Assembly: GCF_006539125.1 (NCBI RefSeq) | Contig: NZ_BJMK01000001.1 | Coordinates: 372,001-436,000 of the forward strand | Direction: 5' to 3' | From: Gluconobacter sphaericus NBRC 12467 | Lineage (GTDB): Bacteria > Pseudomonadota > Alphaproteobacteria > Acetobacterales > Acetobacteraceae | Length of the DNA stretch: 64,000 nt | Shown: positions 1-64,000 of the stretch, in pieces | Layout of the letters: each line of letters opens with the position of its first letter | Position numbering within the stretch: the first letter of the stretch is position 1 | Notes under the pieces: generated by a model | The model's input: only the letters and a program-made list of their open reading frames with translations | Told to the model about the DNA's origin: nothing | Databases searched by the model: none | Program-made: the position numbers and the translations under genes

Positions 1-482
1 GGATGGATGATGTGCCGTCAACGGAACCGTATCTGGCGGTTTCGGAAAAGCCGGAGGCCAGGCGGATCGGGGTCTGCTGGTCGGGGAATCTGTCCTATCG
101 GTTTGATCGCCGGCGGTCGGTTCCGGTTGGGTGTCTGGACGCGTTGCAGCAGGTTCGTGACGTACGGTTCGTGGCGCTTCAGCCGGGCGATGCGCCGGGC
201 TGGATGGAGCGGGTGTCACTGGAGGCGCCTATGGATCTGGCGCGGGAGGTGGGGCGGTGTGCGCTGGTGGTCAGCGTGGATACGTTGGTGGCGCATGTCG
301 CGGGTGCGCTGGGACGGCCGTTATGGTTGCTCAATCGCGAGGGGGGCGACTGGCGGTGGAAGGATGTGGATTGGTACGGGGGTGTCCGGCAGTTCCGGCC
401 ACCCTCCGGCGCGGCGGTTACCGCGGGATGGGAGGCCGTGCTGCGGGAGGTTGCGCAAGCGCTCAGTTCGCGGGTGCAGTGA
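1..482 (+). CDS. C-terminal part of a glycosyltransferase family 9-like / TPR-linked protein (5' end outside window)
   Basis: The frame is open to the left edge, so only the last ~160 residues are present. They resemble the C-terminal half of the TPR-repeat/ADP-heptose:LPS heptosyltransferase-like proteins common in alphaproteobacteria: an 'IGVCWSGN' strand followed by 'DRRRSVP', then 'LVVSVDTLVAHVAGALGRP' and a 'GDWRW' motif near residue 115, the usual nucleotide-sugar side of a GT-B fold. The TPR half, if present, lies upstream. The last 20 bases overlap the 3' end of convergent glnD. Substrate cannot be told; a role in surface glycan or glycoprotein synthesis is inferred. Confidence 0.6.
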   Translation, partial: MDDVPSTEPYLAVSEKPEARRIGVCWSGNLSYRFDRRRSVPVGCLDALQQVRDVRFVALQPGDAPGWMERVSLEAPMDLAREVGRCALVVSVDTLVAHVAGALGRPLWLLNREGGDWRWKDVDWYGGVRQFRPPSGAAVTAGWEAVLREVAQALSSRVQ

Positions 483-3324
483 CCGGAGAGCTTGTGAGAG
501 AGGCGAGCAGGGTTTCGCGCAGGCCGGCGAGGCGGACCGGATCGGTGATCTTTATGCCCAGAAGGTCCCGCACATAGAATACGTCCACGGCGCGCATGCC
601 GTAGGTCGTGATATGGGCCGAGGAAATCTGGAGTGACGCGCTGCTGAGGGCGGAGGTGACGTCGTGCAGCAGGCCGGGACGGTCGCGGCCGTTGACTTCG
701 ATAACCGTGTGACGGTCTGAAGCCGTATTGTCGATGACGACGCGGGGCGGCACGTGGATCGCGCGCATTCGGCGTGATGTGCTGTGATGGTTGGCGTCTT
801 CGATGCCTTTGCGGATGTCGAGGCGACCTGAGAGGGCCTGTTCCACGAGATGGTTCAGGCGGCCGAGCTGGTGTGGTTCCTCGAAGGAGCAGCCTTCGCC
901 GTCCTGCACCCAGAACGTGTCGAGCGCCATGCCGTCGCTCAGTGTGTGAATGCGGGCGTCGACGATGGATGCGCCTGCTACGGCGAGAGCGCCCGCAATC
1001 TGGGAGAACAGGCCCGGATGATCGGCGCAGAGCACTGTGAGTTCGGTGACGCCGCGTTCGGGAATGGGGTAGGCTTCGACCGTGACCGGAGAACGGTAGC
1101 GGTCTGAGTCATGGACCATGCGGGCGTGGCGCATCTGCGTGTCGGTGTCGAAGCCGAGCCAGTAGCTCGGATAGCCAAGGTCCAGAAAACGGTCGATGCT
1201 GCTTTCTGGCAGGGTGCCCGTAAGGCCGTCACGGGCAAGTTCGCGGGCATGGTTGACGCGGCTGTCGCGTTCGGTGGCGGCCAGTCCGCCCTCCAGTACC
1301 TCGGCGACGCGGGAGAAGAGCTCGCGCAGGAGGGTGGCTTTCCAGGCGTTCCAGACCTTCGGGCTGACGGCGCGTATGTCGGCGATGGTGAGGAGCAGGA
1401 GGAGACGCAGACGTTCGGGGGACTGGATGGTGTCGGCGAGGTCGAGGATCGTGCGGGGATCGTCGATGTCGCGGGTGAAGGCAGTCTGGGAGAGGAGAAG
1501 GTGATGCAGGACCAGCCAGGAGACGGTATCGGTTTCTTCGGGATCAAGGCCGAGCTGCGGACAGATCGTGAGCGCGAGGTCGGCGCCGATTTCGGAATGG
1601 TCGCCGCCGCGTCCCTTGCCGATATCGTGCAGCAGGACGGCGACGTAAAGCGCACGTCGGGACCGCAGGTCGCTGGCCAGTGTGTAGGCCAGGGGGATTT
1701 CGTCCGCCATGCGACCGGCTTCGATCTGGCCCATCATGCGCACGGCTTCGACGATGTGCTCATCAACCGTATAGATATGATAGCTGTCGAATTGCATCTG
1801 CCCGACAACGCGGGACCAGTCCGGTAGGAGGCGGCCGAGAAGGCCGGTTTCGTTCAGGATCGGGAGCCAGAACGGAACGGCTTTGGTTTCGTCTGCACTC
1901 GGCTCGCAGAGCAGATCCAGAAAGATTTTCGCGGTTTCGGGATCGTCGCGCAGGGCAACGGCGTGGCGTTCGTTGCGGATAATCTGCTGCATCGCGATGG
2001 GATGCAGGGGCAGGTCGTGGCGGCGGCCGCAGTCGAGCAGGCGGAACATCTCGCGGGGCTGCGATGCGAAGGTCACGGGCTCGATGGGGGAGACGCGGCC
2101 GGCAATGGTCTGGAACTCTTCGGGGCCGGGGATGATTTTGGGCGGCTCGCCGGTGGTCTGGTCCTGAAGATGCATCAGCACAACGGGTTGCAGCACGCTG
2201 GTGAGGCGCACGACATCACGGGCCGTCAGAAAATAGTGCCGCATGAATCGCTCGACGCCGCGCTGGCGGCCGTGCGTGGCATAGCCCATGCGGCCGCCGA
2301 TGACGGGCTGGACGTCGAAGGTCAGTCGTTCCTCTGCGCGACCGGTGATGTAGTGCAGGTGCAGGCGGACCGTCCACAGGAAGTCCCATGAGCGGCGGGC
2401 GCGCAGGGATTCGCGGTCTGTCAGTAGACCGAAGGAGGCGAAGGACGGTGTCTGTGGGGCTTCGGCGGGCTGGCCATTGCGGTCCGGGGTGGAGACGGCG
2501 CAACCCAGGGCAGCACGGCCCATCCAGTTCAGGGTTTGCAGGTCGCGCAGGCCGCCGCGGCCTTCCTTGATATTAGGTTCGACCATGTAAGGATTGTCGC
2601 CAAATCGGCGGTGACGCTGTTCGCGTTCGGCGATCTTGCCCATGACGAACTCGCAGAGCCGATCGTTTTGCAGATCGATGCCCAAGGCGCAGCGCAGATC
2701 GCGGGCGAGGTCGCGATCACCGTGCAGGAAGCGCAGATCGAGAAGGGCGGTGCGGATGGTGAGGTCGCTGTCGGCGTCGCGGACGCATTCGGCGATGGAG
2801 CGTGTGGCGTGGCCGACGCGCAGGCCGAGATCCCACAGGGCGTAGAGGATAAATTCGATCCGGGCGGTCATGGCCGGGGTCGGATCACCGGGGATCAGGA
2901 AGAGGATGTCGATGTCGCTGAAGGGGGCGAGAAGTCCTGCACCGTACCCGCCGGTGGCGCAGAGACAGAGGGTCTCGCCGGGAGCATCGTGTTTCTGTGC
3001 GGCGAGTTCGGCCAGCGCGCAGACTATGTCGTCGGCCTGATGGGCGAGGGCGCGGGCGGCGTCGATTCCCGACATTCTGCGCTTTTCGAACTCGCGACGG
3101 ACAGTGGCGTTACCGCTGCCGAGATGCCGCCGCAGGATCGAGAGGACGTTCTCGCGGGTCGTTTGCCCCTGTGCCGCAGCCGCGTCGAGAGCGGTTTGCA
3201 GGGAGGATGCCGGGTCGCACGAGGGGGGGGCGGTTCGGTCAGACAGGGGCTTATCCGTATCGTCAGCGAAGGAGAGGGAGGGAGTTTCGCCCCAGAAAGA
3301 GGTTTCTTTCAAGTGCCGTTTCAT
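463..3324 (-). CDS. glnD: [Protein-PII] uridylyltransferase / uridylyl-removing enzyme GlnD
   Basis: A 953-residue bifunctional sensor of glutamine that adds UMP to PII (GlnB/GlnK) when nitrogen is short and removes it when glutamine is high. Visible domains in order: the nucleotidyltransferase signature 'GGYGAG...SDIDILFL' around residue 130; the UR/HD hydrolase domain with 'LLHDIGKGRGGDHS' around residue 565; and two C-terminal ACT domains beginning 'ELTVLCADHPGLF' and 'VIEVNGRDRPGLL', which bind glutamine. Length is normal for the family. The start ATG overlaps the mutS stop in an ATGA, so the pair is probably translationally coupled behind mutS. Cytoplasmic. Confidence 0.97.
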   Translation of the reverse strand: MKRHLKETSFWGETPSLSFADDTDKPLSDRTAPPSCDPASSLQTALDAAAAQGQTTRENVLSILRRHLGSGNATVRREFEKRRMSGIDAARALAHQADDIVCALAELAAQKHDAPGETLCLCATGGYGAGLLAPFSDIDILFLIPGDPTPAMTARIEFILYALWDLGLRVGHATRSIAECVRDADSDLTIRTALLDLRFLHGDRDLARDLRCALGIDLQNDRLCEFVMGKIAEREQRHRRFGDNPYMVEPNIKEGRGGLRDLQTLNWMGRAALGCAVSTPDRNGQPAEAPQTPSFASFGLLTDRESLRARRSWDFLWTVRLHLHYITGRAEERLTFDVQPVIGGRMGYATHGRQRGVERFMRHYFLTARDVVRLTSVLQPVVLMHLQDQTTGEPPKIIPGPEEFQTIAGRVSPIEPVTFASQPREMFRLLDCGRRHDLPLHPIAMQQIIRNERHAVALRDDPETAKIFLDLLCEPSADETKAVPFWLPILNETGLLGRLLPDWSRVVGQMQFDSYHIYTVDEHIVEAVRMMGQIEAGRMADEIPLAYTLASDLRSRRALYVAVLLHDIGKGRGGDHSEIGADLALTICPQLGLDPEETDTVSWLVLHHLLLSQTAFTRDIDDPRTILDLADTIQSPERLRLLLLLTIADIRAVSPKVWNAWKATLLRELFSRVAEVLEGGLAATERDSRVNHARELARDGLTGTLPESSIDRFLDLGYPSYWLGFDTDTQMRHARMVHDSDRYRSPVTVEAYPIPERGVTELTVLCADHPGLFSQIAGALAVAGASIVDARIHTLSDGMALDTFWVQDGEGCSFEEPHQLGRLNHLVEQALSGRLDIRKGIEDANHHSTSRRMRAIHVPPRVVIDNTASDRHTVIEVNGRDRPGLLHDVTSALSSASLQISSAHITTYGMRAVDVFYVRDLLGIKITDPVRLAGLRETLLASLTSSPVTAPAN

Positions 3325-5960
3325 AAGGCGAGGCGTTTCAGTTCGTATAGCGCATCCAGCGCGTCCCGGGGAGAGAGTTCATCGGGGTTCAGAGCCCGGA
3401 GCGCGTCTTCCAGCGGGGTGGGTGCGGGGGGCGTTATGGTGTCGGTCTGAAGGGGTGTTTCTGGGGGCGTCACGGCTTCGAAAAGCGGCAGCGACGAGCG
3501 GGAATCGGCCTGTTCGCGCTCGAACTGGGTGAGGAGGCGGCTGGCGCGGTTAACGACGGCTTGAGGGATTCCGGCCAGTTTTGCGACATGCAGGCCCCAG
3601 CTCTTGCGGGCGGCACCGGGGCGGACCTCGTGCTGGAAGATCACTTCGCCACGCCATTCTTTCACGGCCATCGTGTAGGGGGAGAGGCGGGGTAGAAATT
3701 CGGTCAGGGCCCCGAGTTCATGGAAATGCGTTGCAAAGATTGTTCGTGAGCCGAGCTGTGTGTGCAGGGCTTCGAGTGTGGCCCATGCGATGGACAGGCC
3801 GTCGAGGGTTGCAGTGCCACGCCCGATTTCGTCCACGACGACGAGGGATTTTGGACCGGCCTGATTGAGAATCGCGGCTGTCTCGGTCATTTCGACCATG
3901 AAGGTCGAGCGGCCCCGGGCGAGGTCGTCCGCGCCGCCGACGCGTGAGAACAGGCGGTCCACGACGCCGATCTGGGCGGATTTTGCCGGAACGGGAAGAC
4001 CGGCCTGTGCAAGAATGACGGCAAGAGCGGTCTGACGCAGGAATGTCGATTTGCCCGCCATGTTCGGGCCCGTGAGCAGCATGGCACGGTGTTCGGGCGG
4101 CAGGGCGCAGTCATTGGGGATGAAACGGGCATCCGCGCTTCCCGATTCGGCCAGTGCGGCTTCGACGACCGGGTGGCGGCAGGCGACGAGGTTGAATTCC
4201 GTGCCGTCCGTGACGGTGGGGCGGCACCATGAGCCGCCTTCCGCGAGCAGGCCGCAGGAGCGCAGGACGTCTGCGAGAGCCAGAAATTCCGCGACATCAT
4301 CGAGGGCCGGGGTTTGCAGGATACGGGCGCAGAGCTCGGCGAAGATGCGGCGTTCGAGTGCAGAGGCTTTGTCGGCGGCTTCGAGGATGGCGCGGTCCAG
4401 GCCGGCGAGTTCTTCTGTCGAGAAGCGGGCAAGACTGGCTGTGCCCTGACGGAAGGACAGCTCCGGGTTGTCGCGGAGTTTTGTGCCGGCTGCGGACGGG
4501 ACTTCGATGACGTAGCCGAGCTGCGCGTGGTGTTTGATCTTGAGGTTTGAGACGCCGAATTTTTCGGACAGGTCACCCTGCATGTTGGCGATGATGCGGC
4601 GGCTTTCGTCACGAAGGCCGCGATAGCGGTCCAGTTCCGTGTTGTAGCCGGGGGCGATGAAGCCACCGTCTTCAATGCGCGCGGGAAGTGTTTCGGCGAC
4701 GGCAGCCTGAAGCTGTTCCAGCAGGGTGTCGGCGCGGCCGTACAGGCCTGCGGTGAGGGTGCGGATCAGCGTGGGGGTGTTCTGGTCGCAGACGGGCTGG
4801 AACAGGGCGGTGATGTCGTTGGCGGCGATTAGCGTGTCGCGGATGGCGGCGAGATCACGCGGCTGGCCGCGACCGGCCGAGATGCGGCCCAGGGCGCGGG
4901 CGGGGTCTGGCGTGCGGCGCAGGATGTCGCCGAGTGCGCCGGACAGGCCGGGAATGGATTGGAGCCAGAGCCAGCCGTTCTGGCGGTCCGTGATTGCGGT
5001 AGCGTCAGTTAGGGGCGAGGCGAGCCACTGGGCGAGGAGGCGGGAGCCTGCGGCTGTGGCGGTGCGGGTGACGGCGCCGAGGAGGCTGTGTTTCGTCTCT
5101 CCGTCGCGGGTGCGCAGGATATCGAGGCTGGCGCGGGTGGCGGGGTCGATGCCCAGGACGCCGTCCGTGCCCTGCGGGATGGGGCGGGAGAGACGCGGGA
5201 GTGCTCCGGCCTGACTGCGCTGGACGTAGTTCAGGGCCATGGCGCAGGCGATGGCCTGTTCGGGCGGGAAGTCCCCCAGGGCGTCGATCTGGGCGACGCC
5301 ATAGGCGCGAGCGACGAGGGTGCGGGCGCTGTCGAGTGTCGGCGGGACGGCGACGGGGGCCAGGCGGGACGCGTAGTCCGGCGGGATCAGGTCGGGTTCG
5401 GACAGGATCTCGGCGGCGTCGAGCCGGGCCATCAGTTCCGGCAGGGCGGTTTCGGGGACCGAAGCGGTTTCGAAGGCGCCGGTAGAGATGTCGATCCACG
5501 CCGCGCCGATTGTTTTCGTGCGTTTTTCGGGGCTGCGGGCAATGGCGAGGAGCAGGTTGGCGCGTCCGGCTTCGAGCAGTTCGTCTTCGGTCAGGGTGCC
5601 GGGGGTGACGACGCGGACGATGGCGCGGGACAGCGGGCCTTTCTGCGGTTTTTCGCCTTTTTTCGGGGGTGTCTGGGTCTGTTCGGCGACGGCGACGCGG
5701 AAGCCACGACGGATCAGGCGCGACAGATAGGCCGGGGCGGCGGCGACGGGCACGCCGCACATGGGGATTGGTTCGCCTTGGTGGGTGCCTCGGGCGGTCA
5801 GCGCAATATCGAGCGCCATGGCGGCGGCCTGCGCATCGGAGAAGAACAGCTCGTAGAAATCGCCCATGCGGAAGAACAGGAGCGCATCAGGTTCCTGATG
5901 TTTGAGGTCGAACCACTGGGCCATCGCGGGGCTGGCATTTTCGGCGGTGGGCAGGGGCAT
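3321..5960 (-). CDS. mutS: DNA mismatch repair protein MutS
   Basis: An 879-residue mismatch-recognition ATPase. The N-terminal mismatch-binding domain shows 'FFRMGDFYELFF', which contains the Phe-x-Glu wedge. The C-terminal ATPase has Walker A 'GPNMAGKST' (about residue 630) and Walker B/signature 'DEIGRGTAT' (about residue 710; most homologues have DEIGRGTST, a conservative change). It would work with MutL, which is not in the window. The gene lies 95 bp downstream of murJ and overlaps glnD by 4 bp, so murJ-mutS-glnD may be one leftward unit. The start follows the usual 'M..MAQWFDLK' N-terminus. Confidence 0.98.
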   Translation of the reverse strand: MPLPTAENASPAMAQWFDLKHQEPDALLFFRMGDFYELFFSDAQAAAMALDIALTARGTHQGEPIPMCGVPVAAAPAYLSRLIRRGFRVAVAEQTQTPPKKGEKPQKGPLSRAIVRVVTPGTLTEDELLEAGRANLLLAIARSPEKRTKTIGAAWIDISTGAFETASVPETALPELMARLDAAEILSEPDLIPPDYASRLAPVAVPPTLDSARTLVARAYGVAQIDALGDFPPEQAIACAMALNYVQRSQAGALPRLSRPIPQGTDGVLGIDPATRASLDILRTRDGETKHSLLGAVTRTATAAGSRLLAQWLASPLTDATAITDRQNGWLWLQSIPGLSGALGDILRRTPDPARALGRISAGRGQPRDLAAIRDTLIAANDITALFQPVCDQNTPTLIRTLTAGLYGRADTLLEQLQAAVAETLPARIEDGGFIAPGYNTELDRYRGLRDESRRIIANMQGDLSEKFGVSNLKIKHHAQLGYVIEVPSAAGTKLRDNPELSFRQGTASLARFSTEELAGLDRAILEAADKASALERRIFAELCARILQTPALDDVAEFLALADVLRSCGLLAEGGSWCRPTVTDGTEFNLVACRHPVVEAALAESGSADARFIPNDCALPPEHRAMLLTGPNMAGKSTFLRQTALAVILAQAGLPVPAKSAQIGVVDRLFSRVGGADDLARGRSTFMVEMTETAAILNQAGPKSLVVVDEIGRGTATLDGLSIAWATLEALHTQLGSRTIFATHFHELGALTEFLPRLSPYTMAVKEWRGEVIFQHEVRPGAARKSWGLHVAKLAGIPQAVVNRASRLLTQFEREQADSRSSLPLFEAVTPPETPLQTDTITPPAPTPLEDALRALNPDELSPRDALDALYELKRLAL

Positions 5961-6055
5961 GAAGGTGCCGATGGGTCCGGCCTCCGGGCTGTTACTTCGG
6001 GAAGGGGGTGGGAAAATAACGTCTCACCGCCGGTGTGTGAACCGGCGGGATGGGG

Positions 6056-7612
6056 TCAGCGGGTGCGTCGGCGGTTCAGGCGTGACTGGAAAGCCACGGT
6101 GATGTCGCGCAGGTGCACCACTTTGAGGGCGTCGAGCATCACGGCATAGACGAGCATGCCGAAGAGGATCAGGGCTGTCAGCATGCCCAAACGCCAGACG
6201 CCGTGCCAGTAGGGGAGGCCCGGGGCGGCGAGTTTTTCGGCGGCGGCGACCCACAGGGCCATCATGATGCCGGCACCGGTGATGCGCAGGGCGCGTCCTT
6301 TCAGGAGCGGATCGGCGATGAAGAGTCCGCGCCGGTGCAGGATGACGGCGAGCAGCGTGCAGTTGACGAAGGCGGCGATTGTGCTGGCCAGCGGCGGTCC
6401 GATATGGCCGAGTGGGCGATAGAGCAAAAGGTTGAGGACGAGGTTCAGTCCCAGCGTGAAGAAGCCAATGCGGACGGGGGTGACGGTGTCACCTTCGGCG
6501 AAAAAGGCCGGGGAGAGGACCTTGATGAGGACGAAAGCAGGCAGGCCGAGCGCGTAGGCCTGGAGGCATTGTCCGGAGAGGATGGCGTCGCTGACGGTGA
6601 AATGGCCGTAGCCGAAGAGGGCGGCCATGATGGGAGAGGACAGAACGATCATGCCGATCATGGCAGGGAGCGTCAGGAGCAGCGTGTAGTCGATGGCACG
6701 GTTGAGGCTCGAATGGACGGCGGCGCGGTCTTTATTGGCGATGTGGCGCGTTAGAAGCGGCAGGAGAGCCGTGCCGGCTGCCGAGCCCAGAACACCGAGC
6801 GGGAGCTGGTTGATGCGATCGGCGAAATACAGAATCGAAGGTGTGCCAACGGGTAGGTGTGTGGCGATGATGGTGTCGACGGTCAGGTTGATCTGGGTGA
6901 CGCCGGAGCCGACGAGGCCGGGGCCCATGCGGCGCAGGAGGGCGCGCATGTCGGCTGACAGGCTCGGCCATGTCAGATGTGGGGCCATGCCAGCACGTCG
7001 GGCGGCCCAGTACAGTGCAGCGAGCTGGACGATGCCGGAAAGCGTCACCCCCCAGGCGCTGACGACGGCGGTGTTGTGCCAGACCAGTGCGCCGAGCAGG
7101 ATGGCGGCGATGCCGATAATGTTGAAGGTGACATAGGCAGCGGCTGCTGCGGTGAACTTGCCGAGGCCGTTCAGCACGCCGGAGACGAGCGCTGCGCCGC
7201 AGATCAGCAGCATGTAAGGGAACGTGATTCGCGACAGGTGCACTGCGGTTTCGAAACGGGTGCCGGTGAGGCCCGAGCCGATGCATTCCACGACCAGCGG
7301 CATGAAGATTTCAGCCAGGATGGTCAGTAAAGCGAGCCAGAGCATCAGTCCGGACAAAGCCTGTCCCGCGAAGCGCAGGGCGGACTGATGGCCTTTTGTT
7401 TCGTAGCGCTCGGTGAACATCGGCACGAAGGCGGCGTTGAATGCGCCTTCGCCGAAGAGGCGCCGGAACATGTTGGGTAGCCGAAGCGCGATCAGGTAAG
7501 CGTCCTGAACGGGGCCGGCACCCAGGAACGCGGCGAGAAGCTGGTCACGAACGAGGCCGAGGACACGCGAAAGCATTGTCCAGCTGCCGACTGTCAGGAA
7601 ATTGCGAAGCAT
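6056..7612 (-). CDS. murJ: Lipid II flippase MurJ (MviN family)
   Basis: A 518-residue polytopic inner-membrane protein of the MOP exporter superfamily, with about 14 hydrophobic segments. It opens 'MLRNFLTVGSWTMLSRVLGLVRDQLLAAFLG', and 'NMFRRLFGEGAFNAAFVP' is the family's most recognisable block (TM2 region). It flips lipid II across the membrane for peptidoglycan synthesis. It is the first gene of a leftward run with mutS and glnD. Nothing looks unusual in length or motifs. Confidence 0.95.
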   Translation of the reverse strand: MLRNFLTVGSWTMLSRVLGLVRDQLLAAFLGAGPVQDAYLIALRLPNMFRRLFGEGAFNAAFVPMFTERYETKGHQSALRFAGQALSGLMLWLALLTILAEIFMPLVVECIGSGLTGTRFETAVHLSRITFPYMLLICGAALVSGVLNGLGKFTAAAAAYVTFNIIGIAAILLGALVWHNTAVVSAWGVTLSGIVQLAALYWAARRAGMAPHLTWPSLSADMRALLRRMGPGLVGSGVTQINLTVDTIIATHLPVGTPSILYFADRINQLPLGVLGSAAGTALLPLLTRHIANKDRAAVHSSLNRAIDYTLLLTLPAMIGMIVLSSPIMAALFGYGHFTVSDAILSGQCLQAYALGLPAFVLIKVLSPAFFAEGDTVTPVRIGFFTLGLNLVLNLLLYRPLGHIGPPLASTIAAFVNCTLLAVILHRRGLFIADPLLKGRALRITGAGIMMALWVAAAEKLAAPGLPYWHGVWRLGMLTALILFGMLVYAVMLDALKVVHLRDITVAFQSRLNRRRTR

Positions 7613-7688
7613 TTCCTGATCCTAGCCGATCATTCAGCGTCGCGACATATCCTCTGTTCCACGAAAAGTGCGGTGGGACGGATGGGAT

Positions 7689-7934
7689 TTAGCGCAGGAC
7701 CGTCTCGCGGCTACGCAGGGTCGTTTCGGCTCTGGCGGGCTGTTGGATCGTGGGGCGGATCGCGGCGAGGCCGATGCAGAGCAGCGTGACTTCAAGCATT
7801 AGCATGGCGCTGGCCCAGAAGAGGCCGGACAGGCCGAGAAAGGTCGTGACGTGATGAGCCACGGCCGGGGTCAGTGCGCCGAGGGCGGCGACGACCAGAA
7901 GGGGCAGGATGGGGCGGAGCGGTGAGTCCTTCAT
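7689..7934 (-). CDS. Small hypothetical membrane protein (81 aa)
   Basis: A short gene with a strong ribosome-binding site (AGGAG six bases before the ATG). It encodes two hydrophobic helices, roughly residues 9-27 and 33-58, joined by a short His-containing turn ('AHHVTTF'), then a basic tail. I do not recognise a family. It stands alone between murJ and the divergent DUF4112 gene. Codon use matches neighbours, so it is probably real; function unknown. Confidence 0.6.
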   Translation of the reverse strand: MKDSPLRPILPLLVVAALGALTPAVAHHVTTFLGLSGLFWASAMLMLEVTLLCIGLAAIRPTIQQPARAETTLRSRETVLR

Positions 7935-8040
7935 AAATGTCTCCTGTCACATTTCTGACTTGAAGTGTGGCGGCTTTCGATACGGTTGTTCAAGGAAAAA
8001 AGACGAACTTTCCTGTCGTTGTTGTGTGATAGGGGGTGCC

Positions 8041-8073
8041 ATGATCGATTTTCAACGATTGCCCTGCCTGTGA
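8041..8073 (+). CDS. Possible 10-codon leader peptide coupled to the DUF4112 gene
   Basis: An ATG preceded by a strong AGGGGG ribosome-binding site four bases upstream opens a 10-codon frame, MIDFQRLPCL. Its TGA overlaps the GTG start of the next gene (GTGA). The downstream start has no Shine-Dalgarno of its own, so re-initiation at the overlap is plausible. The alternative is a single-base frameshift that separated a natural N-terminus from the gene. Confidence 0.35.
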   Translation: MIDFQRLPCL

Positions 8074-8429
8074 GTGTTGCCGAGCTTCGCATGCGGCTGG
8101 AGCGGATTCGACGTCTGGCTTGGTTTCTGAACGCTGCCTCGCGGATTCCGGGGCTTCGATTGCGCGTGGGGTTGGATACGCTGCTGGGGCTTCTGCCCGG
8201 AGGCGGCGCGCTGATCGGGACGGCGCTGTCGCTTTATATTGTCTGGGAGGGGCGGCGAATGGGTGTCGACCGCCAGACCGTGCAGCGGATGTTGGGCAAT
8301 GTGGCGATCGAGGCCGTGGTGGGCCTCGTACCGCTGGCGGGGGATCTGTTTGATACGGTCTTCAAGGCCGATCTGCGGAATATTGCGCTGATCGAAGCCG
8401 CGCTTGCGGGGCGGCTTGGGGGTCAGTGA
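8070..8429 (+). CDS. DUF4112 family membrane protein
   Basis: About 119 residues from the GTG at 8070; an in-frame ATG at 8091 is the alternative start. The sequence 'GLDTLLGLLPGGGALIG' followed by a hydrophobic stretch, and 'GLVPLAGDLFDTVFKADLRN', are the two conserved blocks of DUF4112 proteins, small bacterial inner-membrane proteins of unknown function. An in-frame extension upstream to 7965 is open but has no ribosome-binding site and unusual composition, so I do not include it. The 3' end overlaps the convergent glutathione peroxidase gene by 7 bp. Confidence 0.75.
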   Translation: MSVAELRMRLERIRRLAWFLNAASRIPGLRLRVGLDTLLGLLPGGGALIGTALSLYIVWEGRRMGVDRQTVQRMLGNVAIEAVVGLVPLAGDLFDTVFKADLRNIALIEAALAGRLGGQ

Positions 8430-8917
8430 TCCAGCAGGACCTTGCGGATGGCTTCCTCGACGCGGTTTGATGCGGGTTTGGCCAAGGGTGTGAACCAGTT
8501 GGCCAGGTTGCCGTCACGGTCGGTCAGGTATTTGTAGAAATTCCAGCGCGGGCGGGCCAGGAAGCCGCCCTGCTTGTCCAGCCACTGGAACAGCGGCGCG
8601 GTTTCAGGGCCGCGCACATGCTGGCGGGCGGTCATGGGGAAACTTACGCCATAATTGCGGTGACAGAAGTTCTTGATCTCTTCGGAGGAGCCGGGTTCCT
8701 GCTGGCCGAAATCGTTGGACGGTACGCCGATGATCATCAGGCCTTCGGGATAATCGCGGCCGTAGCGGGACCAGAGATGCTGGAGGTCTTCATACTGTGG
8801 CGTGAAGCCGCATTTCGACGCTGTGTTGACGATCAGCAGTGGCCGTCCGCGATAGGCCGAGAGGTCGATCGTGTTGCCGGACAGGCCGGGGAGGCTGAAA
8901 TCATAGGCACAGGTCAT
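8423..8917 (-). CDS. Glutathione peroxidase (thioredoxin-fold peroxidase)
   Basis: 164 residues, starting at MTCAYDF, where 'GGAGAAG' supplies a ribosome-binding site; a longer upstream frame is a low-complexity extension and is rejected. The fold's signature 'VNTASKCGFTPQY' carries the peroxidatic Cys (about residue 38), 'FGQQEPGS' the conserved Gln and 'RWNFYKYL' the conserved Trp-Asn. Cys rather than selenocysteine means it probably reduces hydroperoxides with thioredoxin or glutathione in the cytoplasm. Monocistronic, tail-to-tail with the DUF4112 gene. Confidence 0.93.
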   Translation of the reverse strand: MTCAYDFSLPGLSGNTIDLSAYRGRPLLIVNTASKCGFTPQYEDLQHLWSRYGRDYPEGLMIIGVPSNDFGQQEPGSSEEIKNFCHRNYGVSFPMTARQHVRGPETAPLFQWLDKQGGFLARPRWNFYKYLTDRDGNLANWFTPLAKPASNRVEEAIRKVLLDH

Positions 8918-9074
8918 GGGGCTTCTCCCTATCAGTCGGCGGCATCCTAGCGGCTCGGGGGCGTTCAGGCGAGAGAGGAGGGGTGGACAGAACGTGACAT
9001 GATGGACAGGTTCAGGTCGTTCCGGGTCCGGTTGCGGGTGCGTTGTTCTGTTTTTTGGTGAGGAGTTTGCCTGC

Positions 9075-10280
9075 GTGATCCTGCGCGTCCTTGTCGGCAT
9101 GGCCGGTCTTTTGATTCTGGGTGTGCTGCTGTCCACCAACCGCCGGGCCATCGACTGGCCGCTTGTCGGGCGGGCGCTGCTGTTGCAGGTGCTGATTGCG
9201 GCTGTGGTGCTGTGGGTGCCTGCGGGGGCGCACGGGCTGCATGTGGTGTCGGACGCGGTGACGAAGGTTCTGTCCTTTGGTGACGTGGGCAGTGCGTTCC
9301 TGTTCGGCGGTCTTGTTGGGCCGAAGATGAACGGGCTGTTTGGTAATGACAGTTTCGTTTTTGCGCTGAAGGTCCTACCCGAGATCGTCTATGTCGCAGC
9401 GCTTCTGGGGCTGTTGCAGCACTGGGGCGTGTTGCAGTTTCTCTCGCGGATCATTGGCGGGGCGCTGTCGCGGGTTCTAGGGACGACGGGGCTCGAATCG
9501 TTCTCGGCGGTGCTGACGATCTTTCTGGGGCAGAGTGAGATGCCGATCGCGCTTCAGACCTGTCTGGCGGAAATGTCGGAAGGGGAACTGGCGACGGTGC
9601 TGTGCAGCGGGACGTCGTCGATCGCGGGATCTGTGCTGGCGGGATATGCGTCGCTCGGTGTGCCGATGGAGAACCTGCTGGCGGCGTCTTTTATGGCGAT
9701 ACCGGGCGGTTTGCTGTTTTCGCGCATTCTGTTTCCGGGGCCGCGCCGCTCCGATGCGCAGATTGCAGGCGCAGATCACGGGCATCACAGTATGTTCGAG
9801 GCCATTGCGGATGGGGCGATGAATGGTGCGAAGATCGCGGTGGCGGTTGGGTCTGTGCTGATTGCGTTCGTGGGGTTGATTGCTCTGGCAAACGGGCTTC
9901 TTGGTGCGGTGGGGCTGTCTTTGGCGTGGATTCTGGGGATGGTGTTTGCGCCGTTTGCGTGGCTGCTTGGGGTGCCGTGGAATGAGTGTGTAGTGGCGGG
10001 TGGTCTGCTGGGGCAAAAGATCGCGTTCAATGAATTCGTGGCTTATGTGAACCTGTCGCCGTTGATCCACGCGCATGCGCTGTCGCAGCGGACGATCACG
10101 ATCCTGTCCTTCGCGCTGTGCGGGTTTGCGAATATCTCGACGATCGGGATCCTGATCGGGGCGTTCGGGAGTGCGGAACCGCGTCGGCGGACGGATGTGG
10201 CGTCTCTGGCGGTGCGGGCCGTGGTGGCGGGGACGCTGTCCAATGCGATGAGTGCGGTGATTGCAGGGCTGTTCGTCTGA
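9075..10280 (+). CDS. nupC: Concentrative nucleoside transporter (NupC/CNT family)
   Basis: 401 residues starting at GTG, preceded by an AGGAG. It is very hydrophobic, with the CNT layout: an N-terminal transmembrane triplet; 'FGDVGSAFLFGGLVG'; 'FALKVLPEIVYVAALLGLL'; the gate motif 'FLGQSEMPIALQ'; 'GTSSIAGSVLAGYASLGVP'; and a C-terminal 'GQKIAFNEFVAYVNL' and 'GFANISTIGILIGAFG'. It is a proton- or sodium-driven importer of nucleosides across the inner membrane. No nucleoside catabolic genes are adjacent. Confidence 0.93.
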   Translation: MILRVLVGMAGLLILGVLLSTNRRAIDWPLVGRALLLQVLIAAVVLWVPAGAHGLHVVSDAVTKVLSFGDVGSAFLFGGLVGPKMNGLFGNDSFVFALKVLPEIVYVAALLGLLQHWGVLQFLSRIIGGALSRVLGTTGLESFSAVLTIFLGQSEMPIALQTCLAEMSEGELATVLCSGTSSIAGSVLAGYASLGVPMENLLAASFMAIPGGLLFSRILFPGPRRSDAQIAGADHGHHSMFEAIADGAMNGAKIAVAVGSVLIAFVGLIALANGLLGAVGLSLAWILGMVFAPFAWLLGVPWNECVVAGGLLGQKIAFNEFVAYVNLSPLIHAHALSQRTITILSFALCGFANISTIGILIGAFGSAEPRRRTDVASLAVRAVVAGTLSNAMSAVIAGLFV

Positions 10281-10374
10281 TGTGCGGGCGTGTTCACGAA
10301 TCTCTGATCGATGGGTTGGCGCGACCCGGATAAGATGCGAATGGTTATCATCTTTTCCTGAAGTGAGCTTCTCC

Positions 10375-10899
10375 ATGCGTTGTTCCGGTTTTCTGACCCT
10401 TCTTCTGGCCTCTGTGATGGCTGTTCCCGCTCTGGCCTGTGCAGCGGATCATGTGAGCGGGGAGTTGAAGGGGGCGGACGGCGCCACGCATGGGATTGTG
10501 GATGTGACGGGGGCGCCGAAGGGCGTTCTGCTGCGTCTTCAGGTGCAGGGGCTGACGCCGGGCTGGCACGGAATTCACTTCCACGAAAAGGGAAGTTGTG
10601 CGGCTCCGAAATTCACCAGTGCGGGGGCGCATGTCCATACGGTGAAGCCGGTTGTGCATGGTCTGTTGAAGGCGGATGCGAATGATGCCGGGGATCTGCC
10701 GAACCTGTATGTCGCGGCGGATGGAACGGCGACAGTGGAGCTTTATTCCACGCTGGTGTCACTGAAGGGTGAAAATGGTCTGCCAGCGCTGATGGATGCG
10801 GATGGGGCGTCCGTGATCATTCACGCCAAGCCGGACGACTATCAGACCCAGCCGATCGGCGGTTCGGGAGACCGGGTAGCCTGCGCCGTTCTGCACTGA
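10375..10899 (+). CDS. sodC: Periplasmic Cu/Zn superoxide dismutase-like protein with one altered zinc ligand
   Basis: 174 residues with a signal peptide ('LTLLLASVMAVPALACA') for export to the periplasm. Copper ligands are seen in 'GIHFHEKGSC' (HxH), the bridging His in 'SAGAH' and the last copper His in 'VIIHAKPDDY'. The disulfide cysteines (GSC and RVACAV) and active-site Arg ('SGDRVAC') are also present. The expected zinc-site block 'H-x-GDLP' instead reads 'NDAGDLPNL', so the third zinc His is Asp while the zinc Asp remains. The start chosen is the ATG at the head of the signal peptide. It stands alone, convergent with gpsA, 9 bp away. Confidence 0.88.
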   Translation: MRCSGFLTLLLASVMAVPALACAADHVSGELKGADGATHGIVDVTGAPKGVLLRLQVQGLTPGWHGIHFHEKGSCAAPKFTSAGAHVHTVKPVVHGLLKADANDAGDLPNLYVAADGTATVELYSTLVSLKGENGLPALMDADGASVIIHAKPDDYQTQPIGGSGDRVACAVLH

Positions 10900-10908
10900 A
10901 GCGCGTCG

Positions 10909-11883
10909 TTATTCCCGGGTCGGGGGGCGGTCCAGGAGAAGGTGGCGCGCTTCCTCGATCGAGACGCCGTCGTTGAGAAGGCGGGTGACGGTTTCGATGA
11001 TCGGCACCCGCACATTGTGTCTGCGGGCGAGGGCAAGCATGGCCGGCGCGGTCAGAACGCCTTCTGCGACCGTTGTGCGTGAGGCGAGGATGTCTGCCAG
11101 CGGGCGGCCTTCGCCAAGTTCCAGTCCGACACTGTAATTCCGGGAGCCGCGTCCCGTGCAGGTCAGGATGAGGTCGCCCATGCCTGCGAGGCCTGCGAGG
11201 GTGCTGGCGCGGCCGCCTGTGGCTTCGGCGAGGCGCCCGATTTCAGCGACGGCGCGGGTAATGAGGGCGGCGCGGGCGTTTTCGCCCAGGCCCGCGCCAA
11301 TTGTGATCCCTGCGCCGATGGCGATGACGTTTTTTGCAGCACCTGCGAGCTGGACGCCTGCGGCGTCATCGCTGGCGTAGAGGCGGAAGCTGGATGTGTT
11401 GAGAAGCGCCGTGAGTTTCTGCGCCAGCGTGAGGTCTGCGCAAGCCAGCGTTGCGGCGGCGGGGAGGCCTTTCGCGATTTCGATGGCGAAGTTGGGGCCG
11501 GAGAGAACGCCGGTCGGGCGGTTTGGCATGGTCTGCGCGAGGACGTCGAGCGGCAGGAGGGATGTGGCCTGTTCCAGCCCCTTGCAGCAGGTTACGACGG
11601 GGACTGCGGGATCAAGCTCGGTCTGAAGGCGGGTGGAGACGTCGCGGGCGGTCTGGACCGGGGTGACGAGCAGGACGACGTCTGCGCTGCGGGGAAAGTC
11701 ACCTGTGATGGTGACGTTTTCGGGCAGGGTGATGTCGGGTAGGCGGGGGAGGCTGCGGGTTCCGGGGGGGGCGGGATTACGCATCCAGAGGGTCACGTCC
11801 GCGCCTGTTGCTGCTGTGGCGCAGGCCAGCGCCGTGCCCCAGGCTCCGGCGCCGATGACGGCAATGTGCGGACGTGTGGTCAT
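10909..11883 (-). CDS. gpsA: Glycerol-3-phosphate dehydrogenase [NAD(P)+]
   Basis: 324 residues. It reduces dihydroxyacetone phosphate to sn-glycerol-3-phosphate, the entry to phospholipid synthesis. The N-terminal Rossmann motif is 'IAVIGAGAWGTALA'. 'CCKGLE', 'LSGPNFAIEIAKGLPAA' and 'GAAKNVIAIGAGI' (catalytic Lys) are the family blocks, and the C-terminal helical domain carries 'GLAGMGDLILTC'. It is the last gene of the leftward tsaD-rlmJ-gpsA cluster; only 2 bp separate it from rlmJ. Confidence 0.97.
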   Translation of the reverse strand: MTTRPHIAVIGAGAWGTALACATAATGADVTLWMRNPAPPGTRSLPRLPDITLPENVTITGDFPRSADVVLLVTPVQTARDVSTRLQTELDPAVPVVTCCKGLEQATSLLPLDVLAQTMPNRPTGVLSGPNFAIEIAKGLPAAATLACADLTLAQKLTALLNTSSFRLYASDDAAGVQLAGAAKNVIAIGAGITIGAGLGENARAALITRAVAEIGRLAEATGGRASTLAGLAGMGDLILTCTGRGSRNYSVGLELGEGRPLADILASRTTVAEGVLTAPAMLALARRHNVRVPIIETVTRLLNDGVSIEEARHLLLDRPPTRE

Positions 11884-11885
11884 GG

Positions 11886-12725
11886 TTATTCTTCCGCCAG
11901 TCGTTCGATGTTGATCTGGATATTTTCGGCGTCGGGGGAACGCAGGCCGGTGGCGAGGGCTTGCAGAATATTGCGGGCGTCGTCTTCGAAGCCGAAGGGG
12001 GCGTTGACGACCAGCAGGCCGCAGCCGTTCAGGCGTGACGGATCGACGGGCGGCCGCAGCAGCAACTCGCAGGCGAGCATGTCCCGGATGCCCGCGTCCT
12101 GAAGGGCTGTGTAGAACGCACGAACGGGTGTGCGGTGTTTGATTGGGTACCAGACGGCGACGATCCCGGCGCGGAACCGGGTGCGGATCAGGGTGATGGC
12201 CTTGGCGCAGCGGGCGAAATCGTCCGGTTTTTCAAACGGCGGATCAATGAGAACGAGACCGCGCTTGAAATCCTTCGGCGGAAGGAGCGCACGCAGCGCC
12301 TCGTAGCCGTCACGGTGATGGACGGCGGCTTGCGGGTCTGCATGGAAAAGGCGGCGAAGGGGCCGGACGTCTTCAGGGTGCAGTTCGCAGGCGATGAGCT
12401 GGTCTTGCGGGCGCAGTTCGGCGCGGGCGAAGGCTGGGGAGCCGGGGTAGCGGTGCCGGTCCTGCACGTTGGGGCGGACGGCGTCGAGGTAGTCCGTAAG
12501 GGGTGCAGGGGCTGGCTGTTCCAGAAGCTGGCCGATGCCTGCGTGCCATTCGCCCGTCTTTTCGGCTTCTTCGGATGACAGGTCGTAACGGCCGCATCCG
12601 GCGTGGGTGTCGAGGACGACGAAGCCTGCGGGTTTGCGTTTGAGTGCCTTGATGAGGGCAAGAAGCAGAGCGTGCTTCATGCAGTCGGCGAAGTTTCCGG
12701 CGTGGTAGATGTGACGGTAGTTCAA
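11886..12725 (-). CDS. rlmJ: 23S rRNA (adenine(2030)-N6)-methyltransferase RlmJ
   Basis: 279 residues. The N-terminus 'MNYRHIYHAGNFADCMKHALL' is diagnostic for RlmJ. 'VVLDTHAGCGRYDL' is the SAM-binding motif I and 'GLVLIDPPFEKPDDF' the catalytic DPPF motif of N6-adenine methyltransferases. It modifies A2030 of 23S rRNA in the peptidyl-transferase region. Its start ATG overlaps the tsaD stop (ATGA), so it is coupled to tsaD. Confidence 0.95.
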   Translation of the reverse strand: MNYRHIYHAGNFADCMKHALLLALIKALKRKPAGFVVLDTHAGCGRYDLSSEEAEKTGEWHAGIGQLLEQPAPAPLTDYLDAVRPNVQDRHRYPGSPAFARAELRPQDQLIACELHPEDVRPLRRLFHADPQAAVHHRDGYEALRALLPPKDFKRGLVLIDPPFEKPDDFARCAKAITLIRTRFRAGIVAVWYPIKHRTPVRAFYTALQDAGIRDMLACELLLRPPVDPSRLNGCGLLVVNAPFGFEDDARNILQALATGLRSPDAENIQINIERLAEE

Positions 12726-13846
12726 GAGATGTGTTCCGGGGTGGCGGGGGTGCGTTCAGACAGGGGCCAGCGGGGGCGCGCTGCGGTGTCGATTTCGTTG
12801 GGTGTCTCGCCCGCATGGAGGCGTTCGAGGGCGGCCCAGGCGACCATCACCGCGTTGTCAGTGCACAGGCGCAGGGGGGGAGCGAAAAAGGGGATGCCGT
12901 AATTTGCGGCGACCTGTTCGAGGGCGTGGCGCAGGGTTTTGTTGGCAGCGACGCCGCCCGCAACGACGAGGGCGGTGGCATTCGGAGTGAGGGCGAGGGC
13001 GTGCTCGGCGCGGTCGGCCATCACGTCGGCGACGGCGCGCTGGAAGGATGCGGCGACGTCTGCGGCGAATTGACGCGGAAGGGCATCGCGGCTGCCGGTC
13101 GGATCCTGTGTGTCGATCAGACGGCTGACGGCGGTTTTCAGGCCCGAGAACGAGAAATCGCAGCCTTCGCGGCCCTTGAGGGGGCGAGGAAGCGCATAGG
13201 CATCGTCCCGGCCTTCGGTGGCGAGTTTTTCCAGCGCGGGGCCGCCGGGCCAGCCGAGGCCGAGCATCTTGGCGACCTTGTCAAAGGCTTCTCCGGCAGC
13301 ATCATCGATTGTGCCGCCGAGACGGACATAACGGCCGGTTTCTTCGACCGAAACGCACTGGCAGTGGCCGCCCGAGACCAGCATTGTCAGATAAGGGAAG
13401 TGCAGATCCGCGCCGAGGCTGGGGAGGCGCGGGGTGAGGATATGGGCCTCGATATGGTTCACGGCCATGAAGGGGCGGTGCAGCGCCATGGCCAGTCCCT
13501 TGGCGTAGGAGCTACCGACGATCAGGCCGCCGATCAGGCCGGGGCCGGTCGTACCCGCGAAAGTGTCGATATCGGCCAGCGTCAGGGAGGCTTTTTTCAG
13601 CACTTCCGCCACCAGCGTGGGCAGGGCGTCCAGATGGGCTCGGGCTGCGATTTCCGGGACAACGCCGCCGAGAATGGCGTGGTCGGTCTGGGAGAGGACG
13701 CCTTCGGCCAGGATCGTGCCGTCGTAAGCGAGAATGGCGCAGGCCGTATCATCGCAGGAGGTTTCGATGGCCAGAAGGGGGCGTGTGGGCATGGACGGAC
13801 GTGTTGCGGGGGCTGACATGGGGCTTATTATGGCCGAGTCTGTCAT
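12722..13846 (-). CDS. tsaD: tRNA N6-adenosine threonylcarbamoyltransferase TsaD
   Basis: About 374 residues. It transfers the threonylcarbamoyl group to A37 of ANN-decoding tRNAs, with TsaB/TsaE/TsaC. Family motifs: 'LLAIETSCDDTACAIL' at the N-terminus, metal-binding 'AVNHIEAHILT', 'LVSGGHCQ', 'DDAAGEAFDKVAKMLGLGWPGGP' and 'VVAGGVAANKTLR'. The start at 13846 has an AGGA ten bases upstream; an ATG at 13819 (365 aa) and one at 13792 also fit, and the region before the conserved motif is not conserved enough to decide. First gene of a leftward operon, divergent from hemC. Confidence 0.95.
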   Translation of the reverse strand: MTDSAIISPMSAPATRPSMPTRPLLAIETSCDDTACAILAYDGTILAEGVLSQTDHAILGGVVPEIAARAHLDALPTLVAEVLKKASLTLADIDTFAGTTGPGLIGGLIVGSSYAKGLAMALHRPFMAVNHIEAHILTPRLPSLGADLHFPYLTMLVSGGHCQCVSVEETGRYVRLGGTIDDAAGEAFDKVAKMLGLGWPGGPALEKLATEGRDDAYALPRPLKGREGCDFSFSGLKTAVSRLIDTQDPTGSRDALPRQFAADVAASFQRAVADVMADRAEHALALTPNATALVVAGGVAANKTLRHALEQVAANYGIPFFAPPLRLCTDNAVMVAWAALERLHAGETPNEIDTAARPRWPLSERTPATPEHIS

Positions 13847-13886
13847 ATCATGACAGTCCTGTATGAATGGGCTAAAGCTGCCGCTC

Positions 13887-14936
13887 ATGAACGCTCCCGT
13901 CCTGCCTTCCGAGGCGCTCCAGAGAGTCGCCGCGGAAGCCGTCCGCCGCTCCCATGCCGCTGAGCCGCCTACCGGCCGCAAGCTCCCTCTTCGTGTCGGG
14001 TCGCGGGCGTCTCCGCTGGCGCTGGTCCAGACACGGAATTTTCTGACGCGACTGACGCGCTTCTGCCCCGTCCTGCGCGATATGGGGGCGTTTCAGGAAT
14101 ACCAGATCAGTACTGAGGGCGATCGCAATCAGGTGCAGCGTCTGGCGGAAATCGGTGGCAAGGGGCTCTTTGCCAAGGAAATCCATGAGGCGCTGGTGGC
14201 CGGGCGGATTGATTTCGCGGTGCACAGCCTCAAGGATCTGGAGACCAATCTGCCACCGGGTCTGGTACTGGCGTGCACGCTCAAGCGCGAAGATGCGCGC
14301 GATGCGCTGATTCTGCGGGATCGTGATGTGGTAGTTGATCCGCAGCGTCCTTATGACTGTCTGCCGGAGGGGGCACTGATTGGCTGTGCGTCGGTGCGTC
14401 GTCAGGCGCAGATGCTGCATGTGCGGCCCGATCTGCGGTTCTGCCTGTTGCGCGGAAATGTTCAGACGCGGCTGGACAAACTGCGGGCCGGAGCCTGTGA
14501 GGCGACGCTTCTGGCACTGGCCGGGCTGCGGCGTCTGGGCATGGAAGACCGTGTGGATGTCGTGCTGGAGCCTGACCAGATGCTGCCAGCTTCGGGTCAG
14601 GGTATTGTGGGCGTGACGGTTCGTGAGAGCGATCTGGAACTGCGCGAACTGCTGTCCGCGATCGAAGATCCGGAAGCGCGGGCCGTTTCGACAGCCGAGC
14701 GTGCGCTTCTGGCGGAACTCGATGGGTCGTGCCGGACGCCGATTGGTGGTTATGCCCGGATCGAGAACGGTGTGCTCAAGCTGAGCGGCATGATTGCGAG
14801 CGAGGACGGGACTTTCCTGCTCCATCGCGAGATCGAGGGTGCGCCGCTTGAAGCGGCCCGTCTGGGTACCGAACTTGCCGACGAACTTCGTCGCGATACG
14901 CCAGCCCATATCTTTGATGAAATGAGACGTCCCTGA
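13887..14936 (+). CDS. hemC: Hydroxymethylbilane synthase (porphobilinogen deaminase)
   Basis: About 349 residues from the ATG at 13887; an ATG eight codons earlier (13863) is in frame and neither has a clear ribosome-binding site. It condenses four porphobilinogens into hydroxymethylbilane. Landmarks are 'LRVGSRASPLALVQT', 'IGGKGLFAKEIHEAL', 'FAVHSLKDLETNLP' and the dipyrromethane-cofactor cysteine in 'LDGSCRTPIGGYA'. About 35 residues of Ala/Pro-rich sequence precede the fold, longer than usual. Followed 26 bp later by hemD, the next pathway step. Confidence 0.96.
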   Translation: MNAPVLPSEALQRVAAEAVRRSHAAEPPTGRKLPLRVGSRASPLALVQTRNFLTRLTRFCPVLRDMGAFQEYQISTEGDRNQVQRLAEIGGKGLFAKEIHEALVAGRIDFAVHSLKDLETNLPPGLVLACTLKREDARDALILRDRDVVVDPQRPYDCLPEGALIGCASVRRQAQMLHVRPDLRFCLLRGNVQTRLDKLRAGACEATLLALAGLRRLGMEDRVDVVLEPDQMLPASGQGIVGVTVRESDLELRELLSAIEDPEARAVSTAERALLAELDGSCRTPIGGYARIENGVLKLSGMIASEDGTFLLHREIEGAPLEAARLGTELADELRRDTPAHIFDEMRRP

Positions 14937-14962
14937 CGTTTACCCGTCCTGAACCGGGTCGC

Positions 14963-15619
14963 ATGGTTCTGGTGACCCGGCCGGAGCCCGGACTGTCCGC
15001 TACGATGGCGGAGGTCCGGGCACTCGGCTGGGAGGCTGTGGCGTGTCCGATGCTGGACATCACGACATTTGAACCTGTTGCGCCGGGTGAGTTCCGGGCC
15101 GTACTGGTGACGAGTGCCAATGCGTTACCTGCGCTGCGGGACTGGCCTCGGGACCGTCTTGTTGTGGCGGTGGGCGCGCGGACGGCGGTACGGGCGCGCA
15201 AAGCCGGGTTTATGAATGTCGAGGCGGCGGACGGGGATGCGCTGGCTCTGGCGGCGTTCTGCCGGGCGCGGGGCGTTGTGGGCGCGGATGTATTGCTGGC
15301 CAGTGGCGAGGGCTATGGCGTGGAAATGGCGCGGGATCTGGGTGTGCAGCGGATCGAGGTCTATGCGGCATCCATGTGTGTCTCTCTGCCGGAGACGGCG
15401 CGGGATGCGCTACGGAACAGACGCGTTGAGGCGGTGTTGCTGTATTCGGGAAAGACGGCCGACGCGTTCAGGGGAGCGCTGGGGGCCGAAGACGTCACGG
15501 CGCTGTCTGCCGTGCGGGCGCTCTGTCTGTCAGAGGCCATTGCCGCGCGCCTGAACCCGAAGGAATGGCGCGCGGTGATGTGGCCCGATCCGCTGGAGCA
15601 GCTCGGGCCGGTAGTCTGA
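14963..15619 (+). CDS. hemD: Uroporphyrinogen-III synthase
   Basis: 218 residues. It cyclises hydroxymethylbilane to uroporphyrinogen III. Sequence conservation in this family is low; the call rests on the opening 'MVLVTRPEPGLSATMAEVRALGWEAVACPML', 'VTSANALPAL', the hinge-region 'VYAASMCVSLP' and on position directly after hemC. No good ribosome-binding site is visible before the ATG, consistent with coupling to hemC. Its stop codon directly abuts the convergent secB stop. Confidence 0.9.
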   Translation: MVLVTRPEPGLSATMAEVRALGWEAVACPMLDITTFEPVAPGEFRAVLVTSANALPALRDWPRDRLVVAVGARTAVRARKAGFMNVEAADGDALALAAFCRARGVVGADVLLASGEGYGVEMARDLGVQRIEVYAASMCVSLPETARDALRNRRVEAVLLYSGKTADAFRGALGAEDVTALSAVRALCLSEAIAARLNPKEWRAVMWPDPLEQLGPVV

Positions 15620-16141
15620 TCAGGCTTCGCCGGCGGGTTCCGGGAACTGCTGGGCGCGCTTGGCCTGCCACAGGGCAACGAAGTCGATCGGCTGCAGCAC
15701 GACGGGCGGGAAGCCGCCGTCACGTGTGACATCGCTGACGATGGAGCGGACATACGGGAAGATCAGGCGGGGAACTTCAACCAGCAGGATCGGTTCGATG
15801 AGCTCCTGCGGCGGGTTGTTCAGCGTCACGACGGCGGCGTAGGTCAGTTCGGTGATGAACACCGTGCGACCGGCCTGGCCACCTTCCTGCGCCGGCGGCT
15901 CGGCGGCTTCGGCGCGGACAGCCAGGGCGACTTCATAGACGGCCTGATCTTCTTCCAGGCGGTTGGCCTGGACGTCGATGTTGACGGAAATCTGCGGAGC
16001 AGAGCGCAGTGTTGCGAAAATGGAAGCGCCAGCCGGCACTTCGAAGGACAGGTCCTTCGTGTACTGCAGGTTGATGGCCAGCGGCATGGCCGGCACGTTT
16101 TCCTGGCCCAGGGTAGCGTTGTCGGTGGTGTTCTCTGACAT
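15620..16141 (-). CDS. secB: Protein-export chaperone SecB
   Basis: 173 residues, typical for alphaproteobacterial SecB. It is a tetrameric cytoplasmic chaperone that holds preproteins unfolded and hands them to SecA. Recognisable stretches are 'INLQYTKDLSFEVP', 'VNIDVQANRLEEDQAVYEVALAVRA', 'FITELTYAAVVTLNN' and 'LLVEVPRLIFPYVRSIVSDVTRDGGFPPVVLQPIDF'. It is divergent from the Tim44-like gene, an arrangement I know from many alphaproteobacteria. Confidence 0.97.
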   Translation of the reverse strand: MSENTTDNATLGQENVPAMPLAINLQYTKDLSFEVPAGASIFATLRSAPQISVNIDVQANRLEEDQAVYEVALAVRAEAAEPPAQEGGQAGRTVFITELTYAAVVTLNNPPQELIEPILLVEVPRLIFPYVRSIVSDVTRDGGFPPVVLQPIDFVALWQAKRAQQFPEPAGEA

Positions 16142-16225
16142 ACAGTCTCCGGTTCCGCAGGGGCTGGGCCCATGGCGGACATCGATTGGAACGATTGCGA
16201 TTTCTCGGCGGTAGCATGATGTCCG

Positions 16226-16256
16226 CTGTCCGCCAAGACACGGTTCTGGCGGACAG
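16226..16256. repeat. Perfect 10-bp inverted repeat in the secB/Tim44 divergent region
   Basis: CTGTCCGCCA and its exact reverse complement are separated by 11 bases, about 85 bp upstream of secB and 78 bp upstream of the Tim44-like start. No T-run follows on either strand, so it is more likely an operator or 5'-leader hairpin than a terminator. Confidence 0.5.
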
Positions 16257-16334
16257 ATGGTTGAGATCGGACGGATTGCACCCTATCTACAGGTCAACGG
16301 ATCTTTAACCGAACACTGCGAAACACAGGCCTTC

Positions 16335-17132
16335 ATGTCTTCTGACGACATCCATCTCCCCGCCGGCCTCATGGCTCATGCGGGTCATTATTTTCCCTGG
16401 GACCTTGTGGTCCTGTTCGTGCTCGCCGTGGCGCTGGGGGTGAGGTTGTACCGTGTTCTTGGCCGGCGTGTCGGGATGCAGGGGGTGCGGCAGGAACGTC
16501 CAAGGGGCGGGTTTGGTCCGGGTGTGCAGAAGGGTGTGGCTCCGGATGCCGCACGTCCGGGCGTTCCGCCGCCGCTGCCCGGGCAGTTTGCAGGGAAGCC
16601 GGGGGCTGCTCCCGGGGTGTTTGATCAGGCTGTGCCGGATGTTGCGTATGAAATTCCTGCGCCTGCCACGCGGGTCGGGACGGTTCTGGGTGAGATCGGG
16701 TCCGTTTTTCCAGGATTTTCGCCTGATGGTTTCCTGAAGGAAGCCGAAGAAACATTCCGTCAGGTGGTTCCGGCTTTTGCGGTCGGTGACCGTACGACGC
16801 TGGAAAAGCTGCTGACGCCAGCCTCCGTGGACTCTTTTTCCGCGGCGATTGATGCGCGGGTGCAGGCGGGCGAGACGCAGCGGAGTGATCTGCGCGGGAT
16901 TGAGAGCCTGTCCATTCTGGATGCGATGCTTGTGTCTGCGGAAGACGGGACGCGGGTCGGCCGAATCGAAGTGAAGATCGTGTCGCGTCAGGTGAATATC
17001 CTCACGGATCGTGAGGGTGAGCCACTGGTCGGAACCGAGGCCGTGACAGAGTTCCATGATTTATGGTTGTTCGAGCGTGTGGCGGGGCAGTCCGATGCAC
17101 GGTGGCGTCTGGCGGCGTCGCGTCCGGCCTGA
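16335..17132 (+). CDS. Tim44-like domain protein (TimA-type inner-membrane protein)
   Basis: 265 residues from MSSDDIHLP. One hydrophobic segment ('WDLVVLFVLAVALGVRLYRVLG', about residues 22-43) is followed by a Gly/Pro-rich linker and a C-terminal Tim44-like fold: 'FLKEAEETFRQVVPAFAVGDRTTLEKLLTP', then 'RIEVKIVSRQVNILTDREGEPL'. The bacterial family is membrane-anchored and thought to be linked to protein export or envelope biogenesis. It sits between secB and mltA, a conserved alphaproteobacterial cluster, 12 bp before mltA. The upstream in-frame region to 16257 lacks conservation and is left out. Confidence 0.88.
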   Translation: MSSDDIHLPAGLMAHAGHYFPWDLVVLFVLAVALGVRLYRVLGRRVGMQGVRQERPRGGFGPGVQKGVAPDAARPGVPPPLPGQFAGKPGAAPGVFDQAVPDVAYEIPAPATRVGTVLGEIGSVFPGFSPDGFLKEAEETFRQVVPAFAVGDRTTLEKLLTPASVDSFSAAIDARVQAGETQRSDLRGIESLSILDAMLVSAEDGTRVGRIEVKIVSRQVNILTDREGEPLVGTEAVTEFHDLWLFERVAGQSDARWRLAASRPA

Positions 17133-17144
17133 TCGCGTTATCCT

Positions 17145-18287
17145 ATGAAAAAACTGCTGACTCTGCTGACGCTTGGCGCGCTGTGTGGATGCACGCCCCA
17201 GAATGCGCCGTCGTCGCTTTCGCTCTCTCCTGTTGGATATGATTCGCTTGCCGGATGGGAGCAGGAGGATTTCACCTCCCTGATGCCACTATTGCGGGAT
17301 GAGTGTCATCGTCTGTCGCAATTGCCACCCGAGACGCTGCTCGGCGGGAGCGAGGCCATAACCTATGGGCGTCATGCTGCCGATTGGAGCAATGCCTGTG
17401 CGGCGCTGGAGACGGCTTCGGATGCACGGACTTATCTGGAGACGTGGTTCCAGCCTTACGAGGTGGGGACGGAGGCGTTCTATACGGGGTATTTTGAACC
17501 CCAGATCCAGGCTTCCCTGACGCGGGGTGGTGCGTATCAGACGCCGGTTTACGGGCATCCGCGTGATCTGGTCCGGGCGAAGGCGACCAATGGGCAGATG
17601 GTCAGCGGGCGCTGGGTTAACGGGCAGTTTGCGCCGTATTATGACCGTGCCGCGATTGATGGCGGAGCACTGGCGGGGCAGGGGCTTGAGATCGCCTGGC
17701 TGAAAAGTCCGGTAGATCTGTTTTTCCTTCAGATTCAGGGTTCGGGACGCCTCATCCTGCCGGATGGCGGGCAGGTGCGTGTGAGCTATGACGGTCGCAA
17801 CGGGCAGGCTTATGTGCCGCTCGGGCGTGTTCTGGTGCAGGACGGGGAACTGCCGGCGGATGGTGTCAGCATGGACAGCATCCGGAACTGGCTGGAGGCG
17901 CATCCGGACCGGATGATGTCCGTTATGGAGCGTAATCCGAATTATGTGTTTTTCCGTCGCGATGACGGCAATCTGGCTCAAGGGCCGAAGGGAGCGTTCG
18001 GGATGCCGCTGACGGCTGGACGTTCCGTGGCGGTCGATCGGTCCATGGTGCCGTTTGCGATGCCGCTGTGGGTCGAGACGAAGCTGCCTTATGGGACGGG
18101 TCAGCCGGTGACCTGGGATCATCTGGTATTTGCGCAGGATATTGGGACGGACATCAAGGGTGCCGGACGGGCTGATCTGTTCACGGGCTGGGGGGCGACC
18201 GCACAGTCCGTGGCGGGGAATCTGCATGCTCCTGGCCGGATGATGATCTTTCTTCCGCGACCGCCTGCGGATTCTGCGGCGCAATGA
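17145..18287 (+). CDS. mltA: Membrane-bound lytic murein transglycosylase A
   Basis: 380 residues. The N-terminal signal 'MKKLLTLLTLGALCGC' ends in a lipobox-like Cys, so it is probably an outer-membrane lipoprotein. The MltA domain is seen in 'GYFEPQIQASLTRGGAYQTPVYG', 'IAWLKSPVDLFFLQIQGSGRL', 'VSYDGRNGQAYVPLGRVL' and the C-terminal 3D domain 'WDHLVFAQDIGTDIKGAGRADLFTGWG', which holds the catalytic Asp residues. It cleaves peptidoglycan to 1,6-anhydro-muropeptides. The stop overlaps the next gene's ATG (ATGA). Confidence 0.96.
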   Translation: MKKLLTLLTLGALCGCTPQNAPSSLSLSPVGYDSLAGWEQEDFTSLMPLLRDECHRLSQLPPETLLGGSEAITYGRHAADWSNACAALETASDARTYLETWFQPYEVGTEAFYTGYFEPQIQASLTRGGAYQTPVYGHPRDLVRAKATNGQMVSGRWVNGQFAPYYDRAAIDGGALAGQGLEIAWLKSPVDLFFLQIQGSGRLILPDGGQVRVSYDGRNGQAYVPLGRVLVQDGELPADGVSMDSIRNWLEAHPDRMMSVMERNPNYVFFRRDDGNLAQGPKGAFGMPLTAGRSVAVDRSMVPFAMPLWVETKLPYGTGQPVTWDHLVFAQDIGTDIKGAGRADLFTGWGATAQSVAGNLHAPGRMMIFLPRPPADSAAQ

Positions 18288-19102
18288 TCCGCAGTCGCCG
18301 GGAGAAGCTCGGTGTTCATACGCTGATCCGGGGGGACTGTACGACGGTTCTCAAGCGGATGCCGTCGCAGAGTGTGGACGTGGTGGTGACCTCGCCGCCG
18401 TATAATCTGGGGGTGCCGTACCGGACGTATCAGGACAGGCTGCCGGAGGATGCGTATCTGGACTGGCTGGAGGATGTCTGCACCAGTCTGTGCCGGGTGA
18501 TGAAGGATGACGGCTCGTTCTTTCTGAACATTGCGGGGTCATCCTCGCAGCCCTGGCTGCCGTTCGAGTTGATGACGCGGCTGCGCAAGCTGTTCGTACT
18601 TCAGAACCACATCACCTGGATCAAGTCGATTTCGGTGGGTGAGATTACTTACGGGCATTTCAAGCCGCTGAATTCGGCGCGCTTCGTCAATCGCAACCAT
18701 GAGCATGTGTTCCATCTGACGAAGACGGGGAACGTGCCGGTGCAGCGGCTGGATGCAGGTGTGCCATTTACGGACAAGAGCAATATCGTGCGGCGGCAGC
18801 ACATCACGGACCGGCGGTGCCGGGGTGATACCTGGTTTATTCCTTATGAGACGGTGCGCAGCCGTAAAGAGAAGTTCAGCCATCCGGGAACGTTTCCGGT
18901 GGCACTTCCCGAAGCCTGCATCCGGTTGCATGGGCTGCGGCCGGGTGGGGTGCTGCTGGATCCGTTCATGGGATCGGGCACGACGCTGGTGGCGGCGGAA
19001 CGGATGGGCTGTGTGGGGATCGGGATTGATACCGATACGTCTTATGTGAACGTGGCGCGCAAGCGGGTGCGGGCTGCGATCGATTATGAGGACGAGGATT
19101 AA
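18284..19102 (+). CDS. Orphan site-specific DNA methyltransferase (beta-class, TSPPY type)
   Basis: 272 residues. Motif IV 'VVVTSPPYNLGVPY' comes first (about residue 36) and the SAM-binding motif 'LLDPFMGSGTTLVAAERMG' last (about residue 220), the beta-class order. TSPPY is typical of N4-cytosine or some N6-adenine enzymes, so base specificity is open. No restriction endonuclease or specificity subunit is adjacent, so it is an orphan, possibly regulatory. It overlaps mltA by an ATGA, which ties its expression to that gene. Confidence 0.9.
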   Translation: MIRSRREKLGVHTLIRGDCTTVLKRMPSQSVDVVVTSPPYNLGVPYRTYQDRLPEDAYLDWLEDVCTSLCRVMKDDGSFFLNIAGSSSQPWLPFELMTRLRKLFVLQNHITWIKSISVGEITYGHFKPLNSARFVNRNHEHVFHLTKTGNVPVQRLDAGVPFTDKSNIVRRQHITDRRCRGDTWFIPYETVRSRKEKFSHPGTFPVALPEACIRLHGLRPGGVLLDPFMGSGTTLVAAERMGCVGIGIDTDTSYVNVARKRVRAAIDYEDED

Positions 19103-19110
19103 TCGACAGC

Positions 19111-19129
19111 ACCTGTTTTTCTGACAGGT
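19111..19129 (+). other. Short hairpin after the methyltransferase gene
   Basis: ACCTGT and ACAGGT flank a T-rich 7-base loop, nine bases after the methyltransferase stop. Only six pairs and no clean T-run follow, so it is at best a weak terminator. Confidence 0.25.
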
Positions 19130-19183
19130 TCAATCACTTTGACTTGCAATGCCATTTTCCCACATTGTCACGACACCGTGAGT

Positions 19184-20674
19184 ATGAGGAGAAAAGTGGT
19201 GCGTTCCAGCGTGATTACAAAGGGAATTGCCGGTTTGATGGCGCTGGGCGTTGTCGCCTGGGGCGGGACTGTCACTTATCTTGAGCATTTCGATCATGCT
19301 GGAGCACCGCAGCTTCCTGCCAGCAGCCCGACGCGTCAGGACCCGACGGCCATGGCGGCGTTCACGGCTCTGCGCGAAGTGCGCTGCGATTACTGCCATA
19401 CGCAGAATGCGAACCTGCCGTTCTATTTCAGTCTGCCGCTGGCCAATCAGATCATGAAGCGCGATCTGGTGCAGGGGCAGCGCCATTTCGAATATGCGCC
19501 GGTGCTGGCTGCATTGCAGCAGGGCAAGCCGCCTTCGGTTGAGCAGCTTTCCCGTATTGAGGAAGTCATCACTCAGAACCGGATGCCGCCGGCGGCCTAT
19601 CTGCTAATGCATCCGCATGCGCATCTGAACGAGAAGCAGCGCGCGGACATTCTGAACTGGGTGCGTGAACAGCGTGAGCGTTACTATGCGACGCCGGGTG
19701 TGGCGGCCCAGTTCCGTGGTGAGCCGATCCAGCCAATTCCCGAGAGCGTGAACGTGGATTGGAAGAAGGCCGAGCTTGGCCGGGCACTGTTCTTCGACAA
19801 GAGGCTGTCCGGTGATGGCACACTTAACTGTGCGAGCTGCCATGGTTTGAACAAGGGCGGCGTGGACAATCTGACGACGGCAACGGGCATTGGGGGCCAG
19901 AAGGGGCCGATCAATGTGCCTAGTGTCTATAATTCTGTGTTCAGCATGGCGCAGTTCTGGAATGGTCGCGCTAAGGATCTGGCGGAGCAGGCGGCTGGTC
20001 CGGTCATGAATCCGCTCGAAATGGGTTCGCATGACTGGGCGACGGTGGCCGAACACGTTCGCAGCACGCCTGCCTATGCCGGGCAGTTTGAAGCAGCTTT
20101 TGGCTCTGATGTGATCGACAAGAACACGATTACGGCGGCCATTGCAGAGTACGAAAAGACGCTGATTACGCCCGACAGTCGTTTTGACCTGTATCTGAAG
20201 GGCGATGCGAAGGCGATTACGGCACAGGAAAAGCGCGGCTATGAGCGGTTCAAGGAAATCGGCTGTTCTGGCTGCCATAGCGGTATTGCCGTGGGGGGCG
20301 ACGCCTATGAGATCCTTGGTTTGGAAGGGCCGTATTTTGAGAACCGTCATACGAAGCTGACGGATGCTGATGAAGGCCGTGTGGCTGTGACGCATAAGGA
20401 AATTGACCGTGAGCGCTTCAAGGTTCCAAACCTGCGCAATGTCGAGCTGACGGGGCCTTGGCTGCATGATGGCTCGGCGACTACGCTGGAGCAGGTCGTG
20501 CGGGAGATGGCACGTTATGAAACGCCGGATCATGACATTGCTGATCAGGATGTCACGGATATCGTGGCGTTCCTCAAGACGCTGACGGGTAAGTATGAGG
20601 GCGTTCCGCTGAAGGATGTGTCGGCTGACCAGCCATTGCAGGCTCCTATGTCGGGTTCTAATGCCCCGAACTGA
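19184..20674 (+). CDS. Tri-heme cytochrome c peroxidase (MauG/YhjA-like)
   Basis: About 496 residues with an N-terminal membrane anchor or signal ('ITKGIAGLMALGVVAWGGTVTYL'). Three heme-binding CxxCH motifs are visible: CDYCH in an extra N-terminal domain (about residue 82), CASCH at the start of the classic peroxidase half, and CSGCH in the second half. Two hemes define ordinary CcpA; three are typical of quinol-peroxidase-like YhjA/QPO proteins, where the extra heme accepts electrons from the membrane. It would reduce hydrogen peroxide in the periplasm. The start could also be GTG 19199, which has AGGAG seven bases upstream. Confidence 0.9.
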   Translation: MRRKVVRSSVITKGIAGLMALGVVAWGGTVTYLEHFDHAGAPQLPASSPTRQDPTAMAAFTALREVRCDYCHTQNANLPFYFSLPLANQIMKRDLVQGQRHFEYAPVLAALQQGKPPSVEQLSRIEEVITQNRMPPAAYLLMHPHAHLNEKQRADILNWVREQRERYYATPGVAAQFRGEPIQPIPESVNVDWKKAELGRALFFDKRLSGDGTLNCASCHGLNKGGVDNLTTATGIGGQKGPINVPSVYNSVFSMAQFWNGRAKDLAEQAAGPVMNPLEMGSHDWATVAEHVRSTPAYAGQFEAAFGSDVIDKNTITAAIAEYEKTLITPDSRFDLYLKGDAKAITAQEKRGYERFKEIGCSGCHSGIAVGGDAYEILGLEGPYFENRHTKLTDADEGRVAVTHKEIDRERFKVPNLRNVELTGPWLHDGSATTLEQVVREMARYETPDHDIADQDVTDIVAFLKTLTGKYEGVPLKDVSADQPLQAPMSGSNAPN

Positions 20675-20714
20675 CGTTTTAGGATTTTAGTACTACAGTT
20701 ACATTTTTCTGAGA

Positions 20715-20747
20715 GTTCTGAATCTGTGGATAACCCTGATTCAGAAC
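20715..20747. repeat. Perfect 10-bp inverted repeat with a DnaA-box-like loop
   Basis: GTTCTGAATC and GATTCAGAAC flank a 13-base loop that begins TGTGGATAA, the exact reverse complement of the DnaA box TTATCCACA. It lies 40 bp after the peroxidase stop. No T-run follows on either strand, so it does not look like a normal terminator. Confidence 0.55.
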
Positions 20748-20940
20748 GAGATGAATGGCACGATGTCAGCGGAGCGTTTTGGGGCAACGAGCCGCGCAAG
20801 AGCAGTTGAATGTGGGCGGAAGCGGTAGGAGACCGGGGGCGTGGCGCTAGCAGGTGCTGCTGGGCCGGGCTTCCGAGGGGGCCGTTAGGTTCAGGTATAC
20901 CTCTTGCGTATCAAAATAAAAACGTAAATGTGGTGCTAGT

Positions 20941-20977
20941 AAAAATCCGGAGGAAGGCAAATACTCCGGATTTTTTT
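20941..20977 (+). terminator. Rho-independent terminator
   Basis: A 12-bp stem, AAAAATCCGGAG paired with CTCCGGATTTTT, around an 11-base loop, running into seven T. Being A-rich on the left arm it could act in either direction. It terminates either the peroxidase transcript, 267 bp after its stop, or a separate short transcript. Confidence 0.8.
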
Positions 20978-21141
20978 GTATATACAGAACCGTTAATATG
21001 GATGACGATTGTATAAAGTGGTTTTTATTGTGAATTAAATTTTTTGGTTACTTCTTTGTGGGTTTTAATAAGCGATATGGACAGCGGGGAATAGCTTCGC
21101 TATCGGTTTGAAACAGAACTATTTTCAGAACAGGATATGAT

Positions 21142-22650
21142 ATGAGCGATTATATCAAGGATTGCATCAAATATGATATTTCCGGTTCTGTTTTAGAGGG
21201 TTTTCCGGAAGCTTTTGAGCGACGCAATGTTCTGTACGTGCCGCGACGAGAGGGCGGTTTGGACAAGGACTTTGGGTTATTTGATGAAACAGGCCGACAG
21301 ATCCTAGGAAATGCTCTTTTTTCAAGTTATCCGCCTGTATTGAAAACACAGGCTCTGACGACGCAGAAAAAGGGAGAGGCAGCCTCCTACCAGGACAGGC
21401 CTGTTGTGTATGGGGGGTGTATTGGCGACCATTACGGCCATTTCATCACGGAATGTCTGAACACACTCTGGTATTTTTCAAGGGAATGCTCACCGGAAAC
21501 GCTGGTGCTTTTCCATAGTGACATGACCGTTGAAGAGATTTTTTCCAGACCATGGATGGTCGATCTGCTTCGTTATGCAGGGGTCCGAAAAGAACAGATT
21601 ATTATTCCTCGTGTAGCATTGAGATTTTCTTCCATTACCATACCGGGGCAGGCTTTTTCTGAAGATGGTTTTGTTTACACGGGCTATGCAAAATATCTGA
21701 AATCGCTGTCGTTGAAGGCGGTCCAGGAAAGCAGTTTTGATTTCCAGGGGATGGTGTATCTCTCGAGGGCTAACCCTCTCTACGATAGTCGGCTGCCCTG
21801 TAACGAAGAGGATCTCTGTGCCGAACTTTCGGGGCGTGGAGTAAAAGTTGTTCGACCTGAAGACCTGTCTGTTGCCGATCAGATCAAGATATTTAACGCC
21901 AATATTGTCATAGGGCCTATTGGTTCGGCTTTTCATACATCGATCTTTGCGGGGGTGCCGAAAGGCATAGCCATCTGCCCGCAAGAGCGGCCTATTGCGC
22001 GTTCATACGAATTGATGGATGCGGCGCATGATGCCGAGATACGCTATGTATACAGTGAGGATAAAGTAGATCCTTCCACGCTTGCGGAAGTTCTGGTGAA
22101 TGCTGCGGGGTTACAGGCATATTGGAAAAAAATAATAGAAAAATTGAGGCTGGGATTTCTAGAGCGAAAAAACAGAGGAAATATTTTCTTTGTAGGCCAT
22201 GAGAATATTCTTTTTTCGAGAGATGCGAAGGAATCCGGGGATTATGACGTTCTTGTAGCCACCGTGGGTAACAGGTCATTTATTTTTGCAAATCAGCCTT
22301 CTTTGCCCCCCTTTTTCATTGAAAAAGAATTAAGCGAGACGAGAGTTATCTCCTATCTGAGATTCGAAGAAGAAAGCGGTATCGGATTCCAAAATCCGGT
22401 AAATAAGAAATGGCTGAAAGCAATTCCGTCGGAATTAAAGAAACATCTTCATTGCGATGCGGACCACGTTAATGATTGGGAACTGTTCCGACTGAAATCT
22501 GTGGAGCATCCGGATTTCTCCGGTGATCTGAAAGTTCTTCTGGAAGCGTTATCTTATCTTTCTGACACGGGAGATGTGGCTGGGTGCCTGACGATTGCGC
22601 CCTTTCTTGAGGATGCGCTTCAGCGGTTTGAAAGCTCCGATTGTCAGTAG
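21142..22650 (+). CDS. GT61-like (DUF563) glycosyltransferase, probably acquired
   Basis: 502 residues. 'YGGCIGDHYGHFITECLNTLWYF' in the first third and 'VVRPEDLSVADQIKIFNANIVIGPIGSAFHTSIFAG' near residue 250 match the capsular-polysaccharide/GT61 (DUF563) pattern, including the His of the 'GHF' block and the 'GSAFHT' block. The last ~170 residues are unrecognised. Base composition is clearly more AT-rich than the flanks (many AAA, ATA, AGA, TTT codons), suggesting transfer. A ribosome-binding AGGA stands six bases before the ATG. No other polysaccharide gene is adjacent. Confidence 0.8.
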   Translation: MSDYIKDCIKYDISGSVLEGFPEAFERRNVLYVPRREGGLDKDFGLFDETGRQILGNALFSSYPPVLKTQALTTQKKGEAASYQDRPVVYGGCIGDHYGHFITECLNTLWYFSRECSPETLVLFHSDMTVEEIFSRPWMVDLLRYAGVRKEQIIIPRVALRFSSITIPGQAFSEDGFVYTGYAKYLKSLSLKAVQESSFDFQGMVYLSRANPLYDSRLPCNEEDLCAELSGRGVKVVRPEDLSVADQIKIFNANIVIGPIGSAFHTSIFAGVPKGIAICPQERPIARSYELMDAAHDAEIRYVYSEDKVDPSTLAEVLVNAAGLQAYWKKIIEKLRLGFLERKNRGNIFFVGHENILFSRDAKESGDYDVLVATVGNRSFIFANQPSLPPFFIEKELSETRVISYLRFEEESGIGFQNPVNKKWLKAIPSELKKHLHCDADHVNDWELFRLKSVEHPDFSGDLKVLLEALSYLSDTGDVAGCLTIAPFLEDALQRFESSDCQ

Positions 22651-22671
22651 AGTTTTCTCTTCTGACAATCG
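22638..22671 (+). other. Hairpin spanning the GT61 stop codon
   Basis: CGATTGTCAG pairs with CTGACAATCG, then after one T-T mismatch AGAG pairs with CTCT around a TTTT loop: 14 pairs in all. The TAG stop codon lies inside the stem. No T-run follows, so it may act as an mRNA 3' stabiliser or a weak terminator. Confidence 0.5.
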
Positions 22672-22713
22672 TGCCGCCTGCGGGGATTGAAGAGAGGCTT
22701 TATTTACCTTGGT

Positions 22714-23907
22714 TTATTGAGGAACAGGATTGCACTGCGGGGTGACGGGCTGGCCTGTCATGACGGCTGTTGTGAAGAGGGCGGAGTCCGGCAGGGAGGC
22801 GTTGACTGTCTGGCTGTGGTCCAGCCCCTTGTAGATATGGGCCTGTACGGTTGAGCCCGCGGCGCAGGCGGCTTTGACCAGACCCAGCTGAAGGGCGGGG
22901 GGCACGTCGCGGTCGTCCGTTCCGGTCCCGGTGAAGAGGGGCTGGGCCAGTTTGAGGGTCGGGAACGTCATGGCTTTCAGGGCCGGGCTCATGGCCTTGA
23001 GGAAGGTTGGCTGCAGGCTGTTCTGAAGGGTCAGGCCTGCGTCTTTTGCCTGTTGGGACAGGGAGGTCAGGCATTCATGGGCGGCGTTGCGATAGACGGG
23101 CAGCGCCTTGGCCGTGAAGGCTTCTTCCGGACGGAAATGGGGATCGCGTCCTTCCAGTCCGGCGGCGAGATAGAGGACGTAATTGATTAGTGGGCTGTAG
23201 CCCGCGTCGGGCTGTGAAGCGGCCTTGAGAAGGCCTCCGAGGAGGTCGGGTGTTACATAAGGCGCACCGGTTGCAACGGTGCCGCGGATGTTGAGTTCAG
23301 GCGCGTAGGTTGGCGCATAGGCGGCCGTGGCGACGGCGGCAGCGCCCCCCTGTGACTGGCCGACGATCATGATCTGGTTTTTAAGATCCGGGACGTTGGT
23401 GAGTGCCGCGCGGACACTGTCGAGAACGCTGTAGGCTTCGACGCGGGTATCCAGATAAGCGTGGGTGCCAGGTGTGCCGAGACCCTGATAATCCGTGGCA
23501 ACGATGGCGAAACCGCGCTTCATCCATGTGGAGAGATAGACGCTGTTGCGGTCGCTGTAGGGATTGAGCGACGGGGCGCAGCTGTCATCGACGCCAACGG
23601 TGCCGTGGGCCCACGCAACGATCGGCCAGCCGCCCTGCGGGGCCGGTCCGGCGGGCAGGATGATTTCGGCGGTGACGGGCACGAGACCTTTATCGGTGAT
23701 GCCGTTCGTCGAGAGATAGGTAATGCGCAGGGCGCGTCCGGCGTCCGGAAGGCTGAGAGCAGCGGCCAGAGGGGCTGAGGCCGTGATGGTGCCTGGCTTG
23801 TGGGCTGTTGCCGGTGCTGCGGCATGGGCGCCGGGGGCAAGAGTACAAACGCAGAGGGTCGTGCTTGCAAGAAGAGGCAGGATCTTGCGCAGAAGTGGCC
23901 GGGACAT
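22714..23907 (-). CDS. Secreted lipase-like alpha/beta hydrolase
   Basis: 397 residues with a signal peptide ('ILPLLASTTLCVCTLAPGAHAAAP'). 'WPIVAWAHGTVGVDDSC' is the oxyanion-hole region. 'MIVGQSQGGAAAVATA' holds the nucleophile Ser in GxSxG. An 'HIYKGLDHSQT' near residue 370 supplies the likely catalytic His. The layout fits the secretory-lipase (LIP) family known from fungi and actinobacteria. It acts in the periplasm or outside the cell; substrate unknown. A long inverted repeat sits directly upstream of its ribosome-binding site. Confidence 0.82.
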   Translation of the reverse strand: MSRPLLRKILPLLASTTLCVCTLAPGAHAAAPATAHKPGTITASAPLAAALSLPDAGRALRITYLSTNGITDKGLVPVTAEIILPAGPAPQGGWPIVAWAHGTVGVDDSCAPSLNPYSDRNSVYLSTWMKRGFAIVATDYQGLGTPGTHAYLDTRVEAYSVLDSVRAALTNVPDLKNQIMIVGQSQGGAAAVATAAYAPTYAPELNIRGTVATGAPYVTPDLLGGLLKAASQPDAGYSPLINYVLYLAAGLEGRDPHFRPEEAFTAKALPVYRNAAHECLTSLSQQAKDAGLTLQNSLQPTFLKAMSPALKAMTFPTLKLAQPLFTGTGTDDRDVPPALQLGLVKAACAAGSTVQAHIYKGLDHSQTVNASLPDSALFTTAVMTGQPVTPQCNPVPQ

Positions 23908-23920
23908 GGGAAATCCTTTT

Positions 23921-23976
23921 GTCAGTCTCGCTTCACGGAGCCGGTGAAGGTTACATCGGACGAGAGCGAGACTGAC
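23921..23976 (-). promoter_or_regulatory. Perfect 12-bp inverted repeat in the lipase leader
   Basis: GTCAGTCTCGCT and AGCGAGACTGAC are separated by 32 bases, themselves able to form a small TCAC/GTGA hairpin. On the lipase mRNA the second arm ends within a few bases of the AAAGGAT ribosome-binding site and 13 bases before the ATG. It could be an operator or an RNA structure controlling translation. Confidence 0.5.
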
Positions 23977-24035
23977 GGCATGTCCTAGAACGTCAAGTGA
24001 ATTTACGAGTTTCAGGGTGGATTGGCTGTCTTGGC

Positions 24036-24245
24036 TCAGTCGTCCCGGGCAAGGCGCTGGTCAGCGGCTTGGTCGATCCGGTCGCGTTCCTCCATTGTGA
24101 GGAGGCCGCGCTTGTATTCCTGTGTGGCGCGCGCCTTGGCGTTGCGGGCGCGGGCGCGGGTGTCGATCGGGTAGGCACGTTTTTCGGTGAGGCCGAAGGC
24201 GCTGTCGGGCAGGGCGTTGCGTTCTTCCTGTGTGAGATGGCTCAT
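24036..24245 (-). CDS. DUF6582-like small protein (69 aa)
   Basis: The sequence 'LTQEERNALPDSAFGLTEKRAYPIDTRARARNAKARATQEYKRGLLTMEERDRID' matches a family of small proteins (ERNALP / RAYPI / ARNAKAR pattern) often found in phages and plasmids but also in chromosomes. It is highly charged and probably cytoplasmic; function unknown. Monocistronic, between the lipase and smr genes. Confidence 0.7.
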   Translation of the reverse strand: MSHLTQEERNALPDSAFGLTEKRAYPIDTRARARNAKARATQEYKRGLLTMEERDRIDQAADQRLARDD

Positions 24246-24406
24246 TGTCTTCTCTTCCGGAAATGAAACCTGACACTCACCGTATCAGTGCGATGCAGGG
24301 TCTGAAATCCTGAAAGAACATTGTTCAATGATACCGGAACCCGTTACATGCTCGGGACCTGAATTCCCTGTCGGGAGAGGCAGGTTGGACAGCAAGCGGG
24401 GGTGGT

Positions 24407-24970
24407 GTGGCGAAGCGGGATTTGAGGGAGGACGAGGCGACGTTGTGGCGGATGGTTGTCCGTGACATCAAACCGTTGCGTTCTCCGCGTGCGCCGCGCC
24501 GTGCAGCGCCTGCGGCGAAGATCGAGCCGCCTGCGCCTATGCCTGAGGCTGCGCGGTCTGTGCCTGTTGTGACGCGCCGGTCGTTTGTGCCCGCGCCGTC
24601 TGTGAAACCTGCGCCGCGACCAGTGGAGTTATCTGTTGGCGTGCGTGCTCCGGGGTTGGATGACACGAGCTGGAAGCGTCTGTCACGCGGGAAGATGAAG
24701 GTGGATGCGCGGCTCGATTTGCATGGATATGTCGTGCAGGAAGCGTTTGAGCGGCTTTATGATTTTATGCAACGTGCGCGGGTGCGAAACTGGCGCTGCG
24801 TTGAGGTCGTAACCGGGTTGGGGAGCGGGCAGACCAGTGGGCTGATTCGCCGTGAACTCCCGCTCTGGCTCCAGCGGGGGGATCTGCGATCCATGGTTCT
24901 GGCTGTTGTGCATCCCCATGAGGCCAATCACGGGTCGGTCCGGATTTTGCTGAAAACCCGCCGCCGCTGA
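24407..24970 (+). CDS. Smr-domain protein
   Basis: 187 residues from a GTG start. A basic, Pro/Ala-rich N-terminal half (about residues 20-85) is followed by a C-terminal Smr domain: 'ARLDLHGYVVQEAFERLYDFM', 'RCVEVVTGLGSGQTSGLIRRELPLWL' and 'VHPHEANHGSVRILLK'. The LDLHG and TGxG motifs are intact. Smr domains nick or cut nucleic acids; stand-alone bacterial forms are linked to rescue of stalled ribosomes or DNA processing. In many alphaproteobacteria smr directly follows mltA; here it is 6 kb away. Confidence 0.9.
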   Translation: MAKRDLREDEATLWRMVVRDIKPLRSPRAPRRAAPAAKIEPPAPMPEAARSVPVVTRRSFVPAPSVKPAPRPVELSVGVRAPGLDDTSWKRLSRGKMKVDARLDLHGYVVQEAFERLYDFMQRARVRNWRCVEVVTGLGSGQTSGLIRRELPLWLQRGDLRSMVLAVVHPHEANHGSVRILLKTRRR

Positions 24971-24975
24971 GGCTG

Positions 24976-26058
24976 TCAGAGGTGGCGGGTTTCCTGCCCT
25001 TCGCGCCAGCGCGGAATATTGACGGCAAGCCAGCGGCGCAGGGCCAGGGTGGCACCCAGGTCCGGAACCGTTCGTGACAGGAACGGCGCAGCGTTTTCGC
25101 CGGTTGCCAGCTTGAAATGATGCAGATCGGCCCATCGGCGTACACCCGTATCAGCAGAGGTGGCCGCGCAGGCATGGCTCCATTGCGTGACGATTTCGGG
25201 TGGTGTCAGCATGGGAAGAGCGATGGCCATGGCTGTGTCGGCAGCGGCGGAGACGGCCTGCCACGCATGATAGAACGGCCCTTCGGGGGCTCGGTGTCGG
25301 GCCTGCTGATAGGCTTCCAGAAAATTGGGAATGGTCGTCGAATGCGTGTCGGTCAGGTCGCCGGTGTAATAGATCGCGCTCGTGCCTTCTGGCAGGTTGG
25401 CGAGGACGTCATCAAGCGGTCGGTCGAGCGTGTAAGGAGAAATCTGAACAGCATCGACGGTACCCTCATGCAGGGCTGACAGGGCGTTCGATGAATCGAC
25501 ATAGCCGGACACGGGAATGGGGCGCAGGCCGAGGAGGGAGAGCCCCATCAGGGCGTTCAGTTCCGGGCCGTCGATATGCGAAACCGCGAGGCGGACCGGA
25601 TGGTCGTGGAAGAAGCCCGTCAGGCGGCTGCGCAGGGTCTTGTGCAGTTCCGCGCGCGCGATGACGACGGTTGTGGTGGAGGCCACGAGGACCGGGATCC
25701 AGCGACCGAAATCGTAATGGACGCGGGAATCACCGGTCAGGGACGCGAGCAGTGTGGCACCGGGAAGGGCCAGGGCGGTGTTGCCGTCAGGCGCGCTGTT
25801 AGCGTCGAACAGGTTGGCGGCACGGACGCCGTCCTGTCCGATGTCGGGTGTTAGTTCGAGTGGTGTCTCCAGCCCCAGGGCGTGGGACAGGGGGCCGCTT
25901 GCGAGTTCGGCAAACTGTCCTGGGGTGGAGGCGAGCGTGCCGCCCAGAAGGAGCTTGACATCCGTCAGGGTGCCGGCCCGTGCAGGGATATGCGTGGAGG
26001 AAGCGGCTCCAGTCAGAGCCGCCAGCCCCTTCAGGGCTGCACGTCGGGTCAGTCTCAC
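24976..26058 (-). CDS. Tat-exported periplasmic solute-binding-like protein (TctC-like)
   Basis: 360 residues. The N-terminus '[21 protein letters not shown]' carries a twin-arginine signal. The mature part has the look of Bug/TctC tripartite-tricarboxylate receptors ('[17 protein letters not shown]', '[13 protein letters not shown]', '[23 protein letters not shown]', '[13 protein letters not shown]'), although the ligand-binding motifs are not clear enough to name a ligand. No TctA/TctB transporter genes are adjacent. It overlaps the hemF stop by an ATGA and is co-transcribed with hemF. Confidence 0.6.
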
Positions 26059-26972
26059 GGCCAGCGGACTTCCGGCGGCATGCTCATGAGGATGGCTTCG
26101 GTGTTGCCGCCCGTTTTCAGACCGAACAACGTGCCGCGGTCATGTAGCAGGTTGAACTCGACGTAACGGCCGCGGCGAATAAGCTGGGCGTCACGGTCGA
26201 CTTCGGTCCAGGGGGTGAAGATGCGTCGGCGGACGATAGTCGGATAGGCGTCGTGGAAGGCCATGCCGACGTCTTTGGTGAAAGCGAAGTCCAGATCGAC
26301 GTCGCCGGTGTGGAACTGGTCGTAGAAGATGCCGCCAAGGCCGCGCGGTTCGTTGCGGTGGGAGAGGTGGAAATAGCGGTCACACCATTCCTTGAAGCGG
26401 GGATAATGCTCTGGGTCGTGGCGGTTGCAGGCGTCTTCGAAAGACTTGTGGAAATAGGCTGCGTCCGCCTGGGCTTCTGCGCTGTCGGGGAACATCGGGG
26501 TGATGTCGCCGCCGCCGCCGAACCAGCCTTTTGTCGTGACGATCATGCGCGTGTTGAAATGCGCGGCACTGACATGCGGGTTGCAGGGATGGGCGACGAG
26601 GGAGACACCGGTTGCGAAGAAGCGGGGGTCTTCGTCGGCGCCGGGAATGTTCTTGCGGAATTCGGGAGAGAATTCGCCCCAGACGGTCGAGACGTTGACT
26701 CCGACTTTTTCGAACACGCGGCCACGCATGACGGACATTACGCCGGCGCCGCCTTCGGGGCGGCTCCAGGCGGTGCGTTCGAAACGGCCCGGGGCTGTGC
26801 GGTCACGGAGGACCTGCGAGCCACCTTCAGCGGCTTCGTCTTCCAGTTTTTCGTAAGACGCGCAGATACGGTCGCGGAGGGTTTCGAACCAGGTTTGGGC
26901 GTCCTGCTTGAGGGCGTCGTGAGGTACGTCTGGACGAACGGTTTCGGCGAAACCGGGGCTGATCTGGTCCAT
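26055..26972 (-). CDS. hemF: Oxygen-dependent coproporphyrinogen-III oxidase
   Basis: 305 residues. It decarboxylates coproporphyrinogen III to protoporphyrinogen IX with oxygen. The family blocks are '[29 protein letters not shown]', '[25 protein letters not shown]', '[26 protein letters not shown]' and the C-terminal '[31 protein letters not shown]'. It is the first gene of a leftward pair with the Tat-exported binding protein. Together with hemC and hemD it places three heme-pathway genes in this window. Confidence 0.97.
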
Positions 26973-27246
26973 TTTTTCTTCCCCCGTCTATACAGGACAA
27001 AACTTTGTTACGCGCAGTGTCCTAGCAAATCGCGCCGCTGACGAACAGTTGGCTGATGCATGCCTGACGGTGATCCGTGGCGGGACGATGGCGCAAAGAC
27101 GTTTTCATTTCGTAAAAATGCGCCTGTTTTGTGAAAAAGTTTCTCTTGGAATGCTCAGGCGCAGGCTGGGGGTTCCAAGGCTTGCGTATCGGGCCGTCTC
27201 GTGGTCCAGAACGGGCGAGCAGTTCAATCAGCAATCAGGAACAGAC

Positions 27247-28137
27247 ATGTCTTCAGAACAGGAAATCCAGCCCGTCATCGGTGTGATCGGTGGCTCGGGG
27301 CTGTATGACATTGACGGACTCGAGAACAAGGAATGGCGCCGGGTAGAAACACCCTGGGGCGAGCCGTCGGACGAACTGCTGTTCGGCACGTTTGAAGGTG
27401 TGCAGTGTGTGTTTTTGCCGCGTCACGGGCGGGGACATCCTATTCCGCCGTCGCGCCTGAACTTCCGCGCCAATATCGACGCGCTCAAGCGTGCCGGAGT
27501 CACGGATATTCTGTCGCTTTCGGCTGTAGGGTCGCTCAAGGAAGAGCTGCCGCCGGGGCATTTTGTGCTGGTGGATCAGTTCATCGACCGTAGTTTCGCA
27601 CGGGAAAAGAGCTTTTTCGATACGGGCTGTGTGGCGCATGTCGGCATGGCGGACCCCGTTTCGGCGCGTGTGCTGGATGTGGTGCAGGGCGAGGCTGAGA
27701 CGCTCGGCATTCCGGTAACGCGGGGCGGAACGTATCTGGTGATGGAAGGGCCGCAGTTTTCTACGCGGGCTGAGAGCGAGTTGTACCGTTCCTGGGGCTG
27801 TTCGGTCGTGGGCATGACGAACATGCCTGAAGCCAAACTCGCGCGGGAAGCGGAGATGAACTACGCGACCGTTGCCATGGTTACGGATTTCGACTGCTGG
27901 CACAGCGACCATGACAGTGTGACGGTTGAGGCTGTTGTGAAGGTCATGACGGGAAATGCGGAGAATGCGCGTCGCCTGGTGAAGGCAGTTATTCCGGTGC
28001 TTGGAAAGAAGCGGCCGGTGGATGCGAGCGCCGAGCGGGCGCTGGATCATGCAATCATTACGGCACCTGCCGCGCGTGATCCGAAGCTGGTGGCAAAGCT
28101 CGATGCTGTGGCAGGGCGTGTTCTGAAGCAGGGCTAA
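27247..28137 (+). CDS. mtnP: S-methyl-5'-thioadenosine phosphorylase
   Basis: 296 residues from MSSEQEIQPVIGVIGGSGLYD, with AGGA nine bases before the ATG; an open frame upstream is rejected as non-conserved. Motifs are 'FLPRHGRGHPIPPSRLNFRANIDALK', 'GTYLVMEGPQFSTRAESELYRSWGCSVVGMTNMPEAKLAREAEM' (purine-nucleoside phosphorylase type 2 signature) and 'VTDFDCWH'. It phosphorolyses methylthioadenosine to adenine and methylthioribose-1-phosphate for methionine salvage. Other mtn genes are not in the window. Confidence 0.95.
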   Translation: MSSEQEIQPVIGVIGGSGLYDIDGLENKEWRRVETPWGEPSDELLFGTFEGVQCVFLPRHGRGHPIPPSRLNFRANIDALKRAGVTDILSLSAVGSLKEELPPGHFVLVDQFIDRSFAREKSFFDTGCVAHVGMADPVSARVLDVVQGEAETLGIPVTRGGTYLVMEGPQFSTRAESELYRSWGCSVVGMTNMPEAKLAREAEMNYATVAMVTDFDCWHSDHDSVTVEAVVKVMTGNAENARRLVKAVIPVLGKKRPVDASAERALDHAIITAPAARDPKLVAKLDAVAGRVLKQG

Positions 28138-28146
28138 AACCCTGAA

Positions 28147-28175
28147 CGCCGCGCCGGCGTAAAGCGGGCGCGGCG
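28147..28175. repeat. GC-rich 9-bp inverted repeat between convergent genes
   Basis: CGCCGCGCC and GGCGCGGCG flank an 11-base loop between the mtnP stop and the convergent DUF2934 stop. There is no T-run, so it may be a bidirectional transcription-pausing or Rho-assisted end. Confidence 0.35.
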
Positions 28176-28186
28176 AATATCATTGA

Positions 28187-28450
28187 TCAGTCGAAATTAT
28201 GATTCGGATCTGCGTTCAGGTCGATGCCTGCACGCGCATCGTCGATTTCAACACCGTCGAGCTCCGGTGGCGGCAGGTCCTTGACCGGAGTGCCCTGTGG
28301 GACGCCCTTGATGGCGATCAGGTCGGTGGCCTTTTCGAGGTAGCCTTCGGGGCCGCAGGCCGGCTTTCCGTCTGCTTCCCACAGGAGGCGCGCCTCGTGG
28401 CGGATTGCTGCGTCGCGCTTCGGATCGTCTTTGAGCGGATTGCTGCTCAT
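28187..28450 (-). CDS. DUF2934 domain protein (87 aa)
   Basis: Starts at MSSNPLKDD; the longer frame upstream is antisense to the SDR gene. 'RDAAIRHEARLLWEADGKPACGPEGYLEKATDLI' matches the short DUF2934 motif (ER..eLWe.eGrP.g.dlehWl.Ae). It ends with an acidic tail. One base separates it from the SDR gene, so the two are co-transcribed. Function unknown; small DUF2934 proteins are often stress-associated. Confidence 0.75.
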   Translation of the reverse strand: MSSNPLKDDPKRDAAIRHEARLLWEADGKPACGPEGYLEKATDLIAIKGVPQGTPVKDLPPPELDGVEIDDARAGIDLNADPNHNFD

Positions 28451-28451
28451 C

Positions 28452-29198
28452 TTAGAACTCCTGTCTGGTCGGGCGCAGGACGATTTCATTGATGTCCACG
28501 TCGTCAGGCTGTGAAATGGCGAAGGCGATGGCACGGGCCACTGAGTCCGCCGGGATCGCCATCTTATAGAATTCTTCCACGGTTTTGCGACTGTCTGTGT
28601 CACCGCTTCCGGACTTGAGTTCACTCTCGACTGCGCCGGGCTCGATGGAGGTGACGCGGAAGGTGTTTCCTGCTTCCTGTCGCAGGCCTTCGCTGATGGC
28701 ACGGACGGCGAATTTCGTGCCGGAATAGACGGTGCCACCCGGAGCAAAGACCTTCAGGCCAGCGACGGAAGACAGGTTAATGACGTGTCCGGATTTCTGT
28801 CTTTCGAACACCGGCAGGGCAGCGGCAATGCCGTAGAGCACGCCCTTGATGTTGATGTCGATCATCCGGTCCCATTCATCGACCATCAGCTTCTGGATGG
28901 GGGCGATGGCCATGAGGCCGGCATTGTTCACCAGAACGTCCAGACGGCCGAAATCACGGGTGACGGCGGCGACGGTCTCTTCGACCTCGGAGCGTTTCGT
29001 GACATCGAGCGTATAGGCGCGGGCGGTCTGGCCCTGTGCCGAGAGTTCGGAGACGATTTCGTCCAGCCGGTCACGGCGACGGGCGGAGATGGCCACCTTT
29101 GCGCCCAGGGCTGCGAGATGACGGGCCGTGGCCTCGCCAAGTCCGGAACTGCCGCCCGTGATGAGGACGACTTTTCCGGCGATGTTGTTCGTGGTCAT
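28452..29198 (-). CDS. Short-chain dehydrogenase/reductase (SDR)
   Basis: 248 residues, classical SDR. The cofactor motif is 'VVLITGGSSGLGEATARHL', with 'ISARRRDRL' after beta-2 suggesting NADP preference. 'NNAGLM' is present, and the catalytic Ser/Tyr/Lys lie in 'INLSSVAGLKVFAPGGTVYSGTK'. 'IEPGAVESEL' follows the active site. It resembles the YdfG/3-hydroxyacid-dehydrogenase group; substrate cannot be named. It lies 7 bp downstream of the dienelactone-hydrolase gene and 1 bp before the DUF2934 gene. Confidence 0.88.
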   Translation of the reverse strand: MTTNNIAGKVVLITGGSSGLGEATARHLAALGAKVAISARRRDRLDEIVSELSAQGQTARAYTLDVTKRSEVEETVAAVTRDFGRLDVLVNNAGLMAIAPIQKLMVDEWDRMIDINIKGVLYGIAAALPVFERQKSGHVINLSSVAGLKVFAPGGTVYSGTKFAVRAISEGLRQEAGNTFRVTSIEPGAVESELKSGSGDTDSRKTVEEFYKMAIPADSVARAIAFAISQPDDVDINEIVLRPTRQEF

Positions 29199-29205
29199 GG
29201 TGGGC

Positions 29206-29931
29206 TCACTTCTGTTCGAGATGAGACTTCAGGAAACCGATGCTGCGGGACCAGGCGAGGTCGCGGGCATCACGGTTAAAGCTAGGGCGCTCGGGGCAGC
29301 CGAAGCCGTGACCGGCGTCGTCATAAACATATTCCTCGACTTCAGGTCGGGCGTCGCGGATCTTCTGGATCTCAGTGTGGGGGATGGAGGAGTCTTCGCC
29401 GCCGAAATGCAACTCGACCGGGCAGTGCGGTGCGGTTTCGACATGGTTGCCGATGCTGCCGCCATACCAGCTTACGGCCGCATCTACGTTGTGCGTGCGG
29501 GTGGCGGTGAGCCAGGCGAGCAGGCCGCCCCAGCAGAAACCAATGATGCCGACTTTCTTGTGGCCGGCGTCGCGCAGGGCTTTTGCGCAGGCAGCGATGT
29601 CGGCGAGGGTCTTGTCGGACGGGATCTTGCTGCGCAGTTCGAGGCCTTCGGTCACGCCGGCCTGTGTATATTCCAGAACGACGTCGGGTTTGACGCGATC
29701 GAAGGCGGCTGGGGCCAGAACGTGGAAGCCTTCAGCTGCGAAGTCGTGACAGACGTTGCGGATATGGGAGGTGAGGCCGAAAATTTCCTGAACGACGATG
29801 ACGGCAAAGGGCGACTCCGCGGAGCCGGCTTCCCAGGCCTTGAAGCTGTGGCCATCGGCTGCTGTCAGGCTGATCATGTGACCATTAGCGCTGGAAGCAG
29901 GGGTTTTGTTGTCCGAGGGGCTGTGTTTCAT
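29206..29931 (-). CDS. Dienelactone hydrolase family protein
   Basis: 241 residues. The nucleophile is Cys in 'KVGIIGFCWGGLLAWLTA' (GxCxGG, the DLH signature) and Asp and His lie in 'VYDDAGHGFGCPERPSF' towards the C-terminus. 'VIVVQEIFGLTSHIRNVCHDFAAEGFHVLAP' is the N-terminal strand-helix pair with the conserved Glu. Cytoplasmic; chromosomal DLH proteins of this type hydrolyse lactones or esters of uncertain identity. First gene of a leftward trio with the SDR and DUF2934 genes. Confidence 0.9.
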   Translation of the reverse strand: MKHSPSDNKTPASSANGHMISLTAADGHSFKAWEAGSAESPFAVIVVQEIFGLTSHIRNVCHDFAAEGFHVLAPAAFDRVKPDVVLEYTQAGVTEGLELRSKIPSDKTLADIAACAKALRDAGHKKVGIIGFCWGGLLAWLTATRTHNVDAAVSWYGGSIGNHVETAPHCPVELHFGGEDSSIPHTEIQKIRDARPEVEEYVYDDAGHGFGCPERPSFNRDARDLAWSRSIGFLKSHLEQK

Positions 29932-29973
29932 GTCTGTGTATCCAGTCTTGTAATGCCCGGAAGGCCATGAGCC

Positions 29974-30180
29974 ATGAGCGACGTCATCAATCTCCGTCGG
30001 GAACGCAAACGCCGCAAGAGCCTAGAGGATGCGAAGGTCGCCGATGCGAACCGCCGTCTGTACGGTCGGACCAAGGGACAGAAGGCGGCTGAAACGCTTG
30101 AGAAACAGCGGATGCAGGCGCTTCTCGACGGGCGCAGACTTTCTCCCGGAGCACCTTCGGACGAAAGCGAGAAACCTTGA
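29974..30180 (+). CDS. DUF4169 family protein (68 aa)
   Basis: 'MSDVINLRRERKRRKSLEDAKVADANRRLYGRTKGQKAAE' fits DUF4169, small very basic alphaproteobacterial proteins of unknown function whose conserved core is N-terminal NLR..RK and GRTK. Probably helical and nucleic-acid or ribosome associated, but that is only inferred from charge. The groESL -35 box overlaps its stop codon. Confidence 0.75.
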   Translation: MSDVINLRRERKRRKSLEDAKVADANRRLYGRTKGQKAAETLEKQRMQALLDGRRLSPGAPSDESEKP

Positions 30181-30205
30181 CGCAGAGGGTGGGGACGATT
30201 ATGTC
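30177..30205 (+). promoter_or_regulatory. Probable sigma-70 type promoter of groESL
   Basis: TTGACG (30177-30182) and TATGTC (30200-30205) are spaced by 17 bases, and the CIRCE operator begins 2 bp downstream, the arrangement usual for HrcA-controlled groESL. The -10 box is weak (3/6). Confidence 0.5.
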
Positions 30206-30206
30206 T

Positions 30207-30233
30207 TTGGCACTCTCTGTGTGAGAGTGCCAA
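30207..30233 (+). promoter_or_regulatory. CIRCE operator (HrcA binding site)
   Basis: TTGGCACTC and GAGTGCCAA separated by nine bases. The CIRCE consensus is TTAGCACTC-N9-GAGTGCTAA; one symmetrical change per arm keeps the palindrome perfect. It should bind the HrcA repressor, giving heat-inducible groESL. hrcA is not in the window. Confidence 0.93.
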
Positions 30234-30310
30234 AATGCACTGCAGTCATTGAGTGCAGCAACCCGGTCACGCTGCTTTGTACAAGGGTGTGGCCATAAAT
30301 GGAGCGATCC

Positions 30311-30601
30311 ATGACGAAGTTTCGTCCCCTTCATGACCGCGTGGTGGTCCGTCGCCTGACGGGCGAAGAGAAGACCGCTGGCGGCATTATCATTCCTGAC
30401 ACAGCCAAGGACAAGCCGACCGAAGGCGAAGTCGTTTCCGTTGGTCCGGGTGCCCGCAATGAGCAGGGCCAGATCGTGGCTCTGGACGTCAAGGCTGGTG
30501 ACAAGGTGCTGTTCGGCAAGTGGTCCGGCACCGAGGTCAAGATCGACGGCGAAGAGCTGCTGATCATGAAAGAGAGCGACATCATGGGTGTGATCGGCTG
30601 A
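30311..30601 (+). CDS. groES: Co-chaperonin GroES
   Basis: 96 residues starting [19 protein letters not shown] six bases before the ATG decides against the ATG at 30299, which overlaps it. The mobile loop lies in '[24 protein letters not shown]' and the C-terminal strand reads '[17 protein letters not shown]'. It forms the heptameric lid of GroEL. First gene of the groESL operon, 50 bp before groEL, under the CIRCE element. Confidence 0.98.
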
Positions 30602-30627
30602 TTAGCCGTCCCCGTTTCCTCTCGTAA

Positions 30628-32292
<1,665 letters not shown>

Positions 32293-32305
32293 TCGAAGTT
32301 CGGTC

Positions 32306-32341
32306 TTTCCTCCATTTCTTCCAGGGAAGGGATGGAGGAAA
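32306..32341 (+). other. Hairpin after groEL
   Basis: TTTCCTCCAT pairs exactly with ATGGAGGAAA, with a nested CTTCC/GGAAG, 13 bp after the stop and just upstream of the terminator. It may protect the mRNA 3' end. Confidence 0.4.
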
Positions 32342-32354
32342 CTCTGTTTGTTGT

Positions 32355-32392
32355 AAAAAAGCCTCTGGCCTGCGGGTCAGAGGCTTTTTTTT
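32355..32392 (+). terminator. Rho-independent terminator of groESL
   Basis: AAAAAAGCCTCTG pairs with CAGAGGCTTTTTT around a 10-base loop, ending in eight T. Confidence 0.92.
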
Positions 32393-32573
32393 GTCTATTT
32401 AGTTGCTGAAAGATAACGAAAAAAAACAGGTGTGGGGCATAACTGTTGCGTAGAGATCACATGTTGCACCCAAGTGCTCCGTAAAAGCATGGCTGGTATG
32501 TATTTTTCGTGACAGTAACGCTCTGAGATCTTTAGAGAGGGTTCATTATTCTTTTGAAGGATCTTGTTCTTTG

Positions 32574-35525
32574 ATGAGCACATCTCGTCGCCATCTGTTG
32601 CTGTGTGCATCAATTCTCGGAGTTGGCACCCTGTCCGGGACGGCTTTTGCTGATTCCTCGATGCAGCCGGAACACCGTTCCCACACGGCTGTGCATCACA
32701 AGGCTTCCACGTCGACGGTTGCCCCCCGGAGTGCATCGGCCGCTGTTACTGCTCCTGTCGCCACGACCGCGCCGATTTCCTCCAGCCGTCGTCGTGCTGC
32801 GCTTCTTGAGGCACAGGGTGTCTCGGGTGGAACCGAGCGGATGGTTGTTACGGGATCGGCTCTGGCCTCCTCGAATAACCAGAATGCCAACCCCGTTCAG
32901 ATCGTGACGGCGAAGCAGATCCAGCAGACGGGTGCTACGACGCTCAGTGATTTCTTCGCGCGTATTCCGTCCATCGGTGGGACAGGGTCAAACAACGCGG
33001 AAACCAACGGTACGGGCGGTGCGTCCTGCACAGACATCCGTAACCTTGGCTCCAACCGCGTACTGGTCCTGATCGATGGCAAGCGTGCCACGCTGAATGG
33101 TCAGACGAACTGCATCGATCTGAACGCGCTGCCGGTCCAGCAGATCGCCAGCGTCGAAATCCTGAAGGATGGCGGTTCCGAACTGTATGGCGCGGATGCG
33201 GTGTCGGGCGTCATCAACATCAAGATGCGTCATAACCTCTCGGATGGAAACATTACGGTCCGTGGTGGCATTACCGGGCAGGGCGACAACGATACGGGCA
33301 TGATCTCCGCCTACAAGGGCTGGAATTTTGATCATGACAAGGGCAACCTAACGCTGTTCGGTCAGTACATGACCCAGGGTGGTGTACTGCAGCGTAACCG
33401 CAGCTGGGCCAACCCGGTTCAGCTGTCCGATAATCCGGTGGGTTCGGGTGGAGAGTCCTTCGGATCCGGTTATTCCAACTATACGCATGTTCAGAACGCA
33501 TCTGGCCTGAACGCTGCTGTTGCGCCGGATGGCAAGACGGTGAGCAGCTGGGGTACGAACGACCGTTATGACTATGGTCGGCATCAGAGCCTGCTCAACC
33601 AGCTTCAGGATGCCAGCCTCTCGGGTGATTTCCACTACGAGTTCAACCGGCATGCCAACCTGTACTCCAATGTGATGTACTCGCATCGGACCAGTTCGAC
33701 TTATATGGCAGCCGAGCCGTTTGACGGTTCTGTCCAGCCCAGCACGCTGCCGTCCGTTCTGACCATACCGGCCAATGATCCGAATAATCCGTTCGGTCAG
33801 GACGTGGACATCACAAAGCGTCTGACGGAACTCGGGGATCGCCGCGACGAGAACGCCACCGACACGGTCACGGCCAAGGTGGGTGTGAATGGTGAGATTG
33901 CTTACGGCTGGAATTACGACCTGTCGTATACTTACGGTTCCAACATGTCGACGGATCATCTGGAGAACGTGGGGTCGTACACGAAGCTGCTGAACGCCTA
34001 TGGTCTACAGCAGGTTGACCCGTCCAGCGCGACGAGTGCTCTGGTTTATAATCCGTCGGTCTGCCCGTCTTTCGGGTGCAGCAATCCGTTCGGGACGATG
34101 GGCAGCCAGGCTGCATCCTACGTCAACTACAACACGAACACGCATTCGCATTACCAGCTTCGTGACTGGAATCTGCGCATCAACAACAACCACGTGACGA
34201 CGATGCCTTGGAAGGGCGGCGGCGATCTGGGTATTGCGGTGGGCTTCGAGCATCGCGGCGAGCAGCTGACCAACACGCCTGACGAACTGATCAGTAGCGG
34301 TCAGAGCCTGACCAATACGGTTCTGCCGACCAGCGGTGGATTCGACGTGACGGAAGGTTATGCGGAAGCCAAGGCGACGCTGCTGAAGAACGTCTTCCTT
34401 GCGAAGGATCTGACGGTTGACGTACAGGGTCGTGCGTCTGGTTACAGCACGACGTCGGACACGGCGAAGAACTGGAAGGCGTCCATTAACTGGGCTCCGA
34501 CGCAGGATATCCGCTTCCGTGGTACGATCGGCACGTCCTATCGTCAGCCGAATGTCTATGAACTGTATGGCGGCCAGTCGCTCAGCTACAACCTTGCCAA
34601 CGATCCGTGCGATGCGGGGCAGGTCGGCACCTATGGTGCTGCTGCGGCGACGGTTGCTGCAACCTGCGCGAAGCAGGGCATTAACACCTCCACGTTCCAT
34701 CAGTCCGGTACGGGTCAGGTTCCGACGCTGGGTGGTGGTAATGCGCATCTGTCACCTGAGATCGGACGGACCTACACGTTCGGTACGATCATCACGCCGC
34801 GCTGGATCCCGAACCTCTCCATTTCCGGTGAGTTCTGGCACTATTCGATCAACCACACGATCAGCGCGCTTCCGACGCAGTATATTCTGGACGGATGCTA
34901 CACGGGCACCAACTCTTCGTTGTGCAATGCGATAAACCGTCTATCGAATGGCCAGATCAACACGGTGTCGGCCACGGATCAGAACACAGGCGCTCTGCAT
35001 GAAAGCGGTGTGGATTTTGATTTCGACTACCGTATCCGCGTGGCACGTCATGATGTCCTCTCGGTATCCAACAATTTCCAGTACCTGCTGAACTACACGC
35101 AGCAGCTCGTTCCGGGTGGCGCGTTCACCAACTACACCGGTGCGCTGCTGTATGCCGGTGGTCCGAACAACGGCAATGCATCCTATGGCATTCCGCGCGT
35201 TCGTGATTATGCGACCTTCGGCTGGACCCATGGTGCGTTCACGGCGACTTATATGATGCAGTTCATTGGTGGGATGCGCTGGAACGATCAGACCGAGTTC
35301 CTGAACTCCACGACGGCTGGCCGTTACAAGACGCCGATGATGATCGAACAGGATCTGACGCTGGCTTATCGCTGGAAGAAGTGGAACTTCGAGAGCGGCA
35401 TCAACAACATCACCAACAAGAAGCCGCCGTTCGTGGCCAGTGGCGTGGATAACAGCGCCGGCGCGACGTATGGCAGCTTCTATCAGGGACGTTATTTCTT
35501 CCTGCAGGCCGGTCTGAATTTCTGA
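32574..35525 (+). CDS. TonB-dependent outer-membrane receptor
   Basis: About 983 residues from the ATG at 32574, with a signal peptide ('HLLLCASILGVGTLSGTAFA'). A low-complexity Ala/Thr/Ser linker (about residues 30-75) precedes the plug domain ('ERMVVTGSAL', 'NPVQIVTAKQIQQTGATTLSDFFARIPSI', 'RVLVLIDGKR', 'VASVEILKDGGSELYGADAVSGVINI' pattern). A long barrel follows, ending in Phe ('YFFLQAGLNF'). The barrel belongs to the large oligosaccharide/peptide-type TBDRs rather than classical siderophore ones, but the substrate is not evident and no ABC or FecR genes are adjacent. Followed by a strong terminator. Confidence 0.9.
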   Translation: MSTSRRHLLLCASILGVGTLSGTAFADSSMQPEHRSHTAVHHKASTSTVAPRSASAAVTAPVATTAPISSSRRRAALLEAQGVSGGTERMVVTGSALASSNNQNANPVQIVTAKQIQQTGATTLSDFFARIPSIGGTGSNNAETNGTGGASCTDIRNLGSNRVLVLIDGKRATLNGQTNCIDLNALPVQQIASVEILKDGGSELYGADAVSGVINIKMRHNLSDGNITVRGGITGQGDNDTGMISAYKGWNFDHDKGNLTLFGQYMTQGGVLQRNRSWANPVQLSDNPVGSGGESFGSGYSNYTHVQNASGLNAAVAPDGKTVSSWGTNDRYDYGRHQSLLNQLQDASLSGDFHYEFNRHANLYSNVMYSHRTSSTYMAAEPFDGSVQPSTLPSVLTIPANDPNNPFGQDVDITKRLTELGDRRDENATDTVTAKVGVNGEIAYGWNYDLSYTYGSNMSTDHLENVGSYTKLLNAYGLQQVDPSSATSALVYNPSVCPSFGCSNPFGTMGSQAASYVNYNTNTHSHYQLRDWNLRINNNHVTTMPWKGGGDLGIAVGFEHRGEQLTNTPDELISSGQSLTNTVLPTSGGFDVTEGYAEAKATLLKNVFLAKDLTVDVQGRASGYSTTSDTAKNWKASINWAPTQDIRFRGTIGTSYRQPNVYELYGGQSLSYNLANDPCDAGQVGTYGAAAATVAATCAKQGINTSTFHQSGTGQVPTLGGGNAHLSPEIGRTYTFGTIITPRWIPNLSISGEFWHYSINHTISALPTQYILDGCYTGTNSSLCNAINRLSNGQINTVSATDQNTGALHESGVDFDFDYRIRVARHDVLSVSNNFQYLLNYTQQLVPGGAFTNYTGALLYAGGPNNGNASYGIPRVRDYATFGWTHGAFTATYMMQFIGGMRWNDQTEFLNSTTAGRYKTPMMIEQDLTLAYRWKKWNFESGINNITNKKPPFVASGVDNSAGATYGSFYQGRYFFLQAGLNF

Positions 35526-35570
35526 CCCTGTCAGTCTGAAAAATGGCCTGGACCTTTCGGGGTCCTGAAG

Positions 35571-35604
35571 AGCCCCCGGCCTGTGTGGTCGGGGGCTTTT
35601 TTTT
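35571..35604 (+). terminator. Rho-independent terminator of the TonB receptor gene
   Basis: GCCCCCG pairs with CGGGGGC, with extra pairs at the base, followed by eight T, 46 bp after the stop. Confidence 0.92.
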
Positions 35605-35688
35605 GTGCGAATTTTTCGGGAGCGTACTTTCTTGATTGAGGGCCGGTAAAACCTGTCGAAATGGAACATGGGTCTCGGAGAGAGGCTC

Positions 35689-36039
35689 ATGAGCGGAAAT
35701 ATCGACGATCTTGCAGCGCGGATCAGGGAAGCCGAAGGCGGCCGTGAGCGCCTTCTGGAGAAGTTCACGGTGTTTTGCGCCCTGGCCTTTTCCTCGCCAG
35801 GAAGTGGTGTCACGCAGGTTAGAGCGGACGGTCGAGATCGAGGGTTTTTCCCTCGGTTTAAGACGCGGATTTTTAAGTTGCGCCGCGAGGACTTTATGGT
35901 CGTAGCCGGAATTGCGTATGAGGTCCGCTGCGTGGTCATCAGCCGTAAGCAGGTTCCTGTTCGAGACTGGACCGTGCAGTTGCGCCAGAAGATGCACGAG
36001 GCGGGACGGCGGTTCCGGGGTAGGCTATGGCGGGATTGA
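35689..36039 (+). CDS. Hypothetical protein (116 aa), doubtful
   Basis: A GAGAGAGG lies just before the ATG. The N-terminus 'MSGNIDDLAARIREAEGGRERLLEKF' looks like an amphipathic helix, and the rest is basic (many Arg/Lys) with no recognised motif. Competing open frames exist on both strands, so this may be spurious or a gene remnant. It is the best candidate in the 640 bp between the TonB receptor terminator and the helicase gene; nothing else in that interval (including 36040-36244) is supported. Confidence 0.3.
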   Translation: MSGNIDDLAARIREAEGGRERLLEKFTVFCALAFSSPGSGVTQVRADGRDRGFFPRFKTRIFKLRREDFMVVAGIAYEVRCVVISRKQVPVRDWTVQLRQKMHEAGRRFRGRLWRD

Positions 36040-36244
36040 CGGGTTTTCGCCCGCGATGGGGCTGTTTTCGTGGTCGTCCGGTGTGAAGATGGAGCCTCAA
36101 TTCCGGGCTTTTTATGCCCTGGAAGGGCGATCTCGAACTCTGTTGCGGGTGGGCGTACGAGCAGGAAAAGGAATTGCGCCAATTTCACGACCGTCTGGCC
36201 AGCAGCTGCCAAGTCTGTCGTAGCAGTCGGTTCGGCCTTTGGGG

Positions 36245-39181
36245 TCAGCCCTGAAGGAGGGGAGGTCCGTTTTCCTGTTCCTCGGGGCGCAGGAAGCGGG
36301 CGATGTCTTCCAGTGCTTCGGCCAATGGCATGCGGCGGACGTCTACGCCGTCGGGGAAGGCGGAGAGGAGGCGTGAGGGCATGCGGCGGTCCAGCATGAC
36401 GAAGACACCGCGATCGGTGCCCTGACGGATCAGGCGACCGAAAGCCTGTCGTAGGCGCATGCGGGTAATGCGGTCGTCGTAATCGCCGGGACGCCCTTCG
36501 GAGAGTAAGCGGCGGCGTTCGCGGTGCAGTATGTCGGGGCGGGGCCAGGGTGTCTTTTCGAACACGACCATGCGCAGGGCTTCGCCAGGGACGTCCACGC
36601 CATCGCGCATGGCGTCCGTGCCCAGCAGGCAGCTATGGGTTTCGGTGCGGAAGACGTCCACGAGGGTGGCGTTGTCCATCGCATCGACATGCTGCGCGTA
36701 GAGCGGGAATCCCTGCGTTTCCAGCGGTTCGTGGATACGGCGATGGACTTCGCGCAGACGGCGGATAGCCGTGAACAGGCCGAGCGCACCGCCGCCTGCC
36801 GTTTCGAACAGTGCGCGGAAGGCATGCGCGAGTGACGGGATTTCACCTGAGACGTCCGTGATGACATAGGCGCGCGTCTGCGTGGTGTAGTCGAAAGGGC
36901 TCATGACCGAGGCGCGGATGGGCGGCTTGAGGAAATGCGTGGCGCCCAGACGTAGTTCGGCCGCGTGCCAGCTTGCCTCGTTCTGGGCGTCTCCATGGCC
37001 TGTCTGGTCGCGCAGGGTGGCGGAGGTCAGGAGTAAACCATGCGCCGGTGTCTGGATTGTTGAGACGAACGGGATGGTCGGGTCCAGCCAGTGGCGGTAG
37101 AGGCCGATATCGTGGTCGCCCTGTGTTGCGCGGGTGCGGGGCAGGCGTTCGGTGCGGATAAAGTCCACGAAAGTGGGGGTGATGTCTGGTTCCGGCGGCG
37201 TCTGAAGAGCGTCCAGCATGCCGATCCAGCCAGACAGGCGGCTTATGGCGCGGCGGTGCAGGGTGCGGATCATGGCTTCGATGCGCTGGCGGGTCGGGGC
37301 GTCCATTTCCGCATCGTCCTCGACCTGTGCGGCAAGGCGATCGGCCAGCATCCTGATGGGATCGCGCAGGCGGGTCAGGGCGCGGCTGAGGGTTTCGGCG
37401 GTGCTGGCGACACCCTCATTGACGGGATGCAGATCACATTCCGCCGAAATATAGCCGTCGCGGCTGTCTTGGGTCTGTCGGGCACGGAGTTGGTGGTCCA
37501 GGGCGCGGAGGAAGGCTTCGGACGGGTTGTCCTGCGTGGGTTCTTCGGGGATCAGCAGAGCGGGTGTGTCGGAAGGGGGTGTAGAGTTTTCGTCGGCCGG
37601 GTTCTCGGGGTGTAGGCGCGTGCTCCAGCCGGGGGCGGGGAGGCTCCGCGCTGCCTGTAGCGCGGCTTGCAGTGGCGTGTCGATCATGGGCAGGCGTTCG
37701 AGCAGATCATCCAGACGGCGTTGCAGGCCACGGGCGCGGGAGCGGCTGCCTTCTGCGCCCAGTAGCCAGCGGCGGAGTTCGGCGGCTTCGAGGCCGGACA
37801 GGGCTGTGGCGAAGGCACTGTCGGCGGCGTCGGGGATGTGATGACCTTCGTCGAAAACGTAGCGCGTGGGAGTAGTGTCTTCGTCCGGCAGGCCGGGCGG
37901 GGCAAGGGCGGCCCAGGCGGCCTGGGAGAGGACGAGGGCGTGGTTCGCGACGACCAGATCGGCCTGACGAGCACGGCGGATGCCGTGTTCGACGAAGCAG
38001 GTTTGATAATGCGGGCAGGCCGCGTGGATGCATTCGCCGCGTCGGTCGGCCACGCCAAACAATGTGCCGGAGCCGAAGAGTTCGCCAAACCAGCCGGGGA
38101 GATCGCCGCCCATAAGATCGCCGTCGCGACTGGCTTCGGCCCAGCGGGCGAGCAGAGCCATCGGAAGGAGCGCGGAGTAACCGTCAGGGCCGCGGGAACT
38201 GGCGACGTTGAGCAGGTCTTCCATGTTCAGCAGACACAGATAGTTTTCACGGCCTTTGCGGACGACGACCTTGTTCCGCAGGGTCGTTTCGTCCGGGTAG
38301 AGGCGGCGGAGTTCCTGCTCGATCTGGCGTTGGAGATGGCGGGTATAGGTGCTGACCCATACGGCGCCATCATTCTGCTCGGCCCAGAGGCTGGCGGGGG
38401 CGATATAGCCGAGCGTCTTGCCCGTGCCGGTTCCGGCTTCTGCGAGGACGACATTGGGCGAGCCGATGCTTTCGCGCGGTTCGAACGCGCCAGTGGCAAC
38501 GGAGGCGAAGTCGGCTTGGCCGGGGCGGATTTCAGCTTTTTCTCCAAGGATATCTCGCAGGCGCTGACGGGCCGCGTTTGGGGAGACAGGCTGGCTTCCG
38601 GGTGCGGGACGCGGGGCGGTTTCTTCCCAGCGCGGCAGGCGCTTCCAGATGCGGATGGCCTCGTAAGGGTGTGCGCCCGTGGTGTCTCGCGGGGGGCCGA
38701 GAATGTCCGTAACTTCGCCGCTCCAGGCCCATCCGGCGCGGGTTAGGGGAACCATAAGAGCGCGCAGGAGGGTGCCTTCGGGCGTTTCGGCCTTGTGTCG
38801 CAGTTCGTCGAGCAGGGTTTCGCACAGAACGGGGAGGAGATCCGCACCGATGGTTTCGGGCGGTTCGATACCGAGGGCGAGCGCCAGTCCGCGTGGGGTG
38901 GGGGCGACGGTTGTGGCAGGGCGGACGAACAGGAACAGGTCCAGCAGGTCGAACCACGGCACGGGTTGGGATAACGGGGAGAGGTCCAGCGCCCGCAGGG
39001 CGGCGGGGCCGTGGACCAGAAGGGGCGGGGGAAGTTGGGTGAGGCGCTCGCGTGTTTCTTCTGCCGTGAGGTCCAGCAGTTCGCCATCCGGGGTGAGGAG
39101 CGAGGACAGGCCGCGACGGGCGACGAGGGCCGGAGCGTCGAATGGCGAGAGAAAGGTGGGGGCGCGGGGCATTCTCGCCAT
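36245..39181 (-). CDS. DinG/XPD-type ATP-dependent DNA helicase with Fe-S cluster motif
   Basis: 978 residues. Motif I is 'VLAEAGTGTGKTLGYIAPASLWAEQ'. Four cysteines that could hold a 4Fe-4S cluster are at 'YLCLLN' and 'GECIHAACPHYQTCF'. Motif II is 'VFDEGHHIPDAAD' (DEGH rather than DEAH) and the C-terminal motif VI region is 'RLRQAFGRLIRQGTDRG'. This is the YoaA/DinG superfamily 2 layout with a ~250-residue N-terminal extension before the helicase core. It probably unwinds DNA 5'-3' during repair. Divergent from lysK, with a 200-bp gap. Confidence 0.9.
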   Translation of the reverse strand: MARMPRAPTFLSPFDAPALVARRGLSSLLTPDGELLDLTAEETRERLTQLPPPLLVHGPAALRALDLSPLSQPVPWFDLLDLFLFVRPATTVAPTPRGLALALGIEPPETIGADLLPVLCETLLDELRHKAETPEGTLLRALMVPLTRAGWAWSGEVTDILGPPRDTTGAHPYEAIRIWKRLPRWEETAPRPAPGSQPVSPNAARQRLRDILGEKAEIRPGQADFASVATGAFEPRESIGSPNVVLAEAGTGTGKTLGYIAPASLWAEQNDGAVWVSTYTRHLQRQIEQELRRLYPDETTLRNKVVVRKGRENYLCLLNMEDLLNVASSRGPDGYSALLPMALLARWAEASRDGDLMGGDLPGWFGELFGSGTLFGVADRRGECIHAACPHYQTCFVEHGIRRARQADLVVANHALVLSQAAWAALAPPGLPDEDTTPTRYVFDEGHHIPDAADSAFATALSGLEAAELRRWLLGAEGSRSRARGLQRRLDDLLERLPMIDTPLQAALQAARSLPAPGWSTRLHPENPADENSTPPSDTPALLIPEEPTQDNPSEAFLRALDHQLRARQTQDSRDGYISAECDLHPVNEGVASTAETLSRALTRLRDPIRMLADRLAAQVEDDAEMDAPTRQRIEAMIRTLHRRAISRLSGWIGMLDALQTPPEPDITPTFVDFIRTERLPRTRATQGDHDIGLYRHWLDPTIPFVSTIQTPAHGLLLTSATLRDQTGHGDAQNEASWHAAELRLGATHFLKPPIRASVMSPFDYTTQTRAYVITDVSGEIPSLAHAFRALFETAGGGALGLFTAIRRLREVHRRIHEPLETQGFPLYAQHVDAMDNATLVDVFRTETHSCLLGTDAMRDGVDVPGEALRMVVFEKTPWPRPDILHRERRRLLSEGRPGDYDDRITRMRLRQAFGRLIRQGTDRGVFVMLDRRMPSRLLSAFPDGVDVRRMPLAEALEDIARFLRPEEQENGPPLLQG

Positions 39182-39382
39182 TGTAGCGGTTAGGGGAAAA
39201 TCGGGCGAGGATGTTTTGCGGGCTTTGCGAACGGAACGTGAAAGCTGGCTGTCTTCAAGGGCTTGGGAAGTGCGGAAAAGTCTTTGAAATATTTCGTAAC
39301 CATATGGATGTGTCTGGTTGAAACCGCAATGTGTCGTATTGCTTGACCGGGAAGAGGTGTCTCCCTACCTTTTCCGGTAATC

Positions 39383-41014
39383 ATGCAGAAAACCAAGACA
39401 CCTATCGCCTCGTCCCTCTCTCCTGACGCGCCGCTTCCGAAAGCATGGCCGTTCGACGAGGCACGAAAAATCACCGTGCGCATGGACGCGCGCGCATCTG
39501 ATACTTCGGAGCAGGCTCCTGCCCTTCTGGAAACGGGCTATGGTCCGTCGGGTCTGCCGCATATCGGTACGTTCGGCGAAGTGGCGCGGACGACCTGGGT
39601 GCGTCAGGCCTATGAGGCTCTAACCGGCCGTCCGACGCGTCTGCTTGCGTTCTCCGATGACATGGACGCGCTGCGCAAGGTGCCGACCAATGTGCCGGAG
39701 CAGGAGATGCTCGCAAAGCATCTGGGTCTGCCGCTGACGCGGGTGCCTGATCCGTTTGGCGAATATGACAGCTTTGCTGCGCATAATAATGCGCGCCTTC
39801 GCCAGTTCCTCGATAGTTTCGGTTTCGATTACGAATTCGCTTCCGCCACGCAGTATTATACCAACGGCACGTTCGATGCGGCTCTGCGCCGTATGCTTGA
39901 AGTCCATGACGAAGTCGTGGCGACCATCATCCCGACGCTTGGTCCGGAGCGCCGGGCGACCTATTCGCCGGTTCTGCCGATCCATCCCGAAACCGGGCAG
40001 GTCATGCAGGTGCCGATCATCAAGGTTGATCCGGATGCCGGCACGGTTGTCTGGAAAGACGAGGCCGGAAAGACGTTCGAGACGTCCGTTCTGGGTGGTC
40101 ATGCCAAGATGCAGTGGAAGGCCGACTGGGCCATGCGCTGGTATGCGTTGGGCGTGGATTATGAAATGTCCGGCAAGGATCTGATCGATAGTGTGAAGCT
40201 GTCTTCGAAGATCTGCCGTATTCTGGGTAAAGAGCCGCCTGCTGGACTGACCTATGAGCTGTTTCTTGATGCGCAGGGGCAGAAGATCAGCAAGTCCAAG
40301 GGCAATGGCCTGTCGGTTGAGGAATGGCTGCGTTACGGTACGCCGGAGAGTCTGGCGCAGTACATGTTCCAGCAGCCGACGCGGGCCAAGCGCCTGTTCT
40401 TCGATGTCATCCCGCGCGCGACGGATGATTACCTGACGCTCGTGCAGAAAGCCGAGACGCAGGAAGGACCGGATCTGCTGGCCAATCCGGTGTGGTTTAT
40501 CCATGGCGGAACGATCCGTCCGGAAGACACCAGCCCGGTGTCCTATACAGCGCTCCTGAACCTTGCGAACGTGGCCAATGCCGACAAGCCTGAGACGCTG
40601 TGGAAATTCCTGCGTCGCTATGATCCGACGCTGTCGCCCGAGACGCATCCGTATGTGGATCGGCTCGTGCATTGTGCGCTGACCTATTTCAAGGAGCAGG
40701 TGTACCCTAACAAGACCTATCGTGCGCCGACAGAGACCGAACGCAAAGGGCTTGTGGATCTGGCGGATGAACTGGCGAAGCTCGCTCCGGACACAGCACC
40801 GGGTGATGTGCAGGATGTCGTGTTCGAGGTTGGCAAGCGTTATTTCGCCAAGCCGGAACTGCGGTCCTGGTTCGGGTGCCTGTATGAAGTGCTGCTTGGA
40901 CAGACCGAAGGGCCGCGTTTCGGGATTTTCGCTTCCCTGTTCGGGTTGCCGGAAACGGTTGGCCTGATCCGGGATGCCCTCGCGCGGCCTGTTGAAGAGC
41001 CTGTGCAGGGCTGA
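39383..41014 (+). CDS. lysK: Class I lysyl-tRNA synthetase
   Basis: 543 residues. The class I signatures are present: 'GYGPSGLPHIGTFGEVARTTWV' (HIGH motif as HIGT) and 'KISKSKGNGLSVEEW' (KMSKS). This archaeal-type LysRS is the one used by most alphaproteobacteria. It charges tRNA-Lys in the cytoplasm. The next gene, nine bases downstream, encodes an MprF-like protein, whose full-length relatives use Lys-tRNA, so the pairing is functionally suggestive. Confidence 0.95.
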   Translation: MQKTKTPIASSLSPDAPLPKAWPFDEARKITVRMDARASDTSEQAPALLETGYGPSGLPHIGTFGEVARTTWVRQAYEALTGRPTRLLAFSDDMDALRKVPTNVPEQEMLAKHLGLPLTRVPDPFGEYDSFAAHNNARLRQFLDSFGFDYEFASATQYYTNGTFDAALRRMLEVHDEVVATIIPTLGPERRATYSPVLPIHPETGQVMQVPIIKVDPDAGTVVWKDEAGKTFETSVLGGHAKMQWKADWAMRWYALGVDYEMSGKDLIDSVKLSSKICRILGKEPPAGLTYELFLDAQGQKISKSKGNGLSVEEWLRYGTPESLAQYMFQQPTRAKRLFFDVIPRATDDYLTLVQKAETQEGPDLLANPVWFIHGGTIRPEDTSPVSYTALLNLANVANADKPETLWKFLRRYDPTLSPETHPYVDRLVHCALTYFKEQVYPNKTYRAPTETERKGLVDLADELAKLAPDTAPGDVQDVVFEVGKRYFAKPELRSWFGCLYEVLLGQTEGPRFGIFASLFGLPETVGLIRDALARPVEEPVQG

Positions 41015-41023
41015 GGCATCGGC

Positions 41024-43150
41024 ATGCCCGTGGATAACAGGCCGCAGGATGTTCAGGTGTCTTCCATGATGGAAGAGCAGAGCGTTTGTGTGGATGTAGG
41101 GGTGGCTGACGAGACATGTTCAGAGGCCGGGCTGCGAAAGCAGCGGTGGCAGGTGTTCATGTCTCGCGCGCCTGCGCTCGTGGGGCTGATCCTGCTGGTG
41201 GCGGCGGTTGTCGTCATCTGGCGGGAGCTGCGGCATCTGTCGCTTCATGACATTACGACGAGCCTGAGCGCTATTCCGGATTCTGCCCTGCTGGCCGGTG
41301 GTGCGGCAACGATCCTGTCGTATTTCATCCTGTCTTTCTATGATCGGCTGGCCTGTTTGCATGTCCGGGCGAAGGTGTCTTACCAGCGTTCGGCGTTTGC
41401 GGCGTTCTGCTCTTACGTGCTGTCCCATAATCTGGGATGTGCGGCGATTTCCGGGGCGGCTGTGCGTTTCAGACTCTATCGGAGCTGGGGCGTGGCGCCT
41501 GGGGCGATCGCGCAGATCATTGCGTTCTGCTCGGCGACGTACCTGTTGGGTACGATGGCGCTGATTGGCGGTATTCTGATCTTTGAGCCGCATGCCGTGC
41601 CGGTCCTGTCCCATCTGCCCGAGTTCCTGCTTCGTCTGGCGGGGTTGGTGCTGTGTGGTGTGTTGCTAGCCTATGTGCTGGTGGCGCGCGTGCGACGGCA
41701 TGTGCGGATCTGGAAATACGAGATCGAGCTTCCGGGAGCGGGCATTGCGATTGCCCAGATCGCGGTCAGCGCAGCGGACATGGCGGCGACGGCGTTGATT
41801 GCGTATTGCGTGTTGCCTCCGTTGCCGCCCGAGGCGCATTTCGGGTTCGGGACGTTCCTTGCGATCTATCTGGCGTCCTATACGGCCGGCCTCATGGCCA
41901 GTGTGCCGGGTGGCCTGGGCGTTTTTGACGGGGCCATGTTGCTGGCGTTGCAGGCCTATCTGCCGGCGTCGCAGATCATGGGTGCCATCCTTGTTTTCAG
42001 GCTTTTCTACTACATCATCCCGCTCCTTCTCGCGGGATTGATGTTCGCGGGGCATGAGCTGTTTCTGCGCGGCGAGCAGGCTCTGGTTTCGGCCGGGCAG
42101 ACGCCGCGGCGGGTGCGGCCCAGTCAGGTCGTCCGGGAGTCGGAAGCGGATTTTTCTGTGGCTGTAGCGACGAGCGTTCAGGCGGTCGTGGGTATTCTGC
42201 TTGTGCTTTACGCGCTGGTGGCTGGTCTGCCGCCGCTTCAGACATCTCTTGGGGCAGCTGTCTCACAGATCGCGGATCTGCTGCTGACGGTGGCGGGTGT
42301 CGGGCTGGTTGCGCTGTCTTGGGGGCTGTCGCAGCGTGTGGCGCTGGCCTGGAAATTTTCCCTCGGAATGTTGGGTTCGGCAGCTCTGTTGCTGATGCTG
42401 CGGCATGCGCCGTGGGCAGGGCCTGTGGTCATCATTCTCGTGATGCTGCTGCTGCTGCCGTTCAGGAACTGCTATTATCGCCGGGCGCATCTTCTGGCCG
42501 CTCCTCTGACGCCGTCGATGCTGGCGCCGCTCTCGCTGTGGGGGCTTGGACTGCTAGGGGTAGGCTGGGTTGCCGTGCAGCGGCATCTCGGGCCGATCTG
42601 GTGGCGGTCGATGATTTATGACGCTCATACGGCCGTCGGGCGCTGGTTTCTCGGATTTTCGGCGCTGTGCGGGTTCTATGTCCTGTGGCGCGGGATGCGG
42701 AGGACGCGCATCCGGTTCGAGGCCTGGACCGCCGAGAATGCGCATCGCTATCACAGTCTGGCCCATGCACTGCCGCAGCTGGGTGCGCGTTGTCCAACGG
42801 GTCTGTTGTTGGATGAGGCCGGGCGTGCGGCCATTCCGTTCCTGCGGACGGGGCAGTTCATCATCGGACTTGGAGATCCGGCCGGATCTGAACGAAACTG
42901 CGTTGCGGCAATCTGGCGGCTGCGGGATCTGGCGTTGCAGGAAGGGTGCAAGCTCGCCTTCATACAGGTTGGCCAGTCGCTGATGGCTGTCTATAATGAT
43001 CTGGGACTGACGGTCTGTCCGGACAGGACGGCTGGGACGGTGTGCTGTTTTTCCGAGGATTATCGGATGCTGCGGGCTTTTCTGAAGGGTGAGGAACGGC
43101 TGGCACGCAAGCGCAAGCCACAGGCCGTGTCAGGTCTGACCGGTTCATGA
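41024..43150 (+). CDS. MprF-like lysyl-phosphatidylglycerol flippase with truncated synthase domain
   Basis: 708 residues. About 13-14 transmembrane segments fill residues 45-575, with the UPF0104/YbhN-type blocks 'SYVLSHNLGCAAISGAAVRFRLY' and 'SYTAGLMASVPGGLGVFDGAML'. After the last helix only the first GNAT-like half of the synthase domain remains: 'RTGQFIIGLGDPAGSERNCVAAIWRLRDLALQEGCKLAFIQV' and 'YNDLGLT'. The second, catalytic GNAT half of normal ~850-residue MprF/LpiA is missing, and the gene runs straight into marC (ATGA). It could be a flippase only. Confidence 0.85.
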   Translation: MPVDNRPQDVQVSSMMEEQSVCVDVGVADETCSEAGLRKQRWQVFMSRAPALVGLILLVAAVVVIWRELRHLSLHDITTSLSAIPDSALLAGGAATILSYFILSFYDRLACLHVRAKVSYQRSAFAAFCSYVLSHNLGCAAISGAAVRFRLYRSWGVAPGAIAQIIAFCSATYLLGTMALIGGILIFEPHAVPVLSHLPEFLLRLAGLVLCGVLLAYVLVARVRRHVRIWKYEIELPGAGIAIAQIAVSAADMAATALIAYCVLPPLPPEAHFGFGTFLAIYLASYTAGLMASVPGGLGVFDGAMLLALQAYLPASQIMGAILVFRLFYYIIPLLLAGLMFAGHELFLRGEQALVSAGQTPRRVRPSQVVRESEADFSVAVATSVQAVVGILLVLYALVAGLPPLQTSLGAAVSQIADLLLTVAGVGLVALSWGLSQRVALAWKFSLGMLGSAALLLMLRHAPWAGPVVIILVMLLLLPFRNCYYRRAHLLAAPLTPSMLAPLSLWGLGLLGVGWVAVQRHLGPIWWRSMIYDAHTAVGRWFLGFSALCGFYVLWRGMRRTRIRFEAWTAENAHRYHSLAHALPQLGARCPTGLLLDEAGRAAIPFLRTGQFIIGLGDPAGSERNCVAAIWRLRDLALQEGCKLAFIQVGQSLMAVYNDLGLTVCPDRTAGTVCCFSEDYRMLRAFLKGEERLARKRKPQAVSGLTGS

Positions 43151-43848
43151 GTCTGGCACCCGGGCTGGGGAATACGCTCAGCAGCTGGTTGATCGCCTTT
43201 CCAGCGCTCTTCTCGATCATCAATCCGCTTGGGGCGTCACTGATTTTTGCTCAGGCGACGGAAGGGCGCGATCGTCGCGAGGTTGTCGAACTGGCGCGTC
43301 AGGTGGCGCTGAATTCGCTGGGCATCATGCTGGTGTCCATTTGGTTCGGTAGCTGGATTCTCGGGTTTTTTGGAATTTCGATCAATGCCCTGCGGATTAC
43401 GGGCGGTCTGGTTGTAGCGTCGCGTGCTTGGCTGATGCTGTTGCAGCCTGAGACGTCCGAGGCGCGTAAGGAAAAGCAGGCGCTTCAGGGCGGTCGGACC
43501 GTGACGACACCGGATCTGCGGGAGACGGCGTTCTTTCCGTTGGCCATGCCGTTTACGGTGGGGCCGGGTAGTATTTCCGTAGCTATCGCGCTTAGTTCAT
43601 CCACGCCACCGAACATGCCTACAGCGGATTATTATGTCGGCGTATCGGCTGCCGCGACGACCATGGCGATTGTGGTGGCGGTCGTTTACGCCTATGCCGA
43701 GCGGGTTGTTGCGATGCTGGGGGTGACGGGAACGCGGATTGTCAGCCGGCTTGCGGCGCTGATCCTTCTGGCGATCGGGGTGCAGATCCTGGCGTCGGGC
43801 GTGGAAGGGTTCCTTGTCGAGGCGCTGAAACAGGCCAAGGCCGCCTGA
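43147..43848 (+). CDS. marC: MarC/UPF0056 family membrane protein
   Basis: 233 residues, six hydrophobic segments. Family blocks are 'FPALFSIINPLGASLIF' at the N-terminus, 'ALRITGGLVVASRAWLML', and 'FFPLAMPFTVGPGSISVAIALSS' in the middle. MarC proteins are inner-membrane proteins of unknown function, despite the old drug-resistance name. The start overlaps the stop of the mprF-like gene (ATGA), making it the third gene of the lysK unit. It is convergent with the UDG-like gene with no spacer. Confidence 0.93.
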   Translation: MSLAPGLGNTLSSWLIAFPALFSIINPLGASLIFAQATEGRDRREVVELARQVALNSLGIMLVSIWFGSWILGFFGISINALRITGGLVVASRAWLMLLQPETSEARKEKQALQGGRTVTTPDLRETAFFPLAMPFTVGPGSISVAIALSSSTPPNMPTADYYVGVSAAATTMAIVVAVVYAYAERVVAMLGVTGTRIVSRLAALILLAIGVQILASGVEGFLVEALKQAKAA

Positions 43849-44454
43849 TTAGCGCTCCGCCAGTATCGCATGAACGCGTTTACGCAGGGCGGGAATGACT
43901 TCTTCCTGAAACCATGGCGCTTTTCTTTCCCAGGCGCTGGTACGCCACGAGGGGTGGGGCAGGGGAAAATATTCGGGCAGATAGTTCCGGAAACTTCTGA
44001 CGCGTTCTGTAACTGAACCGCGTCCCAGAACATGGTTCTGAGAATAGCTTCCGACGAGCAGTGTCAGGCGGATATCCGGCATGAGGGAAAGGACGCGACG
44101 GCGCCATAGCGGGGCACATTCCGGACGGGGCGGGTTGTCGCCGCCTTTGGGTAGGCGTCCGGGATAGCACAGGCCCATCGGGAAAATGGCGATCTGGCGC
44201 GTGTCATAAAAAATAGCTTCTGAGATCGCGAGCCAGTCGCGCAGGCGCTTGCCGGAGGGGTCGTAGAAAGATTTTCCGGCGATATGGGCCTTGGTGCCAG
44301 GGGCCTGGCTGGCGATCAGGATCTTCGCTGTAGCTGAAGCATGGATCAGAGGTCTGGCGCCGAGCGGGAGATGGGGCTCGCAGACCCGGCAGGCCCGAAC
44401 TTCCGTTAGGAGTGCCTCAAGGCGTTCCTCGGATGACGGAACGGACAGGGTCAT
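43849..44454 (-). CDS. Uracil-DNA glycosylase family protein
   Basis: 201 residues from MTLSVPSSEERLEALL; the ATG overlaps the thpR stop, which fixes the start. 'LLTEVRACRVCEPHLPLGARPL', 'ILIASQAPGTKAHIAGKSFYDPSGKRLRDWL' and 'LTLLVGSYSQNHVLG' follow the UDG-superfamily plan (GxAPG-like first motif as SQAPGT; HPS in 'PHPSWRTSAWERK'). It may excise damaged bases or have lost activity; the motifs differ from families 1 and 4. Only two Cys remain of the Fe-S set seen in family 4/5. Confidence 0.8.
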   Translation of the reverse strand: MTLSVPSSEERLEALLTEVRACRVCEPHLPLGARPLIHASATAKILIASQAPGTKAHIAGKSFYDPSGKRLRDWLAISEAIFYDTRQIAIFPMGLCYPGRLPKGGDNPPRPECAPLWRRRVLSLMPDIRLTLLVGSYSQNHVLGRGSVTERVRSFRNYLPEYFPLPHPSWRTSAWERKAPWFQEEVIPALRKRVHAILAER

Positions 44455-45014
44455 TCTTCCTCGGGGATCAGCGGCATGTCCGGCTGCCAGGCATATTCTT
44501 CGCGGGGAACGTAAACGTGTTCGCCCTGGCTCCGCATGCTTTCGAAAAGTGTAACGTGCTCTACGGAGATGGGTTTGCTGCGGAAGAGATTGTGCCGCTG
44601 GACCCATTTGATGGCGTCCGCCCGCTGGTTCGGGAAAAAATGTCCAAGGGTGATGGCGGGCTGGAAGCGGCGCTTTGCTGGTGGGCAGCCAGCACGGCGA
44701 AGGGCGCTTTCGACCTGGGATTGCAACGCATCCAGTTGGCGGGTGCGTTCGACCCCGATCATGAGGCTGTCCGCCGTGAGGCCTTCGCGAATGTCAGCCT
44801 GAGCGAGGGAAATTTCGAAAGGCTGCCAGGCGAGGCGGGAGAGGGTGAGGTCGATTTCTTCCAGCCGGTGCCGATCAGTGATCTCTCCAATGAAGCGGAG
44901 GGTGATGTGATGGTTTTCGGCCGGAACCCATTGCACGCCGGGCATAGAACCGCGCATCAGCGCAAGCGTTTCCCGGACATCGGCAGGAAGGTCGAGTGCG
45001 ACAAAAAGTCTCAA
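44451..45014 (-). CDS. thpR: RNA 2',3'-cyclic phosphodiesterase (2H family)
   Basis: 187 residues. The two HxTx motifs of the 2H phosphoesterase fold are visible: 'HHITLRFIGEI' (about residue 40) and 'EHVTLFES' (about residue 155). 'MRLFVALDLPADVRETLALM' is the typical opening. It hydrolyses 2',3'-cyclic phosphate RNA ends and was first named 2'-5' RNA ligase. Coupled to the downstream UDG-like gene by an ATGA. Confidence 0.93.
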   Translation of the reverse strand: MRLFVALDLPADVRETLALMRGSMPGVQWVPAENHHITLRFIGEITDRHRLEEIDLTLSRLAWQPFEISLAQADIREGLTADSLMIGVERTRQLDALQSQVESALRRAGCPPAKRRFQPAITLGHFFPNQRADAIKWVQRHNLFRSKPISVEHVTLFESMRSQGEHVYVPREEYAWQPDMPLIPEEE

Positions 45015-45165
45015 GAGGCGCGTTTCCCATGAAAAAGAAGTAAGGGGCGGCGGAGTATTCTTGACCCTTCCGATAAAAACCCCACATTCAGTATGAGTGT
45101 ACGGACGGCCCTCCCGGGTTCGTCAAGCGCCCTTTTCAGAAGGGCATCTCATTGGAAAAGGTGTC

Positions 45166-45936
45166 ATGGCTTTCAATACCAACTTCAGCAGGGCCGGTGT
45201 GCAGGCCGGAGCCGGCAGTCTCGATGCCGGGCTTCGTGCTTATATGTGCCGGGTCTTCAACTGGATGGCGCTTGGTCTGGTGATCACGGGAGTGGTCGCT
45301 TACGGCGTCGCACAGACATCCCTGCGCTCTCTCTTCTTCCATCTGGCAGAAATGCCGAATGGTGCCATCGTTCTGCGTCCGACCCTTCTGGGTGGGATCA
45401 GCATCTTTGCTCCTCTTGTGTTCGTGATGGTTCTGTCCTTCGGGGTCAACCGTCTGTCGCGGTCGGCCGTACAGGGGATTTTCCTGTTGTTCAGCGCGGC
45501 GATGGGTGCGAGCATGGCCAGTCTTCTGCTGAGCTATACCGGCGTTTCCGTGGCCCGTACCTTCTTCGTGACGGCTATTACGTTCGCCGGAATGTCGCTG
45601 TGGGGATACACGACCGGCGCCAATCTCGCTCGACTCGGTTCTTTCCTGTTTATGGGGCTGATTGGGATCCTTCTGGCATCCGTGGTGAACATTTTCCTCC
45701 ACAGTTCGCCGCTTGCCATGCTGGTTTCCATAATAGGTGTGGGGCTTTTCACCCTACTGGCGGCGTATGACACGCAGCGCATCAAGATCACGTATCAGCA
45801 GTACATGGCCTATGCTGGTGCAGATGATGTTGCGAAGCTGAGTGTCTATGATGCGCTGACAATGTATCTCAATTTCGTGAACCTGTTTCAGTTTCTGATC
45901 CAGTTCATGGGGGTTCGCTCAGGTAACAGCGATTGA
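45166..45936 (+). CDS. Bax inhibitor-1 / YccA family membrane protein
   Basis: 257 residues starting MAFNTNFSR, with AAAGG five bases upstream. Seven hydrophobic segments; 'LRAYMCRVFNWMALGLVITGVVAYG' opens the BI-1 domain and 'LLAAYDTQRIKITYQQ' near the C-terminus carries the conserved Asp region. The family forms pH-sensitive channels in the inner membrane and in E. coli YccA affects FtsH. Monocistronic, with its own terminator. Confidence 0.92.
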   Translation: MAFNTNFSRAGVQAGAGSLDAGLRAYMCRVFNWMALGLVITGVVAYGVAQTSLRSLFFHLAEMPNGAIVLRPTLLGGISIFAPLVFVMVLSFGVNRLSRSAVQGIFLLFSAAMGASMASLLLSYTGVSVARTFFVTAITFAGMSLWGYTTGANLARLGSFLFMGLIGILLASVVNIFLHSSPLAMLVSIIGVGLFTLLAAYDTQRIKITYQQYMAYAGADDVAKLSVYDALTMYLNFVNLFQFLIQFMGVRSGNSD

Positions 45937-45965
45937 GATTACTCTCTTAGCGATACTGGAGATCC

Positions 45966-46005
45966 AGAAAGGGGCGGCAGTTGATGCCGCCCCTTTCTGC
46001 TTTTT
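45966..46005 (+). terminator. Rho-independent terminator of the BI-1 gene
   Basis: A perfect 14-bp stem (AGAAAGGGGCGGCA with TGCCGCCCCTTTCT) around a GTTGA loop, then GC and five T. Confidence 0.92.
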
Positions 46006-46048
46006 GGACCAAAAAAGTCTTGAATTATTTCCACGAATTCTAAAGCAG

Positions 46049-46077
46049 TTCACATTAAAAATCTGTAATTTTATGAC
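46049..46077 (+). promoter_or_regulatory. Probable promoter of cyoABCD
   Basis: TTCACA (5/6 match to the -35 consensus) and TATGAC (4/6 to the -10) are spaced by exactly 17 bases in the AT-rich block before the operon. Transcription would start near 46084, giving a leader of about 300 nt. A CATTAA/TTAATG inverted repeat (46053-46058 and 46078-46083) straddles the spacer and could be an operator. Confidence 0.55.
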
Positions 46078-46129
46078 TTAATGAAACCCTTAATTAGATC
46101 AAATGTGGCGAAAAACAGCCATTTCACTC

Positions 46130-46186
46130 TGAGCCCTATGTCGGGGAAGGGCTCACGAAATCCGTGATAAGCCTTGTCTTTGAGGC
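46130..46186 (+). other. Two upstream hairpins in the cyo leader
   Basis: Hairpin A pairs TGAGCCCT (46130-46137) with AGGGCTCA (46148-46155). Hairpin B pairs GCCTTG (46171-46176) with TGAGGC (46181-46186), including two G-T pairs, around a TCTT loop. Both precede the branched structure in the same leader. Confidence 0.5.
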
Positions 46187-46203
46187 GATTCAGGCGGAAA
46201 AAA

Positions 46204-46281
46204 CCTGAGGAACCGGGACAGCCGTGTCCCATGCTGAATGAATTTCAGGGTCGGATCTTTGATCCGGTTCCTGACGTCAGG
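46204..46281 (+). ncRNA. Candidate structured RNA element (four-way junction) in the cyoABCD leader
   Basis: Drawn by eye. The closing stem pairs CCTGAGGAACC (46204-46214) with GGTTCC (46266-46271) and, past a TGACG bulge, TCAGG (46277-46281). Inside are three hairpins. GGGACA/TGTCCC (46215-46230) stacks directly on the stem. CTGAA/TTCAG spans 46234-46248. GGATC/GATCC (46253-46265) stacks directly on the other side. All stems are Watson-Crick. It resembles a cloverleaf but has no tRNA T-loop. It lies 26 bp upstream of the leader ORF and 103 bp before cyoA. Confidence 0.55.
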
Positions 46282-46306
46282 ATACGAACGAGAAAGGTAG
46301 CAGACT

Positions 46307-46387
46307 ATGGCAGCGTTCGGCGGCACTGATGCGGACCTTATCGTGTCAAACCGTTTCCCGGCGACTACTGCAAGCCGGAACGGATGA
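46307..46387 (+). CDS. 26-codon leader ORF overlapping the cyoA start
   Basis: An ATG with AAAGG about nine bases upstream opens a 26-codon frame beginning MAAFGGTDADLIV. Its TGA overlaps the first ATG of cyoA (ATGA). The peptide is not a signal sequence or a run of one amino acid. It may be a coupling or attenuation device; whether the peptide itself matters is unknown. Confidence 0.45.
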   Translation: MAAFGGTDADLIVSNRFPATTASRNG

Positions 46388-47322
46388 TGAAAGCAGGACC
46401 GATGAAAAAACTCTGGCGATATCTCCCAGCGTTGCCGGCGCTGATGCTATCGGGTTGTACGGTTGATCTGCTTCAGCCGCGCGGCCCGGTCGCAGAAATG
46501 AACCGCGATGTCATGGTGGCGGAATTCGTCATCATGATGCTGGTCGTGGTTCCCACCTGCGCCGCGACGCTTTATTTTGCGTGGAAGTATCGTGCTTCCA
46601 ACAAAGAGGCCGAATACCTCCCGACTTGGGATCATTCGACCGTAATTGAATATGTCATCTGGGGCGTCCCTGCCATCCTGATCGCTCTTCTGGGCGCCAT
46701 CAGCTGGTGGAGTACGCATGCTTATGACCCGTACCGCCCGCTTCAGACGGCTGACAACGTCAAGCCCCTGAATGTCCAGGTGGTTTCTCTCGACTGGAAA
46801 TGGCTGTTCATCTATCCGGACCTGGGGATCGCAACGATCAACCAGCTGGATGTTCCCACGAACACGCCGCTGAATTTCCAGATCACCTCTGACACCGTCA
46901 TGACGTCGTTCTTCATCCCGCGTCTGGGATCGATGATCTACTCCATGCCTGGTCAACAGACCCAGCTGCATCTGCTTGCAAGTGAATCCGGGGATTATCT
47001 CGGTGAGGCTTCACAGTTCAGTGGTCGTGGTTTCTCGGATATGAAGTTCCGTACCCTCGCCATGGATCCGGCTCAGTTCAACGACTGGGTTGAGAAAGTG
47101 AAGAGCGGAAGCGAAAATCTCGACGATACCACCTACCCGAAATATGCTGCACCGCAGGAATCTGCGCCGGTACAGTATTTCGCGCATGTCCAGCCGGATC
47201 TCTTCGACGGCATCGTTGCCAAGTATAACAACGGCATGATGGTGGACAAGAAGACGGGCAAGGTCATGCACATGCAGTCTGCTTCCAACGCTGCACCGTC
47301 CGACACTGGCATGAAGGAATAA
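46384..47322 (+). CDS. cyoA: Cytochrome o ubiquinol oxidase subunit II
   Basis: 312 residues from the first ATG; the ATG at 46402 (306 aa) starts the lipoprotein signal more neatly ('[19 protein letters not shown]', lipobox LSGC). Two transmembrane helices precede a periplasmic cupredoxin domain ('[23 protein letters not shown]', '[22 protein letters not shown]') that lacks the CuA cysteines, as expected for a quinol oxidase. Part of the terminal oxidase that reduces oxygen with ubiquinol and pumps protons. First of four genes behind a structured leader. Confidence 0.97.
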
Positions 47323-47329
47323 CCGACAG

Positions 47330-49318
47330 ATGCTCGGAAAACTCTCCTTATCAGCCATACCGTTGGATGTGCCGATTCTTGTCGGTACATTCATTGGTGT
47401 TGCTGTTATCGGTCTCGCCGTACTGGGTGCCGTCACCTATTATGGCAAATGGGGCTATCTCTGGCGTGAATGGCTGACGACAGTCGACCACAAGCGTCTT
47501 GCCGTAATGTACGTCATTCTGGCGATCGTCATGCTGTTCCGCGGTTTCGCGGACGCTATCATGATGCGTACCCAGCTTGCTCTGGCTTACAAGGGTAACC
47601 CGGGTTACCTTCCGCCGCACCACTACGATCAGATCTTCTCCGCTCATGGCACCATCATGATCTTCTTCATGGCGATGGCGTTCATGACGGGCCTGATGAA
47701 CCTGGTGGTTCCCCTTCAGATCGGTGCGCGCGACGTTGCGTTCCCGTTCCTGAACTCGCTCAGCTTCTATATGACGCTGGTCGGAGCCCTGCTGATCAAC
47801 ATCTCGCTGTTTATCGGTGAGTTCGCTCAGTGCGGCTGGCTGGTTTACCCGCCTCTGTCCGAGATGCAGTTCAGCCCGGGTGTCGGCGTTGACTACTATA
47901 TCTGGGCCGTTCAGATCTCCGGTGTCGGTACGCTGCTGACGGGCGTGAACTTCTTCACGACCATCGTCAAGATGCGTGCGCCTGGCATGGGCTGGATGCA
48001 GATGCCGGTCTTCACCTGGACTGCGTTCTGCACGACCGTTCTGATCATGGTGTCCTTCCCGGTTCTGACAGTGACGCTGGCTCTGCTCAGCCTTGACCGT
48101 TACCTCGGCATGCACTTCTTCACGAACGATGCCGGCGGCAACGTCATGCTTTACCTCAGCATGATCTGGACCTGGGGCCATCCGGAAGTTTACATCCTTG
48201 TCATTCCGGCATTCGGTGTTTTCTCCGAGGTCACTGCAACGTTCTCCCAAAAGCCGCTCTTCGGCTACAAGACGATGGTGTACGCCACGTGCTCCATCAT
48301 GGTGCTCTCCTTTGTCGTGTGGGTGCATCACTTCTTCACCATGGGTGCTGGTGCTAACGTCAATACCTTCTTCGGTATCATGACGATGATCATCGCCGTC
48401 CCGACGGGTGTGAAGATCTACAACTGGCTGTTCACGATGTATAAGGGTCGCGTGGAATTCACGGCTCCGATGTACTGGACGATCGGTTTCATGATCACCT
48501 TCTCCATCGGTGGTATGACTGGTGTCATGATGGCCATGCCAGCCGCTGACTGGATCCTGCATAACTCCCTGTTCCTGATTGCCCACTTCCACAACGTCAT
48601 CATTGGCGGTGTGTACTTCGGCTACATTGCAGGCATGGGTTTCTGGTTCCCGAAGGCTTTCGGCTTCAAACTGAACGAAGCCTGGGGCAAGCGCGCGTTC
48701 TGGTGCTGGTTCATCGGCTTCTATCTGGCCTTCGTTCCGCTCTATATCCTCGGCCTCGAGGGCATGACGCGTCGTATGAACCACTACGACAATCCTGACT
48801 GGTATCCGTGGATGCTGGTTGCTGAAGCCGGTGCGATCGTTATCGCTTGCGGTATCGCCTGCCAGCTGACGCAGCTCTATGTGTCCATCCGCGACCGTAA
48901 CCTGCCTGAGAATCTTGATCTGACGGGTGATCCGTGGAACGGCCGTACGCTGGAGTGGGCTATTTCTTCTCCGCCGCCGGCTTATAACTTCGCGGTCATT
49001 CCCGACATTCACGGTCTCGACACGTTCCACACCGAGAAGCAGCTGGGTCTGAAGGCTCACGGCAAGCCGCTGGCGCCGATCCACATGCCGAAGAACACCT
49101 CCGCTGGTGTCTTTATCGGTCTGTTCGCGTTCCTGTTCGGCTTCGCTTCGATCTGGTACATCTGGTGGCTTGCCGCCATTTCCCTGATCGGTATCGTTGC
49201 AACCATGATCCTGCGCAGCGCCAATCGTGACGTCGACTATTACGTTCCGGTAAGCGAAATCGAGCACAACGAGGAAGTTTATTCTCGTCGTATCGCTGCG
49301 GCTCAGGCAGCAGAGTAA
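47330..49318 (+). CDS. cyoB: Cytochrome o ubiquinol oxidase subunit I
   Basis: 662 residues, about 15 transmembrane helices. Heme-copper ligands visible: '[11 protein letters not shown]' (low-spin heme His), '[13 protein letters not shown]' (CuB His cross-linked to Tyr), '[10 protein letters not shown]' (two CuB His) and '[12 protein letters not shown]' (high- and low-spin heme His). It is the catalytic core of the bo3-type quinol oxidase. Seven bases after cyoA. Confidence 0.99.
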
Positions 49319-49335
49319 GAGGGGGCATAAGACTT

Positions 49336-49953
49336 ATGGCTCACGAAGCAACAATGTCGCCTCTGGCACACGCTGACGATCATCACGGGGAACACCACGA
49401 GACCCCCAACGTGTTCGGCTTCTGGCTCTACCTGATGACGGACTGCATCCTGTTCGGGTCGATCTTCGCTGCCTTTGCGGTTCTCCGGAATCAGTTTGCC
49501 GGTGGTCCGTCGGGTAAGGAGCTCTTCGATCTGACGAATGTGGGGATCGAGACGGCTATTCTGCTGTTCTCGTCCATCACGTACGGCTTCGCCTCGCTGA
49601 ATGCGATGGCGAAGAACAAGACGATGGTTCTTCTGTGGCTGGCCGTCACTTTCGTTCTGGGCGCATCCTTCGTCGGTCTGGAGCTGAACGAGTTCAGCTC
49701 CATGATCGCAGAAGGCAACGGTCCTGACCGTTCGGCATTCCTCTCCGCGTTCTTCACGCTGGTTGGAACGCATGGTCTGCACGTCACCTGCGGTCTGATC
49801 TGGATGCTCGTCCTGATGGTGCAGATGATGGGTCCGCAGGATCTGTCCGAGCGTATGATGAACAAGCTGACCTGCCTCAGCCTGTTCTGGCACTTCCTTG
49901 ACATCGTCTGGATCTGTGTCTTCTCGTTCGTCTATCTCGCAGGAGTGATGTAA
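49336..49953 (+). CDS. cyoC: Cytochrome o ubiquinol oxidase subunit III
   Basis: 205 residues, five hydrophobic helices, subunit III fold: 'FGFWLYLMTDCILFGSIFAAFAVL', 'GSKELFDLT'-like block, 'FVGTHGLHVTCGLIW'-type motif near residue 150 ('LVGTHGLHVTCGLIWM') and 'FWHFLDIVWICVFSFVYL' at the end. Ends at TAATG, sharing one base with the cyoD start. Confidence 0.97.
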   Translation: MAHEATMSPLAHADDHHGEHHETPNVFGFWLYLMTDCILFGSIFAAFAVLRNQFAGGPSGKELFDLTNVGIETAILLFSSITYGFASLNAMAKNKTMVLLWLAVTFVLGASFVGLELNEFSSMIAEGNGPDRSAFLSAFFTLVGTHGLHVTCGLIWMLVLMVQMMGPQDLSERMMNKLTCLSLFWHFLDIVWICVFSFVYLAGVM

Positions 49954-50282
49954 TGGCTCAGGCACATACAGCCCACGATGGTAGCCACGGCTCCTATTCG
50001 GCTTATCTGATCGGCTTCGTTCTGGCCGTGATCCTGACGGTGGCATCTTTTGCCGCCGTCATGACCCACGCCCTGTCTCCGGGAATGGCGCTGGCCGCAC
50101 TGACGGTTCTTGCCGTTGTGCAGATCGTCGTTCACCTGGTGTTCTTCCTTCACATGAACACCAGCAGCGAGCAGAGCTGGAACCTGATGTGCTTCATCTT
50201 TGCTGCGGCATCGGTGATTGTCATTATTGGTGGTACGATCTTCATCATGCATGACACTGCGATCAACATGATGTCCCGCTAA
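49953..50282 (+). CDS. cyoD: Cytochrome o ubiquinol oxidase subunit IV
   Basis: 109 residues, three helices: 'YLIGFVLAVILTVASFAAVM', 'ALAALTVLAVVQIVVHLVFFLHM' and 'MCFIFAAASVIVIIGGTIFIMH', the standard CyoD plan. Starts inside the cyoC stop (TAATG). Assembly subunit of the oxidase. No cyoE follows; a terminator does. Confidence 0.96.
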   Translation: MAQAHTAHDGSHGSYSAYLIGFVLAVILTVASFAAVMTHALSPGMALAALTVLAVVQIVVHLVFFLHMNTSSEQSWNLMCFIFAAASVIVIIGGTIFIMHDTAINMMSR

Positions 50283-50307
50283 GGTTTCTTTCGAAATCTG
50301 AGGGAAG

Positions 50308-50340
50308 GGCTGGCAGGAGAAATCCTGTCAGCCTTTTTTT
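50308..50340 (+). terminator. Rho-independent terminator of cyoABCD
   Basis: GGCTGGCAGGA pairs with TCCTGTCAGCC (one G-T pair) around GAAA, followed by seven T. Confidence 0.92.
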
Positions 50341-50397
50341 ATGCTTGGTTTCCTTTGTGCTTTAGCCCGCTAAAGGAGCTGAGCTGTCGATCTGGCA

Positions 50398-50428
50398 TAA
50401 AAAAACCCGGTCTCCAGAGAGACCGGGT
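50398..50428 (-). terminator. Rho-independent terminator of fdxA (leftward)
   Basis: On the minus strand a perfect 10-bp stem ACCCGGTCTC/GAGACCGGGT with a four-base loop runs into seven T, 28 bp after the fdxA stop. Confidence 0.92.
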
Positions 50429-50455
50429 GAAAGATGCAGCCCAAGAAAAGCGGGA

Positions 50456-50788
50456 TCAGTCCTTGTGGGGCGCCTCGGACAGCATGGCGGCCTTGCCGGG
50501 CTTGTCTTTCCATTCTTCGGCGTTCGGCATGGCGTCGATCTTGCGGGTCATGTTCGGCCACTGAGTTGAATATTTCGCGTTGATCTCGATCCACGGAGCG
50601 GCACGGTTGTCGCTGTCCGGGAAGATGGCCTCTGCCGGGCATTCCGGCTCACACACGCCGCAGTCGATGCATTCGTCAGGATTGATGACGAGGAAATTCT
50701 CACCGGCGTAGAAGCAGTCTACGGGGCAGACCTCCACGCAATCCGTGAACTTGCAACTAATGCAGTTTTCGGTGACCACATAGGTCAT
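50456..50788 (-). CDS. fdxA: Seven-iron ferredoxin FdxA
   Basis: 110 residues. Cysteines at '[17 protein letters not shown]' and '[12 protein letters not shown]' bind one 3Fe-4S and one 4Fe-4S cluster, as in Azotobacter FdI-type ferredoxins; '[14 protein letters not shown]' and '[17 protein letters not shown]' are typical. Electron carrier in the cytoplasm. It follows the S4 protein and Suv3-like helicase genes on the same strand, a grouping seen in other alphaproteobacteria. Confidence 0.96.
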
Positions 50789-50880
50789 TGACGTCTCCGA
50801 TCGTCTTGCTGGTCCGGCATCCGGCCGGTTTCATCCGAGCGGGATGATATGCGAAGGTTTGGCCTCAGACGCAAGCATCG

Positions 50881-51159
50881 TCAGCCGTCTTCTGTGATGG
50901 CTTCATAAAGAAGTGCGGCTTCTTTTGCCGGACCGCGGCGTTCACCAAGATCCAAGACGCGCCACACGCGCACTTCTCCGCCAGAAACGGCCGGAAAAGT
51001 CAATATGTCGCCAATGTGAAGTTTGGCATGGGGCTTGCTGGTGGGCTGCCGGTTAATGCGGATGCGCCCCTTGCTGATTATGGCTGCGCAGAGCGGGCGA
51101 GTTTTGGCGACGCGGGCGTAATACAGCCACTGGTCCAGCCGCTGGTAGTCTTCGCTCAT
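50881..51159 (-). CDS. S4-domain RNA-binding protein (Hsp15/HslR-like)
   Basis: 92 residues. 'QRLDQWLYYARVAKTRPLCAAIISKGRIRINRQPTSKPHAKLHIGDILTF' is an S4 domain as in HslR/Hsp15, which binds free 50S subunits carrying nascent chains. Overlaps the helicase stop (ATGA) and is translated with it; the basic surface fits an rRNA partner. Confidence 0.88.
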   Translation of the reverse strand: MSEDYQRLDQWLYYARVAKTRPLCAAIISKGRIRINRQPTSKPHAKLHIGDILTFPAVSGGEVRVWRVLDLGERRGPAKEAALLYEAITEDG

Positions 51160-53753
51160 GGACGGATTTTTTCCCTCAGGGCTGCGAGTGCCGCGAAGGG
51201 GCTGTCGGTTCGTGGCGGAGACGGGCGTTTGATAGGGGGCTGGTGCGCGGCGGATCTGCGTCTGCGGGCGGCCCGGGTTTTGCGGTCATTCAGGATCATA
51301 AGTGGGCGGGGTGGACCTGCATGGGTGGCGGACTGTGTCTCGGGCGGCTGGTGCGCGATGCCGAGGCCCTTGAGAATGGCAGGGAGCATCTCGGCTTTTA
51401 CGCCCAGTCTGGAGGCCAGATTTGTCGGGGCGGCGTGATCGCGACGGAGTGCGAGGTGATGCATGTCCGCGATACAGCGTTCTGCGATGTCGAGGCGCAG
51501 GCCGGTGTCGGCCGCCCGGATCCAGCCGAACTGCCCGTGAATGTCGCTCCAGGGGAGGGAGACGCGTCCGGGTGCGGTGGGACGGAGCGGGGTTTTGCTG
51601 TGCAGGGCGTGCAGGAGGCCCAGAAGCGCGAGCGGACGGTTTCGGAAGAGGGACGGGCAGTAGATCGAGAAACGTCCGACCTCGACGCCGCCTTTGCGCA
51701 ACCGGTTTCTGAGCGCGGGGGGGAGTGCGTGGTCTTCGGGCAGCGTTTCGGTGATGCCGCCGTCTTCCATCAGACGGTGCAAAATGGCGCGGAGCTGGGT
51801 TTCGCGCTCGGCGAGTGTCTGACTGCGGTATAGGGGCTTGAGGTCTGTCTGGATCAGATGGGCCACGAAGCTCAGCAGGCGGGTTTCGACATGGTTTTTT
51901 TGGACCGTGTCGGTGAACTCGGCTGGGAAAAGCTGGATGGTGGGGCGCAGGAGGGACGGCCCTGCGGTGAGGCGGCCGAGGGGTATGTCTTCCCAGAAGA
52001 GTTCGCCGTTCGTGCTGTCCAGCCTTAGGGATGTGTCGGGTGCGTCCTGAAGCATGCGGATGCGGCGCGGGATTTCGTGGATGAGGGCTTTGCGACCAGC
52101 GCGCAGAATCATCTGGCGTTCGGGGCCGGAGGCGACATCTGTTTCCAGTGTGAAGCCACGGATGCGGCCGATGCTGTGTCCTTCGACGAGGACTTCTCCG
52201 TCCGGTTTGACTGCGGAAAGCAGGGTGCGGTCGCCGTCATTGTCGAGACGGCGCAGGAGTGTTGTGGCGCGGCGGTCTACAAAACGTGCTGTGAGACGTT
52301 CGTGCAGGGCGTCGGAGAGTTGGTCTTCGACCTCGCGGGCGCGTTCCTGCCAAATCGCGGAATGGCGGCTCCATTCGGTGCGGGCCGCGACATAGGAACA
52401 GACGCGCACGCCGGTGAGGCGGTGCATGAGGGTATCGATATCGCCTTCGGTCTTGGCCAGGCCCCGGATATGGCCTTCCATCCAGTTGGCGGGAACGGAG
52501 CCTTCCTTGAGCAGATGCATATAAAGACGCGCGCAGAGACGGGTGTGGCTGTCGTCGCCGAGTTTGCGGAAATCGGGGATCTGGCAGACGTCCCAGAGCA
52601 GCATGGTAGCGCGTTTGCCCCGGGCGCTCTCGCGGATGTCCGGATCGAGCATCAGGGATTCGAGTGTCGTGACGTCCGAGGCCACGCGGCCTGCAGTCAG
52701 GCCACGCAGCGGGGGCGGCTGGGTCAGGCTTTTGAGCAGGTTGGCGGGATTGCTGAAGTCGAGTTCGTGGTTGCGCCAATAGAGGCGTTGGATCGGGTCG
52801 AAGCGGTGCTGTTCGACGGCTTCGACGAGGGCGCTGGACATGGGCGGGCAGTCGGCCGTGGTGCCGAAGGTACCGTCTTTCATGCCGCGTCCAGCACGTC
52901 CGGCGATCTGGGCGATTTCCTGCGGGAACAGGGGGCGCGGGACCGTGCCGTCGAATTTGCTGAGCTGGGCCAGGGCGACGTGATCGACGTCCATGTTCAG
53001 ACCCATGCCGATGGCGTCGGTTGCGACGAGATAATCGACTTCGCGGTTCTGATAGAGTTCGACCTGGGCGTTGCGGGTACGGGGGCTGAGCTGTCCCATG
53101 ATGACGGCACAGCCGCCACGGCGTCTGCGGATGACTTCGGCCAGTGCGTACACCTCGCTCATGGAGAAGGCGACGATGGCGGAGCGTGGTGGCAGGCGGG
53201 AGAGCTTCGTGTGTCCCGTGCTGGCGAGGCTGGAGAGGCGGGTGCGGATGTCGATCTCGATGCCCGGGACGAGTTTCTGGAGCAGTGGGCGGATGGTTTC
53301 GGCACCGAGGAAGAGTGTCTCGACCGTGCCGCGCGCGTGAAGCAGGCGGTCCGTGAAGATGTGGCCCCGGTCCGGGTCCGAGGCGAGTTGGATTTCGTCG
53401 ATGGCGATGAACTCGGCCTTGCGGTCCAGTGGCATGGCTTCGACGGTGCAGGAAAACCAGCGTGCTCCGGGGGGTACGATTTTCTCTTCGCCTGTGATGA
53501 GTGCGACGCTGCGTTCGCCTTTGAGCTTCACCAGGCGCTCGTAGTTTTCCCGGGCCAGCAGGCGCAGGGGGAAGCCGATGATGCCGGAGGCGTGGGCCAT
53601 CATGCGCGTTAAGGCATAATGGGTCTTGCCGGTATTGGTGGGGCCAAGGGCAGCACGGATGCTGGCTGGCATGGTATGATGACCGGACGAGGTTCCGTGG
53701 AATGCACCCTTCATGTCTGAATGGTCGGGTGCCTGCGGGGCAAAAGCAAGCAT
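51156..53753 (-). CDS. Suv3-like superfamily 2 RNA/DNA helicase
   Basis: 865 residues. Motif I is 'ALGPTNTGKTHYALTRMM'; motif II is 'FIAIDEIQLASDPDRGHIFTDRLL' (DEIQ); motif III region 'VETLFLGAETIRPLL'; motif VI 'QIAGRAGRGMKDGTFG'. This matches mitochondrial Suv3 and its alphaproteobacterial relatives. A ~90-residue basic C-terminus follows. The first ATG is used; ATGs at 53714 and 53672 are also possible since the conserved part begins near residue 28. Role probably in RNA turnover or processing, in operon with the S4 protein and fdxA. Confidence 0.88.
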   Translation of the reverse strand: MLAFAPQAPDHSDMKGAFHGTSSGHHTMPASIRAALGPTNTGKTHYALTRMMAHASGIIGFPLRLLARENYERLVKLKGERSVALITGEEKIVPPGARWFSCTVEAMPLDRKAEFIAIDEIQLASDPDRGHIFTDRLLHARGTVETLFLGAETIRPLLQKLVPGIEIDIRTRLSSLASTGHTKLSRLPPRSAIVAFSMSEVYALAEVIRRRRGGCAVIMGQLSPRTRNAQVELYQNREVDYLVATDAIGMGLNMDVDHVALAQLSKFDGTVPRPLFPQEIAQIAGRAGRGMKDGTFGTTADCPPMSSALVEAVEQHRFDPIQRLYWRNHELDFSNPANLLKSLTQPPPLRGLTAGRVASDVTTLESLMLDPDIRESARGKRATMLLWDVCQIPDFRKLGDDSHTRLCARLYMHLLKEGSVPANWMEGHIRGLAKTEGDIDTLMHRLTGVRVCSYVAARTEWSRHSAIWQERAREVEDQLSDALHERLTARFVDRRATTLLRRLDNDGDRTLLSAVKPDGEVLVEGHSIGRIRGFTLETDVASGPERQMILRAGRKALIHEIPRRIRMLQDAPDTSLRLDSTNGELFWEDIPLGRLTAGPSLLRPTIQLFPAEFTDTVQKNHVETRLLSFVAHLIQTDLKPLYRSQTLAERETQLRAILHRLMEDGGITETLPEDHALPPALRNRLRKGGVEVGRFSIYCPSLFRNRPLALLGLLHALHSKTPLRPTAPGRVSLPWSDIHGQFGWIRAADTGLRLDIAERCIADMHHLALRRDHAAPTNLASRLGVKAEMLPAILKGLGIAHQPPETQSATHAGPPRPLMILNDRKTRAARRRRSAAHQPPIKRPSPPRTDSPFAALAALREKIRP

Positions 53754-53812
53754 CTGGAGCGTTCCCCGATGATCTTTATCGGGCGGGACCTGTATTTGAG
53801 GAAGAAAGTCTT

Positions 53813-55204
53813 ATGAATCTGCATCCCCAGCTTCCCTTCGTAACGTCCGCCGACGCGGCTTCCGCCCGTCTGGTTCATCTGGTGGCCTGTGAGGATAGTG
53901 CGACCGTCTCGCGCCTTCTGGGGGAGCATGCGGCCTTTCTTCAGGGGCAGGGATTTTCCGCAAAGGACGGCGCTTTTACCTTGCTGCCGGGTGACGGAGG
54001 TGTTGGGGCAGCGATCCTGTGTGTGGCGTCCGCACGCGCCAATGATCCGGTGGCTTTTGGTAAGCTGGGGACGGCTCTGCCGGATGGAGACTGGACGGCG
54101 GTGCTCCATGGGTTTGACGAGGGCGCTTTGGAGAGTGCGCTGCTCGGGTTTTGTATGGGGGCGTATCGTTTCAGTCTTGGGGAGGACAAGCCTGTCACGA
54201 CGCGGATGGTCGTGCCAGATGAGGTGAAGCGTCCCGTTGCGCTGTCGAAGGCACTTTGGTTCGGGCGGGATCTGATCAATATGCCCGCAAATCTGCTAGG
54301 GCCGAGGGAACTGGCGGATATGGCCGGTGCGGCGCTGGTGCATCGCGGGGCGAGCGTCAGTCTTGTGGACGGGGGTGATCTGCGGAGTGCGTATCCGTGT
54401 CTGGCGGAAGTGGGCGAGGGATCGGAGCGTAAGCCGGTCGTGGTCGTGGCGCGGTGGAAGGCCCGTGAGGGTGCGCCGCGGATTTCTCTGATCGGCAAGG
54501 GCGTGTGTTTCGATACGGGAGGGTACGATCTCAAGGGCGCGGCAGGCATGTTGCGTATGAAGAAGGACATGGGCGGGGCTGCGCTGATGCTGGCCGTTAT
54601 GTGCGCTGCCATCGATCTTGAGCTGGATGTGGATCTGGAGCTCCGTCTGGGCTGTGTCGAGAACAGCGTCTCGGGTCATGCCATGCGGCCTGGGGATGTG
54701 CTGCGGACGCGCAGTGGCAAGACGGTCGAGATTGGCAATACGGATGCGGAAGGGCGCCTAGTGTTGTGTGATCTCATAACGGAGGCTTCTGAAAGTCGTC
54801 CGGATGCCATTCTGGACGCTGCAACCCTGACGGGTGCTGCGCGTGTGGCACTCGGTCCGGATGTGCCCGCGCTGTTCAGTAATGACGATGAACTGGCATC
54901 ATTCATTCTCGAATCGGGAAAATCGACCGCTGATGTAATGTGGAGAATGCCACTCTGGCATGGTTACGATGCATGGCTGGATAGTACAGTAGCCGACTTT
55001 GGAAATGTGACCTCAAAGCCGATGGCAGGGGCGATTACAGCCGCACTCTATCTTCAGAAATTCGTTCCGGACGGCCAAAAATGGGCGCATATCGACACTT
55101 ATGCGTGGAATGACGGTGTCCGGCCGGGCCGCCCCGAGGGGGGAGAAGTGCTTGGTCTTCGGGCAATTCTGGAGAGTTTGTCACGAATTCATAATAATTC
55201 CTGA
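53813..55204 (+). CDS. Leucyl aminopeptidase family protein (M17)
   Basis: 463 residues from MNLHPQLPF, with AGGAAG upstream of the ATG. The M17 catalytic domain is clear: 'LIGKGVCFDTGGYDLKGAAGMLRMKKDMGGAA' (metal Lys/Asp and catalytic Lys) and the signature 'NTDAEGRLVLCDLI'. The N-terminal domain is short and divergent, as in alphaproteobacterial PepB-like enzymes. Cytoplasmic hexamer that removes N-terminal residues from peptides. Divergent from the helicase gene. Confidence 0.93.
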   Translation: MNLHPQLPFVTSADAASARLVHLVACEDSATVSRLLGEHAAFLQGQGFSAKDGAFTLLPGDGGVGAAILCVASARANDPVAFGKLGTALPDGDWTAVLHGFDEGALESALLGFCMGAYRFSLGEDKPVTTRMVVPDEVKRPVALSKALWFGRDLINMPANLLGPRELADMAGAALVHRGASVSLVDGGDLRSAYPCLAEVGEGSERKPVVVVARWKAREGAPRISLIGKGVCFDTGGYDLKGAAGMLRMKKDMGGAALMLAVMCAAIDLELDVDLELRLGCVENSVSGHAMRPGDVLRTRSGKTVEIGNTDAEGRLVLCDLITEASESRPDAILDAATLTGAARVALGPDVPALFSNDDELASFILESGKSTADVMWRMPLWHGYDAWLDSTVADFGNVTSKPMAGAITAALYLQKFVPDGQKWAHIDTYAWNDGVRPGRPEGGEVLGLRAILESLSRIHNNS

Positions 55205-55507
55205 GCTTCCATAAAGCGTTTCACTCGGCGAACAGTGTGGCCGAGCAACGGAGTGTTAAAAGATTAGGGTGTCAAACGCGCTTTAATGAGGCATACGCCC
55301 TTTCATCGTTTCGATGCAGAGGCATTGTCCACTGGGTTGTTTTGGAACCCGTATGCTTGCGTATGCGTTTCGAAACACCACGTAAATGAGACTACGGTCT
55401 CTCCGGACATGGAGAGGCAGATACAATTTCACGTCGACCCTCATTCCGTCGGCTCCTGTTATGGGATCGGACAACAGATGAGGGAGGGACTGCTTAGGAG
55501 AGAGATC
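55205..55507. other. Non-coding region before the MarR gene with several small repeats
   Basis: No gene. It contains CTCGGC/GCCGAG (about 55225-55246), a CATCG/CGATG hairpin (about 55303-55315), the direct repeat CGTATGC-TTG-CGTATGC (55350-55366) and directly after it the perfect palindrome GTTTCGAAAC (55367-55376). The last two are candidate operators for the downstream regulator. An open frame runs through but has no conserved sequence. Confidence 0.4.
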
Positions 55508-55909
55508 ATGCCTCAGGCTACCAATGATCAGATGCTCAACCTTCTGTGCGACACCATCGTTTCGATGGTTCGTCGTGACGGACCCGATCTGTCGGCTCGC
55601 CAGCTTGCCGTCTTCCTGACCTGCTATCTGCGGGACGGGGCTCACACGGTTCGTGGCCTGGCGCTGGAACTCAAGGTGTCCAAGCCTGCCATCACCCGTG
55701 CGCTCGACCGTCTGGGCGAGCTGGATCTGGCACGCCGCAAGGTCGATCCGCTGGATCGTCGCTCGGTGCTGGTGCAGCGCACGCTGAAGGGTTCCACTTT
55801 CCTGCGCGAAATGCGCGCGGTCATGGCGGAAGCTTCCGGCACGCGCTCTACTCGCACTGAACGCGCTTCGGCTTCTGTCGAGCGTTTGAGCAGCCGTCGC
55901 GCCGGCTGA
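55508..55909 (+). CDS. MarR family transcriptional regulator
   Basis: 133 residues starting MPQATNDQML, with AGGAG seven bases upstream. 'LSARQLAVFLTCYLRDGAHTVRGLALELKVSKPAITRALDRLGELDLARRKVDPLDRRSVLVQRTLKG' is the MarR winged helix with recognition helix 'KPAITRALDRL' and wing 'DPLDRRSVLV'. Target unknown; self-regulation is likely. The C-terminal tail is Ser/Arg-rich. Convergent with the glycosyl-phosphate transferase gene. Confidence 0.9.
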   Translation: MPQATNDQMLNLLCDTIVSMVRRDGPDLSARQLAVFLTCYLRDGAHTVRGLALELKVSKPAITRALDRLGELDLARRKVDPLDRRSVLVQRTLKGSTFLREMRAVMAEASGTRSTRTERASASVERLSSRRAG

Positions 55910-55915
55910 TTTAAG

Positions 55916-55963
55916 CCGCTGGATTACCAGCGGTCCTGCACGCGGGTTTTGGCCCGCGTGCAG
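55916..55963. other. Two strong hairpins between convergent MarR and WecA/WbpL-type genes
   Basis: CCGCTGG-ATTA-CCAGCGG (55916-55933) and a perfect 11-bp stem CTGCACGCGGG/CCCGCGTGCAG (55936-55963), the second inside the 3' coding end of the transferase gene. Neither has a T-run; they may slow colliding polymerases. Confidence 0.4.
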
Positions 55964-56895
55964 ACATATCCTGTCCACGCAAGCTGTGGCAGGGCGATCA
56001 TCAGAACCATCGTGATGATCTGACCTGTGGCGAAAGCCGCAGCGCCCCAGAGGGCAAACCCCCAGTAAAGACATGTGACGAGCGGGACGGGCAGTCCTGA
56101 ACGGACGGCCAGCTGATAAAGGTGGCCGCGATGGGCCTGCGCGAGCCTGTCACCGGCGCGTGCCCGGCGTGCCAGCGTGAACGTTACGTCCCACAGCACG
56201 CCTGAAAGCAGAGCGATGACGAGCAGGCCGCTGCCCGTGCCGAAGCCGGTCATGCCGCCCCAGGCGATGGCGAGGCCGATTGGCTGGCTGCCGACATCGC
56301 CCATGAAGATCCGCGCTTTCGGAAAATTATAAGGTAGGAAGCTCAGCAGACAGACGGCGAGTAGGACGAATGCGACGGGCATGAGGCCTGTGCTGGCGAG
56401 GAGCAGCGCCGAGATGGCCATGACGCCCGAGGCCAGGCCATTGATGCCATCGATGAAATTGAGGGCGTTCGTGATGAAAACGGCAGCCAGCACGAAGGGG
56501 ATCATTTCGGGCAGGGTTGCGCCGGTTCCGATTGCTGCGGCGATTGCCGCTACGAACTGGGCCGCGAGCTTGTAGCGCGCGGGGAAAGGGCGGACGTCAT
56601 CGAGCCATGAAACTGTGCCGAGCAGGATCATGCCGACCAGCAGTCCCGTGATGGCGGGGACGATACGCATTGACGCATGGGCCTCGTACAGGGCGGGAGG
56701 CAGGCACAGGATGAAGGCGCCGACGATGCCGATCCCGCCGCCTTTGGGCGTCGGACGTGTGTGGGAGCTTCGGGCGACGGGATGGTCCAGAACGCCGGCG
56801 CGGATCATGAGCAGGATCAGGAGATTGCACAGCACGACAGCGGCTATGCAGGAGAGCGTAACGCCGCTGGTCAGATTCTGGAAAGAAAAGGGCAT
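55924..56895 (-). CDS. Undecaprenyl-phosphate N-acetyl-hexosamine-1-phosphate transferase (WecA/WbpL family)
   Basis: 323 residues, about 10 transmembrane helices. The polyprenyl-phosphate transferase blocks are visible: 'SSHTRPTPKGGGIGIVGAF', 'SWLDDVRPFPARYKL' (Asp pair), 'ITNALNFIDGINGLASGV' and 'ARIFMGDVGSQPIGLAIA', with 'AHRGHLYQLAV' near the C-terminus. It starts O-antigen or exopolysaccharide repeat units on undecaprenyl phosphate at the inner membrane. Divergent from the wbpM-like gene 45 bp away, the same pair as wbpL/wbpM in Pseudomonas. Confidence 0.92.
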   Translation of the reverse strand: MPFSFQNLTSGVTLSCIAAVVLCNLLILLMIRAGVLDHPVARSSHTRPTPKGGGIGIVGAFILCLPPALYEAHASMRIVPAITGLLVGMILLGTVSWLDDVRPFPARYKLAAQFVAAIAAAIGTGATLPEMIPFVLAAVFITNALNFIDGINGLASGVMAISALLLASTGLMPVAFVLLAVCLLSFLPYNFPKARIFMGDVGSQPIGLAIAWGGMTGFGTGSGLLVIALLSGVLWDVTFTLARRARAGDRLAQAHRGHLYQLAVRSGLPVPLVTCLYWGFALWGAAAFATGQIITMVLMIALPQLAWTGYVCTRAKTRVQDRW

Positions 56896-56940
56896 GGGAC
56901 GACTTTATGGGAGGGAGGCTTTTGGCGCTATAAGGGGCGC

Positions 56941-58941
56941 GTGACATCTGTTCATCCTACAGGGCCCATATCCCCGGCCTCAATGCCCCCTTCCGGTCCG
57001 TCCCCGCGCGCTTCGACGCCGGCGCGGCGCATCGCGCTCAATGTCGTGCTGGATGGAGTCGTGTCGGCCGCCGCCGCTCCCGTGGCGCGATGGCTGGCTG
57101 ATCCGGCGGGGGGGTGGCTGCATCCGCTGTGGTTCATTGCCGGAGGCGGCATCACGCTGCTGGTGGGGGGGCTGCCGTTCCGTATCCCGCAGCAGTACTG
57201 GCGGTTTTCGGGGGTAGCGGACCTGTTCAATATCGCCTGTGCGTCGGTGCTGAGTGCGCTGTTGTTTGCGGAACTGCTGCATGTGGCGGGTTATCCGCTG
57301 CCGACGCCGACTTTCCCCATCATTCATGCGCTGGTCCTGCTCGTGTTTCTGGGGGCCATCCGCATGATGTGGCGTCTGGCGGCGCGGCGTAGAAGTCTGG
57401 CTCTGAATGGTGAGCGCATCCTGCTGCTCGGAGCAGACCATGAAGCTGATCTGTTCATCCGGGCAATGGAGCGCGACAGCGAGAACAACCGCCGCGTTGT
57501 GGGGCTTCTGACGGGGGGCGCGCAGCAGGCCGGGCGGCGTATTCATGATTGTCCGATTCTGGGAACGATCAGCGAAACGCCCGTCATTCTGGAGCGGCTG
57601 TTCTCTTCAGGGAAACTGCCGGATGCGCTGGTCATTACAGCAGGAGAGATCAAGGGCCGGGAACTGTCCCAGATCCTCGAGGCGGCGCGGGCGTATGATA
57701 TCGATGTGCAGCGCACACCGTCGCTCACGGCGTTGCAGCCTGCGGACCGGGTGGAGCTTCGTCCGATCGCGATTGAGGATCTGTTGAATCGTCCGCCTGT
57801 GGCGCTCGATTCGCAGGGGATGGCGCGCCTAATTTGTGGACGCGTTATTGCAGTGACAGGGGCCGGGGGAAGTATCGGCTCCGAACTGGCTCGGCAGATT
57901 GCGTCTTTCAAGCCGGCCATGCTGTTGCTGATCGAGAGCAGCGAATATGCGCTGTGGCAGATCAATCTGGATATTGCCGAGCGTTTTGCAGACGTGAAGC
58001 GCCATCAGATCATCGCGGATGTGCGTGACCGGAGACGGATGGCGGAAGTGTTCGGGACGTACCGGCCGCAGCTTGTTTTTCATGCGGCTGCGCTCAAGCA
58101 CGTGCCAATTGTCGAGGATAATCCGGTTGAGGGTGTGCTGACGAACGTGATCGGCACGCGGATCGTGGCGGATGAGGCTGAGCGTGCGGGTGCGCAGGCG
58201 ATGGTGATGATTTCCACGGACAAGGCGGTCAATCCGTCCAGTCTGATGGGGGCCAGCAAGCGTTGTGCGGAAGTATACGGGCAGGCGCTCGACATGCGTG
58301 CGCGGGCCGGGCAGGGCGGTATGCGCTGCGTGACTGTGCGGTTCGGCAATGTGCTGGGTTCTACGGGGTCGGTCGTGCCGTTGTTCCGTCGCCAGCTTGA
58401 GCATGGTGGGCCGTTGACGGTCACGCATCCGGATATGACGCGCTACTTCATGACGGTGCCCGAGGCGGTTGGGCTTGTGTTACAGGCGGCAGTCCGTGGC
58501 ACGCATGAGCGTTCGGAGAACGATGCGACCGATCAGCGCCTGAAGCAGGGCGGCATTTTTGTGCTCGATATGGGCGATCCGGTGCGGATAATGGATCTGG
58601 CGTTCCAGATGATTCGCCTTGCAGGTCTGCGTCCCGAGAGCGATATCGAGATCCGTTTCACCGGCCTTCGACCGGGCGAAAAGCTGTTCGAGGAACTGTT
58701 TCACGGGCGTGAGGCGCCGGTTCCGACCGATGCGCCGGGCCTGCGGATGGCGTCTCCGCGCACTGTCGATTTCAAGGTGGCGGCAGCCGCGATGGATGAG
58801 TTGGAGGCGGCCTGTCACGCGAGTGATCTGGGCGCCATCATGAGCATCCTGTACAGGCTGGTCCCTGAATTCCTTCATAACCGCGACGGCGGAATGCCGA
58901 TTGCGATGTCCCATCCCGATCCGGAGATGATAGCGCCATGA
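56941..58941 (+). CDS. Membrane-bound UDP-sugar 4,6-dehydratase (WbpM/CapD/FlaA1 family)
   Basis: About 666 residues from a GTG preceded by AAGGGG; an ATG at 56983 is an alternative. Four N-terminal transmembrane helices (to about residue 140), a CoA-binding-like domain, then the dehydratase Rossmann motif 'VIAVTGAGGSIGSELARQI'. The catalytic block reads 'STDKAVNPSSLMGASKRCAE', with Met in place of Tyr (MxxxK), as in WbpM. It makes UDP-4-keto-6-deoxy-HexNAc for surface glycans. Overlaps the aminotransferase start by ATGA. Confidence 0.93.
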   Translation: MTSVHPTGPISPASMPPSGPSPRASTPARRIALNVVLDGVVSAAAAPVARWLADPAGGWLHPLWFIAGGGITLLVGGLPFRIPQQYWRFSGVADLFNIACASVLSALLFAELLHVAGYPLPTPTFPIIHALVLLVFLGAIRMMWRLAARRRSLALNGERILLLGADHEADLFIRAMERDSENNRRVVGLLTGGAQQAGRRIHDCPILGTISETPVILERLFSSGKLPDALVITAGEIKGRELSQILEAARAYDIDVQRTPSLTALQPADRVELRPIAIEDLLNRPPVALDSQGMARLICGRVIAVTGAGGSIGSELARQIASFKPAMLLLIESSEYALWQINLDIAERFADVKRHQIIADVRDRRRMAEVFGTYRPQLVFHAAALKHVPIVEDNPVEGVLTNVIGTRIVADEAERAGAQAMVMISTDKAVNPSSLMGASKRCAEVYGQALDMRARAGQGGMRCVTVRFGNVLGSTGSVVPLFRRQLEHGGPLTVTHPDMTRYFMTVPEAVGLVLQAAVRGTHERSENDATDQRLKQGGIFVLDMGDPVRIMDLAFQMIRLAGLRPESDIEIRFTGLRPGEKLFEELFHGREAPVPTDAPGLRMASPRTVDFKVAAAAMDELEAACHASDLGAIMSILYRLVPEFLHNRDGGMPIAMSHPDPEMIAP

Positions 58942-60080
58942 CACGGCAGATTGCTTTTCTCGACCTTCCCGCACAGCAGGCGCGCCTTGGTGGCAGTATC
59001 CAGAAGCGTGTGGACGCCGTTATGGCGCATTGCCGCTTCGTGCTTGGCCCTGAGGTGCAGGAACTGGAGCAGCGCCTTGCGGAGTTCGGGGGCGCGAAAT
59101 ATGCGATCGGTGTGTCGTCCGGAACGGATGCGCTGCTCATGGTGCTGATGGGCGAGGAGATCGGTCCGGGAGATGCGGTTTTTCTGCCCGCCTTTACCTA
59201 TACGGCGACGGCGGAAGTTGTTCTGCTGCTGGGTGGAACGCCGGTTTTTGTGGATGTGGACCCGCAGACTTTCCAGATCAGTCTTGAATCCCTGAAGGAG
59301 CGGCTTGAGGTCGTGCGCCAGGCCGGGGATCTGGAACCGCGGGTGGTGATCGGGGTGGATCTGTTTGGTCAGCCTGCGCCTTGGGACGAGCTGAAGGCCT
59401 GGACCGCGCAGGAAGATCTGACACTGGTGGCCGACTGTGCACAGTCTTTTGGTGCGACCTATCATGGTCGTCGTCTGGGACATGAGGCGAAGGCAACCAC
59501 GTTGTCCTTCTTCCCCTCCAAGCCTTTGGGCGGTTATGGGGATGGTGGTGCGATCCTGACGGACGATGATGATCTGGCGGCGCTGTATCATTCCCTGCGC
59601 ACGCATGGGGAAGGTCGCACGCGCTACGAAGTCGAGCGGATCGGCATCAACGGGCGGCTGGATACGCTGCAGGCTGCGGTGCTGCTGGCAAAGCTCGATG
59701 TGTTCGGGGACGAGCTGAAGCGTCGGGATGAGATTGCTGCGGCCTATGATGCTGCCATGCCGGAAGGCATTATCCCACCCGTACGCGTTGCTGACAGCGA
59801 GAGCGCCTGGGCGATTTATACGATCCTGTTGCCCGATGCAGCCAAGCGGGATTTGCTTCAGGCGTTTCTGAAGGAGGCTGGTGTTCCGACGGCCATTTAT
59901 TATCCCAAGCCGCTTCACCGTCAGCCGGCCTATGCGCCGCATCACGATGGTGCCGTGCTACCGGTGGCCGAGGGGCTTGGTGCGCGGGTTCTGGCTCTTC
60001 CCATTCATCCCGAACTGACGGACGATGACGTCAGCTACATCATTGCAGCCCTCAATCGTTGGGCAGGAGAACAGGCGTGA
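58938..60080 (+). CDS. DegT/DnrJ/EryC1/StrS family sugar aminotransferase
   Basis: 380 residues, PLP-dependent. 'YAIGVSSGTDALLMVLM' and 'VFLPAFTYTATAEVVLLLGGTPVFVDVD' open the fold; 'VVADCAQSFGATYHG' ('LVADCAQ', PLP Asp) and 'LSFFPSKPLGGYGDGGAI' carry the Schiff-base Lys. Acting on the keto-sugar made by the upstream dehydratase, it would give an amino sugar (as WbpE or FdtB do). The stop overlaps the GTG start of the next gene. Confidence 0.94.
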   Translation: MTRQIAFLDLPAQQARLGGSIQKRVDAVMAHCRFVLGPEVQELEQRLAEFGGAKYAIGVSSGTDALLMVLMGEEIGPGDAVFLPAFTYTATAEVVLLLGGTPVFVDVDPQTFQISLESLKERLEVVRQAGDLEPRVVIGVDLFGQPAPWDELKAWTAQEDLTLVADCAQSFGATYHGRRLGHEAKATTLSFFPSKPLGGYGDGGAILTDDDDLAALYHSLRTHGEGRTRYEVERIGINGRLDTLQAAVLLAKLDVFGDELKRRDEIAAAYDAAMPEGIIPPVRVADSESAWAIYTILLPDAAKRDLLQAFLKEAGVPTAIYYPKPLHRQPAYAPHHDGAVLPVAEGLGARVLALPIHPELTDDDVSYIIAALNRWAGEQA

Positions 60081-60499
60081 GACGTGAACAGAAACTTCTG
60101 CTGGTTTTTGCGGCGCTTGTTCTCATTCCGGTGGGCATTATCTGGTTCGTGACCTGGCCGCTGCTGCATGCCTGGAAATTTCCGAAAGTGACTGTCGGGC
60201 AACTGAGCGCACCCGTCAGCCGTGAACTGACCGCCGAAGAAGTCCAGAAGGTCAATCTGTGGCTCCAGTCGCATGAAACCGCCTGGGGCCCTTCGGGGGA
60301 AAAGACAGATCTTGCTCCGAAGGTCGTCCTTGAGATGGCCGGGGCACAGGGGCAGCCCGTCATCATTTCCATCTGGAAATACAAGAAGCAGGACGACATC
60401 GTCGGGATTCAGCTGGCGAAGGGGGGGCCTTTCCGGATGAATGCTTTTCCGGATGCGCAGCTCATGGCGTTGCAGCCTGATGGCGCGCAGCCGCAATAA
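60077..60499 (+). CDS. Small membrane-anchored hypothetical protein (140 aa)
   Basis: Starts at GTG overlapping the aminotransferase stop (GTGA), with AGGAG upstream. One hydrophobic helix ('LLLVFAALVLIPVGIIWFVTWPLL', residues 6-29) and a soluble ~110-residue domain with a mixed beta pattern, no recognised motif. Its position suggests a part in the same polysaccharide pathway. It overlaps the convergent MerR gene by 38 bp. Confidence 0.65.
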   Translation: MRREQKLLLVFAALVLIPVGIIWFVTWPLLHAWKFPKVTVGQLSAPVSRELTAEEVQKVNLWLQSHETAWGPSGEKTDLAPKVVLEMAGAQGQPVIISIWKYKKQDDIVGIQLAKGGPFRMNAFPDAQLMALQPDGAQPQ

Positions 60500-61241
60500 T
60501 GAAGTTCTGAACGTCCGGGCTGAAGGGCAGCTTTCGCTCGGCGGTCTCCCAGTTGCTACGCTCCAGATACATCTGGTTTGCCTTGCGCCACAGTTCGGGG
60601 CCTGTCGCGTTTTGAAGCGGTTGCTGAAGGGTTTTCCAGGCCGTTAGCAGTTCGGCCGCCTCGGAACTCTGGGGAGAGACATTCCGGCTTAGGGCGTCTT
60701 CGCACTGGGCGATCAGTTTTTTCCACTGTTCCGCGTAGGCTGTGCGGTCCGTCGGAGGGAAATGGCTGTTGGCCATCTCCTGCCAGCGCTGTTGTTCTTC
60801 GGGTGTGAAATAGTGGCGCAATACGTCTTTCATGGCGTTATGTGTCATGTGATCCTGTCCTTTACTGATAAGGGCGCAGAAGGACTTCAGGTCTGGCACA
60901 GTGTCTTCTGACATCAGCACACAGGCAGCCTTGATCTGAGCGATAACGGCATCAAGGTCTGCGCGACGTGTTTCAAGGACAGAGAGCTGGGCCTGCAGAA
61001 GTCGTTTTGCGTTGAGCGGCCCGTGCGAAAGGGAGGCGATTTCTCTCAGGGTGTAGCCAGCTCTTTTCAGGAGCAGGATATGCGTCAGAGTCCCGACATC
61101 GGCGGCCCTGTAGACGCGACGGCCATTGTCCGCGCGACACGGGCGTAGCAACCCGGCTGCCTCGAAGTGCCGGAGGGCGCGGGGCGTGACGCCGACTATG
61201 GTAGCCAGTTCGCCGATTGTCAGGGTTCGTTTGTTCATCAT
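60462..61241 (-). CDS. MerR family regulator with TipAS-like C-terminal domain
   Basis: 259 residues. 'TIGELATIVGVTPRALRHFEAAGLLRPCRADNGRRVYRAADV' is the MerR DNA-binding domain; a dimerisation coiled coil follows (to about residue 120). The C-terminal ~130 residues ('HYFTPEEQQRWQEM', 'AEQWKKLIAQCEDAL', 'ELWRKANQMYLERSNW') resemble the TipAS multidrug-recognition fold. No metal-binding Cys pattern. A perfect TCATCA/TGATGA repeat lies just upstream of the start (61257-61272). Confidence 0.85.
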   Translation of the reverse strand: MMNKRTLTIGELATIVGVTPRALRHFEAAGLLRPCRADNGRRVYRAADVGTLTHILLLKRAGYTLREIASLSHGPLNAKRLLQAQLSVLETRRADLDAVIAQIKAACVLMSEDTVPDLKSFCALISKGQDHMTHNAMKDVLRHYFTPEEQQRWQEMANSHFPPTDRTAYAEQWKKLIAQCEDALSRNVSPQSSEAAELLTAWKTLQQPLQNATGPELWRKANQMYLERSNWETAERKLPFSPDVQNFIIAAARHQAATP

Positions 61242-61256
61242 CAGGCTCCTGACGCA

Positions 61257-61272
61257 TCATCAAGGGTGATGA
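61257..61272. promoter_or_regulatory. Inverted repeat upstream of the MerR gene
   Basis: TCATCA and TGATGA flank AGGG, 16 bp before the MerR start. MerR proteins bind dyads between -35 and -10, so this may be part of an autoregulatory site; it is short. Confidence 0.3.
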
Positions 61273-61297
61273 CCTTACGTCAGAAGCAAGCAGAAAA

Positions 61298-62443
61298 TCA
61301 TTCCTGCTGTTTTTCTTCTTCTTCCGTGACTTCCCCGACGGCGCGGCGGGTCTGGTTTTCGTCTTCGAGTGGGGCTGTGGCCTTGTCACCCATGGCCAGC
61401 AGGGCAGCCGTGATGGGGGACGCCAGGATCAGGCCGGGCGCGCCGAGGATGGAGCCAAAGACTGTCTGCGACAGGATGGCGAGGGCGGGGGGCATGTGAA
61501 CCGCGCGGCGCTGGATCAGCGGGGCAAGGACGTTGCCTTCGAAAAACTGGATCACGCAGTACAGGATGCCGACGAACAGGGCTTCGTGGGTGCCTAGGGA
61601 CAGGCCAAGCAGGACGGCGGGAACTGCGCCGAGAATGGCGCCGATATAGGGAATGAAATTACACAGGCCTGCTACGACGCCCAGCGCTAGGGCTAGCGGG
61701 ATCCCGATTAACGAAAGACCAATCCCCGACAGCATCCCGACCACCAGCATGTCCAGCGCCTGTCCGGCGGTCCAGGCCCAGAGGGTGGAGCCGGCGGTTA
61801 ACATCAGTTCTCGCGCCGCGGGGCGGTGCTGAGTGGGGACGAGGCGCAGCACGCCGTCGATATAGACGGCCGGGCTCAGTGCGAAATACAGCCCGGCGAT
61901 CAGGACCACCAGAAGGGTTCCGAGGATGCCGAACACGGAACTGAGAAGTCCCGTGACCGAGCCTGCGAGGCCTGAGCCCAATGAGCCGAGGCTTGCGTTG
62001 CTTGCAGCATTGCCGCCCAGCGACGAGGGCAGGTGATCGAGAACCATCTGTCCGAGCGTTGAGCCGGAGAGATGGGTGCGCAGTTCGCCGGATTGGGTGA
62101 TGAGGGCCTGTTTGAGTCGGATGAACTGGTCGCTGATGGCCGGGCCGCTGTACCAGCCCAGACTGAACAGAGCCACCAGGATCACGACAGTGACCAGGGC
62201 GACTGCTCCCTGATACGGGATGACGGAAACGTGACGCCGGAGCATGCGCGCCAGCCCGTGCAGGACGATCGCCACGAGGGCGGAGGCGAAGATCACGGCC
62301 AGGACATCGCCGATTAGCCAGATCGCCAGAAGGCCCAGTGTGAGGGTTAGCGTGATGCGCAGTAAACCGGCGATTTTGGACAGTTCCCGCGCACGAGGTT
62401 CCGTCTCGCTGCGTTCTGCCTGATCGGAAAAGGAGATGGGCAT
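61298..62443 (-). CDS. AI-2E transporter family permease (TqsA/PerM-like)
   Basis: 381 residues with eight predicted helices: 'ITLTLTLGLLAIWLIGDVLAVIFASALVAIVL', 'ALVTVVILVALFSLGWYSG', 'LLSSVFGILGTLLVVLIAGLYFALSP', 'LALALGVVAGLCNFIPYIGAILGAVPAVLLGLSLG' and 'QTVFGSILGAPGLILASPITAALLAMG'. The 'NFIPYIGAILGAVPA' block is the family's hallmark. Despite the name, most members have unknown cargo (AI-2 export, Na+/H+ antiport). Monocistronic. Confidence 0.92.
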   Translation of the reverse strand: MPISFSDQAERSETEPRARELSKIAGLLRITLTLTLGLLAIWLIGDVLAVIFASALVAIVLHGLARMLRRHVSVIPYQGAVALVTVVILVALFSLGWYSGPAISDQFIRLKQALITQSGELRTHLSGSTLGQMVLDHLPSSLGGNAASNASLGSLGSGLAGSVTGLLSSVFGILGTLLVVLIAGLYFALSPAVYIDGVLRLVPTQHRPAARELMLTAGSTLWAWTAGQALDMLVVGMLSGIGLSLIGIPLALALGVVAGLCNFIPYIGAILGAVPAVLLGLSLGTHEALFVGILYCVIQFFEGNVLAPLIQRRAVHMPPALAILSQTVFGSILGAPGLILASPITAALLAMGDKATAPLEDENQTRRAVGEVTEEEEKQQE

Positions 62444-62504
62444 GGGGAAAGGTCTGTCCTTGGTCAGTCGGTGCCAACTGGCTTATGGGCAGAGGAAAGG
62501 GGGG

Positions 62505-63180
62505 TCAATGGTCCCCCCTTCTTTTGCCAGCGGGTACGCAGGGCACCGCGGAGACTACCGGGACCGGACGGACTGCCCGGAGCCCAGTCTGAGCGTGGTG
62601 TTGCCGGCGCTCCAGCGCATGGGGTGGCTGAACGGTCATGCCATCCACCGGCGTCCGTCGTGAGGTGACCTGACGGATGGAGGCGTTTTCGAACAGCGTC
62701 ACGTCACCGACCAGAACGCCGAGATTGCGACGGTGGTCGAGGAACGGTCTGATCACGTTACAGGGTCGGTTGGTGCGGGACAGGATGCGGACATCGCTGA
62801 TATCGTCCGGCAGGCTGAAGACGGCATGGGCTCGACCGAACCAAGTCGAGGGGCGGGTCTGGTCGTTCGGGGTGACGACGCTGTCGAAAGTTTTGACAGC
62901 GCGCTCGCCGTCGGGCGTGGCGATTCGGGTAGCCGGGAGGAAGGGGCCTTCCTGGAGATGGATGAGGGTGCTGCCGTCTGTGTTGCGCGACAGGGTTACG
63001 GTCTGGCCTGCATAGCTGCTGTAATTGTAAGCCAGTTTTTCCGCGGCCTCTGGTGATTGCAAGATAGTCGTTGCTGATCGTGGCCTTCGTAATGCTGTTG
63101 TAGTGCAGGAAGTTTAGATCGAGCGTGCCGTTCTTCCCGGCCGTCGTGTTGGTCGCGGTGCCGCCGTTGATGGTTCCCTG
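62505..63180 (-). pseudogene. Broken Hint-domain protein of Acetobacteraceae type
   Basis: The main frame (62505-63062) reads 'GPFLPATRIATPDGERAVKTF' and 'TRPSTWFGRAHAVF', the start of a Hint/intein-like domain common in large secreted Acetobacteraceae proteins, but the GD block and the middle of the domain are missing. Upstream, the preceding piece ('GGTATNTTAGKNGTLDLNFLHYNSITKATISNDYL', about 63063-63180) is in another frame and is preceded by a stop. No start codon fits. So it is a frameshifted, 5'-truncated and internally deleted remnant. Confidence 0.65.
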
Positions 63181-63198
63181 TCAAGAAATCTCAGAGCT

Positions 63199-64000
63199 TC
63201 AGCCAGTGGCATCTTCAAGCTCTGCCTGGGCCTCGAGCCAGTTTTCCTCAACGGTTTCGAGGGTGGCGTTGAGCGCGGCGAGATGGACGTTCAGGGACGT
63301 CACTTCCGAGGCGTCGCCGGACTGATAGAGGGCCGGATCGGCGAGTCTGGCCTCGATTTTTGTCTTCTCTCCGGTGAGCTGGGCCATTTTGCTCTCTGCG
63401 TCGCGGATTTTGCGGCGCAGAGGGGCGAGGGCGCGGGTCTGTTCCTTGCGGTCGATTCGTTTTTGGGCCGACGAGGAGCTGTTGTTGTCTGATGTCGTCA
63501 CGGCCTTGTTGCGCTCGGCCATCTCGGCGCGGGCCTTGCGGGCGCGTTCGAGGAGCCAAGCACGGTATTCGACCATGTCGCCCTCGAAGGGAGCGATCGT
63601 GCCGTCTTCGACAAGCCAGAATCGGTCAGCCACCGATTCCACGAGATGGCTGTCATGACTGATGAGGACGACAGCGCCCTCAAATGCCGATAGCGCGCGG
63701 ATCAGGGCGTCACGGGCATCGAGATCGAGATGGTTGGTTGGCTCATCGAGGATCAGCAGGTGTGGGGCTTCGCGAGTGGAGAGAGCGAGGAGCAGGCGGG
63801 CCTTTTCGCCGCCCGAGAGCTCTCCAACTTTTGTTTCCGCACGGTTTTCATCGAGGCCGAACCGGGCGAGTTGGGCCCGGACGGCTGCGGGGAGCGCGTC
63901 CGGCATGGCGCGGCTCATGTGGTCGATGGGTGTGTCGGTCAGGACGAGTTCGTCGCTCTGGTGCTGGGCGAAATAGCCGATCTTCAGCTTGGGGGAATGC
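63199..64000 (-). CDS. ABC-F family ATPase, C-terminal part (5' end outside window)
   Basis: The frame continues through the right edge; about 267 residues are present. They hold the second nucleotide-binding domain: 'LKIGYFAQHQSDEL', signature 'LSGGEKARLLLAL', Walker B 'LLILDEPTNHLDLD', 'LISHDSHLV' (His switch), then a C-terminal coiled-coil domain ('KRIDRKEQTRALAPLRRKIRDAESKMAQL'), as in Uup/YheS. No membrane domain. ABC-F proteins act on ribosomes or, for Uup-like members, on branched DNA. Confidence 0.92.
   Translation of the reverse strand, partial: HSPKLKIGYFAQHQSDELVLTDTPIDHMSRAMPDALPAAVRAQLARFGLDENRAETKVGELSGGEKARLLLALSTREAPHLLILDEPTNHLDLDARDALIRALSAFEGAVVLISHDSHLVESVADRFWLVEDGTIAPFEGDMVEYRAWLLERARKARAEMAERNKAVTTSDNNSSSSAQKRIDRKEQTRALAPLRRKIRDAESKMAQLTGEKTKIEARLADPALYQSGDASEVTSLNVHLAALNATLETVEENWLEAQAELEDATG

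Follow-up and report, generated by a model that had tools for sequence, protein, structure and literature searches.

The locus lies in a stretch of 64,000 nucleotides, referred to throughout as the window, in which a Bax1-I family gene and a terminator at 45965-45999 (Pfam; terminator scan) precede the cyoABCD operon (Table 1). CyoA is 91-92% identical to its counterparts in the Gluconobacter species records L035-L037 and L039, and a CyoA match is present in all 26 genomes of the window genus. A second CyoA-like gene, of 40% identity, was seen in two of these genomes (G212 and G209; loci L033 and L034). The start of cyoA is most likely ATG 46402, because the 16 leaders from Bombella, Saccharibacter and genus g61 carry no ATG at the place of 46384. 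Protein regulators are usually regarded as the means by which terminal oxidase operons are controlled.

Table 1. Features of the cyo leader and operon: feature, window positions, strand, and basis or remark.
CTTGT block (46173-46177) and ATTCAGGCGGAA block (46188-46199)	46173..46199	+	leader alignments
Small inverted repeat TCACG-N5-CGTGA (RNA hairpin or protein site)	46153..46167	+	near 5' end of conserved leader
P1 (GGAACC 46209-46214 / GGTTCC 46266-46271) enclosing P2 (GGGACA/TGTCCC, 46215-46230), P3 (CTGAA/TTCAG, 46234-46248) and P4 (GGATC/GATCC, 46253-46265)	46209..46271	+	sequence inspection; fold z; conservation
P5-like pairing CGTCAG 46275-46280 / CTGATG 46326-46331	46275..46331	+	rivals the outer closing pairs first proposed
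P6, CGAACG 46285-46290 / CGTTCG 46314-46319	46285..46319	+	predicted hairpin, alignment
Small upstream ORF, 26 codons	46307..46387	+	ORF in 42/42 leaders; frame test
P8, CCGTT 46351-46355 / AACGG 46379-46383 and CCGGC 46358-46362 / GCCGG 46374-46378	46351..46383	+	3' half of small ORF
cyoA ribosome-binding site AGGA and most likely start ATG 46402	46395..46404	+	GCAGGA and ATG in 22/22 rows of alignment A4
cyoABCD operon	46402..50282	+	Pfam COX2/COX_ARM, COX1, COX3, COX4_pro

Conservation of the leader and its DNA-level features

Conservation was counted over 21 Gluconobacter loci (L007-L027), the other five loci of the genus (L028-L032) being omitted as more distant. Invariant positions amount to 38 of 50 in 46154-46203, 66 of 78 in the cloverleaf (46204-46281), 23 of 25 in 46282-46306, 65 of 81 in the small ORF and 13 of 14 in 46388-46401. 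These leader blocks are 76-93% invariant, as compared with 36% for the fourfold sites of cyoA (45/124, counted only where the first two codon bases are invariant) and 8% for the adjacent spacer (2/26, 46128-46153); the block 46046-46127 has 45 of 82 positions invariant, and cyoA from 46402 has 652 of 918. The leader is conserved more strongly than the silent sites of cyoA and, judged by these counts, is under strong purifying selection, far above neutral.

A good promoter had been placed at 46049-46077 in an earlier note on this DNA, and this is not borne out: a sigma-70 scan of 45900-46500 found no promoter-like site (0, against an average of 0.4 in shuffles), and inspection of the alignment shows no conservation of the proposed -10. 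Only one intrinsic terminator was found in 45900-46500 of the window, the one at 45965-45999 that precedes the leader; the leader itself has none. Upstream of cyo, each of the 26 genus loci has the palindrome GGACYAAAAARGTC or something close to it, with a TTGAATTATTT-like sequence after it; in the window it lies at 46006-46019 and looks like a protein operator. The exact form GACYAAAAWRGTC occurs once in the genome, at these positions, and matches with one mismatch are no commoner than in the control. Between the promoter block and the variable spacer sits an imperfect inverted repeat, AAATGTGGC-N8-GCCATTT (46101-46124), present in most genus loci. The arms of the TCACG-N5-CGTGA repeat are invariant and its loop is variable in L007-L027, and the repeat is absent from L028-L032. 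The CTTGT block is common to all 42 homologous leaders described below, and the ATTCAGGCGGAA block is shared with Saccharibacter and in part with Bombella.

It is conceivable that the leader is conserved at the DNA level, for operators or for a promoter near CTTGT 46173, with the folds as by-products, since the inverted repeats at 46006-46019, 46101-46124 and 46153-46167 resemble protein sites and CTTGTNWT could be a candidate -10 element. We regard this as very improbable, given that the high conservation continues through the ribosome-binding site and the ORF to cyoA, that stems are more constant than loops, and that the pairings from P1' to P8 covary in related genera.

The cloverleaf and the larger element around it

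The earlier note had described a cloverleaf-like RNA fold at 46204-46281. Its three hairpins and inner closing stem, all Watson-Crick, are evident from the sequence. The closing stem is upheld for GGAACC/GGTTCC, but not for the outer pairs CCTGA 46204-46208 / TCAGG 46277-46281, two or three of the five being lost in L021, L027 and L029 (3 of 13 distinct rows). The minimum-energy fold of a longer leader (L007) also lacks these outer pairs; there the cloverleaf is closed by AGGAACC/GGUUCCU, and the bases beyond enter the hairpin bearing the small-ORF start. An alternative partner for TCAGG, CTGAT 46326-46330, lies inside the small ORF. The four-way junction that P1 closes does not vary among the 12 Gluconobacter rows of alignment A1. 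The one diverged row, L029, was rejected as support for P1, as it keeps only three of the six P1 pairs on the alignment.

When folded in isolation, the 78 nt of 46204-46281 are predicted to form these stems and the outer pairs at -34.8 kcal/mol; shuffled sequences average -23.68 +/- 3.38 (z -3.29), and 2 in 200 of them fold as well. The 321-nt leader 46080-46400 gives a z of -2.53 (3 of 100 as good). For all 19 leaders tested, out of 31 distinct ones, the minimum energy falls under the shuffle mean, with z from -0.51 to -4.45. Twelve cloverleaf positions are variable, of which eight are unpaired, two belong to the disputed outer pairs and two to P4, in whose loop L027 has one extra base inserted. 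Variation affects 2 of 44 positions in the core stems (22 pairs) as compared with 8 of 24 unpaired positions (Fisher p 0.003, uncorrected for relatedness); the stems are therefore better conserved than their neighbours, a comparison that had been put forward as a test of the fold. When P2 arms were swapped (15 distinct arms, hand-chosen), cognate arms formed a mean of 6.40 pairs and non-cognate arms 5.38.

ARAGORN detected no tRNA or tmRNA gene in the 64000 bases. At the gathering threshold, Rfam 15 gave 0 matches in the window and 0 in 12 loci with homologous leaders, and the element is not assigned to any Rfam family; a permissive Rfam search of 45900-46500 returned 17 matches, all far below the gathering score and none overlapping 46204-46281.

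The hairpins themselves stand, but the element extends further than first described: the cloverleaf makes up just its 5' half, the whole reaches the cyoA start, and the small ORF directly before cyoA had been overlooked. The part shared across genera lies 3' of the cloverleaf and consists of P6, P8 and the small ORF with its stop 11-18 nt before cyoA. Both the likely ribosome-binding site of the small ORF (GAAAGG, 46292-46297) and its ATG lie in the loop of P6. In 22 distinct rows, drawn from four genera, 97.0% of P6 cells are paired, with two-sided change in one pair. For the P5-like pairing, 97.4% of A1 cells are paired, and its counterpart GUCAGGAU/AUCCUGAC is paired in 100% of cells in 14 Bombella/Saccharibacter/g61 rows, no two-sided change being seen in either. 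Homologous P8 pairs show two-sided changes at two of eight pairs in the 14-row set and at four of five in the 22-row set.

Distribution, covariation and the small upstream ORF

A BLAST search with the leader matched only five of 200 family genomes, its own included, and CyoA-anchored searches were therefore used. These yielded 42 loci with homologous leaders in four genera: 26 in the window genus (L007-L027, L029 and four Neokomagataea-type loci, L028 and L030-L032), 11/11 in the Bombella genus, 3/3 in the Saccharibacter genus and 2/2 in genus g61. A DNA pattern that has one extra letter, and misses the window itself, was found in 12 of 397 genomes, its five exact matches all falling in g61 and g101; the genomes that it did not match therefore tell little. 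Leaders of a different appearance were seen in Asaia, Acetobacter, Komagataeibacter, Gluconacetobacter and elsewhere, in a comparison that covered loci from 30 out of 47 family genomes matching CyoA at E <= 1e-100.

R1, a covariance model for the 3' part of the element (P6-P8, small ORF and cyoA start, 22 distinct rows), matched 20 of 328 sampled family genomes at E <= 0.05, once each, always at the cyoA start and only in the four genera; under strict filters it had no match in the sampled window-genus genomes G054 and G131. At E <= 1 nothing was found in 26 other loci, namely 24 cyoA loci of other genera and the second CyoA-like genes at L033 and L034. Applied to 29 sources, R1 matched the window, gave weak scores of 18.5-23.7 bits for the four Neokomagataea-type loci and hit one chance-level place in L080 (E 4.3). 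The strong matches arise partly by construction, because R1 was built from the same clades; the new information is the single copy and the absence elsewhere.

Covariation was assessed on a 14-row Bombella/Saccharibacter/g61 alignment with the structure P1' (GGCAC/GUGUC), P5, P6, P7 and P8, in which 94.0% of cells are paired. The covariation score was 0.205 compared with 0.143 +/- 0.010 for shuffles (0/500 as high) and 0.033-0.095 when slid, and 14 cells with two-sided changes were counted compared with 4.6 in shuffles (0/500). Five pairs have two-sided changes (28/500 shuffles as high), and further pair types are no different from shuffles (236/500); the two-sided changes are confined to P6, P7 and P8, with none in P1' or P5. 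An alignment of 22 rows from all four genera, Neokomagataea-type loci omitted, covers P6, P7 and P8 and is 87.0% paired, with seven pairs showing two-sided changes and a score of 0.238 against 0.157 in shuffles (0/500); sliding by +3 gave an equal score (0.239), but with 55.8% instead of 87.0% paired. Support from the Gluconobacter alignment with L029, where the cloverleaf is near-invariant, is thin: with the outer pairs included the score is 0.043 against 0.031 (0/500), resting on four two-sided cells that by inspection all fall in L029, one of these belonging to the outer pairs under dispute; when the P5-like pairing replaces the outer pairs, the score is 0.038 against 0.034, which 32 of 500 shuffles reach. 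Covariation supports the Bombella/Saccharibacter/g61 structure, but gives little for the Gluconobacter cloverleaf.

The topology differs by clade. The Gluconobacter closing helix takes in no more than P2-P4, while in Bombella, going by the predicted fold of L139, P2-P5 would all lie within P1'; the two g61 rows have no P1'. The leader might instead be a riboswitch for a ligand or ion, or a protein-binding RNA, with the cloverleaf as aptamer and ribosome access to the small ORF and cyoA as output. The multi-helix junction is highly conserved in Gluconobacter, but its core is not common to the four genera, where by inspection the P2-P4 sequences differ and the closing helix switches partner. TCAGG at 46277-46281 has two possible partners, CCTGA 46204-46208 and CTGAT 46326-46330; the UCCUG found within the small ORF of related genera likewise has two, UCAGGA and the cyoA CAGGA. 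Against this, 3 of 13 rows do not keep the outer pairing, and pairing with the cyoA CAGGA has no covariation beyond shuffles (373/500 as high). Together with the lack of an Rfam match, this makes a riboswitch distinctly unlikely.

The small ORF starts 92-98 nt before the cyoA start in each of the 42 leaders, and in all of them a conserved ORF with a ribosome-binding site ends near the main start. The gap between its stop and cyoA is 11 or 14 nt in 41 leaders (14 nt in the window, from TGA 46385-46387) and 18 nt in one, L142 of the Bombella genus, where the frame is changed near the end, within the 93 nt upstream of cyoA. Its frame is stop-free in 24 of 25 distinct leaders (related rows), the other two frames containing stops in 16 and 14. 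The peptide has no Pfam match, and its sequence is unrelated in the four Neokomagataea-type loci, where the start is GTG. The peptide changes freely in Gluconobacter (pN/pS 1.47, 7 distinct) and more slowly in Bombella (0.63, 8 distinct). It is without clear selection, and coding could therefore be incidental; we read the selection as one for RNA structure, for an open frame and for where the stop lies, not for the peptide.

The ORF might then be a passenger in a structured leader whose fold sets mRNA stability or basal cyoA initiation. We consider this unlikely: 24 of 25 distinct leaders lack a stop in its frame, as against 11 and 9 for the other frames, and length and stop position are near-constant across four genera, even though non-synonymous changes in Gluconobacter are at least as frequent as synonymous ones and cluster in the P8 loop (46365-46373). 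The frame change in L142 would also suit a passenger, but the ORF still stops 18 nt before cyoA there.

ORFs of other kinds precede cyoA elsewhere in the family. Asaia and related loci, and genus g47 (L115-L122, L125, L127, L134, L040 and L041), have a different ORF of 37-40 codons that starts at -109 to -113 and overlaps the cyoA start, in L127 as part of a longer one; ORFs in the cyoA leader may thus be more widespread in the family. An ORF ending in MSEPRGVR overlaps the cyoA start in the Acetobacter loci L045, L051, L059 and L080, and no leader ORF was found in three Komagataeibacter-type loci (L048-L050).

Possible control of quinol oxidase synthesis

The proposal that the cyo leader contains a cis-acting structured RNA is supported by the selection on the leader, the constancy of stems over loops, the covariation in related genera and the lack of an Rfam match, and the small ORF immediately ahead of cyoA suggests that translational coupling is what does the work. 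We suggest, with a probability of roughly 0.55, that the leader governs initiation at the small ORF and thereby quinol oxidase output, cyoA being translated by coupling. Positions 46154-46401 would be part of the cyoABCD 5' leader RNA, which would fold into hairpins ending in P6, presenting the start region of the small ORF. Ribosomes would load on the small ORF, melt P6-P8, stop 14 nt before the cyoA start and re-initiate on cyoA, and the upstream hairpins would tune or gate the loading; these hairpins may serve to present the start of the ORF, to protect the RNA or to respond to some signal. A stop-to-start distance of this kind suits termination-reinitiation. What we observe is that the leader is conserved, that its predicted structure shows covariation, that the ORF is retained, and where the element lies; that the leader is transcribed, that the ORF is translated, that cyoA is coupled to it and that a signal may regulate them are inferences. 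The cyoA ribosome-binding site has a predicted opening cost of 2.3 kcal/mol in the window, a modest value, and cyoA is therefore not predicted to be shut without translation of the small ORF. Across 20 leaders the predicted opening energies do not in general point to a strong off-state: 18 lie at 1.0-4.3 kcal/mol, and two, from Saccharibacter, at about 10.

A lineage-specific regulatory RNA with a decoy ribosome-binding site is a further idea, which we hold to be rather improbable. The UCCUG of the small ORF in Bombella, Saccharibacter and g61 would pair either with UCAGGA just before the ORF (P5) or with the CAGGA of cyoA. The small ORF of the window has no UCCUG; one occurs at 46269-46273, in the closing arm of the cloverleaf, and could play the same part. 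Were this the case, quinol oxidase synthesis would be decided by ribosome traffic over the small ORF, or by the upstream hairpins reading a respiratory signal.

Under translational coupling, our preferred reading, the closest likeness is to the odc1 (uORF-25-1) motif of alphaproteobacteria, which in the survey's account is a structured leader followed by a short uORF near the main ORF, with suspected control of the translation initiation site (PMC8632094). By analogy, the cyo leader would work like such an odc1-type structured leader with uORF. It is set apart by the description of odc1, in which the gene is odc1 and the peptide has 11 residues, is highly conserved and is constant in length (PMC8632094), whereas the cyo ORF has 26 codons and a weakly conserved peptide and stands before cyoA. 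As reported for the copper-responsive uORF CruR, an upstream ORF can act on the genes behind it, but CruR itself belongs to the DUF2946 proteins and carries CXXC and RAPP motifs (PMC9426467), neither of which occurs in the cyo peptide. The Corynebacterium ilvB motif, outlined as an amino-acid uORF attenuator, likewise has a uORF and hairpins upstream of an operon (PMC11109978); unlike attenuators of this type, the cyo leader is without an intrinsic terminator in the window, and its peptide has no run of a single regulatory amino acid.

The main texts of two structured-RNA surveys (PMC8632094; PMC11109978) do not contain 'Gluconobacter' or 'cyo'. In an RNA-seq paper on G. oxydans, the main text of which has no 'cyo', 'GOX191' or 'ubiquinol', the seven Rfam-predicted elements presented include none at cyo, and energy metabolism is given among six categories over-represented for genes with 100-300 nt leaders (PMC5756330). 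In the open-licence literature, no title or abstract was found that describes a leader RNA or uORF for cyo in acetic acid bacteria. From its sequence, the cyo leader looks like an undescribed control element for oxidase synthesis. Expression plasmids are on record for G. oxydans, and the idea is therefore directly testable. If it is true, a post-transcriptional layer would be added to the control of a main respiratory oxidase of the industrially used Gluconobacter.
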